Source: an uncultured Roseobacter sp.
Lineage (GTDB): Bacteria > Pseudomonadota > Alphaproteobacteria > Rhodobacterales > Rhodobacteraceae
DNA length: 64,000 bases
Assembly: GCF_947496515.1 (NCBI RefSeq)
Contig: NZ_CANMDB010000008.1
Span: 62,001-126,000 of the forward strand
Reading direction: 5' to 3'
Shown here: positions 1 to 64,000 of the stretch, piece after piece
How positions within the stretch are numbered: the first letter of the stretch is position 1
How the letters are laid out: the number at the start of each line of letters is the position of its first letter
Translations under genes and position numbers: made by a program
Notes under the pieces: model-generated
The model's database searches: none
What the model saw: only the letters and a program-made list of their open reading frames with translations
What the model was told of the DNA's origin: nothing

Positions 1-349
1 GCCCAGCCCGAGGGCTGGGGGGCCAAGCGGGCAAGGCTGGCTGGTGCGTGTGACGTCGCGCGTGTTGCTTGCCGTCGAGGGGGTTAGGTCGGTCCCGGCG
101 TCACGAAGGCACTTTTTGCGCCAGGGTGGGATGCCGGGCGAGGACAGCTCCTTCGGCATCCAAGCAGCCGCAGGGTTCTCTTTGTATTCTGCGCCCGTGG
201 TTCCTACCGAGGGCTTTGGAACCTCGGTGCGCGCCATGCCAGCATGAGCCGTGCTCTGCGGGCGCGTGCGATCAGGGGCGCTTTACCGCCGGGGATCCTT
301 CGCCATACTGCCTGTTCCGACACCACACTGACGGCTGTGGTCGCGGTCC
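1..349. other. Leading intergenic stretch without a supported gene
   Basis: No reading frame here looks coding: the short frames lack any recognisable family and overlap each other. The window opens with a GC-rich hairpin (arms 2-9 and 12-19, CCCAGCCC/GGGCTGGG) without a following T-run, which may be the tail of a terminator of a gene lying before the window. A second short hairpin has arms 206-212 and 222-228. It lies downstream of the minus-strand aminotransferase gene, so it may hold that gene's 3' end signals. Confidence 0.5.
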
Positions 350-1543
350 CTATTGCAGGTCACCGAAGGCACGGGCGAGGCGCTCGCAGGCTTCCTGCAC
401 GCGGGCGCGCGGCGTGCCGAGGTTGAACCGCATGAAGCTCTCTCCGCCGCTGCCGAAGGTCGTGCCGAGGTTGGCGGCGATACCGGCGTCCTGCTGAATG
501 CGGCGGGTCACCTCCTCGCGCGTCATGCCTGTACCAGCGAAATCAACCCAGGCGAGATAGGTACTCTCCAGCTCCATGGACTGGAGCCCGGGGATGGCGT
601 TGACGGCCTCGTCGAAGAGCCGCCGGTTGCCGTCGAGATAGCCGATCAGCCCTTCCAGCCATTCGGCTCCAGCGGGCGAGTAGGCGGCCCGTGCCATCAC
701 CAGACCGAAGGAGTTTGCGGACATGCCCAGCCCGGCCATGCGTTGGGCAAACCGCGTCCGCAACTGCGGGTCCGCGATGATCACATTGCCGGTGTGGTGG
801 CCCGCGAGGTTAAAGGTCTTGCTGGTGGCTGTCATCATCACCAGCCGGTCCGCGACACCGTCGATCTTGGCCATGGGCGTGTGGGTATGACCGGGCATGA
901 CGAGATCGTGGTGGATCTCGTCCGAGACCAGAACAAGATCGTGGCGCTGGCAGAAGGCGGCAACCGCTTCCAGCTCCGACCTGCTCCAGACGCGCCCACC
1001 GGGGTTGTGGGGCGAGCAGAGGATGACCATCCGCTCGGATCCGGTCATCTGCGCGTCATAGGCGTCGAAATCCATTTCGTAACGACCGTCCACCTGCACC
1101 AGCGGGCACTCGACCACCTTGCGCTCGGCCGCGTCGATCACCCGGGCGAACGCATGATAGACGGGTGTGAAGAGCACGATCCCGTCGCCCGGCTCGGTAA
1201 AGGCGTCGATGCACATGCCGGTGCCGTTGACCAGACCGTGGGTGCTGAAGATCCAGTCCGGCTCTACCTGCCAGCCGTGCCGTTCCTGCATCCACCAAGT
1301 GATCGCGGCATGGTAGCTGTCCTGATTGCCGTAATACCCGTAGACGCCGTGTGCCAGCATGTCCCGCAGCGCATCCTGCACAACCTCCGGCGGGCGAAAG
1401 TCCATGTCCGCGACCCACATGGCGATGCCATCCTGCGGATCCACGCCGTAGATCCCCTGCATGCTGTCCCATTTCGCGCAATCCGTGCCGCAGCGGTCGA
1501 TCAGCGGGTCAAAACGGTCGTCCCAGGGGGTATCAAGGCTCAT
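350..1543 (-). CDS. patB: PatB/MalY-type PLP-dependent C-S lyase (aminotransferase class I/II fold)
   Basis: A 397-residue fold-type I PLP enzyme. The lysine that would bind PLP sits in the SKTFNLAG motif near residue 240, which is typical of the MalY/PatB branch (cystathionine beta-lyase/cysteine-S-conjugate lyase) rather than of true aminotransferases. The VSDEIHHDL stretch carries the cofactor-binding Asp, and SPHNPGG is the usual Asn-Pro motif. By family it should cleave the C-S bond of cystathionine or cysteine conjugates to a thiol, pyruvate and ammonia in the cytoplasm. Length is normal. It is divergent from the deformylase cluster across a gap of about 110 bases. The exact substrate cannot be read from the sequence. 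Confidence 0.88.
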   Translation of the reverse strand: MSLDTPWDDRFDPLIDRCGTDCAKWDSMQGIYGVDPQDGIAMWVADMDFRPPEVVQDALRDMLAHGVYGYYGNQDSYHAAITWWMQERHGWQVEPDWIFSTHGLVNGTGMCIDAFTEPGDGIVLFTPVYHAFARVIDAAERKVVECPLVQVDGRYEMDFDAYDAQMTGSERMVILCSPHNPGGRVWSRSELEAVAAFCQRHDLVLVSDEIHHDLVMPGHTHTPMAKIDGVADRLVMMTATSKTFNLAGHHTGNVIIADPQLRTRFAQRMAGLGMSANSFGLVMARAAYSPAGAEWLEGLIGYLDGNRRLFDEAVNAIPGLQSMELESTYLAWVDFAGTGMTREEVTRRIQQDAGIAANLGTTFGSGGESFMRFNLGTPRARVQEACERLARAFGDLQ

Positions 1544-1654
1544 TGCGGTCTCCTGTCTGTCGGCCCTGAGGCTAGCGGGTTTCTGCGCGGCTGCAAGGGT
1601 CGGCGGGGCGCAGAGTATGTTGCAGACGGGCTGCGGCTGTCATACATCCCAGTT

Positions 1655-2173
1655 ATGAAGCGGACCATCCTGTTGCACCCTGATCCCCGGCTGAAAAAGC
1701 CGTCTGTTCCCGTTGAGGATCTGAGCGATGCGCGGCGCGCGCTGGCCGATGACATGCTGGAGACGATGTATGCGGCCCCGGGCATTGGCCTCGCGGCGCC
1801 GCAAATAGGCGTGCTGGAGCGGCTGATCGTGCTCGACTGTGTGAAGGGGGAGAACGAACGCGCGCGGCCTTTGGTCATGTTCAACCCGGAGATCGTCGCG
1901 GCCTCCGAGGAAACCAGCGTCTACGAAGAGGGATGTCTGTCGATCCCCGAGCAGTTTGCTGATGTCACCCGCCCGGCGGAGGTTCAGGTGCGCTGGATTG
2001 ATCCCCAGGGGGCGGAGCAACAGGAGGGGTTCGATGGGCTCTGGGCCACCTGTGTCCAGCACGAGATCGACCATCTGGATGGCAAGCTGTTTATCGACTA
2101 TCTCAAGCCGCTGCGGCGTCAGATGATCACCCGCAAGATGGTCAAGATGAAGCGCGAGCTGGCGCGCGAATGA
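1655..2173 (+). CDS. def: Peptide deformylase (first of three tandem copies)
   Basis: A 172-residue metalloenzyme that removes the N-formyl group from nascent proteins. All three signature motifs are intact: GIGLAAPQ at 43-50, EGCLS at 92-96 (Cys is a metal ligand) and HEIDH at 136-140 (two His ligands and the catalytic Glu). The ATG at 1655 is chosen because the protein then begins directly with the family's usual N-terminus (MKRTILLHPDPRL); the frame stays open far upstream only as the antisense shadow of patB. The next deformylase starts inside its last codons (ATGA overlap at 2170), so the cluster should be translationally coupled. This copy is the best candidate for the main housekeeping enzyme. 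Confidence 0.96.
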   Translation: MKRTILLHPDPRLKKPSVPVEDLSDARRALADDMLETMYAAPGIGLAAPQIGVLERLIVLDCVKGENERARPLVMFNPEIVAASEETSVYEEGCLSIPEQFADVTRPAEVQVRWIDPQGAEQQEGFDGLWATCVQHEIDHLDGKLFIDYLKPLRRQMITRKMVKMKRELARE

Positions 2174-2673
2174 GCCTGCGCGTGATTTTGCGCTGGCCGG
2201 ATGCGCGGTTGCGCATGGTCTGTGCGCCGGTACCGGAGGTGACGCCCGAGATACACGCCCTGGCCGGTGATTTGCTGGAGACGATGTACGCGGCTCCCGG
2301 TCGGGGGCTCGCCGCCCCGCAGGTGGGCGAGGTGTGCCGGGTCTTCGTCATGGATACCGGTTGGAAGGAGGGCGTGCCGCAGCCGCGCGTCTTTGTGAAC
2401 CCCGAGATCCTTGCGCGCAGCGACGACACGGTGACGCGGGCCGAAGGGTGTCTGTCGATCCCCGGTGTGTCCGTCGATGTGACCCGCCCGGCGGAGATCA
2501 CCCTGCGCTGGACAGATCTGGAAGGTCGCGTGCAACAGGATCGTCTGACCGGGTTCGCCGCGGCCTGCGCGCAGCATGAGATCGACCATCTGGATGGGCG
2601 GGTGACCTTTGACCGGCTCACGGCCGAGGCGCGCGCGCTGGCCGAGGCGCAGTTCGTGGACGTGAGCGCATGA
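2170..2673 (+). CDS. Peptide deformylase (second tandem copy)
   Basis: A 167-residue second deformylase, overlapping its neighbours by four bases on each side. Motifs are complete: GRGLAAPQ (about 44-51), EGCLS at 92-96 and HEIDH at 136-140, so it should be catalytically competent. It is clearly homologous to the copy before it but diverged, especially around residues 60-75, which form part of the substrate-binding region. Whether the two active copies differ in substrate preference or metal use cannot be seen. Its place between def and fmt suggests one transcript serving formyl-methionine metabolism. Confidence 0.94.
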   Translation: MSLRVILRWPDARLRMVCAPVPEVTPEIHALAGDLLETMYAAPGRGLAAPQVGEVCRVFVMDTGWKEGVPQPRVFVNPEILARSDDTVTRAEGCLSIPGVSVDVTRPAEITLRWTDLEGRVQQDRLTGFAAACAQHEIDHLDGRVTFDRLTAEARALAEAQFVDVSA

Positions 2674-3167
2674 CCCGGCGCGCCTTTGTGCCTTGGCCCG
2701 ATGCGCGGCTGCGCACCGCGGCAGAGCCGGTGGCGGAGGTGACCGACGAGATCCGCACGCTCTGCGACGACATGATCGAGACGATGGACGCGATGCCGGG
2801 CGTGGGCTTGGCCGCACCGCAGATCGGGGTGATGCTGCAGGTGGCGGTTGTGGATGCCTCCGACAGCCGCGATGCACGGATCCGGCTGGCCAATCCGCAG
2901 GTCGTGCAGGCTTCCGCCCAGATGAACGGCCATGAAGAGGCGAGCCCGAACCTGCCGGGTGTCTGGGCCAAGGTCACGCGGCCCCGGGAGGTGACGGTGC
3001 GCTATCTCGATGAAAGCGGCACTGTGGTCGAACGGGATTTTACCGGGTTGGAGGCGACGAGCGTGCAGCACCAGATCGACCATCTGCAGGGGCGGATGTA
3101 TTTTGATCGGCTGAGCAAGGTGAAACGGGATATGCTGCTGCGCCGCGCGCGCAAGGTGAGAGGCTAG
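2670..3167 (+). CDS. Deformylase-like protein with degenerate active site (third tandem copy)
   Basis: A 165-residue member of the deformylase family, full length and with no frameshift. Motif I (GVGLAAPQ, about 44-51) is kept. Motif II reads EASPN at 90-94 where active enzymes have EGCLS, so the metal-binding Cys is a Ser, and motif III reads HQIDH at 134-138, so the catalytic Glu is a Gln. It is therefore probably not an active deformylase. It is coupled to the second copy by an ATGA overlap and sits 6 bases before fmt. Possible roles are a structural or regulatory partner of the active copies, or binding of formylated N-termini. That is inference from the residues and position only. Confidence 0.9.
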   Translation: MTRRAFVPWPDARLRTAAEPVAEVTDEIRTLCDDMIETMDAMPGVGLAAPQIGVMLQVAVVDASDSRDARIRLANPQVVQASAQMNGHEEASPNLPGVWAKVTRPREVTVRYLDESGTVVERDFTGLEATSVQHQIDHLQGRMYFDRLSKVKRDMLLRRARKVRG

Positions 3168-3173
3168 GACGCG

Positions 3174-4082
3174 ATGCGGGTGATCTTCATGGGTACGCCG
3201 GTGTTTTCGGTGCCGGTGCTGGAGGCGCTGGTGAAGGCCGGGCATGAGGTGGCGTGCGTCTATTCGCAACCGCCGCGGCCTGCCGGTCGGGGCAAGCAGC
3301 CGCGCCCGAGCCCGGTGCATCAGCGGGCGCTGGATCTTGGGTTGGAGGTGCGCACGCCGGTGTCGCTGAAGGACCCGGATGCTCAGGCAGTCTTGGCGGC
3401 GCTCGAGGCCGATGTGGCCGTCGTCGTTGCCTACGGGCTGCTCTTGCCGCAGGCGGTGCTGGATGCGCCCGCGCGCGGCTGTCTGAACATCCACGCGAGC
3501 CTTCTGCCGCGCTGGCGCGGGGCGGCACCTATCCACCGGGCGATCATGGCGGGGGATGCGGAAACGGGGGTCTGCATTATGCAGATGGAAGCAGGGCTCG
3601 ACACCGGCCCGGTCCTGTTGCGCGCCACCACGCCCATTGGAGCAGAGGAGACGACAGCCACGCTGCACGACCGGTTGAGCGGGATGGGCGCAGGTCTGAT
3701 CGTGGAAGCGCTGGCGCGTCTTGATCAGCTGACGCCTGAGCCTCAACCCGAGACGGGCGTCACCTACGCCGCCAAGATCGACAAATCCGAAGCGCGGGTG
3801 GATTGGCAGCAGCCAGCGAGCCAGGTCGACCGGCAGATCCGGGGCCTCTCGCCCTTTCCCGGGGCCTGGAGCATGGTGGGCGAGATGCGGGTGAAACTGC
3901 TCGAAAGCCATCTGGCGGCGGGCGAGGGGGCGCCGGGCACGGTGCTTCTGCATCCGTTGCGGGTGGTCTGCGGCGATGGCGCCGTGGTGCTCACCCGCTT
4001 GCAAAGGGCGGGCAAGGGCGCGCAGGATGCGCAGGAGTTCCTGCGCGGCGCAGGCTGGGCCGCGGGTACGGTGCTGACATGA
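3174..4082 (+). CDS. fmt: Methionyl-tRNA formyltransferase
   Basis: A 302-residue cytoplasmic enzyme that formylates initiator Met-tRNA using 10-formyl-tetrahydrofolate. The N-terminal formyltransferase domain starts [12 protein letters not shown] and carries the [15 protein letters not shown] signature around residue 110, with the catalytic Asn (LNIHAS) just before it. The C-terminal OB-like tRNA-binding domain follows from about residue 205. Length is typical. It follows the three deformylase genes by 6 bases, the classic def-fmt pairing of formyl addition and removal. Confidence 0.96.
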
Positions 4083-4092
4083 GAGGTGCGCG

Positions 4093-4329
4093 ATGTTTCC
4101 AACCCTGATCGGCACGGTGGTGATCGCGGGCATCGTGGGCTATCTGTCGGAAAAGACGGGCTTTACCCACAACGGCATCCTGCCCAGCATCATCATCTGC
4201 GTGGGCGGCGCGTTTGTCTTTTACTTCATACGCATCATGTTCGGGATCGGCTTTGGCAGCGCCGGGCTCGATGCCATCGTCTCGTCCATCGGTGCGCTGC
4301 TGATCGTGCCGACCCACTGGCGCAAATAG
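4093..4329 (+). CDS. Small membrane protein, GlsB/YeaQ/YmgE-like
   Basis: A 78-residue hydrophobic protein with about three membrane segments (residues 4-20, 30-50 and 58-75) and glycine-rich turns. The layout resembles the GlsB/YeaQ/YmgE family (called transglycosylase-associated), though the match is by pattern only. A ribosome-binding site (GAGAGGT) lies just before the ATG. It follows fmt by 10 bases and probably ends that operon; the convergent RND gene stops only 2 bases beyond it. No enzymatic motif is visible and its function is unknown. Confidence 0.7.
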   Translation: MFPTLIGTVVIAGIVGYLSEKTGFTHNGILPSIIICVGGAFVFYFIRIMFGIGFGSAGLDAIVSSIGALLIVPTHWRK

Positions 4330-4331
4330 CG

Positions 4332-7300
4332 TTATTCGGCGGGTTTGGCGGTGGTGAGCGGCGCGTCATCGCTGCGCGGCGCGCGCACGCAGAGCCGCAG
4401 AAGCGGCGGCACCGTGAGCAGCGTCAGGAAGGCGGACATCGACAGCCCGCCGACGACCACGGCGCCCAGACCCTGATAGAGTTCTGAGCCCTCACCGCTC
4501 AGCAGGACCAGCGGCAGCATCCCGAAGACGGACGTCAGCGTGGACATGAAGATGGGCCGGATGCGGTTGCTGGTGGCCTCTTCGATGGCGTCGATGGGGC
4601 TCATCCCCTCGGTGCGCAGGTGATAGAGCGTCTGGTGTACGATCAGGATGGCGTTGTTGACCACGATCCCCACCAGAATGATGAAGCCCAGCAGGGTCAG
4701 CATGTCGAGCGGCTGGGTCTTGTAGAGGTTGAGGAGCGCCAGCCCGCCGACCCCGCCCGCGGCCGCCACGGGGACGGAGACAAGGATCACCAGCGGCAGC
4801 ACGAAGCTTTCGAACAGGATCGCCATCACCAGAAACACGATGATGAGCGCCACGGCCAGGTTGATCTGAATGGCGCTCCAGGTCTGGCTGAGCTGATCGG
4901 CGGTGCCTGAGACGCTGACGCGGATCCCCGAGGGCAGGCCCTGTTGCTCCAGTGGTGCCACGACCTGTGCCTCCAGCATCTCCACCGCCGCCTCCAGCGG
5001 CAGCGCGTCCGAAGGGCGCACTTCCAGCGTGACGGTGCGCAGCCGGTCGCGGTGGCGGATCTCCGTCGGGCCAGCGGTCACGATCACATCCGCGAGCGCA
5101 TTGACGGGCACGATCTGCCCGGTCGGTGTGACGACCGGATAGTTGCCGATGTCCTGCGTGCGCTGCGCCAGTTGCAGGCCCGGATCACCCTTGAGCATGA
5201 GGTTGAGCCGCTCTGCGCCCACGGTGATTTCGGCCACGCGCAGCCCGTCGTTGAACGCATCCACTGTGACGGCCAGATCAGAGCCCGTCAGCCCGGCATC
5301 CGCGAGCCGCAGCCTGTCGGGCACCAGCCGCACTTCGGGTGCGCCCAGCTCCAGCCCCGGGATGGGGCGGAACTGGTGACCTTCGGACCGCGGCAGCAGC
5401 CCGGCGATCATGCCTGCCGCCTGACCTGCCACGCCGAGGATCTCCTCCAGATCCTGACCGGAGATGTTCAGCTCGATCGTGCGGCCACCGCCCACGCCGC
5501 GGCCAAAGAGCGAGGGCTGCGTCATGAAGCCAAAGGTGCCGGGTTCGGCAAAGATCGGTCCAGACAGCACCGGAATGAGTTCGCCCGCGCGGCTGCCGTC
5601 GACCGCGGCGGCACCGACGAAGCTGGTGCCTGGGGTCGCCACGAAAAAGAAGTTCTCGATTGTGGGGGTGCCATCCTCCATCTGCGGCTCGGGCGCGGCT
5701 TCCCAGAGCGGGCGGGCCGTCGCCTCGATCCGCTGGGCGATAGTCTCGGTGGTGTCGAGGTTGTAGCCCGGCGGCGGGATGATCAGGCCAAAGACAAGGT
5801 TGCGGTTCCCTTCGGGCAGATATTCCAGCCGCGGCAGGAACAGGATGCTGGCGGCCATGGCACTGCCCGCGATGGCCGCGACCATGATCACGCCGATGGC
5901 GCGCGCGCGCACGGTCAGGCGCACGTAGCGCATGACCATGCCGTGAAACCCGCGCGCCAGATGGTCGAGACCCCAGATACGCATGGTGACCTGCTGGCCC
6001 TGTTTCAGCAGCCGGCTGGCCAATGCAGGGATGACGGTGACGGCCACCACCAGAGACAGCAGCACGGAGACGGAGATCGCCACGGCGATGTCGCGGAAAA
6101 GCTGGCCCGCCTCCAGCTGCATGATCAGGATCGGCACAAAGACCAGCACGGTCGTCAGGGCGGAGACGAGGATCGCGCCCCAGACCTGCTTAGCCCCGAG
6201 ATAGGCGGCCTCGCGCCTCGATTTGCCCTGTTCGCGGAGCCGGTAGATGTTCTCCAGCACGACGATGGCGGCGTCTACGATCATGCCCACCGCAAAGGCG
6301 ATGCCCGCCAGCGAGATCACGTTGAGCGTTCGGCCCGTGGCGGCCATCGCCACGAAGGTGGCCACGATGCTGACGGGGATGGCGAGGCTGACCACCAGTG
6401 TCGCGCGCGGGCTGCGCAGAAACGCCAGCAGCACGGCGGCGGCCAGCGCGCCACCGATCCAGATGTTCTGCGTCACCAGATTGATGGCACCGTCGATATA
6501 GACCGTCTCGTCATAGACCTGCCGCATGTTGAGGCCTGCGTCCGAGACCGGGCCGTCGTTGAGCTCACTCAGCACCGCCCGCACCTCGTCCATGGTCTCA
6601 ATCACGTTGGCGCCCGGTTCGCGCACGATGTTGAAGGCCAGCCCCGGCTCACCCCGAAAGCGCAGCCGCGCGCCCGGTTCCTGATAGGCGAAGCCGACGT
6701 TGGCCACGTCGCTCACACGCACGCGCCCCGAGCGTCCGTTGCCGAGATCGGATCGCAGGACGACCTCCTCGATGGCGGCGACGGTGTTGAGGTTGCCTTC
6801 GGCGCGCACGACATAGCGGCGCTTGCCCTCATCCACATCGCCTGCGGACAGCGAGATGTTCTCCGTCCTCAGGATCTGCACCACTTCGGGGACCGTGAGG
6901 TTGAACCGGGCCAGCTGTCGCGGATCCACGACCACCTGCAATTCGCGGGTGACGCCGCCAAAGACATTGACAGCCGAGACCCCTTCGATCCGCTCGATCC
7001 GGTCCTGAATGATGTCTTCGACGAAATCACCGTAGGTAGGCATGTCGCGGGTGTTGCCTTCCTGTGCCGTCAGCAACACCCAGGCGATCGGGCTGTCATC
7101 ACCGCCCGAGGTGTCAAGCGAGGGCTCGCCCGCCTCATCGGGGTAGTCGCCCACCCGGTCCAGCCGGTTGGAGACCAGGAGCAGCGACTGGCTCATATCC
7201 GTGCCGATGCCAAACTCCAGCGTCACCTCGGCCTCGCCCGATTGCGCACGCGAGGTCATCACGTCGAGCCCGTCGAGCCCGCGCAACGCCTCCTCCTGGG

Positions 7301-7496
7301 GGTTGATGATCTCGCGCTCGATCTCCGACGGGGCGGCACCGGGCCAGTTGGTGGTGATCACCACGATGGGTTTGCGCACATCGGGCGCCAGCTGGATGGG
7401 GATGCGGGTGACGGCGATGATCCCGAAGAGCACCGCCATCACGACGATAGCGATCACCGCCACGGGCCGGTCGATTGCAAAGCGGATGATGTCCAT
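4332..7496 (-). CDS. RND efflux pump inner-membrane permease
   Basis: A 1054-residue transporter with the standard RND architecture: an N-terminal membrane helix (IIRFAIDRPVAVIAIVVMAV), a large periplasmic domain, helices 2-6 (about 335-550), a second periplasmic domain, and helices 8-12 (about 870-1040). By family it would export hydrophobic compounds driven by the proton gradient, together with the membrane-fusion protein encoded 12 bases upstream. In the helix-4 relay it has VDAAIVVLEN, with only one of the two Asp residues of AcrB, and in helix 10 VVNNAILIV, with Asn in place of the AcrB Lys. No outer-membrane channel gene lies nearby, so it presumably uses a TolC encoded elsewhere. Confidence 0.93.
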   Translation of the reverse strand: MDIIRFAIDRPVAVIAIVVMAVLFGIIAVTRIPIQLAPDVRKPIVVITTNWPGAAPSEIEREIINPQEEALRGLDGLDVMTSRAQSGEAEVTLEFGIGTDMSQSLLLVSNRLDRVGDYPDEAGEPSLDTSGGDDSPIAWVLLTAQEGNTRDMPTYGDFVEDIIQDRIERIEGVSAVNVFGGVTRELQVVVDPRQLARFNLTVPEVVQILRTENISLSAGDVDEGKRRYVVRAEGNLNTVAAIEEVVLRSDLGNGRSGRVRVSDVANVGFAYQEPGARLRFRGEPGLAFNIVREPGANVIETMDEVRAVLSELNDGPVSDAGLNMRQVYDETVYIDGAINLVTQNIWIGGALAAAVLLAFLRSPRATLVVSLAIPVSIVATFVAMAATGRTLNVISLAGIAFAVGMIVDAAIVVLENIYRLREQGKSRREAAYLGAKQVWGAILVSALTTVLVFVPILIMQLEAGQLFRDIAVAISVSVLLSLVVAVTVIPALASRLLKQGQQVTMRIWGLDHLARGFHGMVMRYVRLTVRARAIGVIMVAAIAGSAMAASILFLPRLEYLPEGNRNLVFGLIIPPPGYNLDTTETIAQRIEATARPLWEAAPEPQMEDGTPTIENFFFVATPGTSFVGAAAVDGSRAGELIPVLSGPIFAEPGTFGFMTQPSLFGRGVGGGRTIELNISGQDLEEILGVAGQAAGMIAGLLPRSEGHQFRPIPGLELGAPEVRLVPDRLRLADAGLTGSDLAVTVDAFNDGLRVAEITVGAERLNLMLKGDPGLQLAQRTQDIGNYPVVTPTGQIVPVNALADVIVTAGPTEIRHRDRLRTVTLEVRPSDALPLEAAVEMLEAQVVAPLEQQGLPSGIRVSVSGTADQLSQTWSAIQINLAVALIIVFLVMAILFESFVLPLVILVSVPVAAAGGVGGLALLNLYKTQPLDMLTLLGFIILVGIVVNNAILIVHQTLYHLRTEGMSPIDAIEEATSNRIRPIFMSTLTSVFGMLPLVLLSGEGSELYQGLGAVVVGGLSMSAFLTLLTVPPLLRLCVRAPRSDDAPLTTAKPAE

Positions 7497-7508
7497 GGCC
7501 GGGCTCTC

Positions 7509-8630
7509 CTAGTTGCTCGCTCCCATCGGGGCGATGGGTTGGCCGGGGCGCAGCCGTTCGTTGCCGCGGGTCACGACCACATCGCCCTCGGCCAGCCCGT
7601 TCAGCACCTCGAACCGGTCGCCGAGGGCCACGCCGATGTCGACCGTGCGGGGCTGTGCGGCCCCTTCTTCGGCCACGAAAACGGTCCAGCCGCCGCGCGC
7701 CTGCACCAGCGCGTCCTTGGGAACGGACAATACTTCGCGCGGGGCGCTGATCGGGATCGAGACGGTCAGGGACTGGCCGATGGCGATGGTGTTGAGCCCG
7801 GCGAGGCCCGCCGAGGTGAAGCGCACGGGCCGGGTCCGGGTGGCGGTGCTCTCCACGGGCAGGATGACGCGCACGGCCAGATCGAGCTCTTCGCCCGCTT
7901 CGGTGACACCGCTCACTTCAAGCCCGGGTTCCAGCACGCGGATGTAGCGGGAGGGGACGCTTGCCTCCACCTCGAAGGACTGGGTGTCGAGCAAGGTGAC
8001 TACCGGCGCGCCGGAGCTGATGAACTCACCGGGGTTGACGTTCACGTCCAGCACGATGCCCGCGTAGGGCGCGGTAATCCGCGCGCGGTCGAGCTGATAA
8101 CGTGCCTCCGCGGCTGTGGCTTCGGCGGTTTTGACCCGCGCTTCAGCTTCGGCGAGCTGACCTTGCGCCTCCAGAAAGTCGCTTTGCGCCTCGTCAAAGC
8201 GGCTGGTCGAGAAGGATGTGGTGTCGCGCAGCCCCTCGATCCGGGCGAGCGCGTTGGTGCTGCGGTCCACCCGTGCCCGGGCCGTGGCGATGCCCGCGCG
8301 CGCCTCTGCCAGACCCGCTTCGGCCTGTTGGGCGAGGATGTTCAGCAGCTCGGTGTCAAGCTCCGCGAGGATCTCACCTTCGGAGACGGTGACCCCTTCG
8401 AGCACGGCAACGGTGTCGACTGTGCCCGCAATCCGGCTGGCGATAATGCCCTCGCGTGAGGTCACAACCTCGGCGAAAAGCGGAACGGTCTCTGCGATGG
8501 CCTGAACCTCGACGGTTTCGGTGCCGACGGCTGCCGGTCCACCCTGTGCCAATAGCGGTGCGACCGGCAGCGACAGGCACCCCGCCAGCATCAGGGTGCG
8601 CACCGGCCGCGGCATAGAAAAACATCTCAT
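7509..8630 (-). CDS. RND efflux periplasmic adaptor (membrane-fusion protein)
   Basis: A 373-residue HlyD/AcrA-type adaptor. The N-terminus is a signal peptide; a lipobox-like LAGC lies at about 15-18, so it may be a lipoprotein, although cleavage after LLAQ by signal peptidase I is also possible. A split lipoyl/barrel-sandwich domain flanks an alpha-helical hairpin (about 95-165, rich in Ala/Glu/Arg), followed by a beta-barrel and a membrane-proximal domain. It links the permease encoded 12 bases downstream to an outer-membrane channel. The start at 8630 has GGAG about 11 bases upstream; a second Met five codons in is an alternative. No regulator gene is adjacent. Confidence 0.92.
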   Translation of the reverse strand: MRCFSMPRPVRTLMLAGCLSLPVAPLLAQGGPAAVGTETVEVQAIAETVPLFAEVVTSREGIIASRIAGTVDTVAVLEGVTVSEGEILAELDTELLNILAQQAEAGLAEARAGIATARARVDRSTNALARIEGLRDTTSFSTSRFDEAQSDFLEAQGQLAEAEARVKTAEATAAEARYQLDRARITAPYAGIVLDVNVNPGEFISSGAPVVTLLDTQSFEVEASVPSRYIRVLEPGLEVSGVTEAGEELDLAVRVILPVESTATRTRPVRFTSAGLAGLNTIAIGQSLTVSIPISAPREVLSVPKDALVQARGGWTVFVAEEGAAQPRTVDIGVALGDRFEVLNGLAEGDVVVTRGNERLRPGQPIAPMGASN

Positions 8631-8902
8631 GATTGTGCCGTCTCCGCCGGATCTGTCATCTTAGCCCAGCACTTAGCACATTCGGAGTGGATTCAAACAA
8701 CACAATACTGTTTGCAAGTGGCATCCGTGCTACCCCGGATGCCCGGGTTTCTTGGTGGGGCGCGATGTGTCGGATGTGCTTGAAAAAGGGGGTCTGACGG
8801 CAGTTTCCTTAAGGGCTTGTTGGCCTGCGTGTCAGCCCGTTCGGCGCCGGGCCCGCCACCCAGGTTCAGGCCGCGGCAAGCAGCGCCCCTCGCCGGGATT
8901 GC
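8631..8902. other. Spacer between RND operon and upstream gene
   Basis: This 272-base spacer carries no convincing gene. It contains the presumed minus-strand promoter of the RND operon; the most AT-rich part is around 8670-8725 (runs such as TTCAAACAACACAATACTG), which is the likeliest promoter zone. I could not fix -35 and -10 boxes with confidence. Confidence 0.4.
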
Positions 8903-9775
8903 TCAAAACCACTGACCGGGCTCGATCAACCCCAGATCAAGCAGTTGCCGGGCACCCCAGGTGAAAGGGACCGAGTTTTGCCATTTGAACGTCGGGATCG
9001 CAGCCGCGCTTTGCGGATTTCGGCGCAGTGCCTTGGCGGTGCGAAAGGAACAGACCGCGGCAGTCAGATTGTGGTGCCAGGGGCAGGCGTAGGTGTTGTA
9101 TTCCTCCTCTGAGAAAACATGGTCCCACCGAAGGATAACCCCGGGCTGCGCCCGAAAAAGACTGATCCGGTCGATCCGGCGCTGCCAGGCGGGCACGTGT
9201 TCCTCAAAGCGCCAGTTCAGCCCGCCGTAGAAATCATACTGCCGGTCTTTGGGCGTGTGGTTGCGCGCGTCCTGCTCCGTGCGTGCGAGCGCGTAGTATC
9301 CCACGCTGTCCAGATGCGCCCGTGTGCGGCAGACTGCATGCGGCGCTGCCTCCAGATCGTCGGCGTATAGGTCAATCACATAGGTCAGCATCGCCTGGCG
9401 CTGTTCGCCCGCGTGAAAGTCCAGCATCTCGCCGATGCTGCGGGTCTCGCAGAACGGAAAGAAGAGGTATTCGGCGTTGTAGCAGTAGAACATCCATACG
9501 CCCGGTGCAGCGGCGGCCAGCCGGTTGACGCCGGTCTGCAAGCTGCCATCGGCGGTCGTGTCATGGTCGATGCGGTGGATCTGCAGGGCGTCCTTTTCGG
9601 GCAGGTCGAAGCCTTTGGGCATCAGCGCGATCACACAGCGAAACCCCAGACGCAGGTGATGGCGCAAGGTCGAGGTGACCTCGATCTCATCCTCGACGCA
9701 GATCACGGCGACCGGTCCGGTCTGCAGCGCCGGGAGCGCGGCGGAGAGAAAATGCTCAATGTCGTGGTATCGCAT
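8903..9775 (-). CDS. Glycosyltransferase-like hypothetical protein
   Basis: A 290-residue soluble protein with no signal peptide. The N-terminal half resembles a GT-A/glycosyltransferase family 2 fold: a first strand ([11 protein letters not shown], 20-30), a following helix and second strand ([11 protein letters not shown]), then acidic stretches (YVIDLYADD) that could bind a metal-nucleotide sugar. No canonical DxD plus acceptor motif can be pinned down, so the assignment is tentative. The ribosome-binding site GGAG lies 6 bases before the ATG. It is divergent from miaB and not obviously linked to any surface-polysaccharide cluster here. Confidence 0.55.
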
Positions 9776-9886
9776 GGCAGGCTCCGCCGGGATCGAGGCC
9801 GCAGAATTGGCCAGGCGGCGCGCGATTGCAAGCGGCGGCGGCGGCTGTTACTGGCTGGGCACCCCCTAGTCACCGGATCCCTTGCC

Positions 9887-11212
9887 ATGACCGCGCCGAA
9901 AAAGCTCTTTGTGAAAACCTACGGCTGCCAGATGAACGTCTATGACAGCGAGCGCATGGCCGAAGCGCTGGCGCCGCAGGGCTATGAGCAGACCGAGGTC
10001 GCGGCAGAGGCCGACATGATACTGCTGAACACCTGTCACATTCGCGAAAAGGCGGCCGAAAAGGTCTATTCGGAGCTGGGGCGGCTCAAGGCGTTGAAGG
10101 TCGACAAGCCGGATCTCAAGATCGGGGTGGCAGGCTGTGTGGCCCAGGCCGAGGGCGAGGAGATCATGCGCCGTCAGCCTGCGGTCGATCTGGTGGTGGG
10201 GCCGCAATCCTACCACCGGCTGCCGCAGATGGAGGCGAAGCTGCGCGACGGGCGCAAGGCGCTGGACACCGATTTCCCGGCGGAGGACAAGTTCGACACG
10301 CTGCGCACGCGCCCCAAGGGAAGGCGCGCGCCCGCGGCCTTTCTGACGGTGCAGGAAGGCTGTGACAAATTCTGCGCCTTCTGCGTGGTGCCCTACACAC
10401 GGGGTGCCGAGACCAGCCGGCCGGTCAGCCGCATCCTTGAGGAAGCGCGCGATCTGGTCGACCGCGGTGTGCGCGAGATCACGCTGTTGGGCCAGAACGT
10501 CAACGCCTATCACGGCACAGGGCCAGATGGCCGGGAGTGGAGCCTCGCACAGCTGATCTGGGCGCTGAACGAGATCGACGGTCTGGCGCGCATCCGCTTT
10601 ACCACCTCGCACCCCAATGACATGAGCGATGATCTGATCGAGGCGCATGGGAGCTGCAAAAAGCTGATGCCCTATCTGCATCTGCCGGTGCAGTCGGGCT
10701 CGGACCGGATTCTCAAGCGGATGAACCGAAGCCACACTGCCGAGAGCTACCTGCGCCTGATCGAGCGGATCCGCGCGGCGCGGCCCGACATCGTCCTGTC
10801 GGGGGATTTCATCGTGGGCTTTCCCGAAGAAACCGAGGCGGATTTTCAGGCCACGCTCGATCTGATCGACGCTGTGGGCTACGGCTATGCCTATTCGTTC
10901 AAGTACTCCACACGCCCGGGCACCCCGGCGGCGGAGCGGGCGCTGGTCGATCCAGCGGTCGCGGATGAGCGGTTGCAGCGCATTCAGGCGTTGATCACCC
11001 GCCACCAGACCGCCGTTCAGGAGGCGATGGTGGGCCGCGAGGTCAATGTGCTGGTGGAGAAGCCGGGCCGGGCGCCCGGCCAGATGCTGGGCAAGTCCGA
11101 TCACCTGCACGCGGTGCATATCGAGCAATCCTCGGCACAGGTTGGCGATCTTGTTCCGGTGCGAATCACTCAGAGCAAGCGCAACTCCCTCGCGGCGGTG
11201 ACGATACGGTAA
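9887..11212 (+). CDS. miaB: tRNA-2-methylthio-N6-dimethylallyladenosine synthase
   Basis: A 441-residue radical-SAM methylthiotransferase that adds the 2-methylthio group to i6A37 of tRNAs reading UNN codons. It has the N-terminal UPF0004 domain ([13 protein letters not shown], with further Cys in NTCHIREKA and GCVAQAE holding the auxiliary cluster), the radical-SAM motif CDKFCAFC (CxxxCxxC) near residue 155, and a C-terminal TRAM domain that binds tRNA. The ATG at 9887 gives the normal N-terminus; the frame extends upstream only by chance. It opens the conserved miaB-phoH-ybeY-corC-lnt order, here interrupted by two small exported proteins. Confidence 0.97.
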
Positions 11213-11394
11213 CGCGCGCTGTGCACACAGAGGCCGAAATGGCACGTTTACCGGCGTAGTGATGCGCAGTCGGCGACAAACCACCGTATCGCTTGCGCGA
11301 ATATGCTTAAAACTCTTACTACTTCCTAATCAGTGCGATGGCCTTGGTCGTCGACCGCGGCAGAAAAGCGCCGCACGTGAGGGGGGAAGTGACT

Positions 11395-11970
11395 GTGAAG
11401 AAAAGCATTTGCGGCGCGTGGTGCCGTGCAATGGGCGTGGTCCTTGCCGCATCCGCGATGGTGGCAGGCGGCGGTGCCGGGGCGCAGACGGCCTCACAGG
11501 AGGGGCTCGATAAGGGACAATACGTGCCGAGCATCTGGGTCGATCCCGACGGCTGCGAGCATTGGGTGATGGATGATGGTGTCGAAGGGTTCATGACCCC
11601 GCATGTCACCCGCGACGGCATTCCGGTCTGCCGCGAGGCCAACCTTTGTGCGGTGATGACCTCGGATCAGTTCTTTGCCGTGGACAGCGCACGGCTTGGT
11701 TCCGGTGGACGCGCGCGGCTCAGCGAGTTTTTTGCCGGATCGCGGGCAAGTGCCTTTGTGATCACCGGACATACGGACAGCACAGCCTCGGATGCCTACA
11801 ACATGCAGCTTTCGGTGGCGCGGGCGCGGGCTGTGGCGCAGATCGCGCGCGGGCAGGGGGCAATCGTGTCGGATGTACGCGGTTTTGGCGAACGCCAGCC
11901 CGTGGCCACCAATGACACTAGCGCCGGGCGGGCTCAGAACCGCCGCGTTGAAATCACCTGCATTGAGTGA
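11395..11970 (+). CDS. Exported OmpA-domain protein with N-terminal IWVDPDGC domain
   Basis: A 191-residue exported protein. The GTG at 11395 is chosen because AGGGGGG lies 8 bases before it and the product then begins with a clean signal peptide (MKKSICGAW..., cleaved near GAGAQT). After it comes a short domain with IWVDPDGCEHWVMDDGVEG and a conserved IPVC, then a C-terminal OmpA-like peptidoglycan-binding domain (ITGHTDSTASDAYN, VARARAV, GFGERQP, NRRVEI). It would sit in the periplasm or at the outer membrane and hold peptidoglycan. The next gene encodes a lipoprotein with the same IWVDP domain. Confidence 0.85.
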   Translation: MKKSICGAWCRAMGVVLAASAMVAGGGAGAQTASQEGLDKGQYVPSIWVDPDGCEHWVMDDGVEGFMTPHVTRDGIPVCREANLCAVMTSDQFFAVDSARLGSGGRARLSEFFAGSRASAFVITGHTDSTASDAYNMQLSVARARAVAQIARGQGAIVSDVRGFGERQPVATNDTSAGRAQNRRVEITCIE

Positions 11971-11986
11971 TGGAAGGGCCACACCC

Positions 11987-12295
11987 ATGAGACATCTTTC
12001 CTCCACCGTGCTCCTATGCGGGACACTAGCCCTCACGGGCTGCGCCGAGCTTGGCTCCGACAAGGCCTTTGACCGCGGCCCCGACGCCAAGGATCTGCTC
12101 GATCTGCAGGCGGGCATCTGGGTCGACCCCAACGGCTGCGACCACTGGATTATCGACGATGGGCTTGAAGGCTACCTGTCGGCCCGGCTCGATCGGACGA
12201 CCGGCAAGCCGGTGTGCTCCGGCGTGGCGCCGCCGACCCAGACGGTCGGCGATTTCAAGGCGGGCGGCACCGAGATCATCGGCGATCCCTTCTGA
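11987..12295 (+). CDS. Small lipoprotein carrying the IWVDPNGC domain
   Basis: A 102-residue lipoprotein: a basic start, a hydrophobic stretch and a lipobox ending LALTGC at about residue 18. The mature part repeats the domain of the preceding OmpA protein: IWVDPNGCDHWIIDDGLEG against IWVDPDGCEHWVMDDGVEG, each followed after about ten residues by a conserved PVC. The two conserved Cys residues could pair in the periplasm. The gene starts 16 bases after its neighbour, so the two are very likely cotranscribed and act together at the envelope. A terminator overlaps its stop codon. No function is known to me. Confidence 0.8.
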   Translation: MRHLSSTVLLCGTLALTGCAELGSDKAFDRGPDAKDLLDLQAGIWVDPNGCDHWIIDDGLEGYLSARLDRTTGKPVCSGVAPPTQTVGDFKAGGTEIIGDPF

Positions 12296-12319
12296 CGCCT
12301 GACTGCGGGCGTCTTTTTT
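12294..12319 (+). terminator. Rho-independent terminator after the lipoprotein gene
   Basis: Arms GACGCC (12294-12299) and GGCGTC (12308-12313) enclose an 8-base loop and are followed directly by six T. It overlaps the stop codon and separates the OmpA/lipoprotein pair from phoH. Confidence 0.85.
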
Positions 12320-12392
12320 CAAGAAGCGGGGCGAATTTCGGCCTGTGGCGCTTGCGCCAGGCTGGGGGAATTGGCACCGTTGGGCCGAACGC

Positions 12393-13427
12393 ATGTCCGA
12401 GGAGCAGCGATTGGCCGCCAGCGACCCAAGTTTGACAGACACAGTGACCGCAGCCCCCGGTGGCACGGTCGAATTCCCTGACAACCGGCTTTTGATTGAT
12501 CTGTGCGGCGCCTATGACGCCAATCTCGCGCAGATTGAAAAGGCGCTCGGCGTGCAGATCGTGCGGCGCGGCAATCAACTGGCGGTGATGGGCGAGACTG
12601 CGGCGCAGACCGACGCGATGCGGGTGCTGCACGCGCTCTATGCCCGGCTGGAGACAGGCCGTGTGGTGGAGGCTGCGGATGTGGACCGCGAGTTGCGCAT
12701 GGGACCCTTTGAGGAGGCGACCGGCGTGCTCGACGGGGATCAGATGGAGATGCCCATCGGCAACCGCATCGAGATCCAGACCCGCAAGAAACGCGTGGAA
12801 CCGCGGACGGATGCGCAGAAGGCCTATGTGCAATCGCTGTTCGACCATGAACTGGCTTTCGGCATCGGCCCCGCGGGGACCGGTAAGACCTATCTAGCGG
12901 TTGCGGTGGGCGTGTCCATGTTTCTCTCCGGCCAGGTGGACAAGATCATCCTCAGCCGCCCCGCGGTGGAGGCTGGCGAGCGTCTGGGCTTTCTGCCCGG
13001 CGACATGAAGGACAAGGTCGATCCCTACATGCAGCCGCTCTACGACGCTCTGGGCGATTTTCTGCCGGGCAAGCAGCTGGCCAAGCTGATCGAGGAAAAG
13101 CAGATCGAGATTGCCCCGCTGGCCTTTATGCGCGGCCGCACGCTCAGCAACGCCTTCGTGGTGCTCGACGAGGCGCAAAACGCCACGTCCATGCAGATGA
13201 AGATGTTTCTCACCCGTCTTGGCGAAGGCTCCCGCATGGTGATCACCGGCGACCGTACGCAGATCGATCTGCCGCGGGGTGTTTCCTCGGGGTTGGCGGA
13301 TGCGGAGCGGCTGCTGAAGACCATTCCCAAGATCAGCTTTAACTACTTCACGTCCAAGGATGTCGTGCGCCACCCGCTGGTGGCTGCCATCATTGAGGCC
13401 TACGAGGCGGAGACACCGCCTGCATGA
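12393..13427 (+). CDS. phoH: PhoH-family ATPase
   Basis: About 344 residues. A small N-terminal KH-like region (VEFPDNRLLIDLCGAYDANL, the two halves shown here being contiguous) is followed by the P-loop ATPase domain with Walker A GPAGTGKT and Walker B FVVLDEAQN. Family members are ATPases linked to RNA metabolism and sit next to ybeY in many bacteria, as here (ybeY begins about 50 bases on). The start is uncertain: the ATG at 12393 has no clear ribosome-binding site, a GTG at 12345 would add 16 residues, and a TTG at 12411 has GGAG six bases before it. Confidence 0.92.
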   Translation: MSEEQRLAASDPSLTDTVTAAPGGTVEFPDNRLLIDLCGAYDANLAQIEKALGVQIVRRGNQLAVMGETAAQTDAMRVLHALYARLETGRVVEAADVDRELRMGPFEEATGVLDGDQMEMPIGNRIEIQTRKKRVEPRTDAQKAYVQSLFDHELAFGIGPAGTGKTYLAVAVGVSMFLSGQVDKIILSRPAVEAGERLGFLPGDMKDKVDPYMQPLYDALGDFLPGKQLAKLIEEKQIEIAPLAFMRGRTLSNAFVVLDEAQNATSMQMKMFLTRLGEGSRMVITGDRTQIDLPRGVSSGLADAERLLKTIPKISFNYFTSKDVVRHPLVAAIIEAYEAETPPA

Positions 13428-13478
13428 TCGGCATCCGTGCGCGTTGGCGTGTCCGAACGCTCCGGAGGGGCGCAGCCG

Positions 13479-13991
13479 GTGTCGACTGAGCCTTTGCTGG
13501 AGATCGCGATCGACGCGCCCCAGTGGGAGACCCTGCCGCTGGAGGATCTCTGTGTAAGGGCGGCGGCCGCCACGCTTGATTGGCTGGGTCTGAATGGCGC
13601 GCCTGCCAGCATATCGGTACTTGCCTGCGATGATACTCGGATCGCCGCACTGAACGGCGATTTCCGTGACAAGCCCACGCCCACGAATGTGCTCAGCTGG
13701 CCTGCGGAAGACCTTGCCCCCGAGGCCCCCGGCGGCCGTCCGCTGCCACCCGGACCGGACCCGGAGGGCGTTCTGGCTCTTGGTGATATCGCCATTGCCT
13801 ACGAGACCTGCGCGCGCGAAGCCGCCGAGATGGGCAAGCCGCTGGCGGACCACGTGACCCATCTGGTCGTTCACGGAATATTGCATCTTTTGGGCTATGA
13901 CCATATCGACGACGCCGATGCTGCGGTGATGGAACAGCTTGAGATTGAAATACTTGGCAAAATGGGTCTGAATGACCCATATAGGATTTGA
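13479..13991 (+). CDS. ybeY: Endoribonuclease YbeY (16S rRNA maturation)
   Basis: A 170-residue zinc metalloprotein required for 16S rRNA 3'-end maturation and late 70S quality control. The zinc-binding signature HGILHLLGYDH is present near residue 125, with the third His at its end. The family motif TNVLSWP lies near residue 68. The GTG at 13479 is preferred: GGAGGGG lies 8 bases upstream and the extra residues from a GTG at 13437 are not family-like. It lies between phoH and corC, the usual operon. Confidence 0.94.
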   Translation: MSTEPLLEIAIDAPQWETLPLEDLCVRAAAATLDWLGLNGAPASISVLACDDTRIAALNGDFRDKPTPTNVLSWPAEDLAPEAPGGRPLPPGPDPEGVLALGDIAIAYETCAREAAEMGKPLADHVTHLVVHGILHLLGYDHIDDADAAVMEQLEIEILGKMGLNDPYRI

Positions 13992-14027
13992 ACGGCACAG
14001 CACCCTGCCAATCTGACACAGGACCCA

Positions 14028-14924
14028 ATGGGCGACACCGACGGACACCCCGACGCAGCGCAGCGCGCGCATGCCGAGACAGCACCCCCCTCAGACCCCG
14101 AAGCGTCAAGGCCGGGCGGCTTTTTCAGCCGCGTGATCGAGGCGTTGAGCCCCGGAGAGGACGCCGAACAGCCCCCCCGGCAGGAGCAGACGGACGCCCC
14201 GCCGCCAACTCACGGCATGATCAACCTGCGCCGCATGCGGGTCGAGGATGTGATGCTGCCCAAGGCCGACATCACGGCCGTATCGGTCGGCGCGCCATTG
14301 CAGGAAGTCGTGGCGGTTTTCAAGGAAAGCGGATTGACGCGGCTGCCCGTGTTCGAAGGCACGCTCGACACGCCCGTGGGTCTTTTGCATCTCAAGGATC
14401 TGGCGCTGCACCACGGCTTCAACGGCAGCGCGCATGATTTCGATCTGCGTGCGATGCTGCGGCCGTTGGTCTTTGTGCCGCCTTCGATGACCATCGGCGT
14501 CCTCCTCACCAAGATGCAGGCGGAGCGACGGCATATGGCGCTGGTGATCGACGAATACGGCGGCGTGGACGGGCTGGTCACCATCGAGGATCTGATCGAG
14601 CAGGTGATCGGCGAGATCGAAGATGAACACGACGTGGACGAAGGTCAGTATTGGACCGAGGAGAAACCGGGCAACTATCTGGCGCTGGCCAAGACACCGC
14701 TGCGGGATTTCGAGGCGGAGATCGGCCGGTCGCTCACGGATCATGACGAGGTGGATGAAGAAGAGATCGACACGCTGGGCGGCCTGGTCTTCATGCTCTC
14801 GGGTCACGTGCCTGCCCGCGGCGAGGTCGTCGTTCACCCCGATGGCCCGGAATTCGAGGTGATCGACGCGGATCCTCGTCGGATCAAACGTTTGCGGGTC
14901 CGCGCTACCCCGCGCAGCAGCTGA
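14028..14924 (+). CDS. corC: CorC/HlyC-type hemolysin-family protein with CBS pair
   Basis: A 298-residue cytoplasmic protein: an acidic, Pro-rich N-terminus, two CBS domains (about 65-195, including RVEDVMLPKADITAV and VIDEYGGVDGLVTIEDLIEQ), then a CorC_HlyC transporter-associated domain (about 205-290). It lacks the membrane domain of the larger DUF21 proteins. Family members are tied to Mg/Co efflux, or to protecting the envelope, but the biochemical role is unsettled. Its stop overlaps the start of lnt (TGATG). Confidence 0.92.
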   Translation: MGDTDGHPDAAQRAHAETAPPSDPEASRPGGFFSRVIEALSPGEDAEQPPRQEQTDAPPPTHGMINLRRMRVEDVMLPKADITAVSVGAPLQEVVAVFKESGLTRLPVFEGTLDTPVGLLHLKDLALHHGFNGSAHDFDLRAMLRPLVFVPPSMTIGVLLTKMQAERRHMALVIDEYGGVDGLVTIEDLIEQVIGEIEDEHDVDEGQYWTEEKPGNYLALAKTPLRDFEAEIGRSLTDHDEVDEEEIDTLGGLVFMLSGHVPARGEVVVHPDGPEFEVIDADPRRIKRLRVRATPRSS

Positions 14925-16459
14925 TGCCGCAGGCCCGCCCGGGGGGCTACGCTCCGCGGGGATGGTATGCGGAACGCGGCGCGCTCGCGCGGTCGGTGCT
15001 GGCAGCCGCGGTGGGGGGCGTCGGCGCCTTGGGGCAGGCGCCCTACGATCTGCCGATACTGCTGTTCCTTGCGCTGGTGCTGGGCTTTGTGATGCTGCGC
15101 CGCCAGCCGAGCGCGCGTGCGGCAGGGCGGATCGGCTGGTGCATGGGTCTGGGTTACTTTGCCGTCGCGTTGGTCTGGATCCTGCAGCCCTTTCAGGTTG
15201 ACCCGGATCGGCATGGATGGATGGCGCCCTTTGCGCTGGTCCTGCTCAGCGGGGGTCTGGCGCTTTTCTGGGGGCTGGCGTTTTACCTTGCGCGGCGGCT
15301 GTCGCGGCGCAGCTGGCCGCTGATCCTGACGTGGACAGCGGCGGAACTCGCGCGGGCCTACGTCTTCACCGGCTTTCCCTGGGCCAATCCTGCACAGGTG
15401 CTCGTGGACGGTGCCGCGGGGCAGGGCCTGTCGATGGCCGGGCCGCATGGGATGACCCTGTGGCTCTTGTCGTGTGCCTGGTGTGTCTCTCTGCCGGTGC
15501 CACGGCTGCGCGCCAGGGTGATGCGCGCGGGACAGGCGGTGTTGCTGGGGCTTGTCGCGCTCGGGCTGCACCTGCCGCCGGGAAAGCCGCCTGCGCCGCT
15601 GACCGAGCACACCGTGCGGCTGATCCAACCCAACGCGGCACAACACCTGAAATGGCAGCCGGAGCATGCATTTGGGTTCTTCGAGACGCAGCTTGCGCTG
15701 ACCGCTGCAGCACCGGAGCCGGGCACCCCGCTGCCAGCGCTGACGGTTTGGCCAGAGACGGCGATACCCTGGACCTATGAGGGGGCCGATGAGGCACTGA
15801 CGCAGATCCGCACCGCGGCTGGCGGGCGCGCGGTGGCTGTCGGTGTGTTGCGACGTCCGGGTGAGCGGCTCTTTAACAGTCTGGTATTGCTGCCCGGGGG
15901 GGGCGCGCCGGACCAGATCTACGATAAACACCATCTGGTGCCCTTCGGGGAATACATTCCCCTGTCCCCGATTGCCGAGCGGTTGGGGTTGACCGGGCTG
16001 GCGCAGGTATCGGCCACCGGGTTTCAGCGCGGGCCCGGTCCGCGGACGCTGGATTTTGGCGCATTGGGCCGTGGCCTGCCGCTGATCTGCTATGAGGCGG
16101 TCTTTGCCCATGATGTGAACGGCGCGCCAGCGCGTCCCGATTTCCTGATCCAGATCACCAATGACGCCTGGTTCGGCCAATACGCAGGGCCCCAGCAGCA
16201 TCTGGCCCAGGCGCGGATGCGCGCCATCGAACAGGGGCTGCCGCTGATGCGGGCGGCCAATACAGGTGTGTCTGCCATGATTGATCCCTACGGCCGAATC
16301 CTGCGCGCGCTGCCACTGGGGGAGCAGGGCTTCATCGACGCGCCACTGCCCGCCCCGTTGCCAAAAACCCTCTACAGCCGTACGGGCGATTTACCTTTGG
16401 CTCTCTTGTTGCTCATAGGTCTCAGCACGTCATGGTTGCGCCGTATTCGATCTAATTAA
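14924..16459 (+). CDS. lnt: Apolipoprotein N-acyltransferase
   Basis: A 511-residue inner-membrane enzyme that adds the third acyl chain to lipoproteins. It has about six N-terminal membrane segments, a periplasmic nitrilase-like domain (about 225-480) and a last membrane segment near the C-terminus. The catalytic triad is visible: Glu in TVWPETAIPW, Lys in YDKHHLVPFGEY and Cys in PLICYEAVF. Length is typical. It overlaps corC and is followed by the riboswitch leader of metK. The window encodes several predicted lipoproteins that would be its substrates. Confidence 0.96.
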   Translation: MPQARPGGYAPRGWYAERGALARSVLAAAVGGVGALGQAPYDLPILLFLALVLGFVMLRRQPSARAAGRIGWCMGLGYFAVALVWILQPFQVDPDRHGWMAPFALVLLSGGLALFWGLAFYLARRLSRRSWPLILTWTAAELARAYVFTGFPWANPAQVLVDGAAGQGLSMAGPHGMTLWLLSCAWCVSLPVPRLRARVMRAGQAVLLGLVALGLHLPPGKPPAPLTEHTVRLIQPNAAQHLKWQPEHAFGFFETQLALTAAAPEPGTPLPALTVWPETAIPWTYEGADEALTQIRTAAGGRAVAVGVLRRPGERLFNSLVLLPGGGAPDQIYDKHHLVPFGEYIPLSPIAERLGLTGLAQVSATGFQRGPGPRTLDFGALGRGLPLICYEAVFAHDVNGAPARPDFLIQITNDAWFGQYAGPQQHLAQARMRAIEQGLPLMRAANTGVSAMIDPYGRILRALPLGEQGFIDAPLPAPLPKTLYSRTGDLPLALLLLIGLSTSWLRRIRSN

Positions 16460-16502
16460 CGATTGACCCGGGGCGAGACCGACAATATTGACGCCCGACA
16501 CC

Positions 16503-16550
16503 TGCCACAACGGCTTCCTGACGTGGCGGGCGAGACCCTAACGGAGCGAC
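16503..16550 (+). promoter_or_regulatory. SAM/SAH riboswitch in the metK leader
   Basis: Stem arms GCCAC (16504-16508) and GTGGC (16523-16527) enclose the conserved core ACAACGGCTTCCTGACGT, and the downstream AACGGAGCG (16541-16548) carries the Shine-Dalgarno GGAG that can pair with the GCTTCC of the loop as a pseudoknot. This matches the SAM/SAH riboswitch class known from Rhodobacterales metK leaders. Ligand binding would hide the ribosome-binding site of metK (ATG at 16553), giving translational feedback. The match is from memory of the consensus. Confidence 0.88.
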
Positions 16551-16552
16551 CC

Positions 16553-17734
16553 ATGTCCCGAAAAAACTATATCTTCACCTCGGAATCCGTTTCCGAGGGC
16601 CACCCCGATAAGGTCTGCGACCGGATCTCGGATGCCGTGCTCGATGCGTTTCTCAGCGTAGAGCCGCAGGCGCGTGTCGCGGCAGAGACCTTTGCCACCA
16701 CCAACCGCGTTGTGATCGGCGGCGAGGTGGGGCTCGCGGATAAGTCGGCGTTGCGCGAATACATTGGCCGGATCGAGGAGATCGCCCGCGCCTGCATCAA
16801 GGACATCGGTTATGAGCAGGAGGAGTTCCACCACGCCACCTGTGAGATCACCAACCTGCTGCATGAGCAGTCAGCCCATATCGCGCAAGGCGTAAACGCC
16901 AGCGGCAACAAGGACGAAGGCGCAGGCGATCAGGGGATCATGTTCGGTTTCGCCACCGATGAGACGCCCGAACTGATGCCGGCCCCCATCCACTATGCCC
17001 ACGCGGTGCTGCGTCGCTTGGCGGAGGTGCGCAAGGATGGCACGGAGCCCACGCTGCGTCCCGATGCGAAAAGCCAGCTGTCGGTACGCTACGAAGAGGG
17101 CAAGCCCGTGGGCGTCAGCTCCATCGTGCTGTCAACGCAGCACGCGGACGAAAGCCAGACGTCATCTGACATCCGCGCCATCGTGGAACCTTACATCCGC
17201 GAGGTCCTGCCTCAGGGCTGGATCACGGAGGATACCGAATGGTGGGTGAACCCCACCGGCACCTTCGTGATCGGCGGACCCGACGGTGACGCCGGGCTGA
17301 CGGGCCGCAAGATCATCGTGGACACCTACGGCGGGGCAGCCCCGCACGGCGGCGGCGCATTCTCCGGCAAGGATCCGACCAAGGTGGACCGCTCTGCGGC
17401 CTATGTGGCGCGGTATCTGGCCAAGAACGTGGTGGCCTCCGGCATGGCGCGCAAATGCACCATCCAGTTGAGTTATGCCATCGGGGTCAGCAAGCCGTTG
17501 TCGATCTACTGCGACACCTTCGGCACTGGCGACGTTGACGATGGCGCCATCGAGCGGGCGATCCCCCGTGTCATCGACCTCACGCCCCGTGGCATCCGCG
17601 AGCATCTGCAGCTCAACAAGCCGATCTACGAGCGCACGGCAGCCTACGGCCACTTTGGCCGCGCACCGGATGCGGACGGTGGGTTCAGCTGGGAAAAGAC
17701 GGATCTGGTGGACGCGCTCAAGAGCGCCGTCTGA
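16553..17734 (+). CDS. metK: S-adenosylmethionine synthetase
   Basis: A 393-residue cytosolic enzyme that makes SAM from methionine and ATP. Signature segments are [14 protein letters not shown] at the N-terminus, [12 protein letters not shown] near residue 125, and the P-loop-like [16 protein letters not shown] near residue 270. The ATG at 16553, with GGAG seven bases upstream, gives the family's standard start; the frame's earlier codons lie inside the riboswitch leader. Expression is probably controlled by SAM through that leader. The SAM made here feeds the methyltransferases encoded nearby (trmB, rsmE) and miaB. Confidence 0.97.
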
Positions 17735-17775
17735 GCGGGATTGCGGCGGCGGTCACAGGGCGGTAAAGCCCGCCC

Positions 17776-18477
17776 ATGAGCCAAAAAGACCGCCCCCGCC
17801 GCAACTTCTATGGCCGCCTGAAGGGCAAAACCCTCAAGGCGTCGCAACGGACCTATCTGGCCGAGGACCTCGCGCATCTTTCCCCCGGCCCTGTGAGCTG
17901 GGAGGAGAACCCGGAGCGGGTGCCGCTGGATCTGGCCGTGCGATTTGGTGGCAAGCCCGTCTGGCTTGAGATCGGCTTCGGCGGTGGTGAGCATCTGGTG
18001 CATCAGGCCGCGGGCAATCCTGACACCGCCATCATCGGGGCGGAGCCTTACATCAACGGTGTCGCCATGCTGCTGGGCAAGATCCGGCGCGCGGCGGTGA
18101 GCAACCTCGCGGTACATCCCGGAGACGCGCGCGATCTCTTCGATGTGCTACCCGGCGCAAGCATCGACCGGGCGTTTTTGCTCTACCCCGACCCCTGGCC
18201 CAAGACGCGGCACCACCGTCGCCGCTTTGTCACGGCAGAGCATCTGGAGCCGCTCGCACGCGTGCTGCGACCCGGTGCGATCTTTCGTGTGGCCACAGAC
18301 ATTGAGGACTACGTCCGCCAGACCCTGGAGGAGGTGCCGCGCCACGGGTTCGAGTGGCTGGCCGAGCGTCCGGGCGACTGGCGCGTCCCCTGGGAAGACT
18401 GGATCCCCACCCGCTATGAGCAAAAGGCCCTGCGCGAGGGGCGCACGCCGCACTATCTGACCTTTCGCAGGACCTGA
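17776..18477 (+). CDS. trmB: tRNA (guanine-N7)-methyltransferase
   Basis: A 233-residue SAM-dependent methyltransferase that forms m7G46 in the tRNA variable loop. The SAM-binding motif is EIGFGGGEHL near residue 65, the PDPWPK motif of the family is at about 140 (YPDPWPKTRHHRRRF), and a substrate-binding TDIEDY lies near 177. It follows metK by 41 bases, pairing SAM supply with SAM use. The basic N-terminus (RPRRNFYGRLKGK) is common in alphaproteobacterial members. Confidence 0.95.
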   Translation: MSQKDRPRRNFYGRLKGKTLKASQRTYLAEDLAHLSPGPVSWEENPERVPLDLAVRFGGKPVWLEIGFGGGEHLVHQAAGNPDTAIIGAEPYINGVAMLLGKIRRAAVSNLAVHPGDARDLFDVLPGASIDRAFLLYPDPWPKTRHHRRRFVTAEHLEPLARVLRPGAIFRVATDIEDYVRQTLEEVPRHGFEWLAERPGDWRVPWEDWIPTRYEQKALREGRTPHYLTFRRT

Positions 18478-18555
18478 GCCGCGCGCCCGTCGGGGCTGGA
18501 CCCTCGCAGGCCGAGCGGGTAAGTCCCGCGCCAAAGACCTAATCAGAGTAAGCCC

Positions 18556-19908
18556 ATGTCCAGCCACGGCGCGCCCGTTCCCATGACCTCCCATGCCGCA
18601 GGGCCGCTCGCGGGCCGCGCCGAGGTGCCGGGCGACAAATCAATTTCCCACCGCTCCCTGATCCTCGGTGCGCTCTGCGTGGGCGAGACGCGCATTTCCG
18701 GGCTTCTGGAAGGGCAGGACGTGCTGGACACCGCGAAAGCGATGCGGGCCTTCGGTGCGGAGGTGACAGACGAGGGCGGCGGCAACTGGTCGGTGCACGG
18801 GGTCGGTGTCGGTGGTTTTGCCGAGCCCGATCAGGTGATCGACTGCGGCAATTCCGGCACCGGCGTGCGGCTGATCATGGGGGCGATGGCGACCTCCCCG
18901 ATCAGTGCGACCTTTACCGGCGATGCCTCGCTCAACGGCAGGCCCATGGCACGGGTCACCGATCCACTCGCGCTCTTCGGTTGCCAGGCCGTTGGGCGCG
19001 CGGGTGGACGTCTGCCCATGACGATTGTGGGGGCGAAAGACCCTCTGCCCGTGCGCTATGAGGTGCCCGTGCCGTCTGCGCAGGTCAAATCCGCCGTGCT
19101 GCTTGCGGGGCTTAACGCGCCCGGCAAGACTGTGGTGATCGAGGCGGAGGCGACCCGCGATCACACGGAGCGGATGCTCAGCGGTTTCGGCGCCGAGATC
19201 ACCACCGAAGAGACGGAGGACGGCCGTGTCATTACGCTCACTGGTCAGCCGGAACTGACCCCGCAGCGGATCGACGTGCCGCGCGATCCCTCCTCGGCGG
19301 CCTTTCCGGTCTGTGCGGCGCTGATCGTGCCCGGCTCGGACGTGCTGGTACCGGGCATCGGTCTGAACCCGACGCGGGCGGGGCTCTACACCACGCTGCG
19401 CGAAATGGGCGCGGATCTGACCTACGAGAACGAGCGCGAAGAGGGGGGCGAGCCGGTAGCAGACCTGCGCGCGCGGTTCTCCCCCGATCTGACAGGCATC
19501 GAGGTGCCGCCCGCGCGCGCGGCGAGCATGATTGACGAATACCCGGTGCTGTCGGTCGTGGCGAGTTTTGCGGCAGGCCAGACGGTGATGCACGGCGTCA
19601 AAGAGCTGCGTGTCAAGGAAAGCGACCGGATCGACGCCATGGCGTCGGGCCTGCGCGCCAATGGCGTCACGGTCGAGGACGGCCCCGATTGGTGGACGGT
19701 CACGGGGCTGGGGCATGGCAACGTGCCGGGCGGCGCCACCTGTGCGAGCCATCTGGACCACCGGATCGCCATGTCCTTTCTCATCCTCGGTATGGCGACC
19801 CGGCAGCCCGTGACGGTCGATGATGCCGGACCGATTGCGACCTCCTTCCCGATCTTCGAGCCGCTGATGACGCGTCTCGGCGCTGATTTGCGCCGCGCGG
19901 CGGGCTGA
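18556..19908 (+). CDS. aroA: 3-phosphoshikimate 1-carboxyvinyltransferase (class II EPSP synthase)
   Basis: A 450-residue enzyme joining shikimate-3-phosphate and PEP in the shikimate pathway. It carries the four class II marks: GDKS (26-29), SAQVK, RDHTE and NPTR, and closely resembles the CP4-type family. At the position where CP4 has Ala100 (NAATG) this protein has Gly101 (NSGTG), as glyphosate-sensitive enzymes do. The catalytic region LRVKESDR is present near residue 352. It starts 78 bases after trmB and is followed by cmk, the common aroA-cmk-rpsA order. Confidence 0.96.
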
Positions 19909-19917
19909 CAGGCCGCG

Positions 19918-20532
19918 ATGAGCACCGGCCCTTTCACGATTGCGATCGACGGTCCTGCCGCTGCGGGCAAGGGCACGATTTCGCGGGCGGTCGCAGCGCA
20001 TTTCGGCTTTGCGCATCTGGACACCGGGCTTTTGTACCGCGCGGTAGGCGCGCAGGTCTTGGCGGGATCGGATGCGGTAGCCGCGGCGCGAGCGCTGACG
20101 GCCGCAGATCTCGCAGCCTCCGGCCTGCGCAGTGCCGAGGTTGCACAGGCGGCGAGCCGTGTGGCCGCCATCCCGGAGGTGCGCGCGGCGCTCACCGCCT
20201 TTCAGCGCAGTTTTGCCCGCCGGGCGGGTGGTGCGGTGCTTGACGGGCGCGACATAGGCACGGTGATCTGCCCCGACGCCGAGGTGAAGCTTTTCGTGAC
20301 AGCCAGCGCCGAGGTCCGCGCCGAACGGCGCTTTGCGGAGCTGCGCGAGGCCGGGGCCGATGTGACGCGCGCGGGCGTGCTGGCCGATGTGCGCGAACGG
20401 GATGCGCGCGACAGGGAGCGGTCGACGGCACCGCTTGTGCCCGCCAGCGATGCCATCGAGATCGACACCTCCAGCCTCAGCGTCGATGCAGCGATCGCAG
20501 CAGCCATCGCGGTCGTGGAGGCCCGCCGCTGA
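19918..20532 (+). CDS. cmk: Cytidylate kinase
   Basis: A 204-residue nucleoside monophosphate kinase phosphorylating CMP and dCMP. Walker A is GPAAAGKGT near residue 12; [10 protein letters not shown] binds the CMP, and the [17 protein letters not shown] region with the [10 protein letters not shown] lid follows. Somewhat short for the family but complete. It begins 9 bases after aroA. In many bacteria cmk directly precedes rpsA; here a small secreted-protein gene lies between. Confidence 0.95.
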
Positions 20533-20635
20533 GCCATCCGCGCGATTGTTGCAACACGCTCACCAAAGGGTGCTTGGCGTTTGTGCGGGGCTGCGCCTAG
20601 TCTTTGTGCCGAGACAAGGCGAAAGGGCATTTTCA

Positions 20636-21169
20636 ATGAAACATCTATTTCTGACGCTGACGCTGATCGGCTTTGCAAGCATGGCGAGCGCACAAGAGGA
20701 CGCGGGCCCTGACGCAGAACCGCCAATGACGCTGGCGCGACTGACCGAGATAATCCTCGCCATTGACGAAGACGCCAGCCCGCGCGGCAATGCCATCGAA
20801 TTCACCGTCGATGACATTCCTGTTCTCGTTGTCACCGATCCGGTGGCAGACCGGATGCGCGCCATGGTGCCGATCCGCTCTGCAGAAGGGCTGGAGCCCG
20901 AAGAGCTGATGCGCATGATGCAGGCCAATTTCGACAGTGCGCTCGACGCGCGCTATGCGGTGGCGCAGGGGCGGCTCTGGGGCGTGTTTATTCATCCGCT
21001 GAGCCCGCTCGAGCAGGACCAGTTCCTGTCGGCTATGGTGCAGACGGTCAATGTGGCGCGCACCTATGGTCAAAGCTATTCGGGTGGCGCGCAGGTCTTT
21101 GGTGGGGGCGATTCAGGCGGTATCTACCGCGAACTGCTGGAAGAGCTGCGCAAGGGTCAATCGCTCTGA
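20636..21169 (+). CDS. Secreted protein, possibly YbjN/CesT-like fold
   Basis: A 177-residue protein with a clear signal peptide (cleavage near ASAQED). The mature part has an N-terminal helix (LARLTEIILAI), a strand-rich centre (IEFTVDDIPVLVV, MRAMVPIRS) and long helices (LMRMMQANFDSALDARYAV, FLSAMVQTVNVARTY), which resembles the YbjN/secretion-chaperone-like fold by secondary-structure pattern only. The C-terminus is glycine-rich. The ATG at 20636 begins the signal peptide. It is inserted between cmk and rpsA. I do not recognise the family with confidence. Confidence 0.72.
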   Translation: MKHLFLTLTLIGFASMASAQEDAGPDAEPPMTLARLTEIILAIDEDASPRGNAIEFTVDDIPVLVVTDPVADRMRAMVPIRSAEGLEPEELMRMMQANFDSALDARYAVAQGRLWGVFIHPLSPLEQDQFLSAMVQTVNVARTYGQSYSGGAQVFGGGDSGGIYRELLEELRKGQSL

Positions 21170-21396
21170 CAGACCTCCGAGCGCCTTGATATGAAGGCTT
21201 GCAGCAGGGGGCAGCGCAGTCTATAGACGCGGCTGTCAGAGCGGCGGGACAGCCGCGCGACACGGAATACGGGCAGGGTCGGCAATGTCGGCCCTGTTGC
21301 CATTTGGAAATACCCCTGTCCCGACCACAATTCGCAAAAGACCGGCGGAGACAACCGCACGGCCAGATCAAAACGTAAAAGGAAACGCACAGCTTC

Positions 21397-23079
21397 ATGG
21401 CTCAAGACAAAATGATGGAGGAATTCGAAGCCCTCCTGAACGAAAGCTTCGAAATGGACACGCCCACCGAAGGGTCCGTTGTCAAAGGCAAGGTGATCGC
21501 GATCGAAGCGGGCCAGGCCATCATCGATGTCGGCTACAAGATGGAAGGCCGCGTCGAACTCAAGGAATTTGCAGACCCCGGTGAGGCGCCCAAGATCGAT
21601 GTGGGCGATGAGGTCGAGGTCTTTTTGCGCCAGGTGGAGAACACCCGCGGCGAAGCCGTCATCAGCCGTGAGATGGCCCGCCGCGAGGAAGCCTGGGATC
21701 GTCTGGAAAAAGCCTATGCGGACGAGCAGCGCGTTGAAGGCGCGATCTTCGGTCGTGTCAAAGGTGGCTTTACCGTTGATCTCGGCGGTGCCGTGGCCTT
21801 CCTGCCCGGCTCGCAGGTCGATGTGCGTCCCGTACGCGACGCGGGCCCTCTGATGGGTCTGAAACAGCCGTTCCAGATCCTCAAGATGGACCGCCGCCGT
21901 GGCAACATCGTTGTGTCGCGTCGCGCGATCCTCGAAGAGAGCCGCGCCGAGCAGCGCGCAGAAGTGATCGGCAACCTGACCGAAGGTCAGACCGTGGACG
22001 GTGTGGTCAAGAACATCACCGAATACGGTGCGTTTGTGGACCTCGGCGGTGTCGACGGCCTGCTGCACGTCACCGACATGGCTTGGCGCCGGGTCAACCA
22101 CCCGTCCGAGATCCTGTCGATTGGCGAGACAATCAAGGTGCAGGTCATCAAGATCAACAAGGAAACCCACCGTATCAGCCTCGGCATGAAGCAGCTGCAG
22201 GAAGATCCATGGGATCTGGTCGGCGCGAAGTATCCGCTCGACAGCACGCACACGGGCCGCGTGACCAACATCACCGATTACGGTGCGTTTGTTGAGCTGG
22301 AAGCCGGTGTCGAAGGTCTCGTCCACGTCTCCGAGATGTCCTGGACCAAGAAGAACGTGCATCCCGGCAAGATCGTGTCCACCTCTCAGGAAGTGGAAGT
22401 CATGGTGCTGGAAATCGATAGCGCCAAGCGCCGTGTTTCTCTTGGTCTCAAGCAGACCATGCGCAACCCATGGGAAGTCTTTGCAGAAACGCACCCAGAG
22501 GGCACAGAGGTCGAAGGCGAGGTCAAAAACATCACCGAGTTCGGTCTGTTCGTAGGTCTCGACGGCGACATCGACGGTATGGTCCACCTCTCCGATCTCA
22601 GCTGGGACCAGCGCGGCGAGGAAGCCATTCAGGAGTACCGCAAGGGCGATGTCGTTCAGGCGGTGGTCTCCGAAGTGGATGTTGAGAAAGAGCGCATCTC
22701 GCTCTCGATCAAGGCCGTGGGTGGCGACAAGTTCGCCGAAGCGGTGGGCGGCGTGAAGCGCGGCTCCATCGTGACCGTGACCGTGACGGCCATCGAGGAT
22801 GGCGGCGTCGAGGTCGAGTACGAAGGCATGAAGTCGTTCATCCGTCGCTCCGACCTCAGCCGCGACCGTGCCGAGCAGCGCCCCGAGCGGTTCTCTGTCG
22901 GGGACAAGGTCGACGTGCGCATCACCAATGTGGACAATAAATCCCGCCGGTTGGGCGTGTCCATCAAGGCACGCGAGATCGCCGAAGAGAAAGAGGCCGT
23001 GGAACAGTACGGCTCCTCGGACTCCGGTGCATCGCTGGGCGACATCCTGGGTGCCGCGCTCAACAAAGGCGACGACTGA
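21397..23079 (+). CDS. rpsA: 30S ribosomal protein S1
   Basis: A 560-residue RNA-binding ribosomal protein that brings mRNA to the 30S subunit. Six S1 (OB-fold) repeats can be followed; repeats 3-5 are clearest (VKNITEYGAFVDLGGVDGLL, VTNITDYGAFVELEAGVEGL, VKNITEFGLFVGLDGDIDGM). Length is normal. The 227-base leader (21170-21396) holds short hairpins, including CAGGG...CCCTG around 21270-21295, and may allow autoregulation as in other bacteria. A strong terminator follows. ihfB lies further on, with an orphan cheB inserted between them. Confidence 0.98.
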   Translation: MAQDKMMEEFEALLNESFEMDTPTEGSVVKGKVIAIEAGQAIIDVGYKMEGRVELKEFADPGEAPKIDVGDEVEVFLRQVENTRGEAVISREMARREEAWDRLEKAYADEQRVEGAIFGRVKGGFTVDLGGAVAFLPGSQVDVRPVRDAGPLMGLKQPFQILKMDRRRGNIVVSRRAILEESRAEQRAEVIGNLTEGQTVDGVVKNITEYGAFVDLGGVDGLLHVTDMAWRRVNHPSEILSIGETIKVQVIKINKETHRISLGMKQLQEDPWDLVGAKYPLDSTHTGRVTNITDYGAFVELEAGVEGLVHVSEMSWTKKNVHPGKIVSTSQEVEVMVLEIDSAKRRVSLGLKQTMRNPWEVFAETHPEGTEVEGEVKNITEFGLFVGLDGDIDGMVHLSDLSWDQRGEEAIQEYRKGDVVQAVVSEVDVEKERISLSIKAVGGDKFAEAVGGVKRGSIVTVTVTAIEDGGVEVEYEGMKSFIRRSDLSRDRAEQRPERFSVGDKVDVRITNVDNKSRRLGVSIKAREIAEEKEAVEQYGSSDSGASLGDILGAALNKGDD

Positions 23080-23108
23080 GCGCTTGACGCTTCACTGAAA
23101 TGAGGAAT

Positions 23109-23136
23109 GCCCCGCAGTCTGCTGCGGGGCTTTTTT
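23109..23136 (+). terminator. Rho-independent terminator of rpsA
   Basis: Nine-base arms GCCCCGCAG (23109-23117) and CTGCGGGGC (23122-23130) with a TCTG loop, followed by six T. It lies 29 bases after the rpsA stop. Confidence 0.95.
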
Positions 23137-23170
23137 CTTGCCGGAACACGGCGCGCTTGGCAATCGGGGT

Positions 23171-23782
23171 TCAGTCGCTGTCCGCGGTGGCCTCTGCCTT
23201 TTGCTTGGGTTCCGGACCGATCTTGTCGCGCAGCCAGCGGCCGAGATCACGTGCGGTCATGATCTCCTTGGGGTGGTCCGCGGCGATCACGTTGCTGGGC
23301 ATATTGGAAAATCCCGCTTCATCGGGGCTTTGCACGACCGTCATGCCGCCCATGTCGTAGATCACCTGGGCGCCACGCATGCCGTCGTTCATGTTGCCCG
23401 ACAGGACAACCGCGATGGCACGGTCGCCGTGCTCGGCCGCCAGCGTCATGAAGAGCGCGTCGATGGAGGGGCGGAAGCCGGAATTCTTCACTGTCTTGGA
23501 CAGCCGAAGATCGCCGCCGCGGAAAAAGGCGTGGGTGGCGCCCGGGACGATGTAGATCCAGCCGTTGTTCAGTCGCTCGTCATCCTCGGCGCGCTTGATG
23601 TTCAGCGCACTCCTGGTTTTCAGGATCTCCGTCAGTCGCGAATCCGGCGCGCTGTGGACCGCGATCACGATGGGCGCGGCCAGCCCTTCGGGAAGCTCGG
23701 CGATCAGAGTTCGGATCGCGTCGAGCCCACCGGCCGAGGCGCCGATAGCGACCACATGTGATCGGGTCGGGGTTGTGGACAT
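23171..23782 (-). CDS. Stand-alone CheB-type methylesterase domain protein
   Basis: A 203-residue protein consisting only of a CheB methylesterase domain; there is no N-terminal receiver domain. Catalytic residues of the family are in place: Ser in GASAGG near residue 16, His in AVHSAPDSR near residue 41, and Asp in SGNMNDGMRG near 137. CheB removes methyl groups from (or deamidates) chemoreceptors. No other chemotaxis gene is in the window, so this is an orphan. Start at 23782 is supported by GAGGA seven bases upstream. It is convergent with rpsA and divergent from ihfB. Confidence 0.88.
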   Translation of the reverse strand: MSTTPTRSHVVAIGASAGGLDAIRTLIAELPEGLAAPIVIAVHSAPDSRLTEILKTRSALNIKRAEDDERLNNGWIYIVPGATHAFFRGGDLRLSKTVKNSGFRPSIDALFMTLAAEHGDRAIAVVLSGNMNDGMRGAQVIYDMGGMTVVQSPDEAGFSNMPSNVIAADHPKEIMTARDLGRWLRDKIGPEPKQKAEATADSD

Positions 23783-24108
23783 GGGACGGTCCTCTTTGAC
23801 AGCGGTCATCATACCCTACCGCTGTACCATAAAGAAACAAGCTGTTGCTGTCTTTGCACAGGGCACCGCACGGTCGCCAGTTGATCGGCGCAGGCAGAGC
23901 CGAATCAAGCCGTGACGCCGCGCCGCAGCACCGGCAGCCGAAGACCCGGCGGCGAATATATGCGCGAAAAATCGCGCCAAAACAGAACCTTCGGGTCAAA
24001 AAACCTGTGTTCGGCGGAATGGCGTGGCTTTCGGAAAGGGGCGAATGTTCCTATAGTCGGCCCCAGCGGCGCGGCAAAAGCGCTGATTGCTGAAAAGGGG
24101 GTGCTGCC
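23783..24108. other. Divergent regulatory region between cheB-like gene and ihfB
   Basis: A 326-base gap with no convincing gene; short frames in it match nothing. It must hold the promoters of both divergent genes. CTATAG at about 24051-24056 could be part of an ihfB -10 element. A moderately AT-richer stretch lies at 23815-23845, next to the cheB-like start. Confidence 0.45.
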
Positions 24109-24393
24109 ATGATCCGTTCCGAACTGATCCAGAAGATCGCCGATGAAAATCCGCATCTGTACCAGCGGGATGTGGAACGTATCGTCAACACCATTTTCGA
24201 GGAAGTCACCGGTGCCATGGCGCGCGGTGACCGGGTTGAGTTGCGGGGCTTCGGCGCGTTCTCGGTGAAGAAGCGCGATGCCCGGGTCGGTCGCAATCCG
24301 CGGACCGGTGAATCGGTTCATGTGGAGGAAAAGCATGTGCCGTTTTTCAAGACAGGCAAGCTGCTGCGTGATCGTCTGAACGGGAAAGCCTGA
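24109..24393 (+). CDS. ihfB: Integration host factor beta subunit
   Basis: A 94-residue member of the HU/IHF family. The GRNPRTGE motif, which holds the DNA-intercalating Pro on the beta-arm, lies near residue 62, and the [14 protein letters not shown] strand before it is typical of IHF. It would pair with IhfA (encoded elsewhere) and bend DNA by about 160 degrees in recombination and transcription complexes. It overlaps the next gene's start by one base (TGATG). Confidence 0.96.
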
Positions 24394-24743
24394 TGCGCTA
24401 CATTCGCTACGCCTGCATCGCTATTTTCGGCATCGCCCTGATTACTGTGGCCCTCGCGAACCGCGAGATGGTCGCGTTGCAATTGATCCCGGCGGAAGTG
24501 GCGGGATGGTTCTCTGTCACGCCGGAGATACAGCTGCCCCTTTTCATCGTGATTTTCGGTGGCATCGTGGCCGGTTTGCTCATCGGTTTTGTGTGGGAAT
24601 GGATCCGCGAACACGGGCAACGCGCCGAAGCCGCCCGTCAGGCGCGCGAGATGCGCAGGCTGGAGCGTGAGGTTGCGCGGCTCAAGGGCGAGAAACACGC
24701 CGGCAAGGACGAGGTCCTCGCGCTTCTGGAAGAAGCAAGCTGA
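24393..24743 (+). CDS. lapA: LapA-domain (DUF1049) membrane protein
   Basis: A 116-residue inner-membrane protein with two membrane segments (about 5-22 and 50-70) and a charged cytoplasmic coiled coil (EHGQRAEAARQAREMRRL and onward). This is the layout of the LapA/YciS family, which in enterobacteria controls LPS synthesis together with LapB. No lapB is adjacent. The gene is coupled to ihfB by a one-base overlap; ihfB-lapA pairing is common in proteobacteria. Confidence 0.85.
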   Translation: MRYIRYACIAIFGIALITVALANREMVALQLIPAEVAGWFSVTPEIQLPLFIVIFGGIVAGLLIGFVWEWIREHGQRAEAARQAREMRRLEREVARLKGEKHAGKDEVLALLEEAS

Positions 24744-24783
24744 ACCAGCGGCGCTTGTGGTGGCCGATGATGCGTGATCAAAG

Positions 24784-25431
24784 ATGCGCATGGACCAGAA
24801 GACCACCGTCAAGATTTGCGGGCTGAGAACACGCGCCGACCTCGATGCCGCGGCCGCGGCCGGGGCGGCCTACGCCGGTTTTGTCTTCTTCGAGAAATCA
24901 CCGCGTCACCTGTCGCTTGAGGCGGCGCGCGAACTCGCAGTGGCCGCACCACCCGGACTTGCCAAGGTCGCCCTGACGGTCGATGCGGACAATGGGTTTC
25001 TCGATGCGCTGACGGATCAGGTGCCGCTCGACATGCTCCAGTTGCACGGAGCAGAGACGCCCGGGCGTGTGGAGGAGGTCAAGGCGCGCTATGGTCTGCC
25101 GGTCATGAAGGCCGTTGGGGTCGCGGATACAGCGGATCTGGCCCTGTTGGAGCGCTACTTTGGCGCGGCGGATCAGATCCTGGTGGATGCCAAGCCGCCG
25201 CGGGAGGCGCCCTTGCCAGGCGGCAACGGGCTCAGCTTTGACTGGCGACTGATCGCCGGGCGGCGCTGGCCGGTACCGTGGATGCTGGCCGGAGGGCTGA
25301 CGCCGGACAATGTGGGCGAGGCTATTGCGATGACAGCTGCGCGTCAGGTCGACGTCTCCTCCGGTGTGGAAAGCGCCCCGGGCCAGAAGGATGCAGAACT
25401 GATGCGGGCGTTTGTCTCGGCCGCTGGTTAA
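24784..25431 (+). CDS. trpF: Phosphoribosylanthranilate isomerase
   Basis: A 215-residue TIM-barrel enzyme of tryptophan synthesis that isomerises PRA to CdRP by an Amadori rearrangement. The general base Cys is in KICGLR near residue 12 and the acid Asp in ILVDAKPP near 138; the C-terminal phosphate site is GGLTPDNV and DVSSGVE. It lies about 400 bases before trpB with a small gene between. A Met two codons into the frame (24790) is an alternative start. Confidence 0.95.
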
Positions 25432-25465
25432 TCCGGTCTTTACCAGAATCGGCCAGCCTGATCGG

Positions 25466-25711
25466 ATGGCGGCACTTCCCGATCATCTCACTCCGCAAAT
25501 CTGGTTGAACCAGATTTTCACGTCGCGCGAGGCGGCACAGGGCGGTGTTGTCAAACGCCAGGTGCGCGATGTGGAACGGCTCGTCGGACGACGCGCATTT
25601 GAGGCGGAACTCACACGGCGCGGATATCAGGCGGTCGAGAATAACCGATATTTCGTGATCTTCTGTAATCGCTTGCCGATCACGCGGGTAAGGGCCTTCG
25701 AAGGCCCTTGA
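25466..25711 (+). CDS. Small conserved-looking protein between trpF and trpB
   Basis: An 81-residue soluble, basic protein with no signal peptide or membrane segment. It is predicted to form a helix (REAAQGGVVKRQVRDVERLV) followed by a helix-strand unit ending YFVIFCNRLPI. I do not recognise a family; the location between trpF and trpB suggests a conserved linker gene in these bacteria. The ATG at 25466 is preferred over a GTG-type start at 25412, which would overlap trpF. Its last codons lie in a 20-base palindrome. Confidence 0.65.
   Translation: MAALPDHLTPQIWLNQIFTSREAAQGGVVKRQVRDVERLVGRRAFEAELTRRGYQAVENNRYFVIFCNRLPITRVRAFEGP
25690..25709. repeat. 20-bp perfect palindrome at the gene end
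   Basis: AAGGGCCTTCGAAGGCCCTT is fully self-complementary and overlaps the stop codon region of the small ORF. It may act as a transcript-end hairpin. It is similar in style to other AAGG...CCTT palindromes in this window. Confidence 0.7.
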
Positions 25712-25756
25712 AGGTGCGCGATGTCCGGTACCTGCGACAGGTCGTCCGGGCGCGGT

Positions 25757-25780
25757 CCAAGGCGGATCGATCCGCCTTGG
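25757..25780. repeat. 24-bp perfect palindrome before trpB
   Basis: Arms CCAAGGCGGATC (25757-25768) and GATCCGCCTTGG (25769-25780) are exactly complementary. It lies 60 bases before the trpB start, so it could be an operator, an attenuating hairpin or a terminator for the gene before. No T-run follows at once. Confidence 0.75.
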
Positions 25781-25840
25781 GTCCCTTGTTTCCATGGGCG
25801 CACTGGATTACCACCGGCGGGTAGCCAGCGGAGGTGCGCC

Positions 25841-27073
25841 ATGCCAGACGATCTTTTCAATTCCTTCATGAACGGCCCCGATGAAAACGGGCGCTTTGGT
25901 GATTTCGGCGGTCGTTTTGTGTCCGAGACGCTGATGCCGCTCATTCTGGAACTGCAAGAGCAATATGAGCGCGCCAAGACGGATGATGCTTTCTGGGCGG
26001 AGATGAACCACCTCTGGACCCATTACGTGGGTCGGCCTTCACCCTTGTATCTGGCGGAGCGCCTGACCGACCACCTTGGTGGCGCCAAGGTCTATATGAA
26101 GCGGGACGAGCTCAACCATACGGGCGCGCATAAGATCAACAACGTCCTGGGTCAGATCATCCTCGCGCGCCGCATGGGCAAAACCCGCATCATCGCCGAA
26201 ACGGGGGCGGGCCAGCACGGGGTTGCCACTGCCACGGTCTGCGCGAAATTCGGACTGAAATGCGTTGTTTACATGGGCGCGCATGACGTGGAGCGGCAAG
26301 CGCCCAACGTGTTCCGGATGCGGCTGCTGGGTGCAGAGGTAGTCCCCGTCACCTCCGGTCGCGGTACGCTGAAGGATGCGATGAACGATGCGCTGCGGGA
26401 CTGGGTGACCAATGTGCGCGATACCTTTTACTGCATCGGGACGGTCGCAGGCCCGCACCCCTATCCTGCCATGGTGCGCGATTTTCAGGCCATCATCGGC
26501 AAGGAAGTGCGCGAGCAGATGACGGCCGCCGAAGGACGGTTTCCCGATACGGTCATTGCGGCCATCGGGGGCGGATCGAACGCCATGGGTCTGTTCTATC
26601 CTTTCCTCGACGATCCGGATGTGCAGATCATTGGCGTTGAGGCCGGTGGGAAAGGTGTCAACGAGAAGATGGAGCATTGCGCCTCCCTCACCGGCGGGCG
26701 ACCCGGCGTGCTGCACGGCAACCGCACCTATCTCTTGCAGGACGACGACGGGCAGATCCTCGAAGGCTTCTCGATCTCGGCAGGGTTGGACTATCCGGGG
26801 ATCGGACCGGAGCACGCCTGGCTGCATGACATCGGTCGCGCGCAGTATGTCTCGATCACCGACAAGGAGGCGCTGGCGGCGTTCCAGCTATGCTGCGAGC
26901 TGGAGGGGATCATCCCCGCGCTGGAGCCGAGCCATGCACTGGCCCATGTGCTCAAGATTGCGCCCGATCTGCCACGCGATCACATCCTGTGCATGAACAT
27001 GTGTGGACGGGGCGACAAGGACATATTCACCGTGGCCAAGGCGCTCGGGTTCGAGATGGGCGAGTTCGCCTGA
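25841..27073 (+). CDS. trpB: Tryptophan synthase beta chain
   Basis: A 410-residue PLP enzyme that condenses indole and serine to tryptophan, in complex with TrpA (not in this window). The PLP lysine is in HTGAHKINN near residue 98 and the phosphate-binding loop is GGGSNAMG near 245. [10 protein letters not shown] and the catalytic-site Glu are present. The ATG at 25841 has GGAGG eight bases upstream; the frame is open further upstream but the family start is here. Confidence 0.97.
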
Positions 27074-27132
27074 CAGCACATCGCAGCGACCGGGTTCCCC
27101 TGTCGGCAGAAAGGCCTGCGCTTGGGCTCAAC

Positions 27133-27148
27133 GGGGCTTTCTAGCCCC
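27133..27148. terminator. Hairpin between convergent trpB and DUF1045 genes
   Basis: GGGGCT (27133-27138) and AGCCCC (27143-27148) with loop TTCT. It overlaps the stop codon of the minus-strand gene and lies 59 bases after trpB. There is no strong T-run, so its efficiency as a terminator is uncertain. Confidence 0.45.
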
Positions 27149-27806
27149 GGCCTAGGCTATGCCGCTGAATTTCATGGAAAAACCCGCCCTCCGCCTCTCC
27201 CGCCAGGGTCAGGCTGTCGATGAGAAAGGGCCGGGGTGGCAGGTCTCCGAAATGGGCGACGGCATCGCTGGTGACCTTGCCCTGCAATTCGGCCGGCAAG
27301 GGTCCGGTCAGGGTCATATGGAAGCGGAACGCCTCCATCACGTGAGGGTAGCCCCACTCCTGCAGGTTGCGTTCCTGCAGCGGGGTCAGGCCTGACTGCC
27401 GCCGGCGGGCCAGTTCGGCTGCATCGGGCGGTGCACGGAAGACGTCGAGGGTGCGGACGACTTCGGCTGCCAGATCGCCCAGCGGGCGGGTGTCGCCGAC
27501 AGGTGTGAGGGCCAGAAAACGGCCGATGCGATCGAGTGTCACACCGTCGAGGGCGACAGGTGCCAGCGTGGCGGCGAGCTTTGCGGTAGCCTCTTGCAAT
27601 GCTTCGAGATTTTGACCCTCGGACAGGCGAAAGGGTGGTTTGATGGTCCCGTGAAAACCGTATTTTCTAGGACGTTTCGTGATGCGGTCGTCGGGGGTCC
27701 CGACAGCTCTGCCGTGGGCGATATCCCACCCCAGCCAGGCCGCGCCCGCATCCGCGAAGGGGCCGGGGCGTGGTGTGAAATAGATGCCATAGCGGGTGTA
27801 GACCAT
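27141..27806 (-). CDS. DUF1045 protein, 2H-phosphoesterase-like
   Basis: A 221-residue cytoplasmic protein with two His-containing motifs, HGTIKPPF near residue 52 and HMTLTG near 166, which match the paired HxT motifs of 2H phosphoesterases. The family (DUF1045) is often annotated as a putative phosphonate-metabolism protein because it can lie in phn operons; no phn gene lies here. Substrate unknown. It is convergent with trpB and divergent from the quinone oxidoreductase. Confidence 0.82.
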   Translation of the reverse strand: MVYTRYGIYFTPRPGPFADAGAAWLGWDIAHGRAVGTPDDRITKRPRKYGFHGTIKPPFRLSEGQNLEALQEATAKLAATLAPVALDGVTLDRIGRFLALTPVGDTRPLGDLAAEVVRTLDVFRAPPDAAELARRRQSGLTPLQERNLQEWGYPHVMEAFRFHMTLTGPLPAELQGKVTSDAVAHFGDLPPRPFLIDSLTLAGEAEGGFFHEIQRHSLGRG

Positions 27807-27940
27807 GGGCCGGATCCTTCTGCCAAGATGCGCGACCCTGTCATGCCATCTTTGCGGGGCCGCGCCAATCCTTGCGCCGGGGGCCTTGCCAAGGGGCGGC
27901 AGTTCTGGCCTTGTCAGCGCATCTATCAGCGAGGTTTTCC

Positions 27941-28903
27941 ATGCGTGCCATGCAAGTCACAGAGCTGGGCCAGCCCCTGCAAATGAGCGACATCCCGACA
28001 CCGGATCCAGGGGCAGGGCAGGTGCAGGTCAAGGTGCATACCTGCGGTCTGAACTTCGGGGATTTGCTTGCAATCAAAGGGACTTACCAGGAGCGGCCCG
28101 AGGTGCCCTTCACGCTCGGGATGGAGCTTTGTGGGACGGTGACGGCGGTGGGCGCGGGGGTCGAGACACTGCAGGCAGGCCAGCGGGTGGCAGCTTATTG
28201 CGGGTTCAACGCGCTGGCGGAGCACGCAGCGATTGACGCCAATATCTGCGTGCCGATCCCCGACGCCATGAGTGATGAGGATGCCGCGGCCTTCCTGATT
28301 GCCTATGGCACCAGCCATGTGGCGCTGGACTACAAGGCGCATCTGAAACCGGGCGAGCGGCTCTTGGTGTTGGGGGCGTCGGGGGGCATCGGGCTCACGG
28401 CGGTGGAACTGGGCAAGCTGATGGGGGCCGAGGTGATCGCGGTGGCCCGGGGCGCAGAAAAGCTCGCGGTGGCAAAGCAGGCCGGGGCGGATCATGTCAT
28501 CGATTCTGATGCGGATGATTTGCGCAGCGTTGTCAAAGGCTTGGGCGGTGCCGATGTGGTCTATGACCCGATTGGCGGCGATCTCTTCAAGGCGGCGATG
28601 CGGGCCTGCAACCCCGAGGCGCGGCTGATCCCCCTGGGCTTTGCCAGTGGGGAGGTGCCGCAGATCCCGGCCAATCATCTGCTGGTCAAGAACCTGACCG
28701 TCATCGGGTTTTACTGGGGCGGATACACCCGGGTGAAGCCGAGCGTTCTGACGGACAGTTTTCGGGTTCTGACGGAGTGGTATGTGGACGGGCGGATCAA
28801 GCCGCATGTGAGCCACGTGCTGCCCTTGGAAGAGGCGAACGAGGGGCTCGACTTGCTCAGGACGCGGCAGGCGACGGGCAAGGTGGTGATCCGGATCGCT
28901 TAA
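27941..28903 (+). CDS. Zinc-free medium-chain NADPH:quinone oxidoreductase family protein
   Basis: A 320-residue MDR enzyme. An N-terminal GroES-like domain (VHTCGLNFGDLLAIKGTYQ) is followed by a Rossmann domain with GASGGIGLTAVELGK near residue 145 and the cofactor-binding VIAVARGAEKL. The structural zinc Cys cluster is absent, as in quinone oxidoreductases and related crotonase-like reductases. The ATG at 27941 gives the usual start. Substrate cannot be read from sequence. It stands alone before a structured intergenic region. Confidence 0.88.
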   Translation: MRAMQVTELGQPLQMSDIPTPDPGAGQVQVKVHTCGLNFGDLLAIKGTYQERPEVPFTLGMELCGTVTAVGAGVETLQAGQRVAAYCGFNALAEHAAIDANICVPIPDAMSDEDAAAFLIAYGTSHVALDYKAHLKPGERLLVLGASGGIGLTAVELGKLMGAEVIAVARGAEKLAVAKQAGADHVIDSDADDLRSVVKGLGGADVVYDPIGGDLFKAAMRACNPEARLIPLGFASGEVPQIPANHLLVKNLTVIGFYWGGYTRVKPSVLTDSFRVLTEWYVDGRIKPHVSHVLPLEEANEGLDLLRTRQATGKVVIRIA

Positions 28904-28922
28904 CGCGCCGCGCGCGCAACAC

Positions 28923-28940
28923 GCACGCCGCGCGGCGTGC
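28923..28940. repeat. 18-bp perfect palindrome
   Basis: GCACGCCGC directly followed by its complement GCGGCGTGC, 20 bases after the quinone oxidoreductase stop. It may be a transcript-end hairpin; no T-run follows. Confidence 0.7.
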
Positions 28941-28990
28941 GCATCCGCTCAAAACCCACGTTGATGCCGTGATTTCAGGGCATTGGCCAC

Positions 28991-29034
28991 GTCGGTATCG
29001 TGTCGGTATCACGTCGGTATTCTGTCGGTGCGCC
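28991..29034. repeat. 11-bp tandem repeat, four units (locus 1)
   Basis: Units are GTCGGTATCGT, GTCGGTATCAC, GTCGGTATTCT and GTCGGTGCGCC, in exact 11-base register. The first six bases are constant. A looser copy (GACGGTATC) follows at about 29036. The same motif, period and terminal GTCGGTGCG unit occur at 58636-58690. Confidence 0.9.
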
Positions 29035-29080
29035 TGACGGTATCGGGGCGTTTAACAGACCGCGCGCCGCGCTCTGTTAC

Positions 29081-29116
29081 GGGGCGGTGAACCCGGCGCG
29101 CGCCGGGTTGCGCCCC
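29081..29116. repeat. Long GC-rich cruciform
   Basis: Outer arms GGGGCG (29081-29086) and CGCCCC (29111-29116) enclose a perfect 20-bp palindrome at 29090-29109 (AACCCGGCGC then GCGCCGGGTT). It would fold into a strong RNA hairpin about 110 bases before the ABC ATPase start. Confidence 0.75.
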
Positions 29117-29226
29117 GCGGGCACCGCCGCACAGACTGCGCCGTTGTCTGTGCGCGGCTGCGCTGTTATTGGATGTCTCTGCGCCTTAGTGTGCAGCTGA
29201 GAAGAGAACCGGAGCGGATACCATCA

Positions 29227-30165
29227 ATGCAGCCAATTCTTCAGATCAAGGGTCTGCGCAAGGCCTATGCGGACGGGTTCGAGGCGCTCAAGGGCGTGGA
29301 TCTGGAGATCGCGCAAGGCGAGATCATCGCGTTACTGGGGCCCAATGGCGCGGGCAAGACCACGCTGATCTCGACCGTGTGCGGGATTACCATGGCGACC
29401 TCGGGCAGTGTCACGGTGGGCGGGCACGACATCATCAGCGATTTCCGCGCGGCGCGCAGCATGATCGGCCTCGTCCCGCAGGAGATCAACCTGGAACCCT
29501 TTGAGCGGGTCAAGAACACGGTCAAATTCTCCCGCGGGCTGTTTGGCAAACCGCAGGACGATGCGGTGATCGAGCGGATCCTGCGGCAGCTGTCGCTGTG
29601 GGACAAGCGCGACAACCAGATCCGCGAGCTGTCGGGCGGGATGAAGCGGCGGGTCCTGATCGCCAAGGCGCTGAGCCACGATCCGCGGCTGCTGTTTCTG
29701 GATGAGCCAACGGCGGGCGTGGATGTGGAGCTGCGCCGCGACATGTGGGAGATCGTCGAGGGGCTGAAGGCCGATGGCGTGACCATCGTGCTGACAACCC
29801 ATTACATCGAGGAGGCCGAGGCCATCGCCGACCGCATCGGCGTGATCGCCAAGGGCGAGTTGCTGTTGGTCGAGGAGAAGGAGCGGCTGATGGCGCGCAT
29901 GGGGCAAAAACAGCTCGACGTGCAGCTGACGGAACGACTGGAAGCGGTGCCGCAGGCGCTGTCGGGCTATGATCTGGTGCTGTGCGAGGATGGCTGCACC
30001 CTGCGCTATTCCTACGACACGCGGGGCGAGCGTACGGGCATCACCAAGCTCTTGCGGGACGTGTCCGAGGCCGGGCTGGTGCTGCGCGACGTGGCCACAC
30101 GGCAGAGCAGTCTGGAGGACATCTTTGTCGGGCTGGTGCACGAAGAACCGGGAGATGCGGCATGA
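29227..30165 (+). CDS. ABC exporter ATP-binding subunit (ABC-2 type)
   Basis: A 312-residue ATPase of the CcmA/NodI-like drug-exporter branch. Walker A is GPNGAGKT near residue 40, the signature is ELSGGMKRR near 138, and Walker [13 protein letters not shown] is near 160; an extra C-terminal domain of about 90 residues follows. It would power the ABC-2 permease encoded next, with which it overlaps by four bases (ATGA). The substrate is unknown. The ATG at 29227 is chosen as the first one that gives a family-like N-terminus. Confidence 0.92.
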
Positions 30166-30923
30166 ATTTCACGGCGATCAAGGCCATTTATCTTTTTGAA
30201 ATGGCGCGATTTTTCCGAACGCTTGCGCAGAGCTTCATCTCGCCGGTGTTGTCCACGTCGCTCTATTTCGTGGTCTTCGGCGCGGCCATCGGCAGCCGCA
30301 TCGACCAGATCGAGGGTGTGAGCTACGGCGCGTTCATCGTGCCGGGGCTGATCATGCTGTCGGTGATCACCCAAGGGATCTCCAACGCGTCCTTCGGCAT
30401 CTATTTTCCGAAATTCGTGGGCACCATCTACGAGCTTTTATCCGCGCCGGTGAACTTTCTGGAGATCGTGGCGGGCTACGTGGGCGCTGCGGCGACCAAG
30501 GCGCTGTTCATCGGGGTGATCATCCTGATCACGGCGTTCTTCTTTGTCGATATTTCCATCGCGCATCCCTTTGCGATGGTCGGATTTCTGCTCCTGACCG
30601 CGCTGAGCTTTGCGCTGTTGGGGTTCATCATCGGGATCTGGGCCACCAATTTCGAGCAGTTGCAGCTGGTGCCGCTGCTGGTGGTCACGCCCCTGGTGTT
30701 TCTGGGCGGAGCGTTCTATTCGATCTCCATGCTGCCGCCTGTCTGGCAGAAGATTTCCTATTTCAACCCGGTGGTTTACCTGATTTCAGGCTTCCGGTGG
30801 TCCTTCTTCGGTACGGCGGATGTGCCGATTGCCGTCTCGCTGCTGGCCATTGCGGGGTTCACGGCGCTCTGCATGGCGGTCGTGTGGTGGATTTTCAAGA
30901 CCGGCTGGCGGCTTCGGCAATAA
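30162..30923 (+). CDS. ABC-2 type exporter permease subunit
   Basis: A 253-residue inner-membrane protein with six membrane segments and the ABC-2 signature region in its second half ([19 protein letters not shown]). Together with the preceding ATPase it forms a two-gene exporter of the drug/polysaccharide ABC-2 class. The ATG at 30162 lies inside the stop of the ATPase gene, so the two are coupled. No substrate clue is present in the neighbours. Confidence 0.92.
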
Positions 30924-30992
30924 AGCCGCAGAGCGAAACTCTCTGGTCGCGCCGCCTTGTTTGCGGGGGGGCGCCAATCTACATGGGTCCTC

Positions 30993-31790
30993 ATGAAACG
31001 CTGGATCCCTTTCGTCAAATCAGACCCAACAGTTGCCGTTCTTCGGCTGTCAGGCATGATCAGCGCCTCCGGTCGCGGCACGCTGAACGATGCGAGCCTG
31101 GCACCGGTGATCGAAAAAGCCTTCAGCCGGGGCAAGCCCGCGGCGGTGGCGCTGCAGATCAATTCCCCCGGTGGCAGCCCCGTGCAATCCTCGCTGATCG
31201 GAGCGCGGATCCGGCGGCTGGCGGAGGAAAAGGAGATCCCCGTCATTGCCTTTGTGGAGGATGTGGCGGCCTCGGGCGGGTACTGGCTCGCGGCGGCGGC
31301 GGATGAGATCTACGGCGATGCCTGTTCGGTCGTGGGGTCCATTGGTGTGATCTCGGCCTCCTTCGGGGCGCATGAGCTGATCGGGCGTTACGGGATCGAG
31401 CGGCGGGTCTATACCGCTGGCAAATCCAAGAGCATGCTGGATCCGTTCCGCCCCGAGAACGAAGAGGATGTGGCGCGGCTGAAAGACCTGCTGGAGGACA
31501 TCCACGGCACCTTCAAGGCGCATGTGAGCGCGCGGCGGGGCGGCAAGCTGCCGGAGGATCGTGATCTCTTCACGGGCGAGGTCTGGCTCGCGCGAAAGGC
31601 GACCGAGCTGGGGCTGATCGACGGCATCGGGCATCTCAAGCCGATGATGCAGGAGCGATTTGGCGAAAAGGTAAGGTTTCGGCGCTATGAAATCCGCAAG
31701 CCGTGGTTGGCACGGTTTGGCGCGCAGATGGCGGGCGATGCGCTGCATGGGCTCGAAGAACGCAGCGCCTTTGCGCAATTCGGACTTTAG
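30993..31790 (+). CDS. S49-family (SppA/SohB-like) serine peptidase
   Basis: A 265-residue single-domain S49 peptidase. The nucleophile Ser lies in AASGGYWLAAAADEI near residue 93, and the Lys base is probably in YTAGKSKSMLDPF near 145. INSPGGSPVQS is the conserved early motif. It lacks the N-terminal membrane anchor seen in long SppA, so it may be cytoplasmic or peripheral. By family it would degrade signal peptides or membrane-protein fragments. It starts about 70 bases after the exporter and is closely followed by a tiny membrane protein gene. Confidence 0.88.
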   Translation: MKRWIPFVKSDPTVAVLRLSGMISASGRGTLNDASLAPVIEKAFSRGKPAAVALQINSPGGSPVQSSLIGARIRRLAEEKEIPVIAFVEDVAASGGYWLAAAADEIYGDACSVVGSIGVISASFGAHELIGRYGIERRVYTAGKSKSMLDPFRPENEEDVARLKDLLEDIHGTFKAHVSARRGGKLPEDRDLFTGEVWLARKATELGLIDGIGHLKPMMQERFGEKVRFRRYEIRKPWLARFGAQMAGDALHGLEERSAFAQFGL

Positions 31791-31796
31791 CCCCGC

Positions 31797-31967
31797 ATGA
31801 TATTCAAGATCGTTTCGCTGTTCCTCGTCGTGATCGTCGTGCTGGGGTTTTTCGGCAAGATGCACTGGCTGGGGGGCGGCCGGCTGAGCCGCGCGAAATG
31901 CCGGGCCTGCGGGCGCTACCGGATCGGGCGCGGACCCTGTCCCTGCGGGAAGGGGGAGCGGTCATGA
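31797..31967 (+). CDS. 56-residue membrane protein with zinc-ribbon-like Cys cluster
   Basis: A very short gene: an N-terminal membrane segment (residues 4-20) followed by a basic tail with Cys in CRACG and CPCG, a C-x2-C...C-x-C pattern that could hold zinc. It begins 6 bases after the peptidase stop and its stop overlaps the antiporter start (ATGA), so it sits tightly in an operon. That spacing, plus in-frame hydrophobic and Cys-rich parts, supports it as a real gene. Function unknown. Confidence 0.7.
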   Translation: MIFKIVSLFLVVIVVLGFFGKMHWLGGGRLSRAKCRACGRYRIGRGPCPCGKGERS

Positions 31968-32914
31968 TCATGCCGTGGGTGTTGTGCGGCTTTGGTCTGA
32001 TCCTGCTGCTGCTTGCGGGCGATGCGCTGGTAAAGGGCGCCGTCAATCTCAGCCTGCGGCTGGGGGTGCCTGCGCTGATTGTCAGCCTCACGATCGTGGC
32101 CTTCGGCACCTCGGCGCCGGAGCTTTTGATTTCCGTTCAGGCAATTCTGGATGGGGCGCCGGGGCTGGCACTTGGCAATGTGGTGGGCTCGAACACGGCC
32201 AATGTGCTGCTGGTGCTGGGGGTGCCTGCCCTGCTGGCGACCATGCACACGGCCGAATGCAACACGCGCAAGACCTTTGCGGTGATGATCGCGGGCAGCC
32301 TGCTCTTTATTGCGCTGGCGTTTCGCGGGGTCTTTGACTGGATCGCCGGGCTGATCCTGCTGGCGGGGCTGGCCTTGATGCTGGGGGACGCCTTTCGCGA
32401 TGCGCACCGGCACCGGCAGGCCTGCAAGGACGATGACGAGGAAGAACCCGAAGGGGCAGATCCCGACATGCCCGGCTGGCGCATCGCGGTTTTTTTGCTG
32501 CTGGGGCTGGCGGGTCTGCCACTGGGCGCCAGCCTGCTGGTGGAGAATGCCACGATCATCGCCAAGACCTATGGTGTCTCCGACACGGTGATCGGCTTGA
32601 CGCTGGTGGCGATCGGTACCTCGCTGCCGGAGCTTGCGACCACGGTTATGGCGGCGCTGCGGCGGCAGGCCGATGTTGCCCTGGGCAATGTGATCGGGTC
32701 GAACCTGTTCAACCTGCTGGCCATCATCGGCATCGCCAGTCTGGTCGGTCCGATCCCGGTGGATCGCAGCTTTTTGACATTTGATTTATGGGTGATGCTG
32801 GGCGCCTCTGTCCTTTTGGTGCCCTTCGTCTACTTCAGTTGGAACATCACGCGGGTCTGGGGCGTGATCCTGACCGGGCTCTACCTCGCCTATATGGTCA
32901 TCGTCCTGGGCTGA
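31964..32914 (+). CDS. Calcium/sodium antiporter (CaCA family, YrbG-like)
   Basis: A 316-residue inner-membrane exchanger with about ten membrane segments. The two alpha-repeats are plain: FGTSAPELLIS near residue 48 and IGTSLPELATT near 222, each followed by GNVVGSN or GNVIGSN. An acidic cytoplasmic loop (DDDEEEPEGADPD, near 155-168) divides the halves. By family it exchanges Na or H for Ca. A second ATG two codons in is an equally good start. Confidence 0.94.
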   Translation: MIMPWVLCGFGLILLLLAGDALVKGAVNLSLRLGVPALIVSLTIVAFGTSAPELLISVQAILDGAPGLALGNVVGSNTANVLLVLGVPALLATMHTAECNTRKTFAVMIAGSLLFIALAFRGVFDWIAGLILLAGLALMLGDAFRDAHRHRQACKDDDEEEPEGADPDMPGWRIAVFLLLGLAGLPLGASLLVENATIIAKTYGVSDTVIGLTLVAIGTSLPELATTVMAALRRQADVALGNVIGSNLFNLLAIIGIASLVGPIPVDRSFLTFDLWVMLGASVLLVPFVYFSWNITRVWGVILTGLYLAYMVIVLG

Positions 32915-32933
32915 ACGAGCGGAAGGGGCCGGG

Positions 32934-33713
32934 ATGGGCACAGCATTGGTAACGGGCGCGGGGCACAGGTTGGGTCGCGCCATGGCAGTATTTCTGGCGA
33001 AACGCGGTCTTGACGTAGTGTTGCACTATGCTGCCTCGCGCGAGGGGGCGGAAGCCGGGGTGGCAGAGATCACGGCAGCGGGCGGTCGGGCGGTGGCGTT
33101 GCAGGCGGATCTGCTCGACGATGCCCAGACGGAGGCGCTGTTTGCCCAGGCGGCAGCTGCGTTTGGCGGGCCGGTCACCTGCCTGATCAACAACGCGTCG
33201 ATCTTTGAATACGATAGCGTGACCAGCGCCACCCGGGAGAGCTGGGACCGCCACATGCAGAGCAATCTGCGCGCGCCTTTCATTCTGACACAAAAGGTGG
33301 CCGCGCAAGGGATAGCACCGCTGACCGATGACGCGGGTGAGCCTCAGGCGGCGGGGCTGATCGTCAACATGATCGACCAGCGCGTGCGCAAGCTGACGCC
33401 TGAGTTCATGACCTACACGCTGGCCAAGATGGGCCTCTGGGCAATGACGCAGACGACCGCGCAGGCGCTGGCGCCCGCGATCCGGGTCAACGCCATCGGA
33501 CCCGGCCCGACGCTGCAGGGCGCGCGCCAGTCGGCGGAACATTTCGCCACGCAGCGGGCCAGCACAACCTTGGGTCGCGGGGCCAATCCGGGCGATATCA
33601 CGGCGGCCTTGGGGTACTTTCTGGATGCGCCGGCCATCACCGGACAGCTGCTGTGTGTCGATGGCGGCCAGCACCTGGCCTGGCAGACGCCGGACGTGCT
33701 GGGCGTGGAGTAG
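32934..33713 (+). CDS. SDR oxidoreductase, FolM/pteridine reductase-like
   Basis: A 259-residue short-chain dehydrogenase. The nucleotide-binding motif is TGAGHRLG, with Arg in place of the usual second Gly, as in pteridine reductases and FolM. NNAS is at about 87, and the active-site YTLAK lies near 160; the usual catalytic Ser region reads VNMIDQR, again as in FolM-type proteins. It may reduce dihydropterins or dihydrofolate using NADPH. It stands 19 bases after the antiporter. The substrate assignment is from motif similarity only. Confidence 0.82.
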   Translation: MGTALVTGAGHRLGRAMAVFLAKRGLDVVLHYAASREGAEAGVAEITAAGGRAVALQADLLDDAQTEALFAQAAAAFGGPVTCLINNASIFEYDSVTSATRESWDRHMQSNLRAPFILTQKVAAQGIAPLTDDAGEPQAAGLIVNMIDQRVRKLTPEFMTYTLAKMGLWAMTQTTAQALAPAIRVNAIGPGPTLQGARQSAEHFATQRASTTLGRGANPGDITAALGYFLDAPAITGQLLCVDGGQHLAWQTPDVLGVE

Positions 33714-34004
33714 ACCAGAGGCCGACCAAAGTTTTGCACGGGCTTAATGAGTGTTACAAATCCGTTACCAAAAGGCCTTTGTTTTCAGTCCCTTGCACGG
33801 ATAAAAAGAAAATATTGTTTGAAATCAATGGCCTGAAAACTTGCTCAAATTTTAGGCAAATCGCTGAAATGCCGAAACTGCAACGAAAATTTCCCGGTGC
33901 CCAGAAGTTATGGTCAGAGTTATCCACAGCAATCGTGGACAGCTTAAGGCTTGCAGTTACGTACGCTACATTGCAGCGAAGCGGCAGAATCACGATGAGG
34001 CAGC
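33714..34004. other. AT-rich spacer before uvrC with DnaA-like box
   Basis: This 291-base region is far richer in AT than the rest (33781-33840 has 21 G/C in 60). It holds a perfect DnaA-box sequence at 33920-33928 and a GTTA-N7-GTTA direct repeat at 33753-33767 that resembles the alphaproteobacterial SOS box with both last C changed to A. Frames in it do not look coding. It must contain the uvrC promoter. Confidence 0.6.
33920..33928 (+). promoter_or_regulatory. DnaA box
   Basis: TTATCCACA, an exact match to the DnaA-box consensus, in an AT-rich gap upstream of uvrC. I see only one perfect copy, so it is more likely a chance or regulatory DnaA site than a replication origin. Confidence 0.5.
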
Positions 34005-35882
34005 ATGACGTCAGACCCTGAAGCAGAGCAGGCCCCGGTGCTCACCGGCCCGGACGTGATCCAGGGGTATCTGCGCACCCTCGACAGCTCCCCCGGCGTG
34101 TACCGGATGCTGGATGCCGAGAGCCGCGTGCTCTACGTGGGCAAGGCGCGCAACCTACGCGCGCGTGTGAGCAATTACGCGCGGATGACCGGGCACAGCC
34201 CGCGGATCGCGCGGATGATCTCCATGACGGCGTCGATGATGTTCCTGACGACCCGGACCGAGACCGAGGCGCTGCTGCTGGAGCAGAACCTGATCAAGCA
34301 GCTCAAGCCCAAGTTCAACGTGCTGCTGCGCGACGACAAGAGCTTTCCCAACATTCTGGTCACGGCGGAGCATGACTATCCGCAGATCAAGAAGCATCGC
34401 GGGGCGAAGAAGGAGAAGGGCGCCTATTACGGGCCTTTCGCGAGCGCGGGGGCGGTGAACCGGACGCTGAACCAGTTGCAGCGGGTGTTCCTGCTGCGCG
34501 ATTGTTCCAACGCGATGTTCGAGAGCCGCACGCGCCCCTGTCTGCAGTACCAGATCAAGCGGTGCTCTGCCCCTTGCGTGGGCAAGATAGACCCGGCGGA
34601 CTATGGCCAGACGGTGAAGGACGCCGAGAAGTTCCTGACCGGCAAGACCACCGATATTCAGGCGCGGCTGGCGGGCGAGATGCAGGCGGCCTCCGAGGCG
34701 ATGGAGTTCGAGCGGGCGGCGGCACTGCGCGACCGGATCAAGGCGCTGACCCAGGTGCAGACGGTGCAGGGGATCAACCCGCAGACGGTGCAGGAGGCCG
34801 ACGTGATCGCGTTGCATCTGGACGGTGGGCAGGCCTGCGTGCAGGTCTTCTTTATCCGCGCGGGACAGAACTGGGGCAACCGGGATTACTACCCGCGGGT
34901 GGGCGATCACGTGGCCGAGGCGGAGGTGCTGGAGGCTTTCGTCGGTCAGTTCTACGACACGCGAGAGCCGCCGCGACAGCTGATCCTGAGCCACGGGATC
35001 GAGAACCCCGATCTGATGGCCGAGGCGCTGAGTGGCAAGCTGGGACGCAAGGTGGAGTTGCTGGTGCCGCAGCGCGGGGAGAAGGCGGAGCTGGTGGGTG
35101 GCGCGCTGCGCAATGCGCGCGAGAGCCTGGCACGCAAGATGGCCGAGAGTGCCACGCAGACGAAGCTGCTGAAGGGGCTGGCGGAGGCCTTCGGGCTGGA
35201 GGCACCGCCCGCCCGCGTCGAGGTCTATGACAACAGCCACATCCAGGGCGCCTTTGCCGTGGGGGCCATGATCGTGGCGGGGCCCGAGGGGTTCCTGAAG
35301 AACCAGTACCGCAAATTCAATATCCGCGGCGATGCGCTGACCCCCGGGGATGACTTCGGGATGATGAAGGAAGTGCTGACACGCCGGTTCAAGCGGTTGA
35401 TCAAGGAGGATCCCGAGCGCAAGGAGGGGCACTGGCCGGACCTGCTGTTGATCGACGGTGGCGCGGGGCAGGTGAGTGCGGTACGCGAGATCATGACCGA
35501 ATTCGGTGTCGAGGATATCCCGATGGTCGGTGTGGCCAAGGGGCTGGATCGCGACGCGGGCAAGGAGGAGTTCCACCGCACCGGCAAGCAGCCTTTCGCG
35601 CTCCGGCACAATGATCCGGTGCTCTATTTTGTCCAGCGCCTGCGCGATGAGGCGCACCGTTTCGCGATTGGCACGCACCGGGCGAAACGCGCGAAATCGG
35701 TGGGGGCGACGCCGCTGGATGACGTGCCGGGCGTGGGGGCGGCGCGCAAACGCGCGCTGCTGGCGCATTTCGGCTCCGCCAAGGCGGTGGCGCGCGCGAA
35801 CCTTGCCGATCTGAAGGCGGTGGAGGGCGTGTCCGGGGCGCTGGCGGAAAAAATCTATGATTTTTTTCACGAGCGGGGCTAG
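34005..35882 (+). CDS. uvrC: UvrABC excinuclease subunit C
   Basis: A 625-residue nuclease making both incisions in nucleotide excision repair. The N-terminal GIY-YIG domain reads GVY...[13 protein letters not shown] (about 26-55), the UVR domain ([20 protein letters not shown]) is near 230, the RNase H-like C-terminal nuclease includes YDNSHIQG near 405, and a helix-hairpin-helix pair ([32 protein letters not shown]) ends the protein. Length is normal. It follows an AT-rich control region. Confidence 0.97.
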
Positions 35883-35908
35883 CGCTGGCGCTGGAGTGGT
35901 GCGCGGGA

Positions 35909-35928
35909 AAGGCTTTTGCAAAAGCCTT
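35909..35928. repeat. 20-bp perfect palindrome after uvrC
   Basis: AAGGCTTTTG followed by its complement CAAAAGCCTT, 26 bases after the uvrC stop. Likely a transcript-end hairpin lacking a T-run; belongs with the other AAGG...CCTT palindromes. Confidence 0.7.
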
Positions 35929-36021
35929 GCCGCCGCGCCGCGGGGCCCGCTCGGTCAGTTTCAGCCGGTCGCGGGAGCGGAGGCGCTTTTACCCCGTGAG
36001 GTGCCGGTGTAGGGTGACGCC

Positions 36022-36687
36022 ATGACGCTGACCCTCCCCAACATTCTGACGATCGTGCGGCTCGTTGCGGCGCCCATGGTGGCGGTCATGTTTCTCTATT
36101 TCACCCGGCCTTATGCGGATTGGTTCGCGCTTATCCTGTTTGTCTTTGCTGCCGTGACCGACTGGTTTGACGGGTATCTCGCGCGGGCCTGGAAGCAGGA
36201 GACCAAGCTGGGCGCCATGCTGGATCCGATCGCGGACAAGGCGATGGTGGTGATCGCGCTTATGGTGATCGTCGGATTTTCCGATGTCTACTGGACGCCC
36301 TGGCTGGTGCTGCCTGCGACAATGATCCTTTTTCGGGAGGTTTTCGTGTCGGGTCTGCGGGAGTTTCTGGGCGACACGGCCGGAACGCTCAAGGTGACTT
36401 CGCTGGCCAAATGGAAGACAACCGCGCAGATGGTGGCCATCGCGGTCTTGTTTTCGCGCGGGATCTTCGAACATCATCTGGTGATGAACAGCTACGGTAT
36501 GGATGCCGCGCTGATTGCCCAGGTGATGTCCGGTGAGGTCGAGGACGTGCACGGTCTGCGCTGGTTCTTCCATGCGATGACCTGGGCGGGGCGTATCGGA
36601 CTTTGGATGCTGTGGATCGCTGCGGGTTTGACGATGATTTCGGGTTTCGATTACTTCCGGAAATCGGCCCCCTATTTGAAAGGATGA
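36022..36687 (+). CDS. pgsA: CDP-diacylglycerol-glycerol-3-phosphate 3-phosphatidyltransferase
   Basis: A 221-residue inner-membrane enzyme making phosphatidylglycerol phosphate. The CDP-alcohol phosphotransferase signature DG-x2-AR-x8-G-x3-D-x3-D is complete (from FDGYLARAW to LDPIADK, near 48-72). It has about five or six membrane segments. It is 6 bases before moaD. The uvrC-pgsA-moaD-moaE order looks like one transcription unit, though the genes are functionally unrelated. Confidence 0.95.
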   Translation: MTLTLPNILTIVRLVAAPMVAVMFLYFTRPYADWFALILFVFAAVTDWFDGYLARAWKQETKLGAMLDPIADKAMVVIALMVIVGFSDVYWTPWLVLPATMILFREVFVSGLREFLGDTAGTLKVTSLAKWKTTAQMVAIAVLFSRGIFEHHLVMNSYGMDAALIAQVMSGEVEDVHGLRWFFHAMTWAGRIGLWMLWIAAGLTMISGFDYFRKSAPYLKG

Positions 36688-36693
36688 CTGCGG

Positions 36694-36939
36694 ATGAACG
36701 TGCTGTATTTCGCCTGGGTGCGCGAGCGGATCGGATTGCCGCGCGAGGAGGTGGCCAGCGAGGCCGCAACCGTGGCAGAGCTGGTGGATGAGCTGGTCGC
36801 GCGCGAGGAACGCTACGCTGCGGCCTTTGCCGACCGCTCGGCCCTGCGGGTGGCGCTGGATCAGGAGCTGAGCGATTTCGATGCGCCGCTTGCGGGCGTG
36901 CGCGAGGTGGCGTTCTTTCCACCGATGACCGGCGGCTGA
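36694..36939 (+). CDS. moaD: Molybdopterin synthase sulfur-carrier subunit
   Basis: An 81-residue ubiquitin-like protein ending in Gly-Gly, the C-terminus that carries the thiocarboxylate. FPPMTGG is the typical end. It passes sulfur to precursor Z in complex with MoaE, whose gene starts in the last base of this one (TGATG). Confidence 0.93.
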   Translation: MNVLYFAWVRERIGLPREEVASEAATVAELVDELVAREERYAAAFADRSALRVALDQELSDFDAPLAGVREVAFFPPMTGG

Positions 36940-37379
36940 TGCGCATCCGCGTGCAGGAGGCGCCGTTCGATCTGGGTGCCGAGGTCAACCGCTTTACCGC
37001 GGCGCAGGCCGATATGGGCGCTGTGGTGAGCTTTACCGGCGTGGTGCGCGGGGGCGGCGGGACCCTCAGGCATATGGAGATCGAGCATTACCCCGGCATG
37101 ACCGAAAGTGCCCTTCGCGACATCTCGGAGCAGGCCTGCGCGCGCTGGTCTCTGGGCGATGTGCTGGTCATCCACCGCTACGGCAGGCTGGCCCCCGGGG
37201 CGCAGATCATGATGGTGGCCACCGCGTCGCGGCATCGCAAGGATGCGTTCGAGGCGGCAGAGTTCCTGATGGATTACCTCAAATCTCGCGCTCCCTTCTG
37301 GAAACGCGAAGTGACCGAGGACGGGGCGGCCTGGGTGGCGGCGCGCGATGAGGACGAGGCGGCGCTGACCCGCTGGTAG
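36939..37379 (+). CDS. moaE: Molybdopterin synthase catalytic subunit
   Basis: A 146-residue protein. The catalytic lysines are in YLKSRAPFWKRE near residue 112-124, and the early VVSFTGVVR and HRYGRLAPG motifs match the family. With MoaD it converts cyclic pyranopterin monophosphate to molybdopterin in the cytoplasm. Coupled to moaD by a one-base overlap. Confidence 0.95.
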   Translation: MRIRVQEAPFDLGAEVNRFTAAQADMGAVVSFTGVVRGGGGTLRHMEIEHYPGMTESALRDISEQACARWSLGDVLVIHRYGRLAPGAQIMMVATASRHRKDAFEAAEFLMDYLKSRAPFWKREVTEDGAAWVAARDEDEAALTRW

Positions 37380-37498
37380 GGGCCGTTTCCGGCATTGAAG
37401 GGCTGCGTTTTTCAGATCCGGGTGCGTATCCTCGAAGCCCTTCTGACCTTTGAAAAAGCTCAGATTTCCTGTGGTAGATCAGCCTTTCGAGGACCTTC

Positions 37499-37512
37499 TT
37501 GATGTGGGTCAA
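37499..37512 (+). promoter_or_regulatory. FNR/FnrL-type box before the universal stress protein
   Basis: TTGATGTGGGTCAA fits the FNR half-site pair TTGAT-N4-ATCAA with one change (G for A). It is centred about 72 bases before the start codon, a normal place for activation under low oxygen. Usp genes in Rhodobacteraceae are often FnrL targets. Confidence 0.7.
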
Positions 37513-37577
37513 GGCGGCGCTGCCGCACTCTCTTTATGGTTCTGACCGAACCCCAAACTGGAGAGGAGAGAGCAGAT

Positions 37578-38024
37578 ATGTTTAGCAGAATAACGGTAGG
37601 TTTCGATGGATCGCCCCCGTCGGAGAACGCGCTGCGACTGGCCTGCGATATGGCCCAGAAGTATGACGCGGAGGTCCATATCTGTCATACGCCCAAGCCC
37701 GAGACCGTTGCCTTTGCCCTAGGGGCAGTGTCGGGCTACCACGTGGCCACAACGATGCCGCACCCCGACCAGATCGCCAAGGCCGAGGCCAAGCTGATGG
37801 AACAGGCCTGCGGAATTGCCGCCGATATGGGCTGCGCGGCACCTATCACCCATGTGGGTGAGGGCGATCCGGCACAGGCGCTTCTGGATCATGCGGAGCA
37901 GATAGGCTCGGATCTCATCGTCACGGGGCGGCGGGGTTTGGGAAACCTCACCGCGCTGGTGCTGGGCAGTACCTCTCAGCAGGTGGGGCATCTGGCCAAA
38001 TGCGCCCATCTGACCGTGGCCTGA
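37578..38024 (+). CDS. Universal stress protein (UspA family)
   Basis: A 148-residue single-domain Usp. The ATP-binding motif G-x2-G-x9-G-S/T is present as GRRGLGNLTALVLGST near residue 117, with the early Asp in VGFDGSPPS. So it is probably an ATP-binding member. The ATG at 37578 has a strong ribosome-binding site (GAGGAGAG). An FNR-type box upstream suggests induction when oxygen falls, and a strong terminator follows, so the gene is monocistronic. Confidence 0.92.
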   Translation: MFSRITVGFDGSPPSENALRLACDMAQKYDAEVHICHTPKPETVAFALGAVSGYHVATTMPHPDQIAKAEAKLMEQACGIAADMGCAAPITHVGEGDPAQALLDHAEQIGSDLIVTGRRGLGNLTALVLGSTSQQVGHLAKCAHLTVA

Positions 38025-38115
38025 AGGCGTCACCGGACCGGACGCAGACCAGGGCAGGTATTGCGAGGCGTGTCACGGCGTAGGTTTGAGACCGGCATTC
38101 GGTTCACCGGACCCG

Positions 38116-38150
38116 CACAGCCCCCGATCTAAATCGGGGGCTGTGTTTTT
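38116..38150 (+). terminator. Rho-independent terminator of the usp gene
   Basis: Thirteen-base arms CACAGCCCCCGAT (38116-38128) and ATCGGGGGCTGTG (38133-38145) with loop CTAA, then five T. The spacer beyond it to 38287 shows no gene. Confidence 0.95.
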
Positions 38151-38287
38151 CGATCAAAGGCTTTGAGCGTCGGGGGTAACTTACGTTCGGTACGCCCCCA
38201 AAGGAGGACAGGCGGGCGGCGGAGCGCGCCCTGCTTCTGTCGCCTCAAGCCAATAATCTGTACAACCAGATCGCGCGACTGACTGGG

Positions 38288-38614
38288 TCAGCCGACGTTT
38301 TCGCGGTTCAGCCGGGCGCGCAGGTCTTCTGCCTCGAACCGGGCATCGCGCAGCCCGTCCATGGCGGCGCGCAGCTCCGCTTCGGTCTGGGCCAGCCTGG
38401 TGGTCAGCTCCGCTTCGCGCTGCTCCACATAAGTGATGGCCTGATCGCGGGTTTCTTCGGCTGCGTGCAGCTCCTGGCTCATGCGGTCGAGCTGGGCCAC
38501 ATCATCGGCGGCAACCCGGGTGAAGCGGTGAACCAGCCAGTTGGCGAACCACCCCAGGGCAAAGGCCACAAAAAGAATGACCGCCGTTGCCACCACGAAT
38601 TCCGTTCTACTCAT
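38288..38614 (-). CDS. Membrane-anchored coiled-coil protein
   Basis: A 108-residue protein with one N-terminal membrane segment (about 6-25) and a long charged helix (residues 40-105, rich in Ala/Glu/Arg) that should form a coiled coil. The start at 38614 is taken because it begins directly before the membrane segment and overlaps the end of the OmpA-like gene by 8 bases, so the two are coupled. No family is recognised; a partner or scaffold of the OmpA-like protein is possible. Confidence 0.75.
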   Translation of the reverse strand: MSRTEFVVATAVILFVAFALGWFANWLVHRFTRVAADDVAQLDRMSQELHAAEETRDQAITYVEQREAELTTRLAQTEAELRAAMDGLRDARFEAEDLRARLNRENVG

Positions 38615-40505
38615 CACCAGCTTCCTCAGACCCGTCTGCCGTTGCAGCATCGCCGGTTTCAGCGGCATTTTCCAGCGGAAGATCGCCAGGAGCAGGGGGG
38701 CCTGCGGTCTCGATCAGGCGAAATTCGATGCGGCGGTTGGCCTCGCGGCCCGCCTCCGTGCCGTTGTCGGCGACGGGGGTCGCCTCGCCATAGCCCTTGG
38801 CCAGAAAACCGGTGGTCAGCACCCGCCGGGCGCGCAGCTCATTGAGGACTGATTCGGCGCGCGCCTGACTGAGCGCGAGGTTCATCTCCTCCCGGCCCTG
38901 GCTGTCCGTGTGGCCCTGCACTTCGAGCCGGATGTCGCCACAGTCTTTCAACACATCGGCGATGCTGTCCATGGTGGCCAGCGCGCTGTCGTCGATGGTG
39001 GCGCTGCCGGGTTCGAACGTGATCTTGGACGCGGCGGCGATGGTCCCGATCTCGGCCTCGCATTCCTGCGGTGTGGGCAGACCGGCGAGCGGGTCGAGCG
39101 CTTCGAGATAGACCACATCGATGGCGTATGTGCTGTCCTGTCCCAGTTTGTCGGCCATGAAGCGGGCGATATCGGCCCGGGCTGCGGTGTTGCCCGTGGC
39201 CCCCGAGAGGGTGATGGCCTCGCCGGTCACGGTGACAGCGCCGTTGTCCAGATAGGAGAGAGCCTGCAGTCCGGTAAGGACGCGTTTGGACCAGTCAGCC
39301 GGCATGTCCTGACCGATGCGCGCCGCGGTATAGACATTCTCGGAGCCGAATTTCGCGCGGGCAAAGCTATCGGCGACGCTGCGCATCTCTTCGCCGGGCA
39401 ACCGGCCGCGCAGCTGCACCTGTCCTTCGGGGCTGAGGGTCGCGGTGAATTCCGGTGGTTCGGCCTCTGGCGTGGCGCTGGCGGGCAGCACCGCGTGCAG
39501 CACGAAGACCTCCGGCAGATCGGCCTGCAGCGCGCCTGCCACCCGGTCAAAAAGGCGCGGATCGGTGCCCTTTGGGGCTACCAGCGTGACATCCGCATCG
39601 GAGAAGGTGACGCTGCCTGCGCCCAGTTCTGCGAGGGCGTTGATCGCGGTCTCGCCCGCCGCACCCCAGGTGATCGACGGCACGCCGAGACCGACGGTGC
39701 AGGGGCCGGGATCCTCTGCGCCGGCGGCGGTCGCTGCAGCCATGAGCCTATCGCGGGCCGCGTCCGTATCAGCGGAGCAGGCATCGAAACGCGCGCCCTC
39801 GCCGTCCATGACAAAGCGCAGGGTGAAGGGGGTGATGACCGGGCGCGGTGCGGTGATGTTGAGGGTGAGGCGCAGCGACGGCGGCGCGGTGCGGGTGAGG
39901 GCGGCTTCCAGCTCGCGCCGGGCGTCGGAGCTTTCGGCGGTGGCGGTGACGGCGACGCGACCGGCGGCGACTGAGATCTTGGCGCGTGGCAGATCGCGGG
40001 TCGCCCGGATGGCGAAGGCCAGCGCCTCGTTCCAGCCTGCGGGCGCGGGGTGGTCGGCGGTCTCCAGCAGGTCGGTGAGCGGCAGGTCGCTGGCAGCGGT
40101 GAACCCTTCGACGAGGGCGTTTCGGTCGGTGCTCTCAGGGATCAGCCCGATGATCGACAGACCGGAGCCCGTGCGCAAGACCTCCGCCGAAAACTGCGGC
40201 GGGGCGATGGCGCGGGCTGCGGTAACCTCCATCTCGTCAATGATGCGCTCTGCGTCGACCCTCGTTCCGGCGGTGGTGAGGGCGGCAAAGCGCAGCGCCT
40301 CGGTGGGGGCGGTGCCTGCAATGAGGACCCGCAGGCCATCGGCCTCGACCTCGGCCCAGGTCAGGTTGCTGTCATCCAGCGCGCGGCGGACCTGTGTCTC
40401 GGCGCTGTCTTCGACCAGTTCAACGGAGGCATTGGCAGTGAAAAGCGCAAGCGCTGCTGCGCCGGTAAAGGCGGCGGCGCTCAGGAGGGTGGCGGATCGG
40501 GGCAT
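38607..40505 (-). CDS. Large OmpA-domain protein with BON-like repeats
   Basis: A 632-residue exported protein: a signal or anchor segment (residues 5-25), a long region with several repeated alpha/beta units that look like BON domains (for example VEADGLRVLIAGTAPTEALR, VTVTGEAITLSGATGNTAAR), and a C-terminal OmpA-like domain (about 500-600; EVQGHTDSQGREEMN, GYGEATPVADN, NRRIEFRLI) that would bind peptidoglycan. The tail after it is acidic. It probably links envelope layers in the periplasm. The function is not known to me. It is followed by a coiled-coil membrane protein. Confidence 0.86.
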   Translation of the reverse strand: MPRSATLLSAAAFTGAAALALFTANASVELVEDSAETQVRRALDDSNLTWAEVEADGLRVLIAGTAPTEALRFAALTTAGTRVDAERIIDEMEVTAARAIAPPQFSAEVLRTGSGLSIIGLIPESTDRNALVEGFTAASDLPLTDLLETADHPAPAGWNEALAFAIRATRDLPRAKISVAAGRVAVTATAESSDARRELEAALTRTAPPSLRLTLNITAPRPVITPFTLRFVMDGEGARFDACSADTDAARDRLMAAATAAGAEDPGPCTVGLGVPSITWGAAGETAINALAELGAGSVTFSDADVTLVAPKGTDPRLFDRVAGALQADLPEVFVLHAVLPASATPEAEPPEFTATLSPEGQVQLRGRLPGEEMRSVADSFARAKFGSENVYTAARIGQDMPADWSKRVLTGLQALSYLDNGAVTVTGEAITLSGATGNTAARADIARFMADKLGQDSTYAIDVVYLEALDPLAGLPTPQECEAEIGTIAAASKITFEPGSATIDDSALATMDSIADVLKDCGDIRLEVQGHTDSQGREEMNLALSQARAESVLNELRARRVLTTGFLAKGYGEATPVADNGTEAGREANRRIEFRLIETAGPPAPGDLPLENAAETGDAATADGSEEAGDE

Positions 40506-40566
40506 GGGACCTGCGTATCTGCGAAAGGATTAGGCAGGTGATACGCCCCCGGGCGCGCGGTTTCAA

Positions 40567-41520
40567 TCATACCAGCAGGGCAGCGGCGAAAAACGCCGCG
40601 GCAATGAGGCCCGCGTCCCGGTTGCTGCGAAAGAGGCGCAGGAGGGTGCCGGTATCGGATGTGTCCAGACGGCTGAGCTGCCAGGCCATGTGCAGCCCAA
40701 GGCCCAGCGGTGCTGCCAGTGCGATGCCGGTGGCGAGCGGGGAGCCCATACTCAGCAGTACGGCCGCGGCCATCAGCCCGACGCTGATCACGGCAAAGCG
40801 GCGCAACCATATGGCGCTGCGGTCGCCGAAAAGCCGGGCGGTGGATTTCACGCCGATGAGCGCGTCATCCTCCGTGTCCTGATGGGCGTAGATGGTATCG
40901 TAGAACAGCGTCCAGGCGATGCCCGCCGCATAGAGCAGCACGGGGGCGGCCTGCAGCGTCCCGCTATGCGCGGCCCAGGCCAGCAGCGCGCCCCAGTTGA
41001 AGGCGAGGCCGAGGAAGACCTGCGGCCACCAGGTGAAACGTTTGGCAAAGGGGTAGACGGCCACCGGTAGCAGAGCCAGCACGCCAAGTGCGATGGCCGC
41101 GGGGTGGAAGGTGAGCAGGATGCAAAAGGCGATGAGCGATTGCGCGCACATCCAGACAGCCGCGCCGCTGACGGTGACCTGACCCGCGGGGATCGGGCGC
41201 GAGCGGGTGCGGGCCACCTGGTCGTCGATGTTGCGGTCGGTGATGTCGTTCCACGTGCAGCCAGCACCGCGCATCAGCCAGGCCCCGGCAGCACAGCCCA
41301 CCGCGATCCACAGATCGTGCCAGCCCGCGCGACCGCTGTTCAGCATCGCCAGCGCCAGCCCCCACCAGCACGGCAGCAGCAAAAGCCAGGTGCCGATGGG
41401 CCTATCCGCCCGGCTCAGCCGCAGGTAGGGGCGCGCGGGTGCAGGCGCCAGCGTGTCGACCCAGTTCCCCCGGACCGCGTCGGCGACCGCACCATCTGGT
41501 GCCAGCTTCGGGCTTTGCAT
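40567..41520 (-). CDS. ubiA: 4-hydroxybenzoate polyprenyltransferase
   Basis: A 317-residue inner-membrane prenyltransferase of ubiquinone synthesis. Both Asp-rich motifs are present: NDITDRNID (near 98) and DTIYAHQDTEDD (near 222), along with seven to nine membrane segments. RPIGTWLLLLPCWW is a family mark. The start at 41520 abuts the rsmE start: the two ATGs share one CATATG, back to back, so there is no room for separate promoters between them. Confidence 0.95.
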   Translation of the reverse strand: MQSPKLAPDGAVADAVRGNWVDTLAPAPARPYLRLSRADRPIGTWLLLLPCWWGLALAMLNSGRAGWHDLWIAVGCAAGAWLMRGAGCTWNDITDRNIDDQVARTRSRPIPAGQVTVSGAAVWMCAQSLIAFCILLTFHPAAIALGVLALLPVAVYPFAKRFTWWPQVFLGLAFNWGALLAWAAHSGTLQAAPVLLYAAGIAWTLFYDTIYAHQDTEDDALIGVKSTARLFGDRSAIWLRRFAVISVGLMAAAVLLSMGSPLATGIALAAPLGLGLHMAWQLSRLDTSDTGTLLRLFRSNRDAGLIAAAFFAAALLV

Positions 41521-42264
41521 ATGGTCCCTCTCATGGAAAATCAGGTCACGGCCAAGGTTCGGCTTTTTGTAGAACATGCGCTTGCCGAGGGGCAATCGGT
41601 TCCTGTGTCGCGGGCGCAGGCGCACTATCTTTTCGGGGTGATGCGGCTGGGCGCGGGGGCGCAGGTGCTGCTCTTTGACGGTCAGAGCGGCGAGTGGCTG
41701 GCGGAGGTCGCGGAGACGGGCAAGCGCGGCGGCGTGCTGTCGGTCCTCAGCCGGACGCGCCCGCTGCAGATGCCGCCGGATCTGTGGCTGATGTTCGCGC
41801 CGATCAAGAAGGCGCGCACCGATTTCATCGTGGAAAAGGCCGCGGAGATGGGCGCTCGGCGCATTCTGCCGGTGCAGACGGCCTTCACCAATGCGGGCCG
41901 TATTCAGCGCGACCGGTTGCAGGCCCATGCGGTGGAGGCGGCGGAGCAATGCGGCGGCACCTACGTGCCCGAGGTGGCGGAGATGGTGCGGCTCGACCAA
42001 TTGCTGGGCGCCTGGGAGCCCGCGCGCCGGATCCTGTTCTGCGACGAGGCGCGGGTGGGCGACAGCACTGGCCTGCCCGACAAGCGCGGTCCCTGGGCGA
42101 TCCTGATCGGACCGGAGGGCGGGTTTTCCGCGCCGGAACGCAGCCGGCTGCAGGGGATGGATGCGGCGTATCCGGTATCGCTCGGCCCGCGGATCCTGAG
42201 AGCGGATACGGCGGCAGTGGCGGCGATGGCGCTGTGGCAGCGCGCGTTGGGGGACTGGGCGTGA
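41521..42264 (+). CDS. rsmE: 16S rRNA (uracil-1498-N3)-methyltransferase
   Basis: A 247-residue SPOUT-class methyltransferase. An N-terminal PUA-like domain (AQAHYLFGVMRLGAG) is followed by the knotted SAM domain with WAILIGPEGGFS near residue 196 and LGPRILRADTAA near 223. It methylates U1498 of 16S rRNA. A second ATG at 41533 is an alternative start and would separate it slightly from ubiA; neither ATG has a clear ribosome-binding site. The stop overlaps the next gene's GTG. Confidence 0.93.
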   Translation: MVPLMENQVTAKVRLFVEHALAEGQSVPVSRAQAHYLFGVMRLGAGAQVLLFDGQSGEWLAEVAETGKRGGVLSVLSRTRPLQMPPDLWLMFAPIKKARTDFIVEKAAEMGARRILPVQTAFTNAGRIQRDRLQAHAVEAAEQCGGTYVPEVAEMVRLDQLLGAWEPARRILFCDEARVGDSTGLPDKRGPWAILIGPEGGFSAPERSRLQGMDAAYPVSLGPRILRADTAAVAAMALWQRALGDWA

Positions 42265-42788
42265 GCTTTCTGAGGCCTGAGGCCCGCCGGACGCTCTGGC
42301 GCTGGCGCGAGGCATTGGTGGGCGTTGCCCTGGTGATTACGGGGGCGTGGTGGCTGCTGGGGCCGGGGCGACTTTTGGTGCTGCCGGGGGCCGCTTTGGT
42401 GGTGGTAGGCGCGGCGCTGGTCTGGCTCGGCGGTCAGCGTGCGCAGTTTCGCAATGACGGGCAGGGGCCCGGCACGGTGGAGGTGGACGAAGGGCAGATT
42501 CGCTATTTCGGCCCGCTGACCGGTGGTGCCGTTGCACTGCAGGATCTGACCGCGCTCAGCCTTGACCGGGCGCAGTTTCCCGCGCACTGGCGGCTGAGCC
42601 AGCCGGGCCAGCCCGACCTGATGATCCCGACCAATGCGGATGGGGCGGAGGCGCTTTTCGACGCCTTTGCCACGCTGCCGGGGCTGCAGACGGCGCGGAT
42701 GCTGCAGGAGTTGCAGCGCGAGGGCGGCCACGCGGTTGTGATCTGGCGGCGCGGGTCGGCGGGGGTGACGCGGCTGCCGGTGCATTGA
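42261..42788 (+). CDS. Membrane protein of unknown function
   Basis: A 175-residue protein with two adjacent N-terminal membrane segments (about 17-34 and 37-55) and a C-terminal soluble domain rich in beta strands and Gly. The GTG at 42261 overlaps the rsmE stop (GTGA), implying coupling. It looks like a PH-domain-like membrane protein (two helices then an RYFGPLTGG... beta domain), but I cannot confirm this. It precedes gshA by 67 bases. Confidence 0.72.
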   Translation: MSFLRPEARRTLWRWREALVGVALVITGAWWLLGPGRLLVLPGAALVVVGAALVWLGGQRAQFRNDGQGPGTVEVDEGQIRYFGPLTGGAVALQDLTALSLDRAQFPAHWRLSQPGQPDLMIPTNADGAEALFDAFATLPGLQTARMLQELQREGGHAVVIWRRGSAGVTRLPVH

Positions 42789-42855
42789 CACCTCTGGATT
42801 TTCGGCTCATCCCTGACGGTCTGACTGGCAGCGGAAAGAACGAACGGAGCCCCCC

Positions 42856-44226
42856 ATGTCCATCCCTCAATCCGGCGGCGGCCCAATCACCGACCGCGCG
42901 CAGCTGGCGCAGTATCTCGCAGACGGCTGCAAACCGCGCGAGGCGTGGCGCATCGGCACCGAGCACGAGAAGTTCGGCTATTGCCGCGATACGCTGAAGC
43001 CGCTGCCCTATGAGGGCGAGCGGTCGATCCGCGTCATGCTGGAGGGGTTGCGCGACACCCACGGCTGGGCGCCGGTGGAAGAGGCGGGCAAGCTCATCGG
43101 GCTGGAGAAGGCGGGGGCCAATATCTCGCTGGAGCCCGGCGGTCAGTTGGAACTCAGTGGCGCGCCGCTGGAGACCATCCATGAGACCTGCGACGAGGTG
43201 AACACGCACCTGCGCGAAGTGCAGGATGTGGCGGACCGCATCGGCGCGGGCTTCATCGGGCTGGGGGCGGCACCGGAGTGGACCCACGATCAGATGGATC
43301 TGATGCCCAAGGGCCGCTACAAGCTGATGAACGACTATATGGCGCGCGTGGGCACCATGGGGCGGGTGATGATGCGGCGCACTTGCACCGTGCAAGTGAA
43401 CCTCGATTTCGGGTCCGAGGCCGACATGGTGCAAAAGATGCGCGTGGCGCTGGCGCTGCAGCCGGTGGCGACCGCGCTCTTTGCCAATTCGCCCTTCTTC
43501 GAGGGGCAGCCCAACGGGCATAAATCCTGGCGCAGCGTGGCCTGGCGCAATCTGGATGCGTCGCGGACGGGCATGCTGCCCTTTGCGTTCGAAGAGGGGT
43601 TTGGGTTTGAACGCTGGGCGGAGTATGCGCTCGATGTGCCGATGTATTTTGTCTACCGCGACGGGCAGTATCTGGATGCGCTTGGCATGTCGTTCCGCGA
43701 TTTTCTGGAGGGCAAGCTGCCCGCGCTGCCAGGTGAAATCCCGACGCTCAGTGACTGGGCGGATCATTTGACCACCATCTTCCCGGAAGCGCGGGCAAAG
43801 CGGTTCATCGAGATGCGCGGCGCGGACGGTGGGCCGTGGCGCAGGCTTTGCGCGCTGCCCGCGTTCTGGGTCGGGCTGATGTATGATCAGACGGCGCTCG
43901 ATGCCGCATGGGATCTGGCGAAGGGCTGGGACATGGGCACGCGCGATCTGATGCGGGTCGCGGCCTCGGTCGACGGGCTGCAGGCGGAGGTCCATGGGAT
44001 CAGGCTGCACGACGTGGCGCGCGAGGCGGTGGCCATCAGCCACGCAGGGCTCGCGGCGCGCGCGCGCGCCGGCGCGGGCGGTATGGTGCCGGACGAAACC
44101 CATTTCCTCAACGCGCTGCAGGAAAGTGTCGAGAGCGGCAAAGTGCCCGCCGATGAGCTGCTGGAGCGGTACGAAGGCGACTGGGGCGGGGATCTGAGCA
44201 AGATCTACGCGGAATATTCCTACTAG
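42856..44226 (+). CDS. gshA: Glutamate-cysteine ligase (plant-type GCS2 family)
   Basis: A 456-residue ATP-dependent ligase making gamma-glutamylcysteine, the first step to glutathione. The GTEHEKFGY motif near residue 38, EPGGQLELSG near 93, and MRRTCTVQVNLDF near 173 match the alphaproteobacterial/plant-type class rather than the E. coli type. Length is typical. It is followed by a hairpin and then an unrelated gene, so it likely ends its unit. Confidence 0.95.
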   Translation: MSIPQSGGGPITDRAQLAQYLADGCKPREAWRIGTEHEKFGYCRDTLKPLPYEGERSIRVMLEGLRDTHGWAPVEEAGKLIGLEKAGANISLEPGGQLELSGAPLETIHETCDEVNTHLREVQDVADRIGAGFIGLGAAPEWTHDQMDLMPKGRYKLMNDYMARVGTMGRVMMRRTCTVQVNLDFGSEADMVQKMRVALALQPVATALFANSPFFEGQPNGHKSWRSVAWRNLDASRTGMLPFAFEEGFGFERWAEYALDVPMYFVYRDGQYLDALGMSFRDFLEGKLPALPGEIPTLSDWADHLTTIFPEARAKRFIEMRGADGGPWRRLCALPAFWVGLMYDQTALDAAWDLAKGWDMGTRDLMRVAASVDGLQAEVHGIRLHDVAREAVAISHAGLAARARAGAGGMVPDETHFLNALQESVESGKVPADELLERYEGDWGGDLSKIYAEYSY

Positions 44227-44278
44227 CGCGATCTGTGCGGTCTCTGGCTAAAGGACAGGCCGCGCAGGTCTGTCCGGT

Positions 44279-44328
44279 GGCCGCGGGATCACTTTTTCGC
44301 GCGGCGCGGCGCGAACCTTCCCGCGGCC
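44279..44328 (+). terminator. Strong hairpin after gshA
   Basis: Ten-base arms GGCCGCGGGA (44279-44288) and TCCCGCGGCC (44319-44328) enclose a GC-rich loop with its own short stem. No T-run follows, so it may be a processed 3' end or a weak terminator. Confidence 0.5.
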
Positions 44329-44394
44329 TCGGGGCACCTACGGTCCATACGCCTGACAGATGTGTCCGGGCGGATTGGAAAAAGGACCGTAACG

Positions 44395-45039
44395 ATGACA
44401 ACGAAAATCCCTGTACCCCCCGGCATGGGACTGAAGCTGAACAAGATCCTGCCGCTCATGCAGAACAACGCCCTCATGGCAGGCCATTTTGAGAACATGC
44501 TGCGCGACAACGAGGCGTTGGGCGCGTGGTATATCTGCAAGTTCCCGCCGACCACCGTGGTGCATATCAAGAAATACTACGACCGCTACAAGCCGGTGAC
44601 GCCCCGCAACCTCAAGAAGCCCGTCGAGGGGGCGATTGCCCGTGGCCGCGATCTGAATGCACAGCAGCTCAACGCCTTGATTGCCGCACTGACGGACTGG
44701 GCGACCACCAAGGTCGAGCTGGGCTTCAAGGTGTTCAACAAGCCTGCGAACGATCACTACGAGCTGTTCATGATGGATATCGCCACGAATAGGATCATGA
44801 AGTTGAAACGTGCGCCGGTCGATGCGGTCTTCATCGGTCCCGACCGCCAGATCGTCCAGAAGCCCAAGGTCAAAAAGCAGCTCGACAAGGCGATCCGCGC
44901 GGCAGCCATGGCCAACAGGACGGCCTGCGACAAGGAGGTTACCGAGTTGCTGAAGGTCATCGCCAAGGACAAGACCAACAGCAAGACCAAGTATTCGGTA
45001 AAAATGATCTCTGACGCGATCTACAAAGCGCTGCCATAG
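44395..45039 (+). CDS. Lysine-rich orphan protein
   Basis: A 214-residue cytoplasmic protein with no signal peptide or membrane segment. It has 27 Lys, far more than its neighbours, and is rich in predicted helix; the last third (residues 145-214) is strongly basic (KPKVKKQLDKAIRAAA). It could bind nucleic acid. AAGGA about 9 bases before the ATG supports the start. Its lysine- and asparagine-rich content, unlike the Arg/Ala-rich genes around it, hints at recent gain. No family is recognised. Confidence 0.8.
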   Translation: MTTKIPVPPGMGLKLNKILPLMQNNALMAGHFENMLRDNEALGAWYICKFPPTTVVHIKKYYDRYKPVTPRNLKKPVEGAIARGRDLNAQQLNALIAALTDWATTKVELGFKVFNKPANDHYELFMMDIATNRIMKLKRAPVDAVFIGPDRQIVQKPKVKKQLDKAIRAAAMANRTACDKEVTELLKVIAKDKTNSKTKYSVKMISDAIYKALP

Positions 45040-45076
45040 GCTTAGTTCTCGCCGAGCCAGTGGGCGGAGTGACGTC

Positions 45077-45110
45077 GAAAAAGAGGGAGACCATGTGCGG
45101 TCTCCCTCTT
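45077..45110 (-). terminator. Terminator between the lysine-rich gene and tlpA
   Basis: Twelve-base perfect arms AAGAGGGAGACC (45081-45092) and GGTCTCCCTCTT (45099-45110). On the minus strand the stem is followed by five T, so it ends the tlpA transcript; it can also stop the plus-strand gene. Confidence 0.88.
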
Positions 45111-45139
45111 AGCGGGTATTTCGAAGGATGCTGGCGAGC

Positions 45140-45718
45140 CTAGGTGCCGCCGCCCCCGATCGCCGCGCGCAGGAGCGCCTTGGCGCTGTCACTGGCCCAG
45201 TCAGCGTCACCGCGCAGCCGGGCGACCTCGCGGCCGTCGGGGTCGATCAGCACGGTGATCGGCAGGCCGAAGATGGCCATCTGGCTGGCGAGTTTCTGCT
45301 GGGGATCCTGATGACGGGGCAGGTTGTCCACGCCGATCTCGGCCAGAAAGCTCTTGATGCCCGTGGGGGAGTTGCGGCCCGTGGCGATGGTCAGCACCTC
45401 GAAATCATCGCCGCCCAGTTCGGTCTGAAGCTCGGAGAGATGCGGCATCTCGATGCGGCAGGGGCCACACCAGGTGGCCCAGAAATTCAGCAGCACGTAT
45501 TTACCCCGGTAATCCTCCAGCGTGGCTTGCCCGGCGCCGTCGGCCAGATCGAAGGGGACATTGGGGACAACTTCGGGGGCCTCGTGAAAGACCAGTTTCT
45601 TCATGTCTCCTTCGCGCAGGGCCGCGGCTGCTTCCAGATCGGCGGAGGCGCCGGTGGGGGCCGCGATTGCGCCCGCAACGAGGGCCGTATAGAGGAGTGC
45701 CGCAACAGTTCTTTTCAT
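45140..45718 (-). CDS. TlpA-like thiol-disulfide oxidoreductase
   Basis: A 192-residue exported or membrane-tethered thioredoxin-fold protein. The N-terminal hydrophobic signal (residues 4-25) is followed by the redox motif WATWCGPCR near residue 82; the cis-Pro lies in [10 protein letters not shown]. TlpA/ResA-type proteins reduce Cys residues in apocytochromes or copper proteins in the periplasm. It is divergent from argH with 24 bases between the genes. Confidence 0.9.
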
Positions 45719-45742
45719 ATCCCCTCCGAAGGGTTCAGACCA

Positions 45743-47146
45743 ATGACCGACACACCCGATCCCGCTGCCAAAGCCGCCGCCAACCAGATGTGGGGCGGGC
45801 GTTTCGCCGACGGACCGGATGCCATCATGGAAGCAATTAATGCGTCCATCTCATTCGACAAACGATTGGCGGCACAGGATATCGCGGGATCGCGCGCGCA
45901 TGCCGAGATGCTGGGCGCAACCGGCATTCTGGAGAGTAGCGATGTGGCAGCGATCCGGGAAGGCTTGCTCACGGTGTTGTCAGAAATCGAAGCGGGCACG
46001 TTTCAGTTCTCCGCAGCGCTCGAAGACATTCACATGAATGTAGAGGCGCGGCTGAAGGAGATCGTGGGTGAACCTGCCGGGCGTCTGCATACGGGCCGCA
46101 GCCGGAACGATCAGGTGGCGACGGATTTCAAGCTGTGGGTCAGGGACCAGCTGGACGCGACAGAGCAGGCGCTGCAGGCGCTGATTGCGGCGCTGCTGGA
46201 TCAGGCGGAGGCGGGGGCCGACTGGGTGATGCCCGGCTTTACCCATCTGCAGACCGCGCAGCCGGTGACCTGGGGCCATCACATGATGGCCTATGTGGAG
46301 ATGTTCGGGCGCGATTTGTCCCGGGTGCGCGACGCGCGGGCGCGGATGAATACCTCGCCACTGGGGGCGGCGGCGCTGGCGGGCACGTCCTTTCCCATTG
46401 ACCGGGAGATGACGGCAAAGGCGCTCGGGTTCGACGCACCGGCGGCCAATTCGCTTGATGCTGTCAGCGACCGGGATTTCGCGCTGGAGTTTCTGAGCAC
46501 GGCGAGCATCTGCGCGGTGCACCTCAGCCGCTTTGCCGAAGAGCTGGTGATCTGGTCCTCGGCGCAGTTCCGTTTTGTCACGCTCAGTGACCGCTTCTCG
46601 ACCGGCTCATCGATCATGCCGCAGAAGAAGAACCCCGATGCCGCAGAGCTGATCCGCGCCAAGGTGGGGCGGATTTTCGGGGCGCAGACGGCGCTGATGA
46701 TGGTCATGAAAGGTCTGCCGCTGGCCTATTCCAAGGACATGCAGGAAGACAAGGAACAGGTCTTTGACGCCGCCGACAACCTGATGCTGGCCCTGGCGGC
46801 GATGACCGGGATGGTCAGCGATATGACCGCGAACCGCGCGGCTTTGGCGGCTGCCGCCGGGGCGGGCTTTTCCACCGCGACGGATCTGGCGGACTGGCTG
46901 GTGCGGGTGCTGGGCCTGCCGTTCCGGGAGGCGCATCACATCACCGGCAGTCTTGTGGCGCTGGCGGAGGAGCGCGGCTGCGATCTGCCGGACCTCACGC
47001 TGGAGGACATGCAGGTCGGTCACGCTGGCATCACATCTGACGTGTTCGATGTGCTGGGGGTGGACAACTCGGTTGCCAGTCGCACATCCTACGGGGGCAC
47101 GGCACCCGAACAGGTGCGCGCGCAGATTGCCCGGTGGAAGGAGTGA
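45743..47146 (+). CDS. argH: Argininosuccinate lyase
   Basis: A 467-residue enzyme of the fumarase/aspartase superfamily, making arginine and fumarate. The signature [12 protein letters not shown] near residue 290 holds the catalytic Ser; [12 protein letters not shown] and [10 protein letters not shown] are the other conserved blocks. The ATG at 45743 is the family start; the frame is open upstream only as a tlpA shadow. It is followed at once by two very small lipoprotein genes. Confidence 0.97.
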
Positions 47147-47151
47147 CTGGC

Positions 47152-47325
47152 ATGAGATGCTTCATGGCGCTTGCGGCGGCGGCCTTTCTGGCAGGATGCG
47201 GTGTGGATGGGGAGCCGGTGGCCCCCCAGATCAACGGCGGGCTGACCATCAACAAGAACGGGATTTACCCCAGTGCGTCCGTGGGTGTGAACAGAGGGCC
47301 GCTGTCGGTCTGGCTGGGGCTGTGA
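47152..47325 (+). CDS. Mini-lipoprotein 1 after argH
   Basis: A 57-residue predicted lipoprotein: MRCFMALAAAAFLAGC is a signal with a lipobox (LAGC), then a 40-residue tail rich in Gly, Asn and Val (INGGLTINKNGIYPSASVGV). The gene begins 5 bases after argH and its stop overlaps the next one (GTGA). In many bacteria a small lipoprotein follows argH or precedes lysA (LptM/YifL-like); this may be a counterpart, but the match is by size and place only. Confidence 0.72.
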   Translation: MRCFMALAAAAFLAGCGVDGEPVAPQINGGLTINKNGIYPSASVGVNRGPLSVWLGL

Positions 47326-47468
47326 CGCGCGGCGGGATCCTTTTGGCGGCCTGTCTGCTGTCGGCCTGCACCGGCGGCAGCCCGACCACCGATCCTGCGC
47401 CAGAGACACCGAAGACCGGGGTGACAATCTCCGGTCATGCCTCCTTTGGCATCGTAAAGGGCGGCTGA
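47322..47468 (+). CDS. Mini-lipoprotein 2
   Basis: A 48-residue predicted lipoprotein from a GTG that overlaps the stop of the gene before. The signal ILLAACLLSAC ends in a lipobox, and the rest is Pro/Thr-rich, then GVTISGHASFGIVKGG, which echoes the end of mini-lipoprotein 1. It ends one base before the DUF2834 gene. The short length, coupling and lipobox make it likely real. Confidence 0.65.
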   Translation: MTRGGILLAACLLSACTGGSPTTDPAPETPKTGVTISGHASFGIVKGG

Positions 47469-47469
47469 G

Positions 47470-47793
47470 ATGGCGGGCCTGCGATATGTCTGGCTGGCGC
47501 TCGCCGTCTGGGGGACCATCCACCCCATGAGCTACTTTATCCAGTGGTTCAACGAAAACACCTGGGATCTCATGGCCATGGTGGACGCCTGGCACGTCAA
47601 TGCGGCAACCAGCGGGCTGGTCTGGGATCTGACGGTCGCGGCGGTGACCCTGACAGTCTGGGTGATCGCGGAGAGCGTCCGGACGCGGCGCTGGCTCGGG
47701 TTGCTGGCCATTCCGGCGACCTTTTGCATCGGTGTGAGCTGCGGCTTGCCGCTCTATCTTTTCCTGCGCAGCGGGGCACCCCGGCGGCCGTAA
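47470..47793 (+). CDS. DUF2834 membrane protein
   Basis: A 107-residue protein with three membrane segments (about 5-20, 48-66 and 76-99). The arrangement LRYVWLALAVWGTIHP, then WDLTVAAVTLTVWVIAE, matches the DUF2834 family of small membrane proteins of unknown role. It starts one base after the mini-lipoprotein, so argH and these three small genes probably form one transcript. Confidence 0.78.
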   Translation: MAGLRYVWLALAVWGTIHPMSYFIQWFNENTWDLMAMVDAWHVNAATSGLVWDLTVAAVTLTVWVIAESVRTRRWLGLLAIPATFCIGVSCGLPLYLFLRSGAPRRP

Positions 47794-47937
47794 CGCTGCG
47801 TCGTTTCGCCAGTGGAAACTGTATGTTCCCGGTAAAATTGAACTAAACGCTGGTTTGCGTGCGTTGGGTATGTGAATACGCACTCAGTCCGAGTGCCTAC
47901 GCCCGTTTTTGGGCACGTAACGAGTATCGAGGTAGAT

Positions 47938-48681
47938 ATGAAGCAGATTACAAAGATTGCCGCCGTCGCATTGTCTCTGGCAGCCGGGGCACAGGCAGCG
48001 AGCGCAAGCTCGATCGTCATGACCTTTGACGAAGCACAGCCAAACCTTGGCAACAACGGTGCCTGGACGTCTTATCAATTCGCAGGCCGGACCTTTGGCA
48101 TCTCTTCGTGGGGGCACAGTAGCGAAGGGGCGAACCTCTTTGACACGACCTGTTCCACCTCGCCGCAGGCAACAAGCGATTGCGCGGGCGACCGGGACAT
48201 CATTCCCGGCGGTGTTGCGGGCACAAGCTCCGACGGTGTCGGCGGCAACGTGCTGATCCGGCAGCGGACCTCTGACCGCAACGGCGATCTGGCGAATGAC
48301 CAGGCCAACAATGGCGGGATCACCTTCACCCTGTTGGCAGGCAAGGCGCTCACATGGCTCGGGGCCTCTGCGGTGGATGACGGCAAGTTCGGCTTCTTCA
48401 CGACGACCGGGGGTATCAACACCTGGCTGGGGTCCATCGCGGGTCTGGACGACAGCGAGACCGCGGCGCTGACCTTCGACAACCCCTCCCCACTGATCGA
48501 AGAGGGCGATTCCTTTTCGATCTTCTTCAAGGGATCGGGTGCGGTGGACAGCTTTGTCTTTGCCGAAGAGGACGATTTCAACCCGACGCCCGTGCCACTG
48601 CCTGCGGGTCTGCCGCTGCTGCTGGCCGGTCTGGGCGGGCTTGCCCTTGTCTCGCGCCGGCGCGCGGCTCGGCAAGGCTGA
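47938..48681 (+). CDS. VPLPA-CTERM sorting-domain exported protein
   Basis: A 247-residue exported protein. The N-terminal signal peptide ends near ASASS. The C-terminus is a textbook VPLPA-CTERM tripartite signal: VPLPAGLPLLLAGLGGLAL followed by SRRRAARQG, recognised by an XrtD-type exosortase. The mature domain is Gly/Asn/Asp-rich with no known fold that I can name, and holds one close Cys pair (DTTCSTSPQATSDC). It is probably tied to exopolysaccharide or the cell surface. The exosortase is not in this window. A terminator follows. Confidence 0.88.
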   Translation: MKQITKIAAVALSLAAGAQAASASSIVMTFDEAQPNLGNNGAWTSYQFAGRTFGISSWGHSSEGANLFDTTCSTSPQATSDCAGDRDIIPGGVAGTSSDGVGGNVLIRQRTSDRNGDLANDQANNGGITFTLLAGKALTWLGASAVDDGKFGFFTTTGGINTWLGSIAGLDDSETAALTFDNPSPLIEEGDSFSIFFKGSGAVDSFVFAEEDDFNPTPVPLPAGLPLLLAGLGGLALVSRRRAARQG

Positions 48682-48703
48682 GCATTTTTCATAACCTCGC
48701 GGG

Positions 48704-48731
48704 AAGGGGGTGGCTGCGGCCGCCCCTTTTT
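48704..48731 (+). terminator. Rho-independent terminator after the VPLPA-CTERM gene
   Basis: The stem AAGGGGGTGGC (48704-48714) pairs with GCCGCCCCTTT (48719-48729), with two wobble pairs, around a TGCG loop and runs into five T in total. Confidence 0.82.
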
Positions 48732-48792
48732 CGTTGCGACAATTGCGCGATTGCCTGTGCGTGCCGGTCTGGTATGAGGCACGGGTTTACGC

Positions 48793-50070
48793 ATGGGGGT
48801 GCTCTTGGATCATTTTCTCTATCGCGACGGCGCTCTCTTTGCCGAAGACGTCCCGATCGCCGAGATCGCGCGGCAGGTGGGCACACCGTTCTATGTCTAT
48901 TCGACCGCCACGCTGCTCCGGCACTATCAGCTCTTTGATGAGGCGCTGGAGGGGCTCGATCATCTGGTGTGCTACGCGATGAAGGCGGCCAGCAATCAGG
49001 CGATTCTGGCGACGCTGGCGCAGGCGGGCGCGGGCATGGATGTGGTGTCGGGCGGCGAATACCAGCGCGCGCGCGCCGCCGGTGTGCCGGGCGAGCGCAT
49101 CGTGTTTTCCGGTGTTGGCAAGACCGCCGCCGAGATCCGCATGGCGCTCGAAGGGGGCATCCGCCAGTTCAACGTGGAATCCGAGCCCGAGATGGAGGTG
49201 CTGAATGCGACGGCGCTGGCCATGGGGGTCCGCGCGCCGGTGACGATCCGGCTCAACCCGGATGTGGACGCCAAGACCCACGCGAAAATCGCCACTGGCA
49301 AATCAGAGAATAAATTCGGCATCCCGATCAGCCGCGCCCGCGAGGTTTACGCGCTGGCCGCGTCGATGGAGGGGCTCGAGGTCATCGGCATCGACGTGCA
49401 TATCGGCAGCCAGCTGACGGACCTCACCCCGTTTGAGGTGGCCTACAGCAAGGTGGCCGAGCTGACGGAAGTGCTGCGTGGCGACGGGCACGAGATCCGG
49501 CGGCTTGATCTGGGTGGCGGTCTGGGCATCCCCTACGCGCGCGACAATCAGGCGCCGCCGCTGCCGTCCGACTACGGCGCGCTGGTCAAGCGCACGCTGG
49601 GCCATCTGGGCTGCGAGATCGAGATCGAGCCGGGCAGGCTGATCGCAGGCAACGCGGGGCTTCTGGTGTCAGAGGTGATCTACGTCAAATCAGGCGAAGA
49701 CCGCGACTTCCTGATCCTCGATGCGGCGATGAACGACCTCATCCGCCCGGCCATGTATGAGGCCTATCATGATATCGTCCCGGTGATCGAACCGGCACCG
49801 GGCACCCCGCCCGCCACCTACGATGTGGTGGGCCCGGTCTGCGAAAGCGGCGATACCTTTGCCAAGGGCCGCGAGATGCCACCGGTGGCACCCGGCGATC
49901 TGGTGGCCTTCCGCTCGGCGGGTGCTTACGGCGCGGTCATGAGCAGCGAGTACAACTCCCGCCCCCTGATCCCCGAAGTTCTGGTGAAAGAGGATCAATT
50001 TGCGGTTATTCGCCGACGTCCGACCTTTGACGAAATGATAAAACGAGATACCATACCTCAATGGCTTTGA
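48793..50070 (+). CDS. lysA: Diaminopimelate decarboxylase
   Basis: A 425-residue fold-type III PLP enzyme, last step of lysine synthesis. PLP Lys is in CYAMKAASN near residue 60; HIGSQ near 203, GGGLGIPY near 240 and the CESGDTFAKGRE motif near 350 are all present. The start ATG at 48793 is the most upstream; a TTG four codons on is an alternative. A DUF4175 protein follows 40 bases on. Confidence 0.96.
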   Translation: MGVLLDHFLYRDGALFAEDVPIAEIARQVGTPFYVYSTATLLRHYQLFDEALEGLDHLVCYAMKAASNQAILATLAQAGAGMDVVSGGEYQRARAAGVPGERIVFSGVGKTAAEIRMALEGGIRQFNVESEPEMEVLNATALAMGVRAPVTIRLNPDVDAKTHAKIATGKSENKFGIPISRAREVYALAASMEGLEVIGIDVHIGSQLTDLTPFEVAYSKVAELTEVLRGDGHEIRRLDLGGGLGIPYARDNQAPPLPSDYGALVKRTLGHLGCEIEIEPGRLIAGNAGLLVSEVIYVKSGEDRDFLILDAAMNDLIRPAMYEAYHDIVPVIEPAPGTPPATYDVVGPVCESGDTFAKGREMPPVAPGDLVAFRSAGAYGAVMSSEYNSRPLIPEVLVKEDQFAVIRRRPTFDEMIKRDTIPQWL

Positions 50071-50110
50071 GCGCGCATTCCCGCGTCCAAGGACCGGTGG
50101 AGACGCGGCG

Positions 50111-52711
50111 ATGGCTTCGAGACCCCAAAGCGATACAGACAGCAGCCTGAGAGAGGTGCGCTGGCCCCTTCGCTGGACCCGCGCGGGTATGCTGGCGGAG
50201 GCAACCGTACAAAGCTTCTGGCCCTTGATCGCAGTGTGCCTTTTCGTGCTCGGTCTTCTGATGCTGGGGCTGCAGGACACCGTGGCGGTGGAAGCGGTCT
50301 GGACAGCGGCGGTGCTGAGCGTCGTGGCGGCGATTGCGGCGCTGATCTACGGTCTGCGGCGCTTTGCGCTGCCCAGCCGGGACGCTGCCATTGCGCGCCT
50401 GGATGCCAGCCTGCCGGACCGACCGTTACAGGCGCTCACCGATACTCAGACCATCGGGGCACAGGATGCCGCTTCTGCTGCGGTGTGGCGCGCCCACCAG
50501 AAACGCATGGCCGCCCGCGCCGCCGAGGCCGAGGCGGTCCCGGCCAACCTGAACGTGGCATCGCGTGATCCTTACGCGCTGCGCTACATGGCCGTGCTGG
50601 TCTTTGCCGTCGCCCTCGTCTTCGGCTCCGTCTGGCGGGTAGGCTCTGTCGCGACCATGGCACCGGGTGGTGCGGATCTCGCGGCCGGACCTGTCTGGGA
50701 GGGCTGGGCGGAAAGCCCGCGCTACACGGGTCGTCCGACGATCTACCTCAACGACATCCCCGAGGGCGCGCTACAGGTGCCCGTGGGCAGTCTGATCACC
50801 TTGCGTCTTTACGGCGAGCTGGGTGCGCTGACACTGTCGGAAACCGTTTCGGGCCGGACGGAGGTGCCGCCCGCATCCGATCCTGTGCAGGATTTCACCG
50901 TCGTGCAGGACGGCACCCTGAGCATCAACGGACCCGGCGGGCGCAGCTGGGACATCGCGGTCATTGCCGATGCACCGCCTCGGATCGCTGTCCTGGGGGA
51001 CCCTTCTGCCGCCGCTCTGGGAGAGATGACGCTGCCGTTCGAGGCCAGTGACGATTACGGTGTCGAGGCGGGCGAGGCGCGGTTTACCGTCGATCTTGCG
51101 GCGGTCACCCGGGCCCACGGGCTGACCATTGACCCCGAACCCCGGCCTGATCTGATCGTGCCACTGCCCACGCCGATCTCCGGCAACAGGCGCGCCTTCG
51201 AGGAAAATCTGATAGAGGATTTCTCGACCCACCCTTGGGCGAATCTGCCGGTTCTGGCGCATCTCTCGGTGCTGGACGGGGCTGAACAACGGTTCGAGAC
51301 AGAGCCGCATGCGATGGTGCTGCCGGGGCGGCGTTTCTTTGACCCGGTGGCGGCAGCGGTGATCGAACAGCGCCGCGATCTGCTGTGGTCGCGTGAAAAC
51401 ACCGGGCGCATTGCGCAGATCCTGCGCGCGGCCGCCCATCTGCCGGACCAGATTTTCCGCAAGGAGACCGATGCGTTGCGGCTGCGCAAGGTGATCCGGC
51501 AGCTGGAGACATTCGCGAATTATGGCCTCAGCGACGAGATGCAGCAGGATCTCGCAGATGAGATGTGGGACCTTGCGCTGACGCTCGAAGAGGGTGATCT
51601 GGCCGATGCGGAAGAGCGGATGCGCCGCGCGCAGGAGCGTCTGGATGAGGCCATCCGCAACGGCGCCTCGGACGAGGAGATCGCGGAGCTGATGCGCGAG
51701 CTGCGCCGCGCCACGGAGGATTATCTGCAGCAGATGATGCGCCAGGCGGAACGGCAGCAGCAGCAAAACGACGAGAACCGCTCGGGTCAGAACGAAAATA
51801 CCATGACCCTGACGCAGGATGACATCCAGCGCATGATGGACCGTATCCAGGAGCTGATGGAGCAGGGCCGCATGGCCGAGGCTCAGCAGGCGTTGCAAGA
51901 GCTTCAGGAAATGATGGAGAACATGCGCGCGGCGCAAAGCCAGCCCGGGCAGGGCGGTCAGAGCCCCGGCGAGCAGGCGATGGAAGGTCTGTCGGAAACC
52001 CTGCGCGAGCAGCAGGGGCTGAGCGATCAGGCGTTCCGGGATCTGCAGGAGCAGTTCAACCCGGGCGCGCGCGCCGGTGAAAGCCAAGAGAACGAAGGCC
52101 GCAACGGCGGTGAAGGCCGCGGTCAGAGCCACGAGGGCCAGAGCGGTCAAGGTCAGGGACAGGCGGACGGCCAGCAGGGTGCACCGCAGCCCGGAGAGGG
52201 ACCGAACGCCGAGGATCTGGCGCAGCGCCAACAGGCGCTCCGGGATGAACTCAGACGGCAGCAGGATGCGATGCCCGGCGGGGGCACGCCGGAGGGCGAT
52301 GCGGCCCGTGACGCGCTGGACCACGCAGGCCGTGCTATGGAAGACGCCGAGGAATCCTTGCGCAACGATGATCTGGCCGAAGCGATCGACGACCAGAGCG
52401 AAGCCATGGAGGCACTGCGCGAGGGGATGCGCTCGCTGGGCGAGATGATGGCGCAGCAACAGCAAAACCAGCAGCCGGGGCAGGGCAACCAGCGCGCCGA
52501 CGGCCCGCCGAACGACACCGACCCCTTGGGCCGTGAGCGCGACGGGGATGGCCAAAACCCTGACAACGGCAGCCGTCTGGCCGATGGCGCGGGCACGGAT
52601 CCTTACGGCCGGGCGCGGGACCTGCTCGATGACATCCGGCGCCGCGCAGGGGAGGCCGATCGCTCCGAAGAGGAACGCGACTATCTCAACCGGTTGCTGG
52701 ATCGGTTCTGA
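50111..52711 (+). CDS. TIGR02302/DUF4175 membrane protein with Gln-rich low-complexity region
   Basis: An 866-residue alphaproteobacterial protein. It has two or three membrane segments near the N-terminus (about 38-57, 63-82 and 158-178), a long region with beta-rich domains, then a Gln/Glu/Met-rich helical part (residues 540-650) and a Gly/Gln low-complexity stretch (650-850). This matches the TIGR02302 family by layout and length. Role unknown; probably envelope-associated. It may be cotranscribed with lysA. Confidence 0.85.
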   Translation: MASRPQSDTDSSLREVRWPLRWTRAGMLAEATVQSFWPLIAVCLFVLGLLMLGLQDTVAVEAVWTAAVLSVVAAIAALIYGLRRFALPSRDAAIARLDASLPDRPLQALTDTQTIGAQDAASAAVWRAHQKRMAARAAEAEAVPANLNVASRDPYALRYMAVLVFAVALVFGSVWRVGSVATMAPGGADLAAGPVWEGWAESPRYTGRPTIYLNDIPEGALQVPVGSLITLRLYGELGALTLSETVSGRTEVPPASDPVQDFTVVQDGTLSINGPGGRSWDIAVIADAPPRIAVLGDPSAAALGEMTLPFEASDDYGVEAGEARFTVDLAAVTRAHGLTIDPEPRPDLIVPLPTPISGNRRAFEENLIEDFSTHPWANLPVLAHLSVLDGAEQRFETEPHAMVLPGRRFFDPVAAAVIEQRRDLLWSRENTGRIAQILRAAAHLPDQIFRKETDALRLRKVIRQLETFANYGLSDEMQQDLADEMWDLALTLEEGDLADAEERMRRAQERLDEAIRNGASDEEIAELMRELRRATEDYLQQMMRQAERQQQQNDENRSGQNENTMTLTQDDIQRMMDRIQELMEQGRMAEAQQALQELQEMMENMRAAQSQPGQGGQSPGEQAMEGLSETLREQQGLSDQAFRDLQEQFNPGARAGESQENEGRNGGEGRGQSHEGQSGQGQGQADGQQGAPQPGEGPNAEDLAQRQQALRDELRRQQDAMPGGGTPEGDAARDALDHAGRAMEDAEESLRNDDLAEAIDDQSEAMEALREGMRSLGEMMAQQQQNQQPGQGNQRADGPPNDTDPLGRERDGDGQNPDNGSRLADGAGTDPYGRARDLLDDIRRRAGEADRSEEERDYLNRLLDRF

Positions 52712-53036
52712 GGTAGGTTGGAGGCCGGGTCGCTCTGCCGTATGTCAACGGGTGCCGCGGCGACGTAGAGCCATGGCTCAGGCTCGCGCCAGCTTTCTGG
52801 AACGGGTCTGACGGCAATGATGCGCGTGCGACATGCCTGGGCGGCAGGTGCTCTGGGACAGGGGACGACGCTTTCGCAAGGCGATGGCTCGTTTAGCTAA
52901 AGCTATCTAAAATACATAGTAAGCCCTCGGCCCGGCGCGTCGTGGCTCGGTGCCCCACGCCTCAAGAGCCTCGTCATGCCGCCTTTGTGCCGGTTGGAGA
53001 CTCGAAGGCTGACCCATTGTATCCGGGTGTCAGATG
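52712..53036. other. Intergenic stretch between convergent genes
   Basis: The 325-base gap between the convergent DUF4175 and zinc-ribbon genes has no supported gene. It contains an AT-richer patch (about 52890-52920, including the palindrome TTTAGCTAAA at 52892-52901). Near its end lies one arm of a 9-bp inverted repeat (GCTGACCCA 53008-53016) whose partner (TGGGTCAGC 53071-53079) is inside the end of the zinc-ribbon gene, and ATTGTATCC occurs twice (53016-53024, 53059-53067). Confidence 0.45.
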
Positions 53037-53876
53037 CTAAGGTGTCCGGTTGCCGGTGATTGTATCCAGTTGGGTCAGCGTCGCCGCCACCTGACGGTCG
53101 AGCCACATGCGGCCCGTGTCCACCAGGCTCACATAACTGCTCAACCACGGGTCGGACTGCGGCAGCACCTCGGCCAGTTCCGGTGCAAAGACGTATGCCA
53201 GCGTCAACACTGCTGCGAGCCCCAATACGGTGAGAAAACCAGCACCGAAGCGGCGTTTCTCCCTGGCCTCTACCTGACCGGTCTGGCCGGGGTCCTCCGC
53301 CGGGCTGCGCGCGCTGTTGGAGCGCAGGGTGGAATTGATCTGCTCGATGTCAGGCAGCCGCGCGCGCCGGTCGCCCGCAGCAGTGGCCGTCGCGGTCGCC
53401 ACGGCCGGGGTGATGGGGCGGGGCTCATCGGTTGCTGCGGGCTGCGCCGGAGAGGATGCGGCATCAAGGCCAAGATCGGGCTGGCTTTCAAGGGCCGCCG
53501 CGTCGCGTTTGCGGGCATCGGCCTCGCGCGCGGCCTCTTCGCGGAGCACATCCGCCACCGCCGGATCGAGCGGTCGCCGTGTCGGCATGGACGGCGCCTC
53601 GGTATCCTCCTCCGGCGGCGTGTCCTCATCAGACGGTGCCTCATCGGGTACCGGATCCGGCGGCGCGTCATCCGTGCTTGCCGTTGGCCCCGGGTCCTGT
53701 TCGGCGTCACCCTCGGGTGCAGCCGTTTCCGCGACAAGGTCGGCCTCCTCCGCATCAGGATGGTTCTGGAACCACGTGTGTCCGCAGTTCGAGCACTGAA
53801 CATCGCGCCCGTTCGGCGGCATGACGTTGTCGGGCACTTCGTACTGCGCGTCACAGTTCGGGCAGATCAGGCGCAT
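53037..53876 (-). CDS. MJ0042-type zinc-ribbon membrane protein
   Basis: A 279-residue protein. The N-terminal zinc ribbon (CPNCDAQYEVPDN...CSNCGHTW, residues 5-34) is the MJ0042 type, followed by a long acidic Pro-rich linker (40-200) and one membrane segment near 218-236, then a periplasmic tail. The start at 53876 is supported by GGAG six bases upstream and by the family N-terminus MRLICPNC. Role unknown. It is divergent from ftsE. Confidence 0.85.
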   Translation of the reverse strand: MRLICPNCDAQYEVPDNVMPPNGRDVQCSNCGHTWFQNHPDAEEADLVAETAAPEGDAEQDPGPTASTDDAPPDPVPDEAPSDEDTPPEEDTEAPSMPTRRPLDPAVADVLREEAAREADARKRDAAALESQPDLGLDAASSPAQPAATDEPRPITPAVATATATAAGDRRARLPDIEQINSTLRSNSARSPAEDPGQTGQVEAREKRRFGAGFLTVLGLAAVLTLAYVFAPELAEVLPQSDPWLSSYVSLVDTGRMWLDRQVAATLTQLDTITGNRTP

Positions 53877-54039
53877 GGAGGCTCCAACTTCATCGTTTCC
53901 TCTCAACGGTTTGGTTTCGCTGCACCATATTGGCATCCCGATCGTGCTAAAAGCGTTAACTGCGCTGGCCTATCCCCGCCTGTGCATTGAAACCGGACGG
54001 GCCTTGGGGCACAAGGGCGCAGTAACGCCGGGGGCCTGT

Positions 54040-54717
54040 GTGATCGAGCTGGAAAATGTCGCCTATAGCTACGGTGACGGCGCCTTGTTGACGCAGGTGT
54101 CGCTGACGCTGGCGCCCGGATCCTTCCATTTCCTGACAGGGCCGTCGGGGGCAGGCAAGACCACCTTGCTGAAGCTGTGTTACGGCGCGCTGCATCCCAC
54201 CACGGGCAATACGCTGTTCTTTGGCGAGGATGTCTCGCGCATGTCGCGGGACGCGGTGGCAAATCTGCGCCGCCGCGTCGGCGTGGTGCATCAGGACTGC
54301 AGCTTTCTCGACCATCTGAGTGTTGCCGATAACATCCGTCTGCCGCTGTCGGTCGCGGGCAGGCAGGCGGAAGAGGCACGCGAGGATCTGGCGGAGCTGA
54401 TGGCCTGGGTCGGGCTCACCGAGCGGGCGCAGGCGCTGCCGCCGGAGCTGTCGGGGGGTGAGCGGCAACGCGCCGCGCTGGCCCGCGCGGTGATCCTGTC
54501 GCCGGATGTGCTGCTGGCCGATGAGCCGACGGGCAACGTGGACTGGGAGATGTCCCAGCGGCTGTTGCGCCTGCTGGTGGAACTCAACCGGATGGGCAAG
54601 ACCGTGCTCATTGCCACCCATGACCTCAGCCTGATCCGGGCGGCCAAGACGCAGGTGCAGGCGCGGGTGCTGCGCATCGTGGGTGGGCAGGTACAGCAGG
54701 CAGGGGCCGACCTGTGA
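54040..54717 (+). CDS. ftsE: Cell-division ABC ATPase
   Basis: A 225-residue ATPase. Walker A GPSGAGKTT near residue 36, signature LSGGERQRAALARA near 137 and Walker B LLADEPTGNVD near 159 are intact. With FtsX it activates septal peptidoglycan hydrolases. The start is taken as the GTG at 54040 because the family N-terminus (VIELENVAYSYG) begins there; it has no obvious ribosome-binding site. The stop overlaps ftsX's GTG. Confidence 0.94.
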   Translation: MIELENVAYSYGDGALLTQVSLTLAPGSFHFLTGPSGAGKTTLLKLCYGALHPTTGNTLFFGEDVSRMSRDAVANLRRRVGVVHQDCSFLDHLSVADNIRLPLSVAGRQAEEAREDLAELMAWVGLTERAQALPPELSGGERQRAALARAVILSPDVLLADEPTGNVDWEMSQRLLRLLVELNRMGKTVLIATHDLSLIRAAKTQVQARVLRIVGGQVQQAGADL

Positions 54718-55613
54718 CCTGGCGCGAGGATCTGCGCTATCTGGTGCTGGGGGACGGTCAGGCAGACCGCATCGTTCCCCCGTCGGGCTTTACCGCGCGA
54801 CTGACCGTTTTTGCGGCAGCGGCGATGGCTTTCCTGGCGGTCTTTGCTCTGGCGCTGGCGCTGGCCTCCAATAGGCTCGCGCATCGCTGGGGAGCGGAAC
54901 TGGCGGGCAGCTCTACCATCCGCATCGTCGCGCCGGAGACGCAACTGGGCCAGCAGACCGAAGCGGCTCTGGGCATTCTGGAGACAACGCCCGGCGTGGC
55001 CTTTGCCCGCGCACTCACGCCCGACGAGCAGCGCAGCTTGTTGGCGCCGTGGTTCGGGCGCGATGTTGATCTGCAAGCGCTGCCGGTGCCGCAGCTGATC
55101 GAGGTGATCGAGGAGGAAGGCTTTGACCCGGCGGGCCTGCGGCTGCGGCTGGCAGCCGAAGTGCCCGGCGCGGTGCTGGATGATCACGGGCGCTGGCGCG
55201 GCCCGCTGCTGGCCTCGGCCAACCGGCTGCGCGGGCTGGGGTGGCTGTCGACGGTTTTGCTGGCGGCGAGCGTGGCTGCCATGGTCAGCCTCGCCGCGCA
55301 GGCGTCCCTGGCCGCCAACGCGCAGGTGATCGCGGTGCTGAGGCTGGTCGGAGCCACGGATCGATATATCGCGCAGGCCTTCGTGCGCCGCTTTACCCTG
55401 CGCGCCCTTGGGGGTGGCGTCCTCGGTACCCTTGCGGGAGGTGTGGCTGTGGCCTCGCTGCCTGCGCCGCCGGAGAGCGTCGGGTTCCTCGAGGGGTTGG
55501 GGTTTGCGGGTGCGGACTGGCTGCTGACGCTGTGTATCCCACTGCTCTGTGCGGTTGTGGCCTTTGCCGCGACCAAAACCGCCGCGCACCGCGCATTGAA
55601 AAGGCTGGCCTGA
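54714..55613 (+). CDS. ftsX: Cell-division protein FtsX
   Basis: A 299-residue membrane protein with four membrane segments (about 29-52, 175-198, 222-245 and 262-285) and a large periplasmic loop after the first. The GTG start overlaps ftsE by four bases. Its role is to carry the ATPase signal of FtsE across the membrane to murein hydrolase activators. The stop overlaps plsC's start (TGATG). Confidence 0.93.
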   Translation: MTWREDLRYLVLGDGQADRIVPPSGFTARLTVFAAAAMAFLAVFALALALASNRLAHRWGAELAGSSTIRIVAPETQLGQQTEAALGILETTPGVAFARALTPDEQRSLLAPWFGRDVDLQALPVPQLIEVIEEEGFDPAGLRLRLAAEVPGAVLDDHGRWRGPLLASANRLRGLGWLSTVLLAASVAAMVSLAAQASLAANAQVIAVLRLVGATDRYIAQAFVRRFTLRALGGGVLGTLAGGVAVASLPAPPESVGFLEGLGFAGADWLLTLCIPLLCAVVAFAATKTAAHRALKRLA

Positions 55614-56335
55614 TGCTGCAATACCTTCGTTCCGTTCTCTTTATCGTGCAGATGTATGTGGCCATGCCGCTCTTCGGTCTGGCCTTTGCGCCCTGGGCTA
55701 TGTTCAGCCGCATGGGCGCGTATGCGGCCTGCAAGGGGTATTCGCGCTACGTATTCTGGACGGCGCGCTGGATGGTGGGCATGCGTTGTGAGGTGCGCGG
55801 CACCCCGCCCGAGGGAGAGGTGCTGATTGCCGCCAAGCACCAGTCGTTTCTGGATATTATGATGATTTTCACGGCACTGCCTGCCGCCAAGTTCATCATG
55901 AAAAAAGAGATCCTGATGACGCCGATCATCGGGCAATACGCCCGGCGGCTGAACTGCGTTGCGGTGGATCGTGGCAAGCGGGGGGCGGCGATCACCAAGA
56001 TGCTGGCGGATGTGCAAGCAGGGCGCAGCGAGCCTGGCCAGCTGATCATCTATCCTCAGGGCACCCGTGTGGCACCGGGCGTGAAGGTGCCCTACAAGAT
56101 CGGGACGGCTGTGCTTTATGAGCAGATGGGGCAACCCTGCGTGCCGGTGGCGACGAATGTGGGCGTGCTCTGGCCCAAGCGCGGTTTGCTGCGCAAGCCG
56201 GGGGTCGCCGTGGTGGAATTCCTGCCAGCGATCGCACCGGGGCTGCCACGAGAGGCGTTTCTGGCGGAGCTGGAGCGCGCGGTGGAGGAAAACTCCGATG
56301 CGCTGAGGGCAGAAGCGGAGGCCGGACGTGGTTGA
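55613..56335 (+). CDS. plsC: 1-acyl-sn-glycerol-3-phosphate acyltransferase (PlsC-like)
   Basis: A 240-residue acyltransferase with an N-terminal hydrophobic segment. The catalytic H-x4-D is KHQSFLD near residue 65; the second block, usually EGTR, reads YPQGTR here, with Gln in place of Glu. By family it makes phosphatidic acid from lysophosphatidic acid at the inner membrane. It is coupled to ftsX by a one-base overlap and overlaps the next gene by 8 bases. Confidence 0.9.
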   Translation: MLQYLRSVLFIVQMYVAMPLFGLAFAPWAMFSRMGAYAACKGYSRYVFWTARWMVGMRCEVRGTPPEGEVLIAAKHQSFLDIMMIFTALPAAKFIMKKEILMTPIIGQYARRLNCVAVDRGKRGAAITKMLADVQAGRSEPGQLIIYPQGTRVAPGVKVPYKIGTAVLYEQMGQPCVPVATNVGVLWPKRGLLRKPGVAVVEFLPAIAPGLPREAFLAELERAVEENSDALRAEAEAGRG

Positions 56336-56936
56336 ACGAATCGAGACAGTCGCAGCGCTTGAAGCGCTCTATGGACAGCCGGGGGCCGCTTCTCTGCGCA
56401 AGATGGCGCGGCGCATGACACCGCTTTACCGGGCGTGGATCATGGCTTCGCGATTTTGCGTGCTGAGCACGGTTGGGCCGGAGGGGACCGATGGCAGCCC
56501 GCGCGGCGACGATGGCCCCGTGGTGCAGGAGCTTGACCCCGGCACCCTGGCGATGCCTGACTGGCGCGGGAATAACCGGTTGGATTCGCTGCGGAATATC
56601 GTTGAGGACGGGCGCGTTTCGCTGATGTTCGTCGTGCCGGGTTCGAACAATGTGGTGCGGGTGAACGGGCGTGGCTGGCTGACGGCGGACAATGCCATGC
56701 GGCAGCGGTTCGCGCGCGGAGACAGGTTGCCTGCGACGGTAATCGTGATCGACATTGCGGAGATCTACACGCAATGCGCCCGCGCGCTGATGCGGGCGCG
56801 CACCTGGTCCGGCGAGCCTGCGCCCGCAGACCTGCCGACAGTCGGTCAGATCCTCGCCGAGGTATCCGAAGGAGACGAGGGCGGGGAGGCTTACGACGCC
56901 GCATGGGACGCACGGGCGGCGCGCACAATGTGGTGA
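56328..56936 (+). CDS. PPOX-type FMN-dependent flavoprotein
   Basis: A 202-residue protein of the pyridoxamine-5'-phosphate-oxidase fold (MSMEG_1061-like subgroup). ASRFCVLSTVGPEGTDGSPRG near residue 40-60 (two short parts contiguous) is the FMN-binding strand set, and GNNRLDSLRNIVEDGRVSLM is the conserved dimer region. It likely binds FMN or F420-like cofactors, with no clear substrate. The GTG start overlaps the plsC stop. Confidence 0.85.
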   Translation: MVERIETVAALEALYGQPGAASLRKMARRMTPLYRAWIMASRFCVLSTVGPEGTDGSPRGDDGPVVQELDPGTLAMPDWRGNNRLDSLRNIVEDGRVSLMFVVPGSNNVVRVNGRGWLTADNAMRQRFARGDRLPATVIVIDIAEIYTQCARALMRARTWSGEPAPADLPTVGQILAEVSEGDEGGEAYDAAWDARAARTMW

Positions 56937-57147
56937 TAGCGGCCCGCGCGTTTTGATCGGGGCGCGGTTCGGAGTGGCGTGACCGTCGATCTACTGGTCG
57001 GTGCAGGGAAAGCGCTCTTACACGCCGCAGGTCCAAGGCAGGGCTTGATGCCTTCGGTTCTTCCGGTGGGAATGGGCGCGTAGCCTGAGGAATAGATCAA
57101 GTTTTTCAAGCGGGTATGCCCTGAGGGCAAAGCAGTAGGCAGCCCTT

Positions 57148-57180
57148 TGTTCCAAGGGTGCGGGGACCGCCCTTGGAACA
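57148..57180. repeat. Inverted repeat before lpd 3' end
   Basis: Eleven-base arms TGTTCCAAGGG (57148-57158) and CCCTTGGAACA (57170-57180) around an 11-base loop, 31 bases past the lpd stop. It may end transcription of lpd though no T-run follows on the minus strand. The rest of the 274-base gap (56937-57210) shows no gene. Confidence 0.7.
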
Positions 57181-57210
57181 GAGATCGAGGGGGCGGAGCC
57201 CGGTCCGCCT

Positions 57211-58599
57211 CTACATGTGGATCGGGCCGTCGCCACAGGCGAGGGCGGCTTCGCGCACCGCTTCGGAATAGGTCGGGTGGGCGTGGCATGTCATCGCCAG
57301 ATCCTCCGCACTCGCGCCGAACTCCATCGCCACGCAAATCTCGTGGATCAGATCACCGGCCATCGGCCCGATGATATGCGCGCCGAGGATGCGGTCGGTG
57401 TCCTTGTCGGCGAGGATCTTGACGAAACCGTCGCCCGCGAAATTGGCCTTGGCGCGCCCGTTGCCCATGAAGCTGAACTTGCCGACCTTATAGGCACGTC
57501 CTTGATCTTTCAGGGATTCTTCGGTCGCACCCACATTGGCAACCTCCGGGTGCGTGTAGATCACGCCGGGGATCACGCCGTAGTTGACGTGCCCGTGCTT
57601 GCCCGCCACCTGCTCTGCCGCGGCCATGCCTTCGTCCTCAGCCTTATGGGCCAGCATGGGTCCTTCGATCACGTCGCCGATGGCGTAAACACCCTTGACG
57701 TTCGTCTCCCAGGTCTCGTTGACAGCGATCTGTCCGCGGTCGGTCATCTTGACACCGAGCGCGTCTAGGCCCAGCCCGTCTGTATAGGGTTTGCGCCCCG
57801 TGGCGACGAGCACCACATCGGCATCCAGCACGTGCTCGCTGTCATCCTTGCGCAGTTTATAGTGCACCTTGGCCTTGGTCTTGGTGGTTTCGGTCTTTTG
57901 GACCGCCGCGCCCATGATGAACTCAAGCCCTTGCTTTTTCATGGTTTTCTGGAAGTTCTTCTGGATCTCCGCGTCCATGCCGGGGGTGACCACATCCAAA
58001 AACTCCACCACCGTGACGTCGGCCCCGAGACGTGCGTAAACCGACCCGAGTTCCAGCCCGATGACGCCCGCGCCGATCACCACCATCTTTTTCGGCACCT
58101 TGCCCAGTTCGAGCGCACCGGTGGAGGTGACGACGCGTTTCTCGTCGACCTCCACGCCCGGCAGGGAGGCGGCCTCGGATCCGCTGGCGATGATGATGTT
58201 CCTGGCCTCGTGCACCTCGTCACCGACCTTGACCTGGCCTGCCTCGGGGATGGAGGCCCAGCCCTTGATCCAGTCTACCTTGTTCTTTTTGAACAGAAAT
58301 TCGATGCCCTTGGTGTTTTGCTCAATGGTGCTGGTCTTGTAGCTGAGCATCTGGTCCCAGTCGACCGAGGGGCTCTTGCCCTTGAGGCCCATGGCGGCGA
58401 AATTATGCTCTGCCTCGTGCAGCATGTGGGTCGCGTGGAGCAGCGCCTTGGAGGGGATGCAGCCCACGTTCAGACAGGTCCCGCCCAGCGTCTCGCGCCC
58501 TTCGACGCAGGCCACTTTCAGCCCCAGTTGCGCACAGCGGATGGCGCAAACATAGCCGCCGGGGCCGGAGCCGATGATGATTGCGTCATAAGTTGCCAT
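57211..58599 (-). CDS. lpd: Dihydrolipoyl dehydrogenase (E3)
   Basis: A 462-residue flavoprotein. FAD motif [11 protein letters not shown] at the N-terminus, redox disulfide [13 protein letters not shown] (near 40-52), NAD motif [14 protein letters not shown] near 180 and the active-site HAHPTYSE near 440 are all present. It reoxidises lipoyl groups of 2-oxoglutarate dehydrogenase and other complexes. The start at 58599 has AGAGGA eight bases upstream. It lies in the suc cluster but is separated from sucB by three other genes and an 11-bp tandem repeat. Confidence 0.97.
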
Positions 58600-58635
58600 G
58601 GGTCTGATCCTCTCGTTCGTGGGCGTCAATGGCCC

Positions 58636-58690
58636 GTCGGTACTCTATCGGTATCATGTCGGTATCGCGTCGGTATCACGTCGGTGCGGG
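58636..58690. repeat. 11-bp tandem repeat, five units (locus 2)
   Basis: Units GTCGGTACTCT, ATCGGTATCAT, GTCGGTATCGC, GTCGGTATCAC and GTCGGTGCGGG in exact 11-base register, 37 bases upstream of the lpd start codon. The motif, the period and the closing GTCGGTGCG unit are the same as in the array at 28991-29034. Confidence 0.9.
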
Positions 58691-58772
58691 GCGCGCGATG
58701 GTGTAGCGGTTTTTTCATCGGTTGCGCGCGTTTGGCGACACCCCGAGGGCACAGTTTCGCGGCGATCCCGGC

Positions 58773-59183
58773 TCACAGCAGGGCCGCGCACAGCATTGTC
58801 ACCGTGGCCAGAAAGCCGATGCCCCAGATGACCGACCGCCAAGGCACCCAGCCGAAGGCGTAGGCGGGCACATATGCCACCCGGGCGGCGAGGTAGACCC
58901 AGGCGCAGGTGCGGGTGAGCGGGGAGGACTGATCGCCCAGCGTGACCACCAGCACGGCGATGGTGAAGAGGATGAGTGCTTCGAAGTGATTGTCGAGTGC
59001 GCGGATGAGCCGCCCGGTACGGGGCGAGACGAGGGTTTTCATGTCGCCGCCCAGATCGTTTGTATCGCGGGGGGAGAGTGTCTTGGCGGTGCCCAGTTCG
59101 AGATTGGCGGGCACCGCCATCAGGGCGAACTGCGCCGCCTGCAGGAGTGCGGCGAGCGCGAGGACGGTCAGCTCAGTGGGCAT
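58773..59183 (-). CDS. MAPEG-family membrane protein (copy 1)
   Basis: A 136-residue protein with four membrane segments and the MAPEG-like core (RLIRALDNHFEALILFTIAV, then AARVAYVPAYAFGW). Family members include glutathione transferases and uncharacterised membrane proteins. The start at 59183 overlaps the end of the UDG-like gene by 11 bases. A second MAPEG gene lies on the other side of that gene. Its role beside the 2-oxoglutarate dehydrogenase genes is not known. Confidence 0.85.
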   Translation of the reverse strand: MPTELTVLALAALLQAAQFALMAVPANLELGTAKTLSPRDTNDLGGDMKTLVSPRTGRLIRALDNHFEALILFTIAVLVVTLGDQSSPLTRTCAWVYLAARVAYVPAYAFGWVPWRSVIWGIGFLATVTMLCAALL

Positions 59184-59733
59184 GGCTGGTGACCTCTGTG
59201 AGGGCGCGGGCGATGGCGCCGGCCTTGGCGTCGGCGGTCTGGCCGCGGGCGCTGGGGTGGGCTGTGGCCAGATGCGGGACGCCGAAGCGGATGCAGGCGC
59301 GTGCGGCCGCTGTGCCCAGTGCGATGACCGGACGGCCCGCGATCTCAGCCTGCGTAATGGCGTCGAAACTGGCGTCGATGTCTGCCTGCGGAATGGCGGC
59401 AGAGCGGGTTTCGGGCAGCAGATGGACCGCATGGGTGAGGTAGATGTCCGCGCGGGTGAGCTGCGCCTCGCCGAGTGCGGCGTCGAGCACGCGGTTGAAG
59501 AGCATATCCGCAAGGTAGCCATGACGGCGCAGGATCGTGCAGTGGGCACGGGCGGTGGGCGCGTCGAGGTAGTTGTAGCTGATCAGCACAGGACCCGCGG
59601 GGTTGCCGCAGGTGAGGTGATAGGGGGTGATGTAGTGGCCATCGAGACCCACCTCCGCGTAGGTGGTCAGACCGGGCCGTGCGAAGGCGCGGCGCACGGT
59701 GATCAGGCGGGTCGTGGTCTCGGCGCTCAGCAT
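59173..59733 (-). CDS. Uracil-DNA-glycosylase-superfamily-like protein
   Basis: A 186-residue soluble protein. The second half follows the UDG-fold pattern: ADIYLTHAVHLLPE (as in VTNAVKC-P of family 4/5), PVIALGTAAARACI, and a closing AHPSARG (the HPSA motif). The first motif (GEAPG-type catalytic loop) is not recognisable, so activity on DNA is uncertain. It overlaps the MAPEG gene after it and lies 6 bases past the other MAPEG gene, a tight three-gene set. Confidence 0.6.
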   Translation of the reverse strand: MLSAETTTRLITVRRAFARPGLTTYAEVGLDGHYITPYHLTCGNPAGPVLISYNYLDAPTARAHCTILRRHGYLADMLFNRVLDAALGEAQLTRADIYLTHAVHLLPETRSAAIPQADIDASFDAITQAEIAGRPVIALGTAAARACIRFGVPHLATAHPSARGQTADAKAGAIARALTEVTSHAH

Positions 59734-59739
59734 CGCGGC

Positions 59740-60123
59740 TCAGAGCGCCAGCAGGTAGAGCGCGATGGTCGAGACGATGCCCACGTTCCAGACGAGGCTG
59801 CGCAGGCCGGTGATGCCAAAGGCGTAGCTGGGCAGGTAGATCACCCGGGCGATGAGAAAGGCGGTGGCGGCGAGCCGCGTCTCGCTGGTGCTGCTGTCGG
59901 TGACCACGATCAGCAGGACGGCAGGGGCAAAGAGCGCCAGTGCTGTGATGGAATTGCCGAGCGCGCGTTCGAGGCGTCCGGCGATCCCCGAAACGGTGCG
60001 CCCTTCGTCGCGGGCACCCATGAGGTAGCCAAGCCCCAGTTGGGTGATGGCCCCGGTGGCCTGCAGCATGAGGGTGAGGATGACCAGCAGGCCGTAGAGG
60101 ATGAGGGCGGTGGGTTCGGTCAT
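59740..60123 (-). CDS. MAPEG-family membrane protein (copy 2)
   Basis: A 127-residue protein with four membrane segments, similar to copy 1 (GRLERALGNSITALALFAPA, then IARVIYLPSYAFG). The two copies look like diverged duplicates flanking the UDG-like gene. The start at 60123 gives the family N-terminus. It is separated from sucB by a structured 206-base gap. Confidence 0.85.
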   Translation of the reverse strand: MTEPTALILYGLLVILTLMLQATGAITQLGLGYLMGARDEGRTVSGIAGRLERALGNSITALALFAPAVLLIVVTDSSTSETRLAATAFLIARVIYLPSYAFGITGLRSLVWNVGIVSTIALYLLAL

Positions 60124-60178
60124 GTCAGCTTCATTTCTCGCCTTGCATTCTGTTTTCCTGAGTCCGAGGCCCCGCCTC

Positions 60179-60307
60179 GGGCCGCGCCCGACCTCCCCGG
60201 CGGGGAGGGCGCACATGCGTGCACCCCGGGCTGACGCCCCCTGCGGCCTCAAAGGCTCCACTGGAGCCTTTGCAAGACGGCCTCCGGCCCGAGGTCGGGC
60301 GCGGCCC
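60179..60307. repeat. Inverted-repeat element between sucB and the MAPEG gene
   Basis: Perfect 17-base arms GGGCCGCGCCCGACCTC (60179-60195) and its complement (60291-60307) bound a 129-base element. Inside are a CTCCCCGGCGGGGAG near-palindrome (60193-60207) and a 9-bp hairpin AAAGGCTCC/GGAGCCTTT (60251-60259, 60263-60271). It may be a small mobile element or a strong RNA structure that limits readthrough from sucB. Confidence 0.85.
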
Positions 60308-60329
60308 AATGCAACCGGCGGTACAAAGA

Positions 60330-61883
60330 TCACAAATCCATCAACAACCGCCTTGGATCCTCCAGCGCTTCTTTCACGCGCACGAGGAAGGTCACCGCGC
60401 CTTTGCCGTCCACGATCCGGTGGTCGTAGCTCAGGGCGAGATACATCATCGGGCGGATGACGACTTCACCGCCGATAGCCATGGGGCGGTCCTGGATTTT
60501 GTGCATGCCGAGGATGCCTGACTGTGGCGGGTTGAGGATGGGCGAGGACATCAGCGAGCCGTAGACGCCGCCGTTGGAGATCGTAAACGTACCGCCCTGC
60601 ATTTCTGCCATGGAGAGCTTGCCGTCGCGGGCGCGGGCACCTTTTTCGGCGATGGCCTTTTCGATGGCGGCAAAGCTCATCGCGTCCGCATCGCGGATCA
60701 CCGGCACCACAAGACCCGTGGGGGTTCCGGCGGCGATGCCCATGTGCACGAAGTTCTTGTAGACGATGTCGGTGCCGTCGATCTCGGCGTTGACCTCGGG
60801 CACTTCGTTCAGCGCATGGCAGCAGGCCTTGGTGAAGAAGGACATGAAGCCCAGTTTCACCCCGTGTTTCTTCAGGAACAGGTCCTTGTATTCATTGCGC
60901 AATGCCATGACCTCGGTCATGTCGACCTCGTTGTAGGTGGTCAGCATCGCGGCGGTATTCTGGCTGTCCTTGAGCCGCTTGGCGATGGTCTGGCGCAGGC
61001 GCGTCATCTTCACCCGCTCTTCGCGGCCCGCGTCATCGGCGGAGACCGGCGCGCGCGGGGCGGGCGCTGGCGCGTCACCGCCCTTGGCGGCGGAGCCCGC
61101 GGCGGCGATGGCGGCGGAGACGTCTTCTTTCATGGCGCGGCCGTCGCGGCCCGTGCCGGTGACCTGATCGCGGCTGATGCCCGCTTCTGCCATGGCTTTC
61201 TTGGCCGAGGGCGCGTCCTCGACGTCCTTGCCCATGCTCGTGTCCTTGCCTGCGGCGGGGGTGCTGTATTGGGTGTCACCGTCCGGGGTCGGTGCCGCCG
61301 AGGTGCCGCCCGCGCCTTCGGACATCACGGCGAGCTTGCCACCGGCGGCGACGGTGCTGCCTTCCTCGGCAAGGATTTCCGTGAGGGTGCCGGAGGCCGG
61401 TGCGGGGACCTCGACGCTGACCTTGTCGGTCTCCAGCTCGCAGAGCATCTCATCCGCGGTCACACTGTCGCCCACCTTCTTGAACCAGGTGCTGACGGTG
61501 GCCTCTGTCACGCTTTCGCCCAAGGTCGGCACCATGACGTCCACGCTGGCCCCGCTCGCGCCGCCACTGGCGGACCGGTCGGAGGCGGCGGGGGCGCTGT
61601 CCTCAGCGCTTTCCTTCCCTTTGGGAGCCGCCTTGGAGCCTGCATCGCCCTCGGCGATATTGGCCAGCAGCGCATCGACACCCACGGTGTCGCCTTCGGC
61701 TGCCACGATTTCATCCAGCGTTCCTGCGACCGGGCTTGGCACCTCGACGGTGACCTTGTCGGTTTCCAGCTCGCAGAGCATTTCGTCGACCGCCACGGTC
61801 TCCCCGGGTTTCTTGAACCAGGTGGCGACGGTGGCTTCGGTAACGGATTCGCCCAGCGTGGGGACGCGTACTTCGGTGGTCAT
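60330..61883 (-). CDS. sucB: 2-oxoglutarate dehydrogenase E2 (dihydrolipoyl succinyltransferase), two lipoyl domains
   Basis: A 517-residue E2. Two tandem lipoyl domains (about 3-75 and 112-185, each with the lipoylated Lys in ELETDKV) are joined by an Ala/Ser-rich linker, then an E3/E1-binding domain ([20 protein letters not shown]) and the C-terminal acyltransferase core with the His-containing [12 protein letters not shown] near residue 490. Most SucB proteins have one lipoyl domain. It begins 19 bases after sucA. Confidence 0.96.
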
Positions 61884-61902
61884 TTCTTCTTTCCCTTCGG
61901 GC

Positions 61903-64000
61903 TTATGTCTGCAGTGTCAGCGCATCGTCGACGAGTGCGGCTTGTTGGGATTTATGCATGCTGGCGAGCCCGGTTGCGGGCGAGGCGGAGGTGGCGCGAC
62001 CGATATACCGTGGCCGCGGGTGCTTGGCTTTGATGCGGCCCAGCACCCATTCGATGTTGGGCTCGATAAAGGTCCAGGCGCCCTGGTTCTTGGGCTCTTC
62101 CTGGCACCAGACGACCTCTGCCTGCTTGAAGCGTTCCAGTTCCTTGACCGCGGATTGCGCGGGGAAAGGATAGAACTGCTCCACCCGCAGCAGGTAGATG
62201 TCGTCGATGCCGCGGGCGTCGCGTTCCTCCAGCAGGTCATAATAGACCTTGCCCGAGCACATCACCACGCGCTTGATCTTCTTGTCCTCGAGCAGCTTGG
62301 TGTCGGAATTGCCCTGCTGCGCGTCATCCCAGACCAACCGGTGAAAGCTGGAGCCGGTGGTGAATTCCTTTGCCGTGCTGACGGCCATCTTGTGCCGCAG
62401 CAGCGATTTCGGGGTCATCAGGATCAGCGGTTTGCGGAAACTGCGGTGGATCTGCCGCCGCAGCAGGTGGAAGTAGTTCGCGGGCGTCGTGCAATTGGCC
62501 ACGATCCAGTTGTCCTGACCGCACATCTGCAAAAACCGTTCGAGCCGGGCGGAGGAGTGCTCCGGTCCCTGTCCTTCGAACCCGTGGGGCAGTAGGCAGA
62601 CCAGGCCGCTCATCCGCAGCCATTTGCTTTCGCCGGACGAGATGAACTGATCGAACATGATCTGCGCACCATTGGCAAAATCACCGAACTGCGCCTCCCA
62701 GAGCGTCAGCGCGTTGGGCTCGGCCATGGAATAGCCGTACTCAAACCCGAGCACCGCGTATTCCGACAACATCGAATCGATGACCTCGTAATGCGCCTGA
62801 CCTTCCTTGATGTGGTTGAGCGGATAGTAGCGCTCCTCCGTTTCCTGATTGATCAGACCCGAATGCCGCTGGGAGAAGGTGCCGCGGGTGCTGTCCTGAC
62901 CTGCGAGCCGCACCGGGTAGCCTTCGGTCAGCAGCGAGCCGAAGGCCAGCGCCTCTGCCGTGGCCCAGTCGATGCCGGTGCTGCCCTCGAACATCTCGCG
63001 CTTGGCCTCCAGCAGACGTCCCACGGTCTTGTGCAGCGGGAAGCCGTCCGGCACGGTGCTGAGCGCCTTGCCCACCTCGGCAAAGGTGCCCTTGGAGATC
63101 GCCGTCTTGCCGCGCTGGTACTTCTTTTCGCCCATCTTATCGAGATGGGACCACTTGCCATCGAGCCAGTCGGCCTTGTTGGGGCGGTACTCCTTGCCCG
63201 CCTCGAACTCCTCGCTCAGATAGGCCTGGAACGCGGCCTTCATATCCTCGATCTCACCCTCGGGGATCAGACCGTCGCGCACCAGCCGTTCGGTGTAGAG
63301 GCTGAGCGTGGTTTTGTGGCCCTTGATCTTTTTGTACATGATCGGGTTGGTGAACATCGGCTCGTCGCCTTCGTTATGCCCGAAGCGGCGGTAGCAGATG
63401 ATGTCGATCACCACGTCCTTGCGGAACTTCTGGCGGAATTCCGTAGCGACCTTGGCCGCATGCACCACCGCCTCCGGATCGTCGCCGTTCACGTGGAAGA
63501 TCGGCGCTTCCACCACCAGCGCATTGTCCGTGGGGTAGGGCGAGGAGCGGCTGAAATGCGGGGCGGTGGTGAAACCGATCTGGTTGTTGACGACCAGATG
63601 CATGGTGCCGCCGGTCTTGTGCCCGCGCAGGCCGGACAGTGCGAAGCATTCCGCCACCACGCCTTGCCCCGCAAAGGCCGCATCCCCGTGCAGCAGGATC
63701 GGCATGCAGGAGGTGCGGTCCGGGTCGTTGTTCTGGTCCTGCTTGGCGCGCGCCTTGCCCAGCACCACGGGGTTGACCGCTTCGAGGTGGCTTGGGTTGG
63801 CGGTCAGGCTGAGGTGGACGGAATTGCCATCAAACTCGCGGTCGCTTGAGGCGCCAAGGTGGTATTTCACGTCGCCCGAGCCGTCCACGTCTTCGGGTTT
63901 GAAGCTGCCGCCCTGAAACTCGTTGAAGATCGCCCGGTAGGGTTTGGCCATCACATTGGCCAGCACGGATAGCCGCCCGCGGTGGGGCATCCCGATGACG
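61903..64000 (-). CDS. sucA: 2-oxoglutarate dehydrogenase E1 (3' part, cut by the window end)
   Basis: The C-terminal 699 or so residues of a thiamine-diphosphate dehydrogenase; the 5' part lies beyond the window. The visible segment starts near [17 protein letters not shown] and includes [21 protein letters not shown] (TPP region), [17 protein letters not shown] and the C-terminal transketolase-like domain ([15 protein letters not shown]). It decarboxylates 2-oxoglutarate and passes the succinyl group to sucB. The first in-window Met is internal, not the start. Confidence 0.97.

Follow-up and report, generated by a model that had tools for sequence, protein, structure and literature searches.

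The 11-bp tandem repeat at locus 1 is best explained as one copy of a dispersed class of protein-binding arrays, in which the addresses are shared among related genomes and the recognised word changes by lineage (probability of about 0.6). The window, i.e., the whole stretch of 64,000 nucleotides that was analyzed, comes from genome G000 and holds two such arrays, locus 1 and locus 2 (Table 1).

Table 1. Features of the two arrays and of the surroundings of locus 1 (positions in the window).
Feature	Position	Strand	Basis or remark
Upstream gene, quinone oxidoreductase/zinc alcohol dehydrogenase family	27941..28903	+	ADH_zinc_N, ADH_N
Left frame motif, TTAACGCGCCGCGCGCGCAACAC	28900..28922	+	overlaps the oxidoreductase stop codon; family consensus approximately GTTAACGCNGCGNNCGCGCAACGG
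Spacer between left motif and array	28949..28990	+	short A run and short T run
Locus 1 array, four 11-bp units, GTCGGTATCGT GTCGGTATCAC GTCGGTATTCT GTCGGTGCGCC	28991..29034	+	sequence, period scan
Right frame motif, GTTTAACAGACCGCGCG	29050..29066	+	compare GGTTAACAGACCGCGCG after the GTGCAC array in the radA gap of a congener
Downstream gene, ABC transporter ATPase	29227..30165	+	ABC_tran; start codon predicted
Locus 2 array, five units, GTCGGTACTCT ATCGGTATCAT GTCGGTATCGC GTCGGTATCAC GTCGGTGCGGG	58636..58690	+	pattern and period scan

The units of locus 1 are contiguous in 11-bp register, and GTCGGT is identical in 4/4 units. A preliminary description had given four units in exact 11-base register at 28991-29034, with a first half GTCGGT that does not vary, and both points were confirmed on the sequence of this locus. 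The unit named there, GTCGGTATCNN, was right as to the array and a little too strict as a spelling, since unit 3 reads GTCGGTATTCT. The units share GTCGGTAT, after which 3 bases vary, and the array closes with GTCGGTGC. The array had also been placed in a gap after a quinone oxidoreductase and before an ABC exporter, and the domains found in the two neighbors agree with this; the genes were predicted with a hexamer score of our own, by which start codons may be wrong. The left frame motif gave one match with 3 mismatches, versus 0.03 expected in shuffles. The bare right-frame pattern occurs about as often as by chance in the window (8 matches versus 7.44 expected) and is marked by its position only. 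A and T runs like those of the spacer are common in other copies, 41-60 bp before the last unit.

Tandem periods of 7-16 were scanned over the window, with a cluster threshold of at least 21/27 identities, and clusters were found at period 11 only, at locus 1 and locus 2. A two-unit pattern with up to 2 mismatches matched 6 times in the window, all within these two arrays, where 0.10 matches were expected from dinucleotide shuffles. Locus 2 lies between lpdA (on its start side) and a MAPEG gene, an address at which G009 and G007 carry GTGCAC arrays. It carries no frame motifs, and a GC-rich stretch follows directly after the array.

An RNA element of a known family at locus 1 was rejected: the Rfam search of 28850-29260 gave no match above the gathering score, and the best match below it, AS1890 (28929-29036, 21 bits versus 39, E 0.18), overlaps the array only at this sub-threshold level. 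A promoter-like site was looked for at locus 1 and none was found; one terminator-like site was found, at 29150-29163, where 0.4 were expected. Elsewhere in the window, a SAM/SAH riboswitch aptamer scored above its gathering score at 16499-16548.

The dispersal of the arrays was measured with a three-unit pattern, TCGGT-N5-GTCGGT-N5-GTCGGT with one mismatch, and the reversed pattern was used as the control. G000 gave 56 forward and 51 reverse strand-wise matches and none for the reversed control; one array yields several matches, so the array total is estimated at roughly fifty. Matches were found in 35/295 genomes of the family, nearly all of different genera. At least 9 matches were present in 16 of these 35 genomes (the richest, G323, with 132+162), and the other matching genomes gave 1-4, near the background, as 20 genomes had one reversed-control match. 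A further scan, of one genome per species, returned at least 114 stretches, and the matches listed include Roseovarius, Boseongicola, Pseudooceanicola, Shimia, Silicimonas, Salinihabitans and other Rhodobacteraceae, as well as two records labelled Alphaproteobacteria only. Contigs of the cultured marine isolates Pseudooceanicola atlanticus, Roseovarius pacificus, Boseongicola aestuarii and Shimia haliotis are among these matches. Thus, the search of this genome and its relatives that the preliminary description had proposed revealed dozens of dispersed loci, also in other genera, and the absence from relatives that it named as fatal to its reading was not observed. Among 72,556 plasmid records no credible match was found, at a sensitivity that is low for so short a query; the consensus query gave one archaeal record at E up to 10. 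A phage origin was rejected, because of the six stretches from viral collections two have host-like flanks and anatomy and the other four, without the closing unit, look like chance matches (judged by eye). The array on one viral contig (L262) lies beside a gene that resembles what we take, from its sequence, to be a gene-transfer-agent portal protein. These six viral loci were left out of the context, unique-array and AT-free counts below, and kept in the address grouping and the third-position skew.

The unit number of the arrays is narrow. Among 44 arrays collected with a pattern demanding neither AT nor the GC ending, 9, 24 and 11 had 3, 4 and 5 units, respectively, the minimum of 3 being set by the search pattern. 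The closing unit was GTCGGTGC in 31 of these 44; in the larger set the last full unit was GTCGGTGC in 154/169 unique arrays, a fraction that is inflated because about two thirds of them came through a pattern demanding AT and that ending. Unit number and register were equal in 5/5 printed ortholog pairs of G010 and G012. The comparison of unit number between strains had been proposed as a check, with slippage-like copy-number differences at no conserved site counting against a binding array; across the genomes sampled, one per species, the number was 3-5 almost throughout. Positions around the arrays were counted from the first base of the last unit. Within 250 bp of it, the words GTTAA/TTAAC are almost confined to two positions, about -65 and +25, and two weaker ones, -120 and +60; GAATC-type words sit near -80, and A or T runs between -60 and -41. 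Such a GTTAAC-type frame surrounds many arrays, and many others lack it. In G011, the array and flanking sequence of locus L230 are nearly identical to those of locus L234, so that a composite element may recently have been copied as a whole.

Constraint inside the units was estimated from ortholog pairs. Positions 1-6, the core, are uninformative on conservation, as all search patterns require them. When the pairs were limited to the 11 obtained without the AT demand, differences were seen at positions 7 and 8 in 5/22 inner units each, at position 9 in 13/22, at position 10 in 7/22 and at position 11 in 0/22, and at 334/880 bases of the flanks. The AT at positions 7-8 thus appears mildly better kept than the flanks, which gives only mild support for constraint inside the units. 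An earlier pair set, drawn from a hand-picked 23/40 address groups, showed a stronger contrast (9-13% versus 47-57%), which is partly ascertainment because several patterns demand AT.

The arrays occupy the same gene neighborhoods in different genomes. By similarity of the flanking proteins, 113/237 array records fell into 40 groups, two of which only join shifted records from a single locus. Here, as in the other array counts, loci that overlap on one array had been merged by sequence, imperfectly so in this grouping. The same addresses recur across genera, including livG (9 loci), cimA (6), lpdA (5), chorismate mutase (5) and more, with domain identity checked for representative neighbor genes. 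At livG the array follows the stop codon, and its nine loci include Pseudooceanicola and a Sulfitobacter MAG. Arrays stand before cimA, before chorismate mutase and before lpdA, the last being the address of locus 2 and of an array in Shimia haliotis, and an in-frame array lies within a loop of valyl-tRNA synthetase (valS). In address pairs the orientation was the same in 137 and flipped in 5. Where the address is that of chorismate mutase, lpdA or cimA, the third-last unit in most cases starts 35-58 bp before a start codon, and 94-96 bp before it in two loci. The address of locus 1 itself is sporadic: the array was present in 2/19 genomes of the genus (G000 and G011), within the 330 bases after the oxidoreductase, as judged by eye. 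The valS of G000 (L020, C6) has a long Ser/Pro/Ala-rich insertion besides the in-frame array; the insertion is short in the G011 and G012 orthologs.

Arrays of other units were found at these shared addresses. G253 and G187 were positive for the reversed control and carry dispersed 11-bp arrays of units close to GGCTGCTATGT and ATGGCTGGCGT, respectively. The valS loop, read by eye in 33 genomes, holds units of GTGCACNNNNN in G009, a congener without GTCGGT matches, and TTATGRAAGAG in G019; two genomes had no readable loop and most others show no array there. Within the genus, GTGCAC arrays, with the unit GTGCACNNNNN, are many in G009, G005 and G007 and few in G016, G004, G001 and G011, and the reversed control for GTGCAC had no match in any of the 19 genus genomes. 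G007, with mostly GTGCAC arrays, has a GTCGGT array at livG, a possible transitional state. Of the GTGCAC arrays listed, 32 were read, and for 21 of these the gap is orthologous to one with a GTCGGT array, on the same side, compared with 17/402 control gaps from G010 and G012 (Fisher p 8e-18, with orthologs that are not independent). These 21 arrays represent about a dozen addresses.

The frame was compared between the two dialects. Around the 32 GTGCAC arrays, the peaks of the GTTAA/TTAAC words lie at distances much like those seen for GTCGGT arrays; GTTAAC-type words are sharply positioned around both types alike and rare elsewhere nearby. In the radA gap, G011 (GTCGGT) and G009 (GTGCAC) both have GGGTTAACGC before the array and TAAACAG or TTAACAG, then CGCGCG, after it. 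Between-dialect alignments of the frame clearly beat the reversed orientation in 2/5 cases (L219/L454 at radA, and L096/L438). As far as these alignments go, the frame tends to survive a change of dialect.

The chorismate-mutase gap was followed most widely. A period-11 array was called there (p ≤0.005 in 200 simple shuffles) in 18/39 loci, namely 9/30 newly fetched and 9/9 chosen as known. These were read as 7-8 unit types: GTCGGT (decayed in G018), GTGCAC, GTACACACCCC (G029), ATGGCTGGCGT (G187), GGCTGCTCTGT (G253), GCATATGNTTT (G031), AGTTCTTYCRT (G019) and GTMGGGTTCGC (G028). No array was found in this gap in the other 21/39 loci, including those of the array-rich G303, G323, G252 and G284; in several array-free loci the gap itself seems to be missing, with the acetyltransferase gene reaching as far as chorismate mutase. 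Over 400 kb of G031, two further CATATG arrays were found and none for eight control palindromes.

The GTCGGT arrays follow the strand composition of the chromosome. With the flanking GC skew computed without the array and 200 bp on each side, the skew was positive on the array strand in 205/231 unique arrays (162/182 in the first count). The GC3 skew on the array strand was +0.128 for same-strand genes (n=280) and +0.187 for opposite-strand genes (n=389); since it is positive for both alike, the polarity does not come from the genes. Skew was also sampled in twenty 20-kb windows on the chromosome contig of G010 and as many on that of G012; two replichores were seen, and the arrays agreed with their replichore, by eye, in 10/11 and 10/10 cases, respectively, two of the G010 arrays lying near sign changes. 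Six array regions were sampled in G310, of which five agree by raw skew; the sixth has a raw skew of +0.003 and a negative third-position skew, which agrees. The 3.6-Mb chromosome of G310, a single contig (L263-L282), changes the sign of its GC skew often, as if it had many inverted segments, and its arrays seem to follow the local sign. The G-rich strand bears 702/1216 genes in the sampled regions, and rRNA was found in 2/5 genomes, with one rRNA gene of G336 on the same strand as the nearest arrays. From these gene counts, the G336 rRNA gene and general knowledge, the G-rich strand is probably the leading strand. In the other dialects, the printed arrays with positive skew were 6/6 in G187 and 8/13 in G253, counts that cover the part of their arrays passing a crude filter, and the GTGCAC core is palindromic and hence without polarity.

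Gene context was determined for 209 arrays with both flanks predicted, of which 23 lie inside predicted ORFs and 186 outside. The latter comprise 76 in tandem gaps antisense to the genes, 45 in tandem gaps in sense, 42 in convergent and 23 in divergent gaps. The head-on orientation is thus in excess in tandem gaps (76 versus 45), though genes lie on the G-rich strand in 218/365 sampled tandem gaps, and a position-neutral site would not explain this excess. The orientation-neutral context suggested by a set of 148 arrays was abandoned, because the larger set shows the head-on excess. A sense-strand RNA element was rejected as well, since arrays occur on either strand relative to the genes. The p values for polarity and context are too small, given the dependence among orthologous loci.

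These results are consistent with an array that is bound by protein. Each unit, a 6-bp core plus 5 bp, spans 11 bp or about one helical turn. One DNA-binding domain per unit would then lie on a common face of the helix, and 3-5 head-to-tail subunits may bind an array cooperatively. A head-to-tail oligomer of a DNA-binding protein is suggested by the constant geometry with a changing word, the single helix face and the narrow unit number. That one address bears different words within a genus speaks for a change or an exchange of protein specificity; the addresses would be long kept while the recognised word changes by lineage, and the simplest account is a binding protein that shifts its specificity and is followed by its sites. 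All dialects may go back to a single protein that changed fast or was replaced again and again. Protein binding, head-to-tail oligomerisation and a single protein for all dialects are what we infer from sequence. A helically phased protein-binding array had already been thought plausible in the preliminary description, and the dispersal, the 3-5 units, the shared addresses and the polarity now lend that proposal support. A chromosome- or replication-linked role seems somewhat more likely than an ordinary promoter operator, because the arrays follow the replication-associated strand and occur in tandem, convergent and divergent gaps alike. The arrays at chorismate mutase, lpdA and cimA, mostly within about 60 bp of the start codon, could act on transcription, and both roles could hold.

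An operator function for the whole class was considered in this light. The sites might belong to a global transcription factor, e.g., an OmpR/PhoB-type response regulator, whose specificity drifted and whose regulon sites followed. The 11-bp register fits such a factor, the part of the PhoP study compared here describing direct repeats of 7-bp motifs with a 4-bp spacer (PMC4832192); the named addresses adjoin core metabolic genes, and the short distance of the third-last unit to the start codon at three of them would suit an operator. However, the polarity tracks the replication-associated strand and not the gene, 42/186 arrays lie in convergent gaps without a facing start codon and 23/209 inside predicted genes, and in tandem gaps the distance to the facing start codon (median 87 bp) is widely spread. 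Operators of this kind are thus unlikely to explain the class. By analogy with DNA uptake sequences (DUS), the arrays might also mark DNA for sequence-specific uptake or gene transfer, with a changing receptor driving the dialects. This would fit the dialects changing at shared positions in core-genome gaps, the choice of permissive sites including the ValRS loop, and the lack of a credible plasmid match in a search of low sensitivity. Some tens of arrays per genome are, however, far below the number of DUS, and so strong a strand polarity is not expected of an uptake mark, which makes this explanation quite improbable.

IS200/IS605-type elements transpose as single strands and insert with the replication fork. 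Relics of a mobile element of such a habit, the array being part of a 150-200 bp composite with GTTAAC words, would account for the replication-strand polarity, the composite frame around many arrays with the near-identical pair in G011, and the patchy abundance among genomes. Unshared, sporadic insertion sites are expected of REP and IS200/IS605 families. Locus 1 itself is sporadic, but the class is not: the same addresses are filled in different genera and by different units, where independent insertion predicts otherwise, and many arrays have no frame. The relic reading was already disfavoured on these grounds and carries very little weight. A neutral minisatellite grown by slippage was the plain alternative of the preliminary description, and slippage can indeed produce tandem repeats. 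Dozens of dispersed copies, a unit number that is narrow and not freely variable, conserved sites at shared addresses and the polarity led us to reject it for the class, and we give it almost no credence.

Returning to the protein-bound array class, a wider reading may be offered as a tentative one, less likely true than false: a family-wide addressing system, with tens of kept addresses, phased arrays and a word often rewritten, apparently as a whole set, whose arrays serve as chromosome-scale landmarks and whose change is driven by conflict. The landmarks might be domain boundaries, or places where a replication- or segregation-linked complex is loaded or stopped. Behind the fast change of the word there might be conflict, e.g., with phages or other mobile DNA able to exploit the code or imitate it; such a system would keep its addresses and, in at least one dialect, the replication-strand polarity. 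Large sets of binding sites usually freeze the word of their protein; in these arrays the address seems to persist and the word to change, even between congeners. The arrays would therefore offer a natural series for studying the joint change of a DNA-binding protein and its dozens of sites. Their polarity and constant geometry also suggest that they serve the chromosome as a whole, in a group that is common among marine bacteria.

In a literature search that covered mostly open-access journals, no description of such arrays was found, and known systems were compared. KOPS/AIMS-type words orient the chromosome; KOPS, read by FtsK, are single octamers, numerous and polar on the leading strand. 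The GTCGGT-dialect arrays may resemble them in polarity, with 205/231 on the G-rich, probably leading, strand, and the printed arrays of positive skew are 6/6 in G187 and 8/13 in G253; the arrays are few, and the GTGCAC core is palindromic. OmpR/PhoB-type sites usually consist of two half-sites at promoters. Like the present arrays, they are direct repeats one helical turn apart, of about 11 bp; they are bound cooperatively, as the present arrays may be. The present arrays have 3-5 units, lie also in convergent gaps and gene interiors, and differ in their units within a genus. DUS number hundreds to thousands of copies per genome, whereas the pattern gave 107 strand-wise matches in G000 and 132+162 in G323, with several matches per array. 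DUS dialects are known from the Neisseriaceae (Frye et al., 2013, PMC3630211). In the sections of that paper compared here, DUS are likewise a short genome-wide word at permissive core-genome sites, with a spelling that differs between related species, just as GTCGGT and GTGCAC types occur in one genus and further types elsewhere. Unlike DUS, which are short words and often inverted pairs at terminators, the present arrays are fewer, tandem and helically phased.

Direct repeats of the heptamer TAACTGA have been described in Beggiatoaceae, Cyanobacteria and Bacteroidetes (MacGregor, 2015, PMC4679880). The sections compared report 169 direct sets and one inverted set in one genome, with two to six copies, mostly forward and just before start codons in the main genome; eight sets between stop codons of one cyanobacterium have the same chromosomal orientation, a point posed there as a question. 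Both kinds are dispersed sets of short direct repeats, mostly intergenic with some inside genes, with a putative binding protein and a patchy taxonomy. The heptamer keeps one 7-bp unit across phyla, in contrast to the 11-bp, lineage-specific units at shared addresses with replication-strand polarity found here, which occur in tandem, convergent and divergent gaps and not mostly forward before start codons. Swapped units at shared addresses are not described in PMC4679880, PMC3630211 or PMC4832192, as far as the compared sections of these papers go. Among the published kinds found, and within those sections, the TAACTGA heptamers are thus the nearest dispersed short arrays, and the DUS dialects are the nearest case of a genome-wide word that has been respelled.
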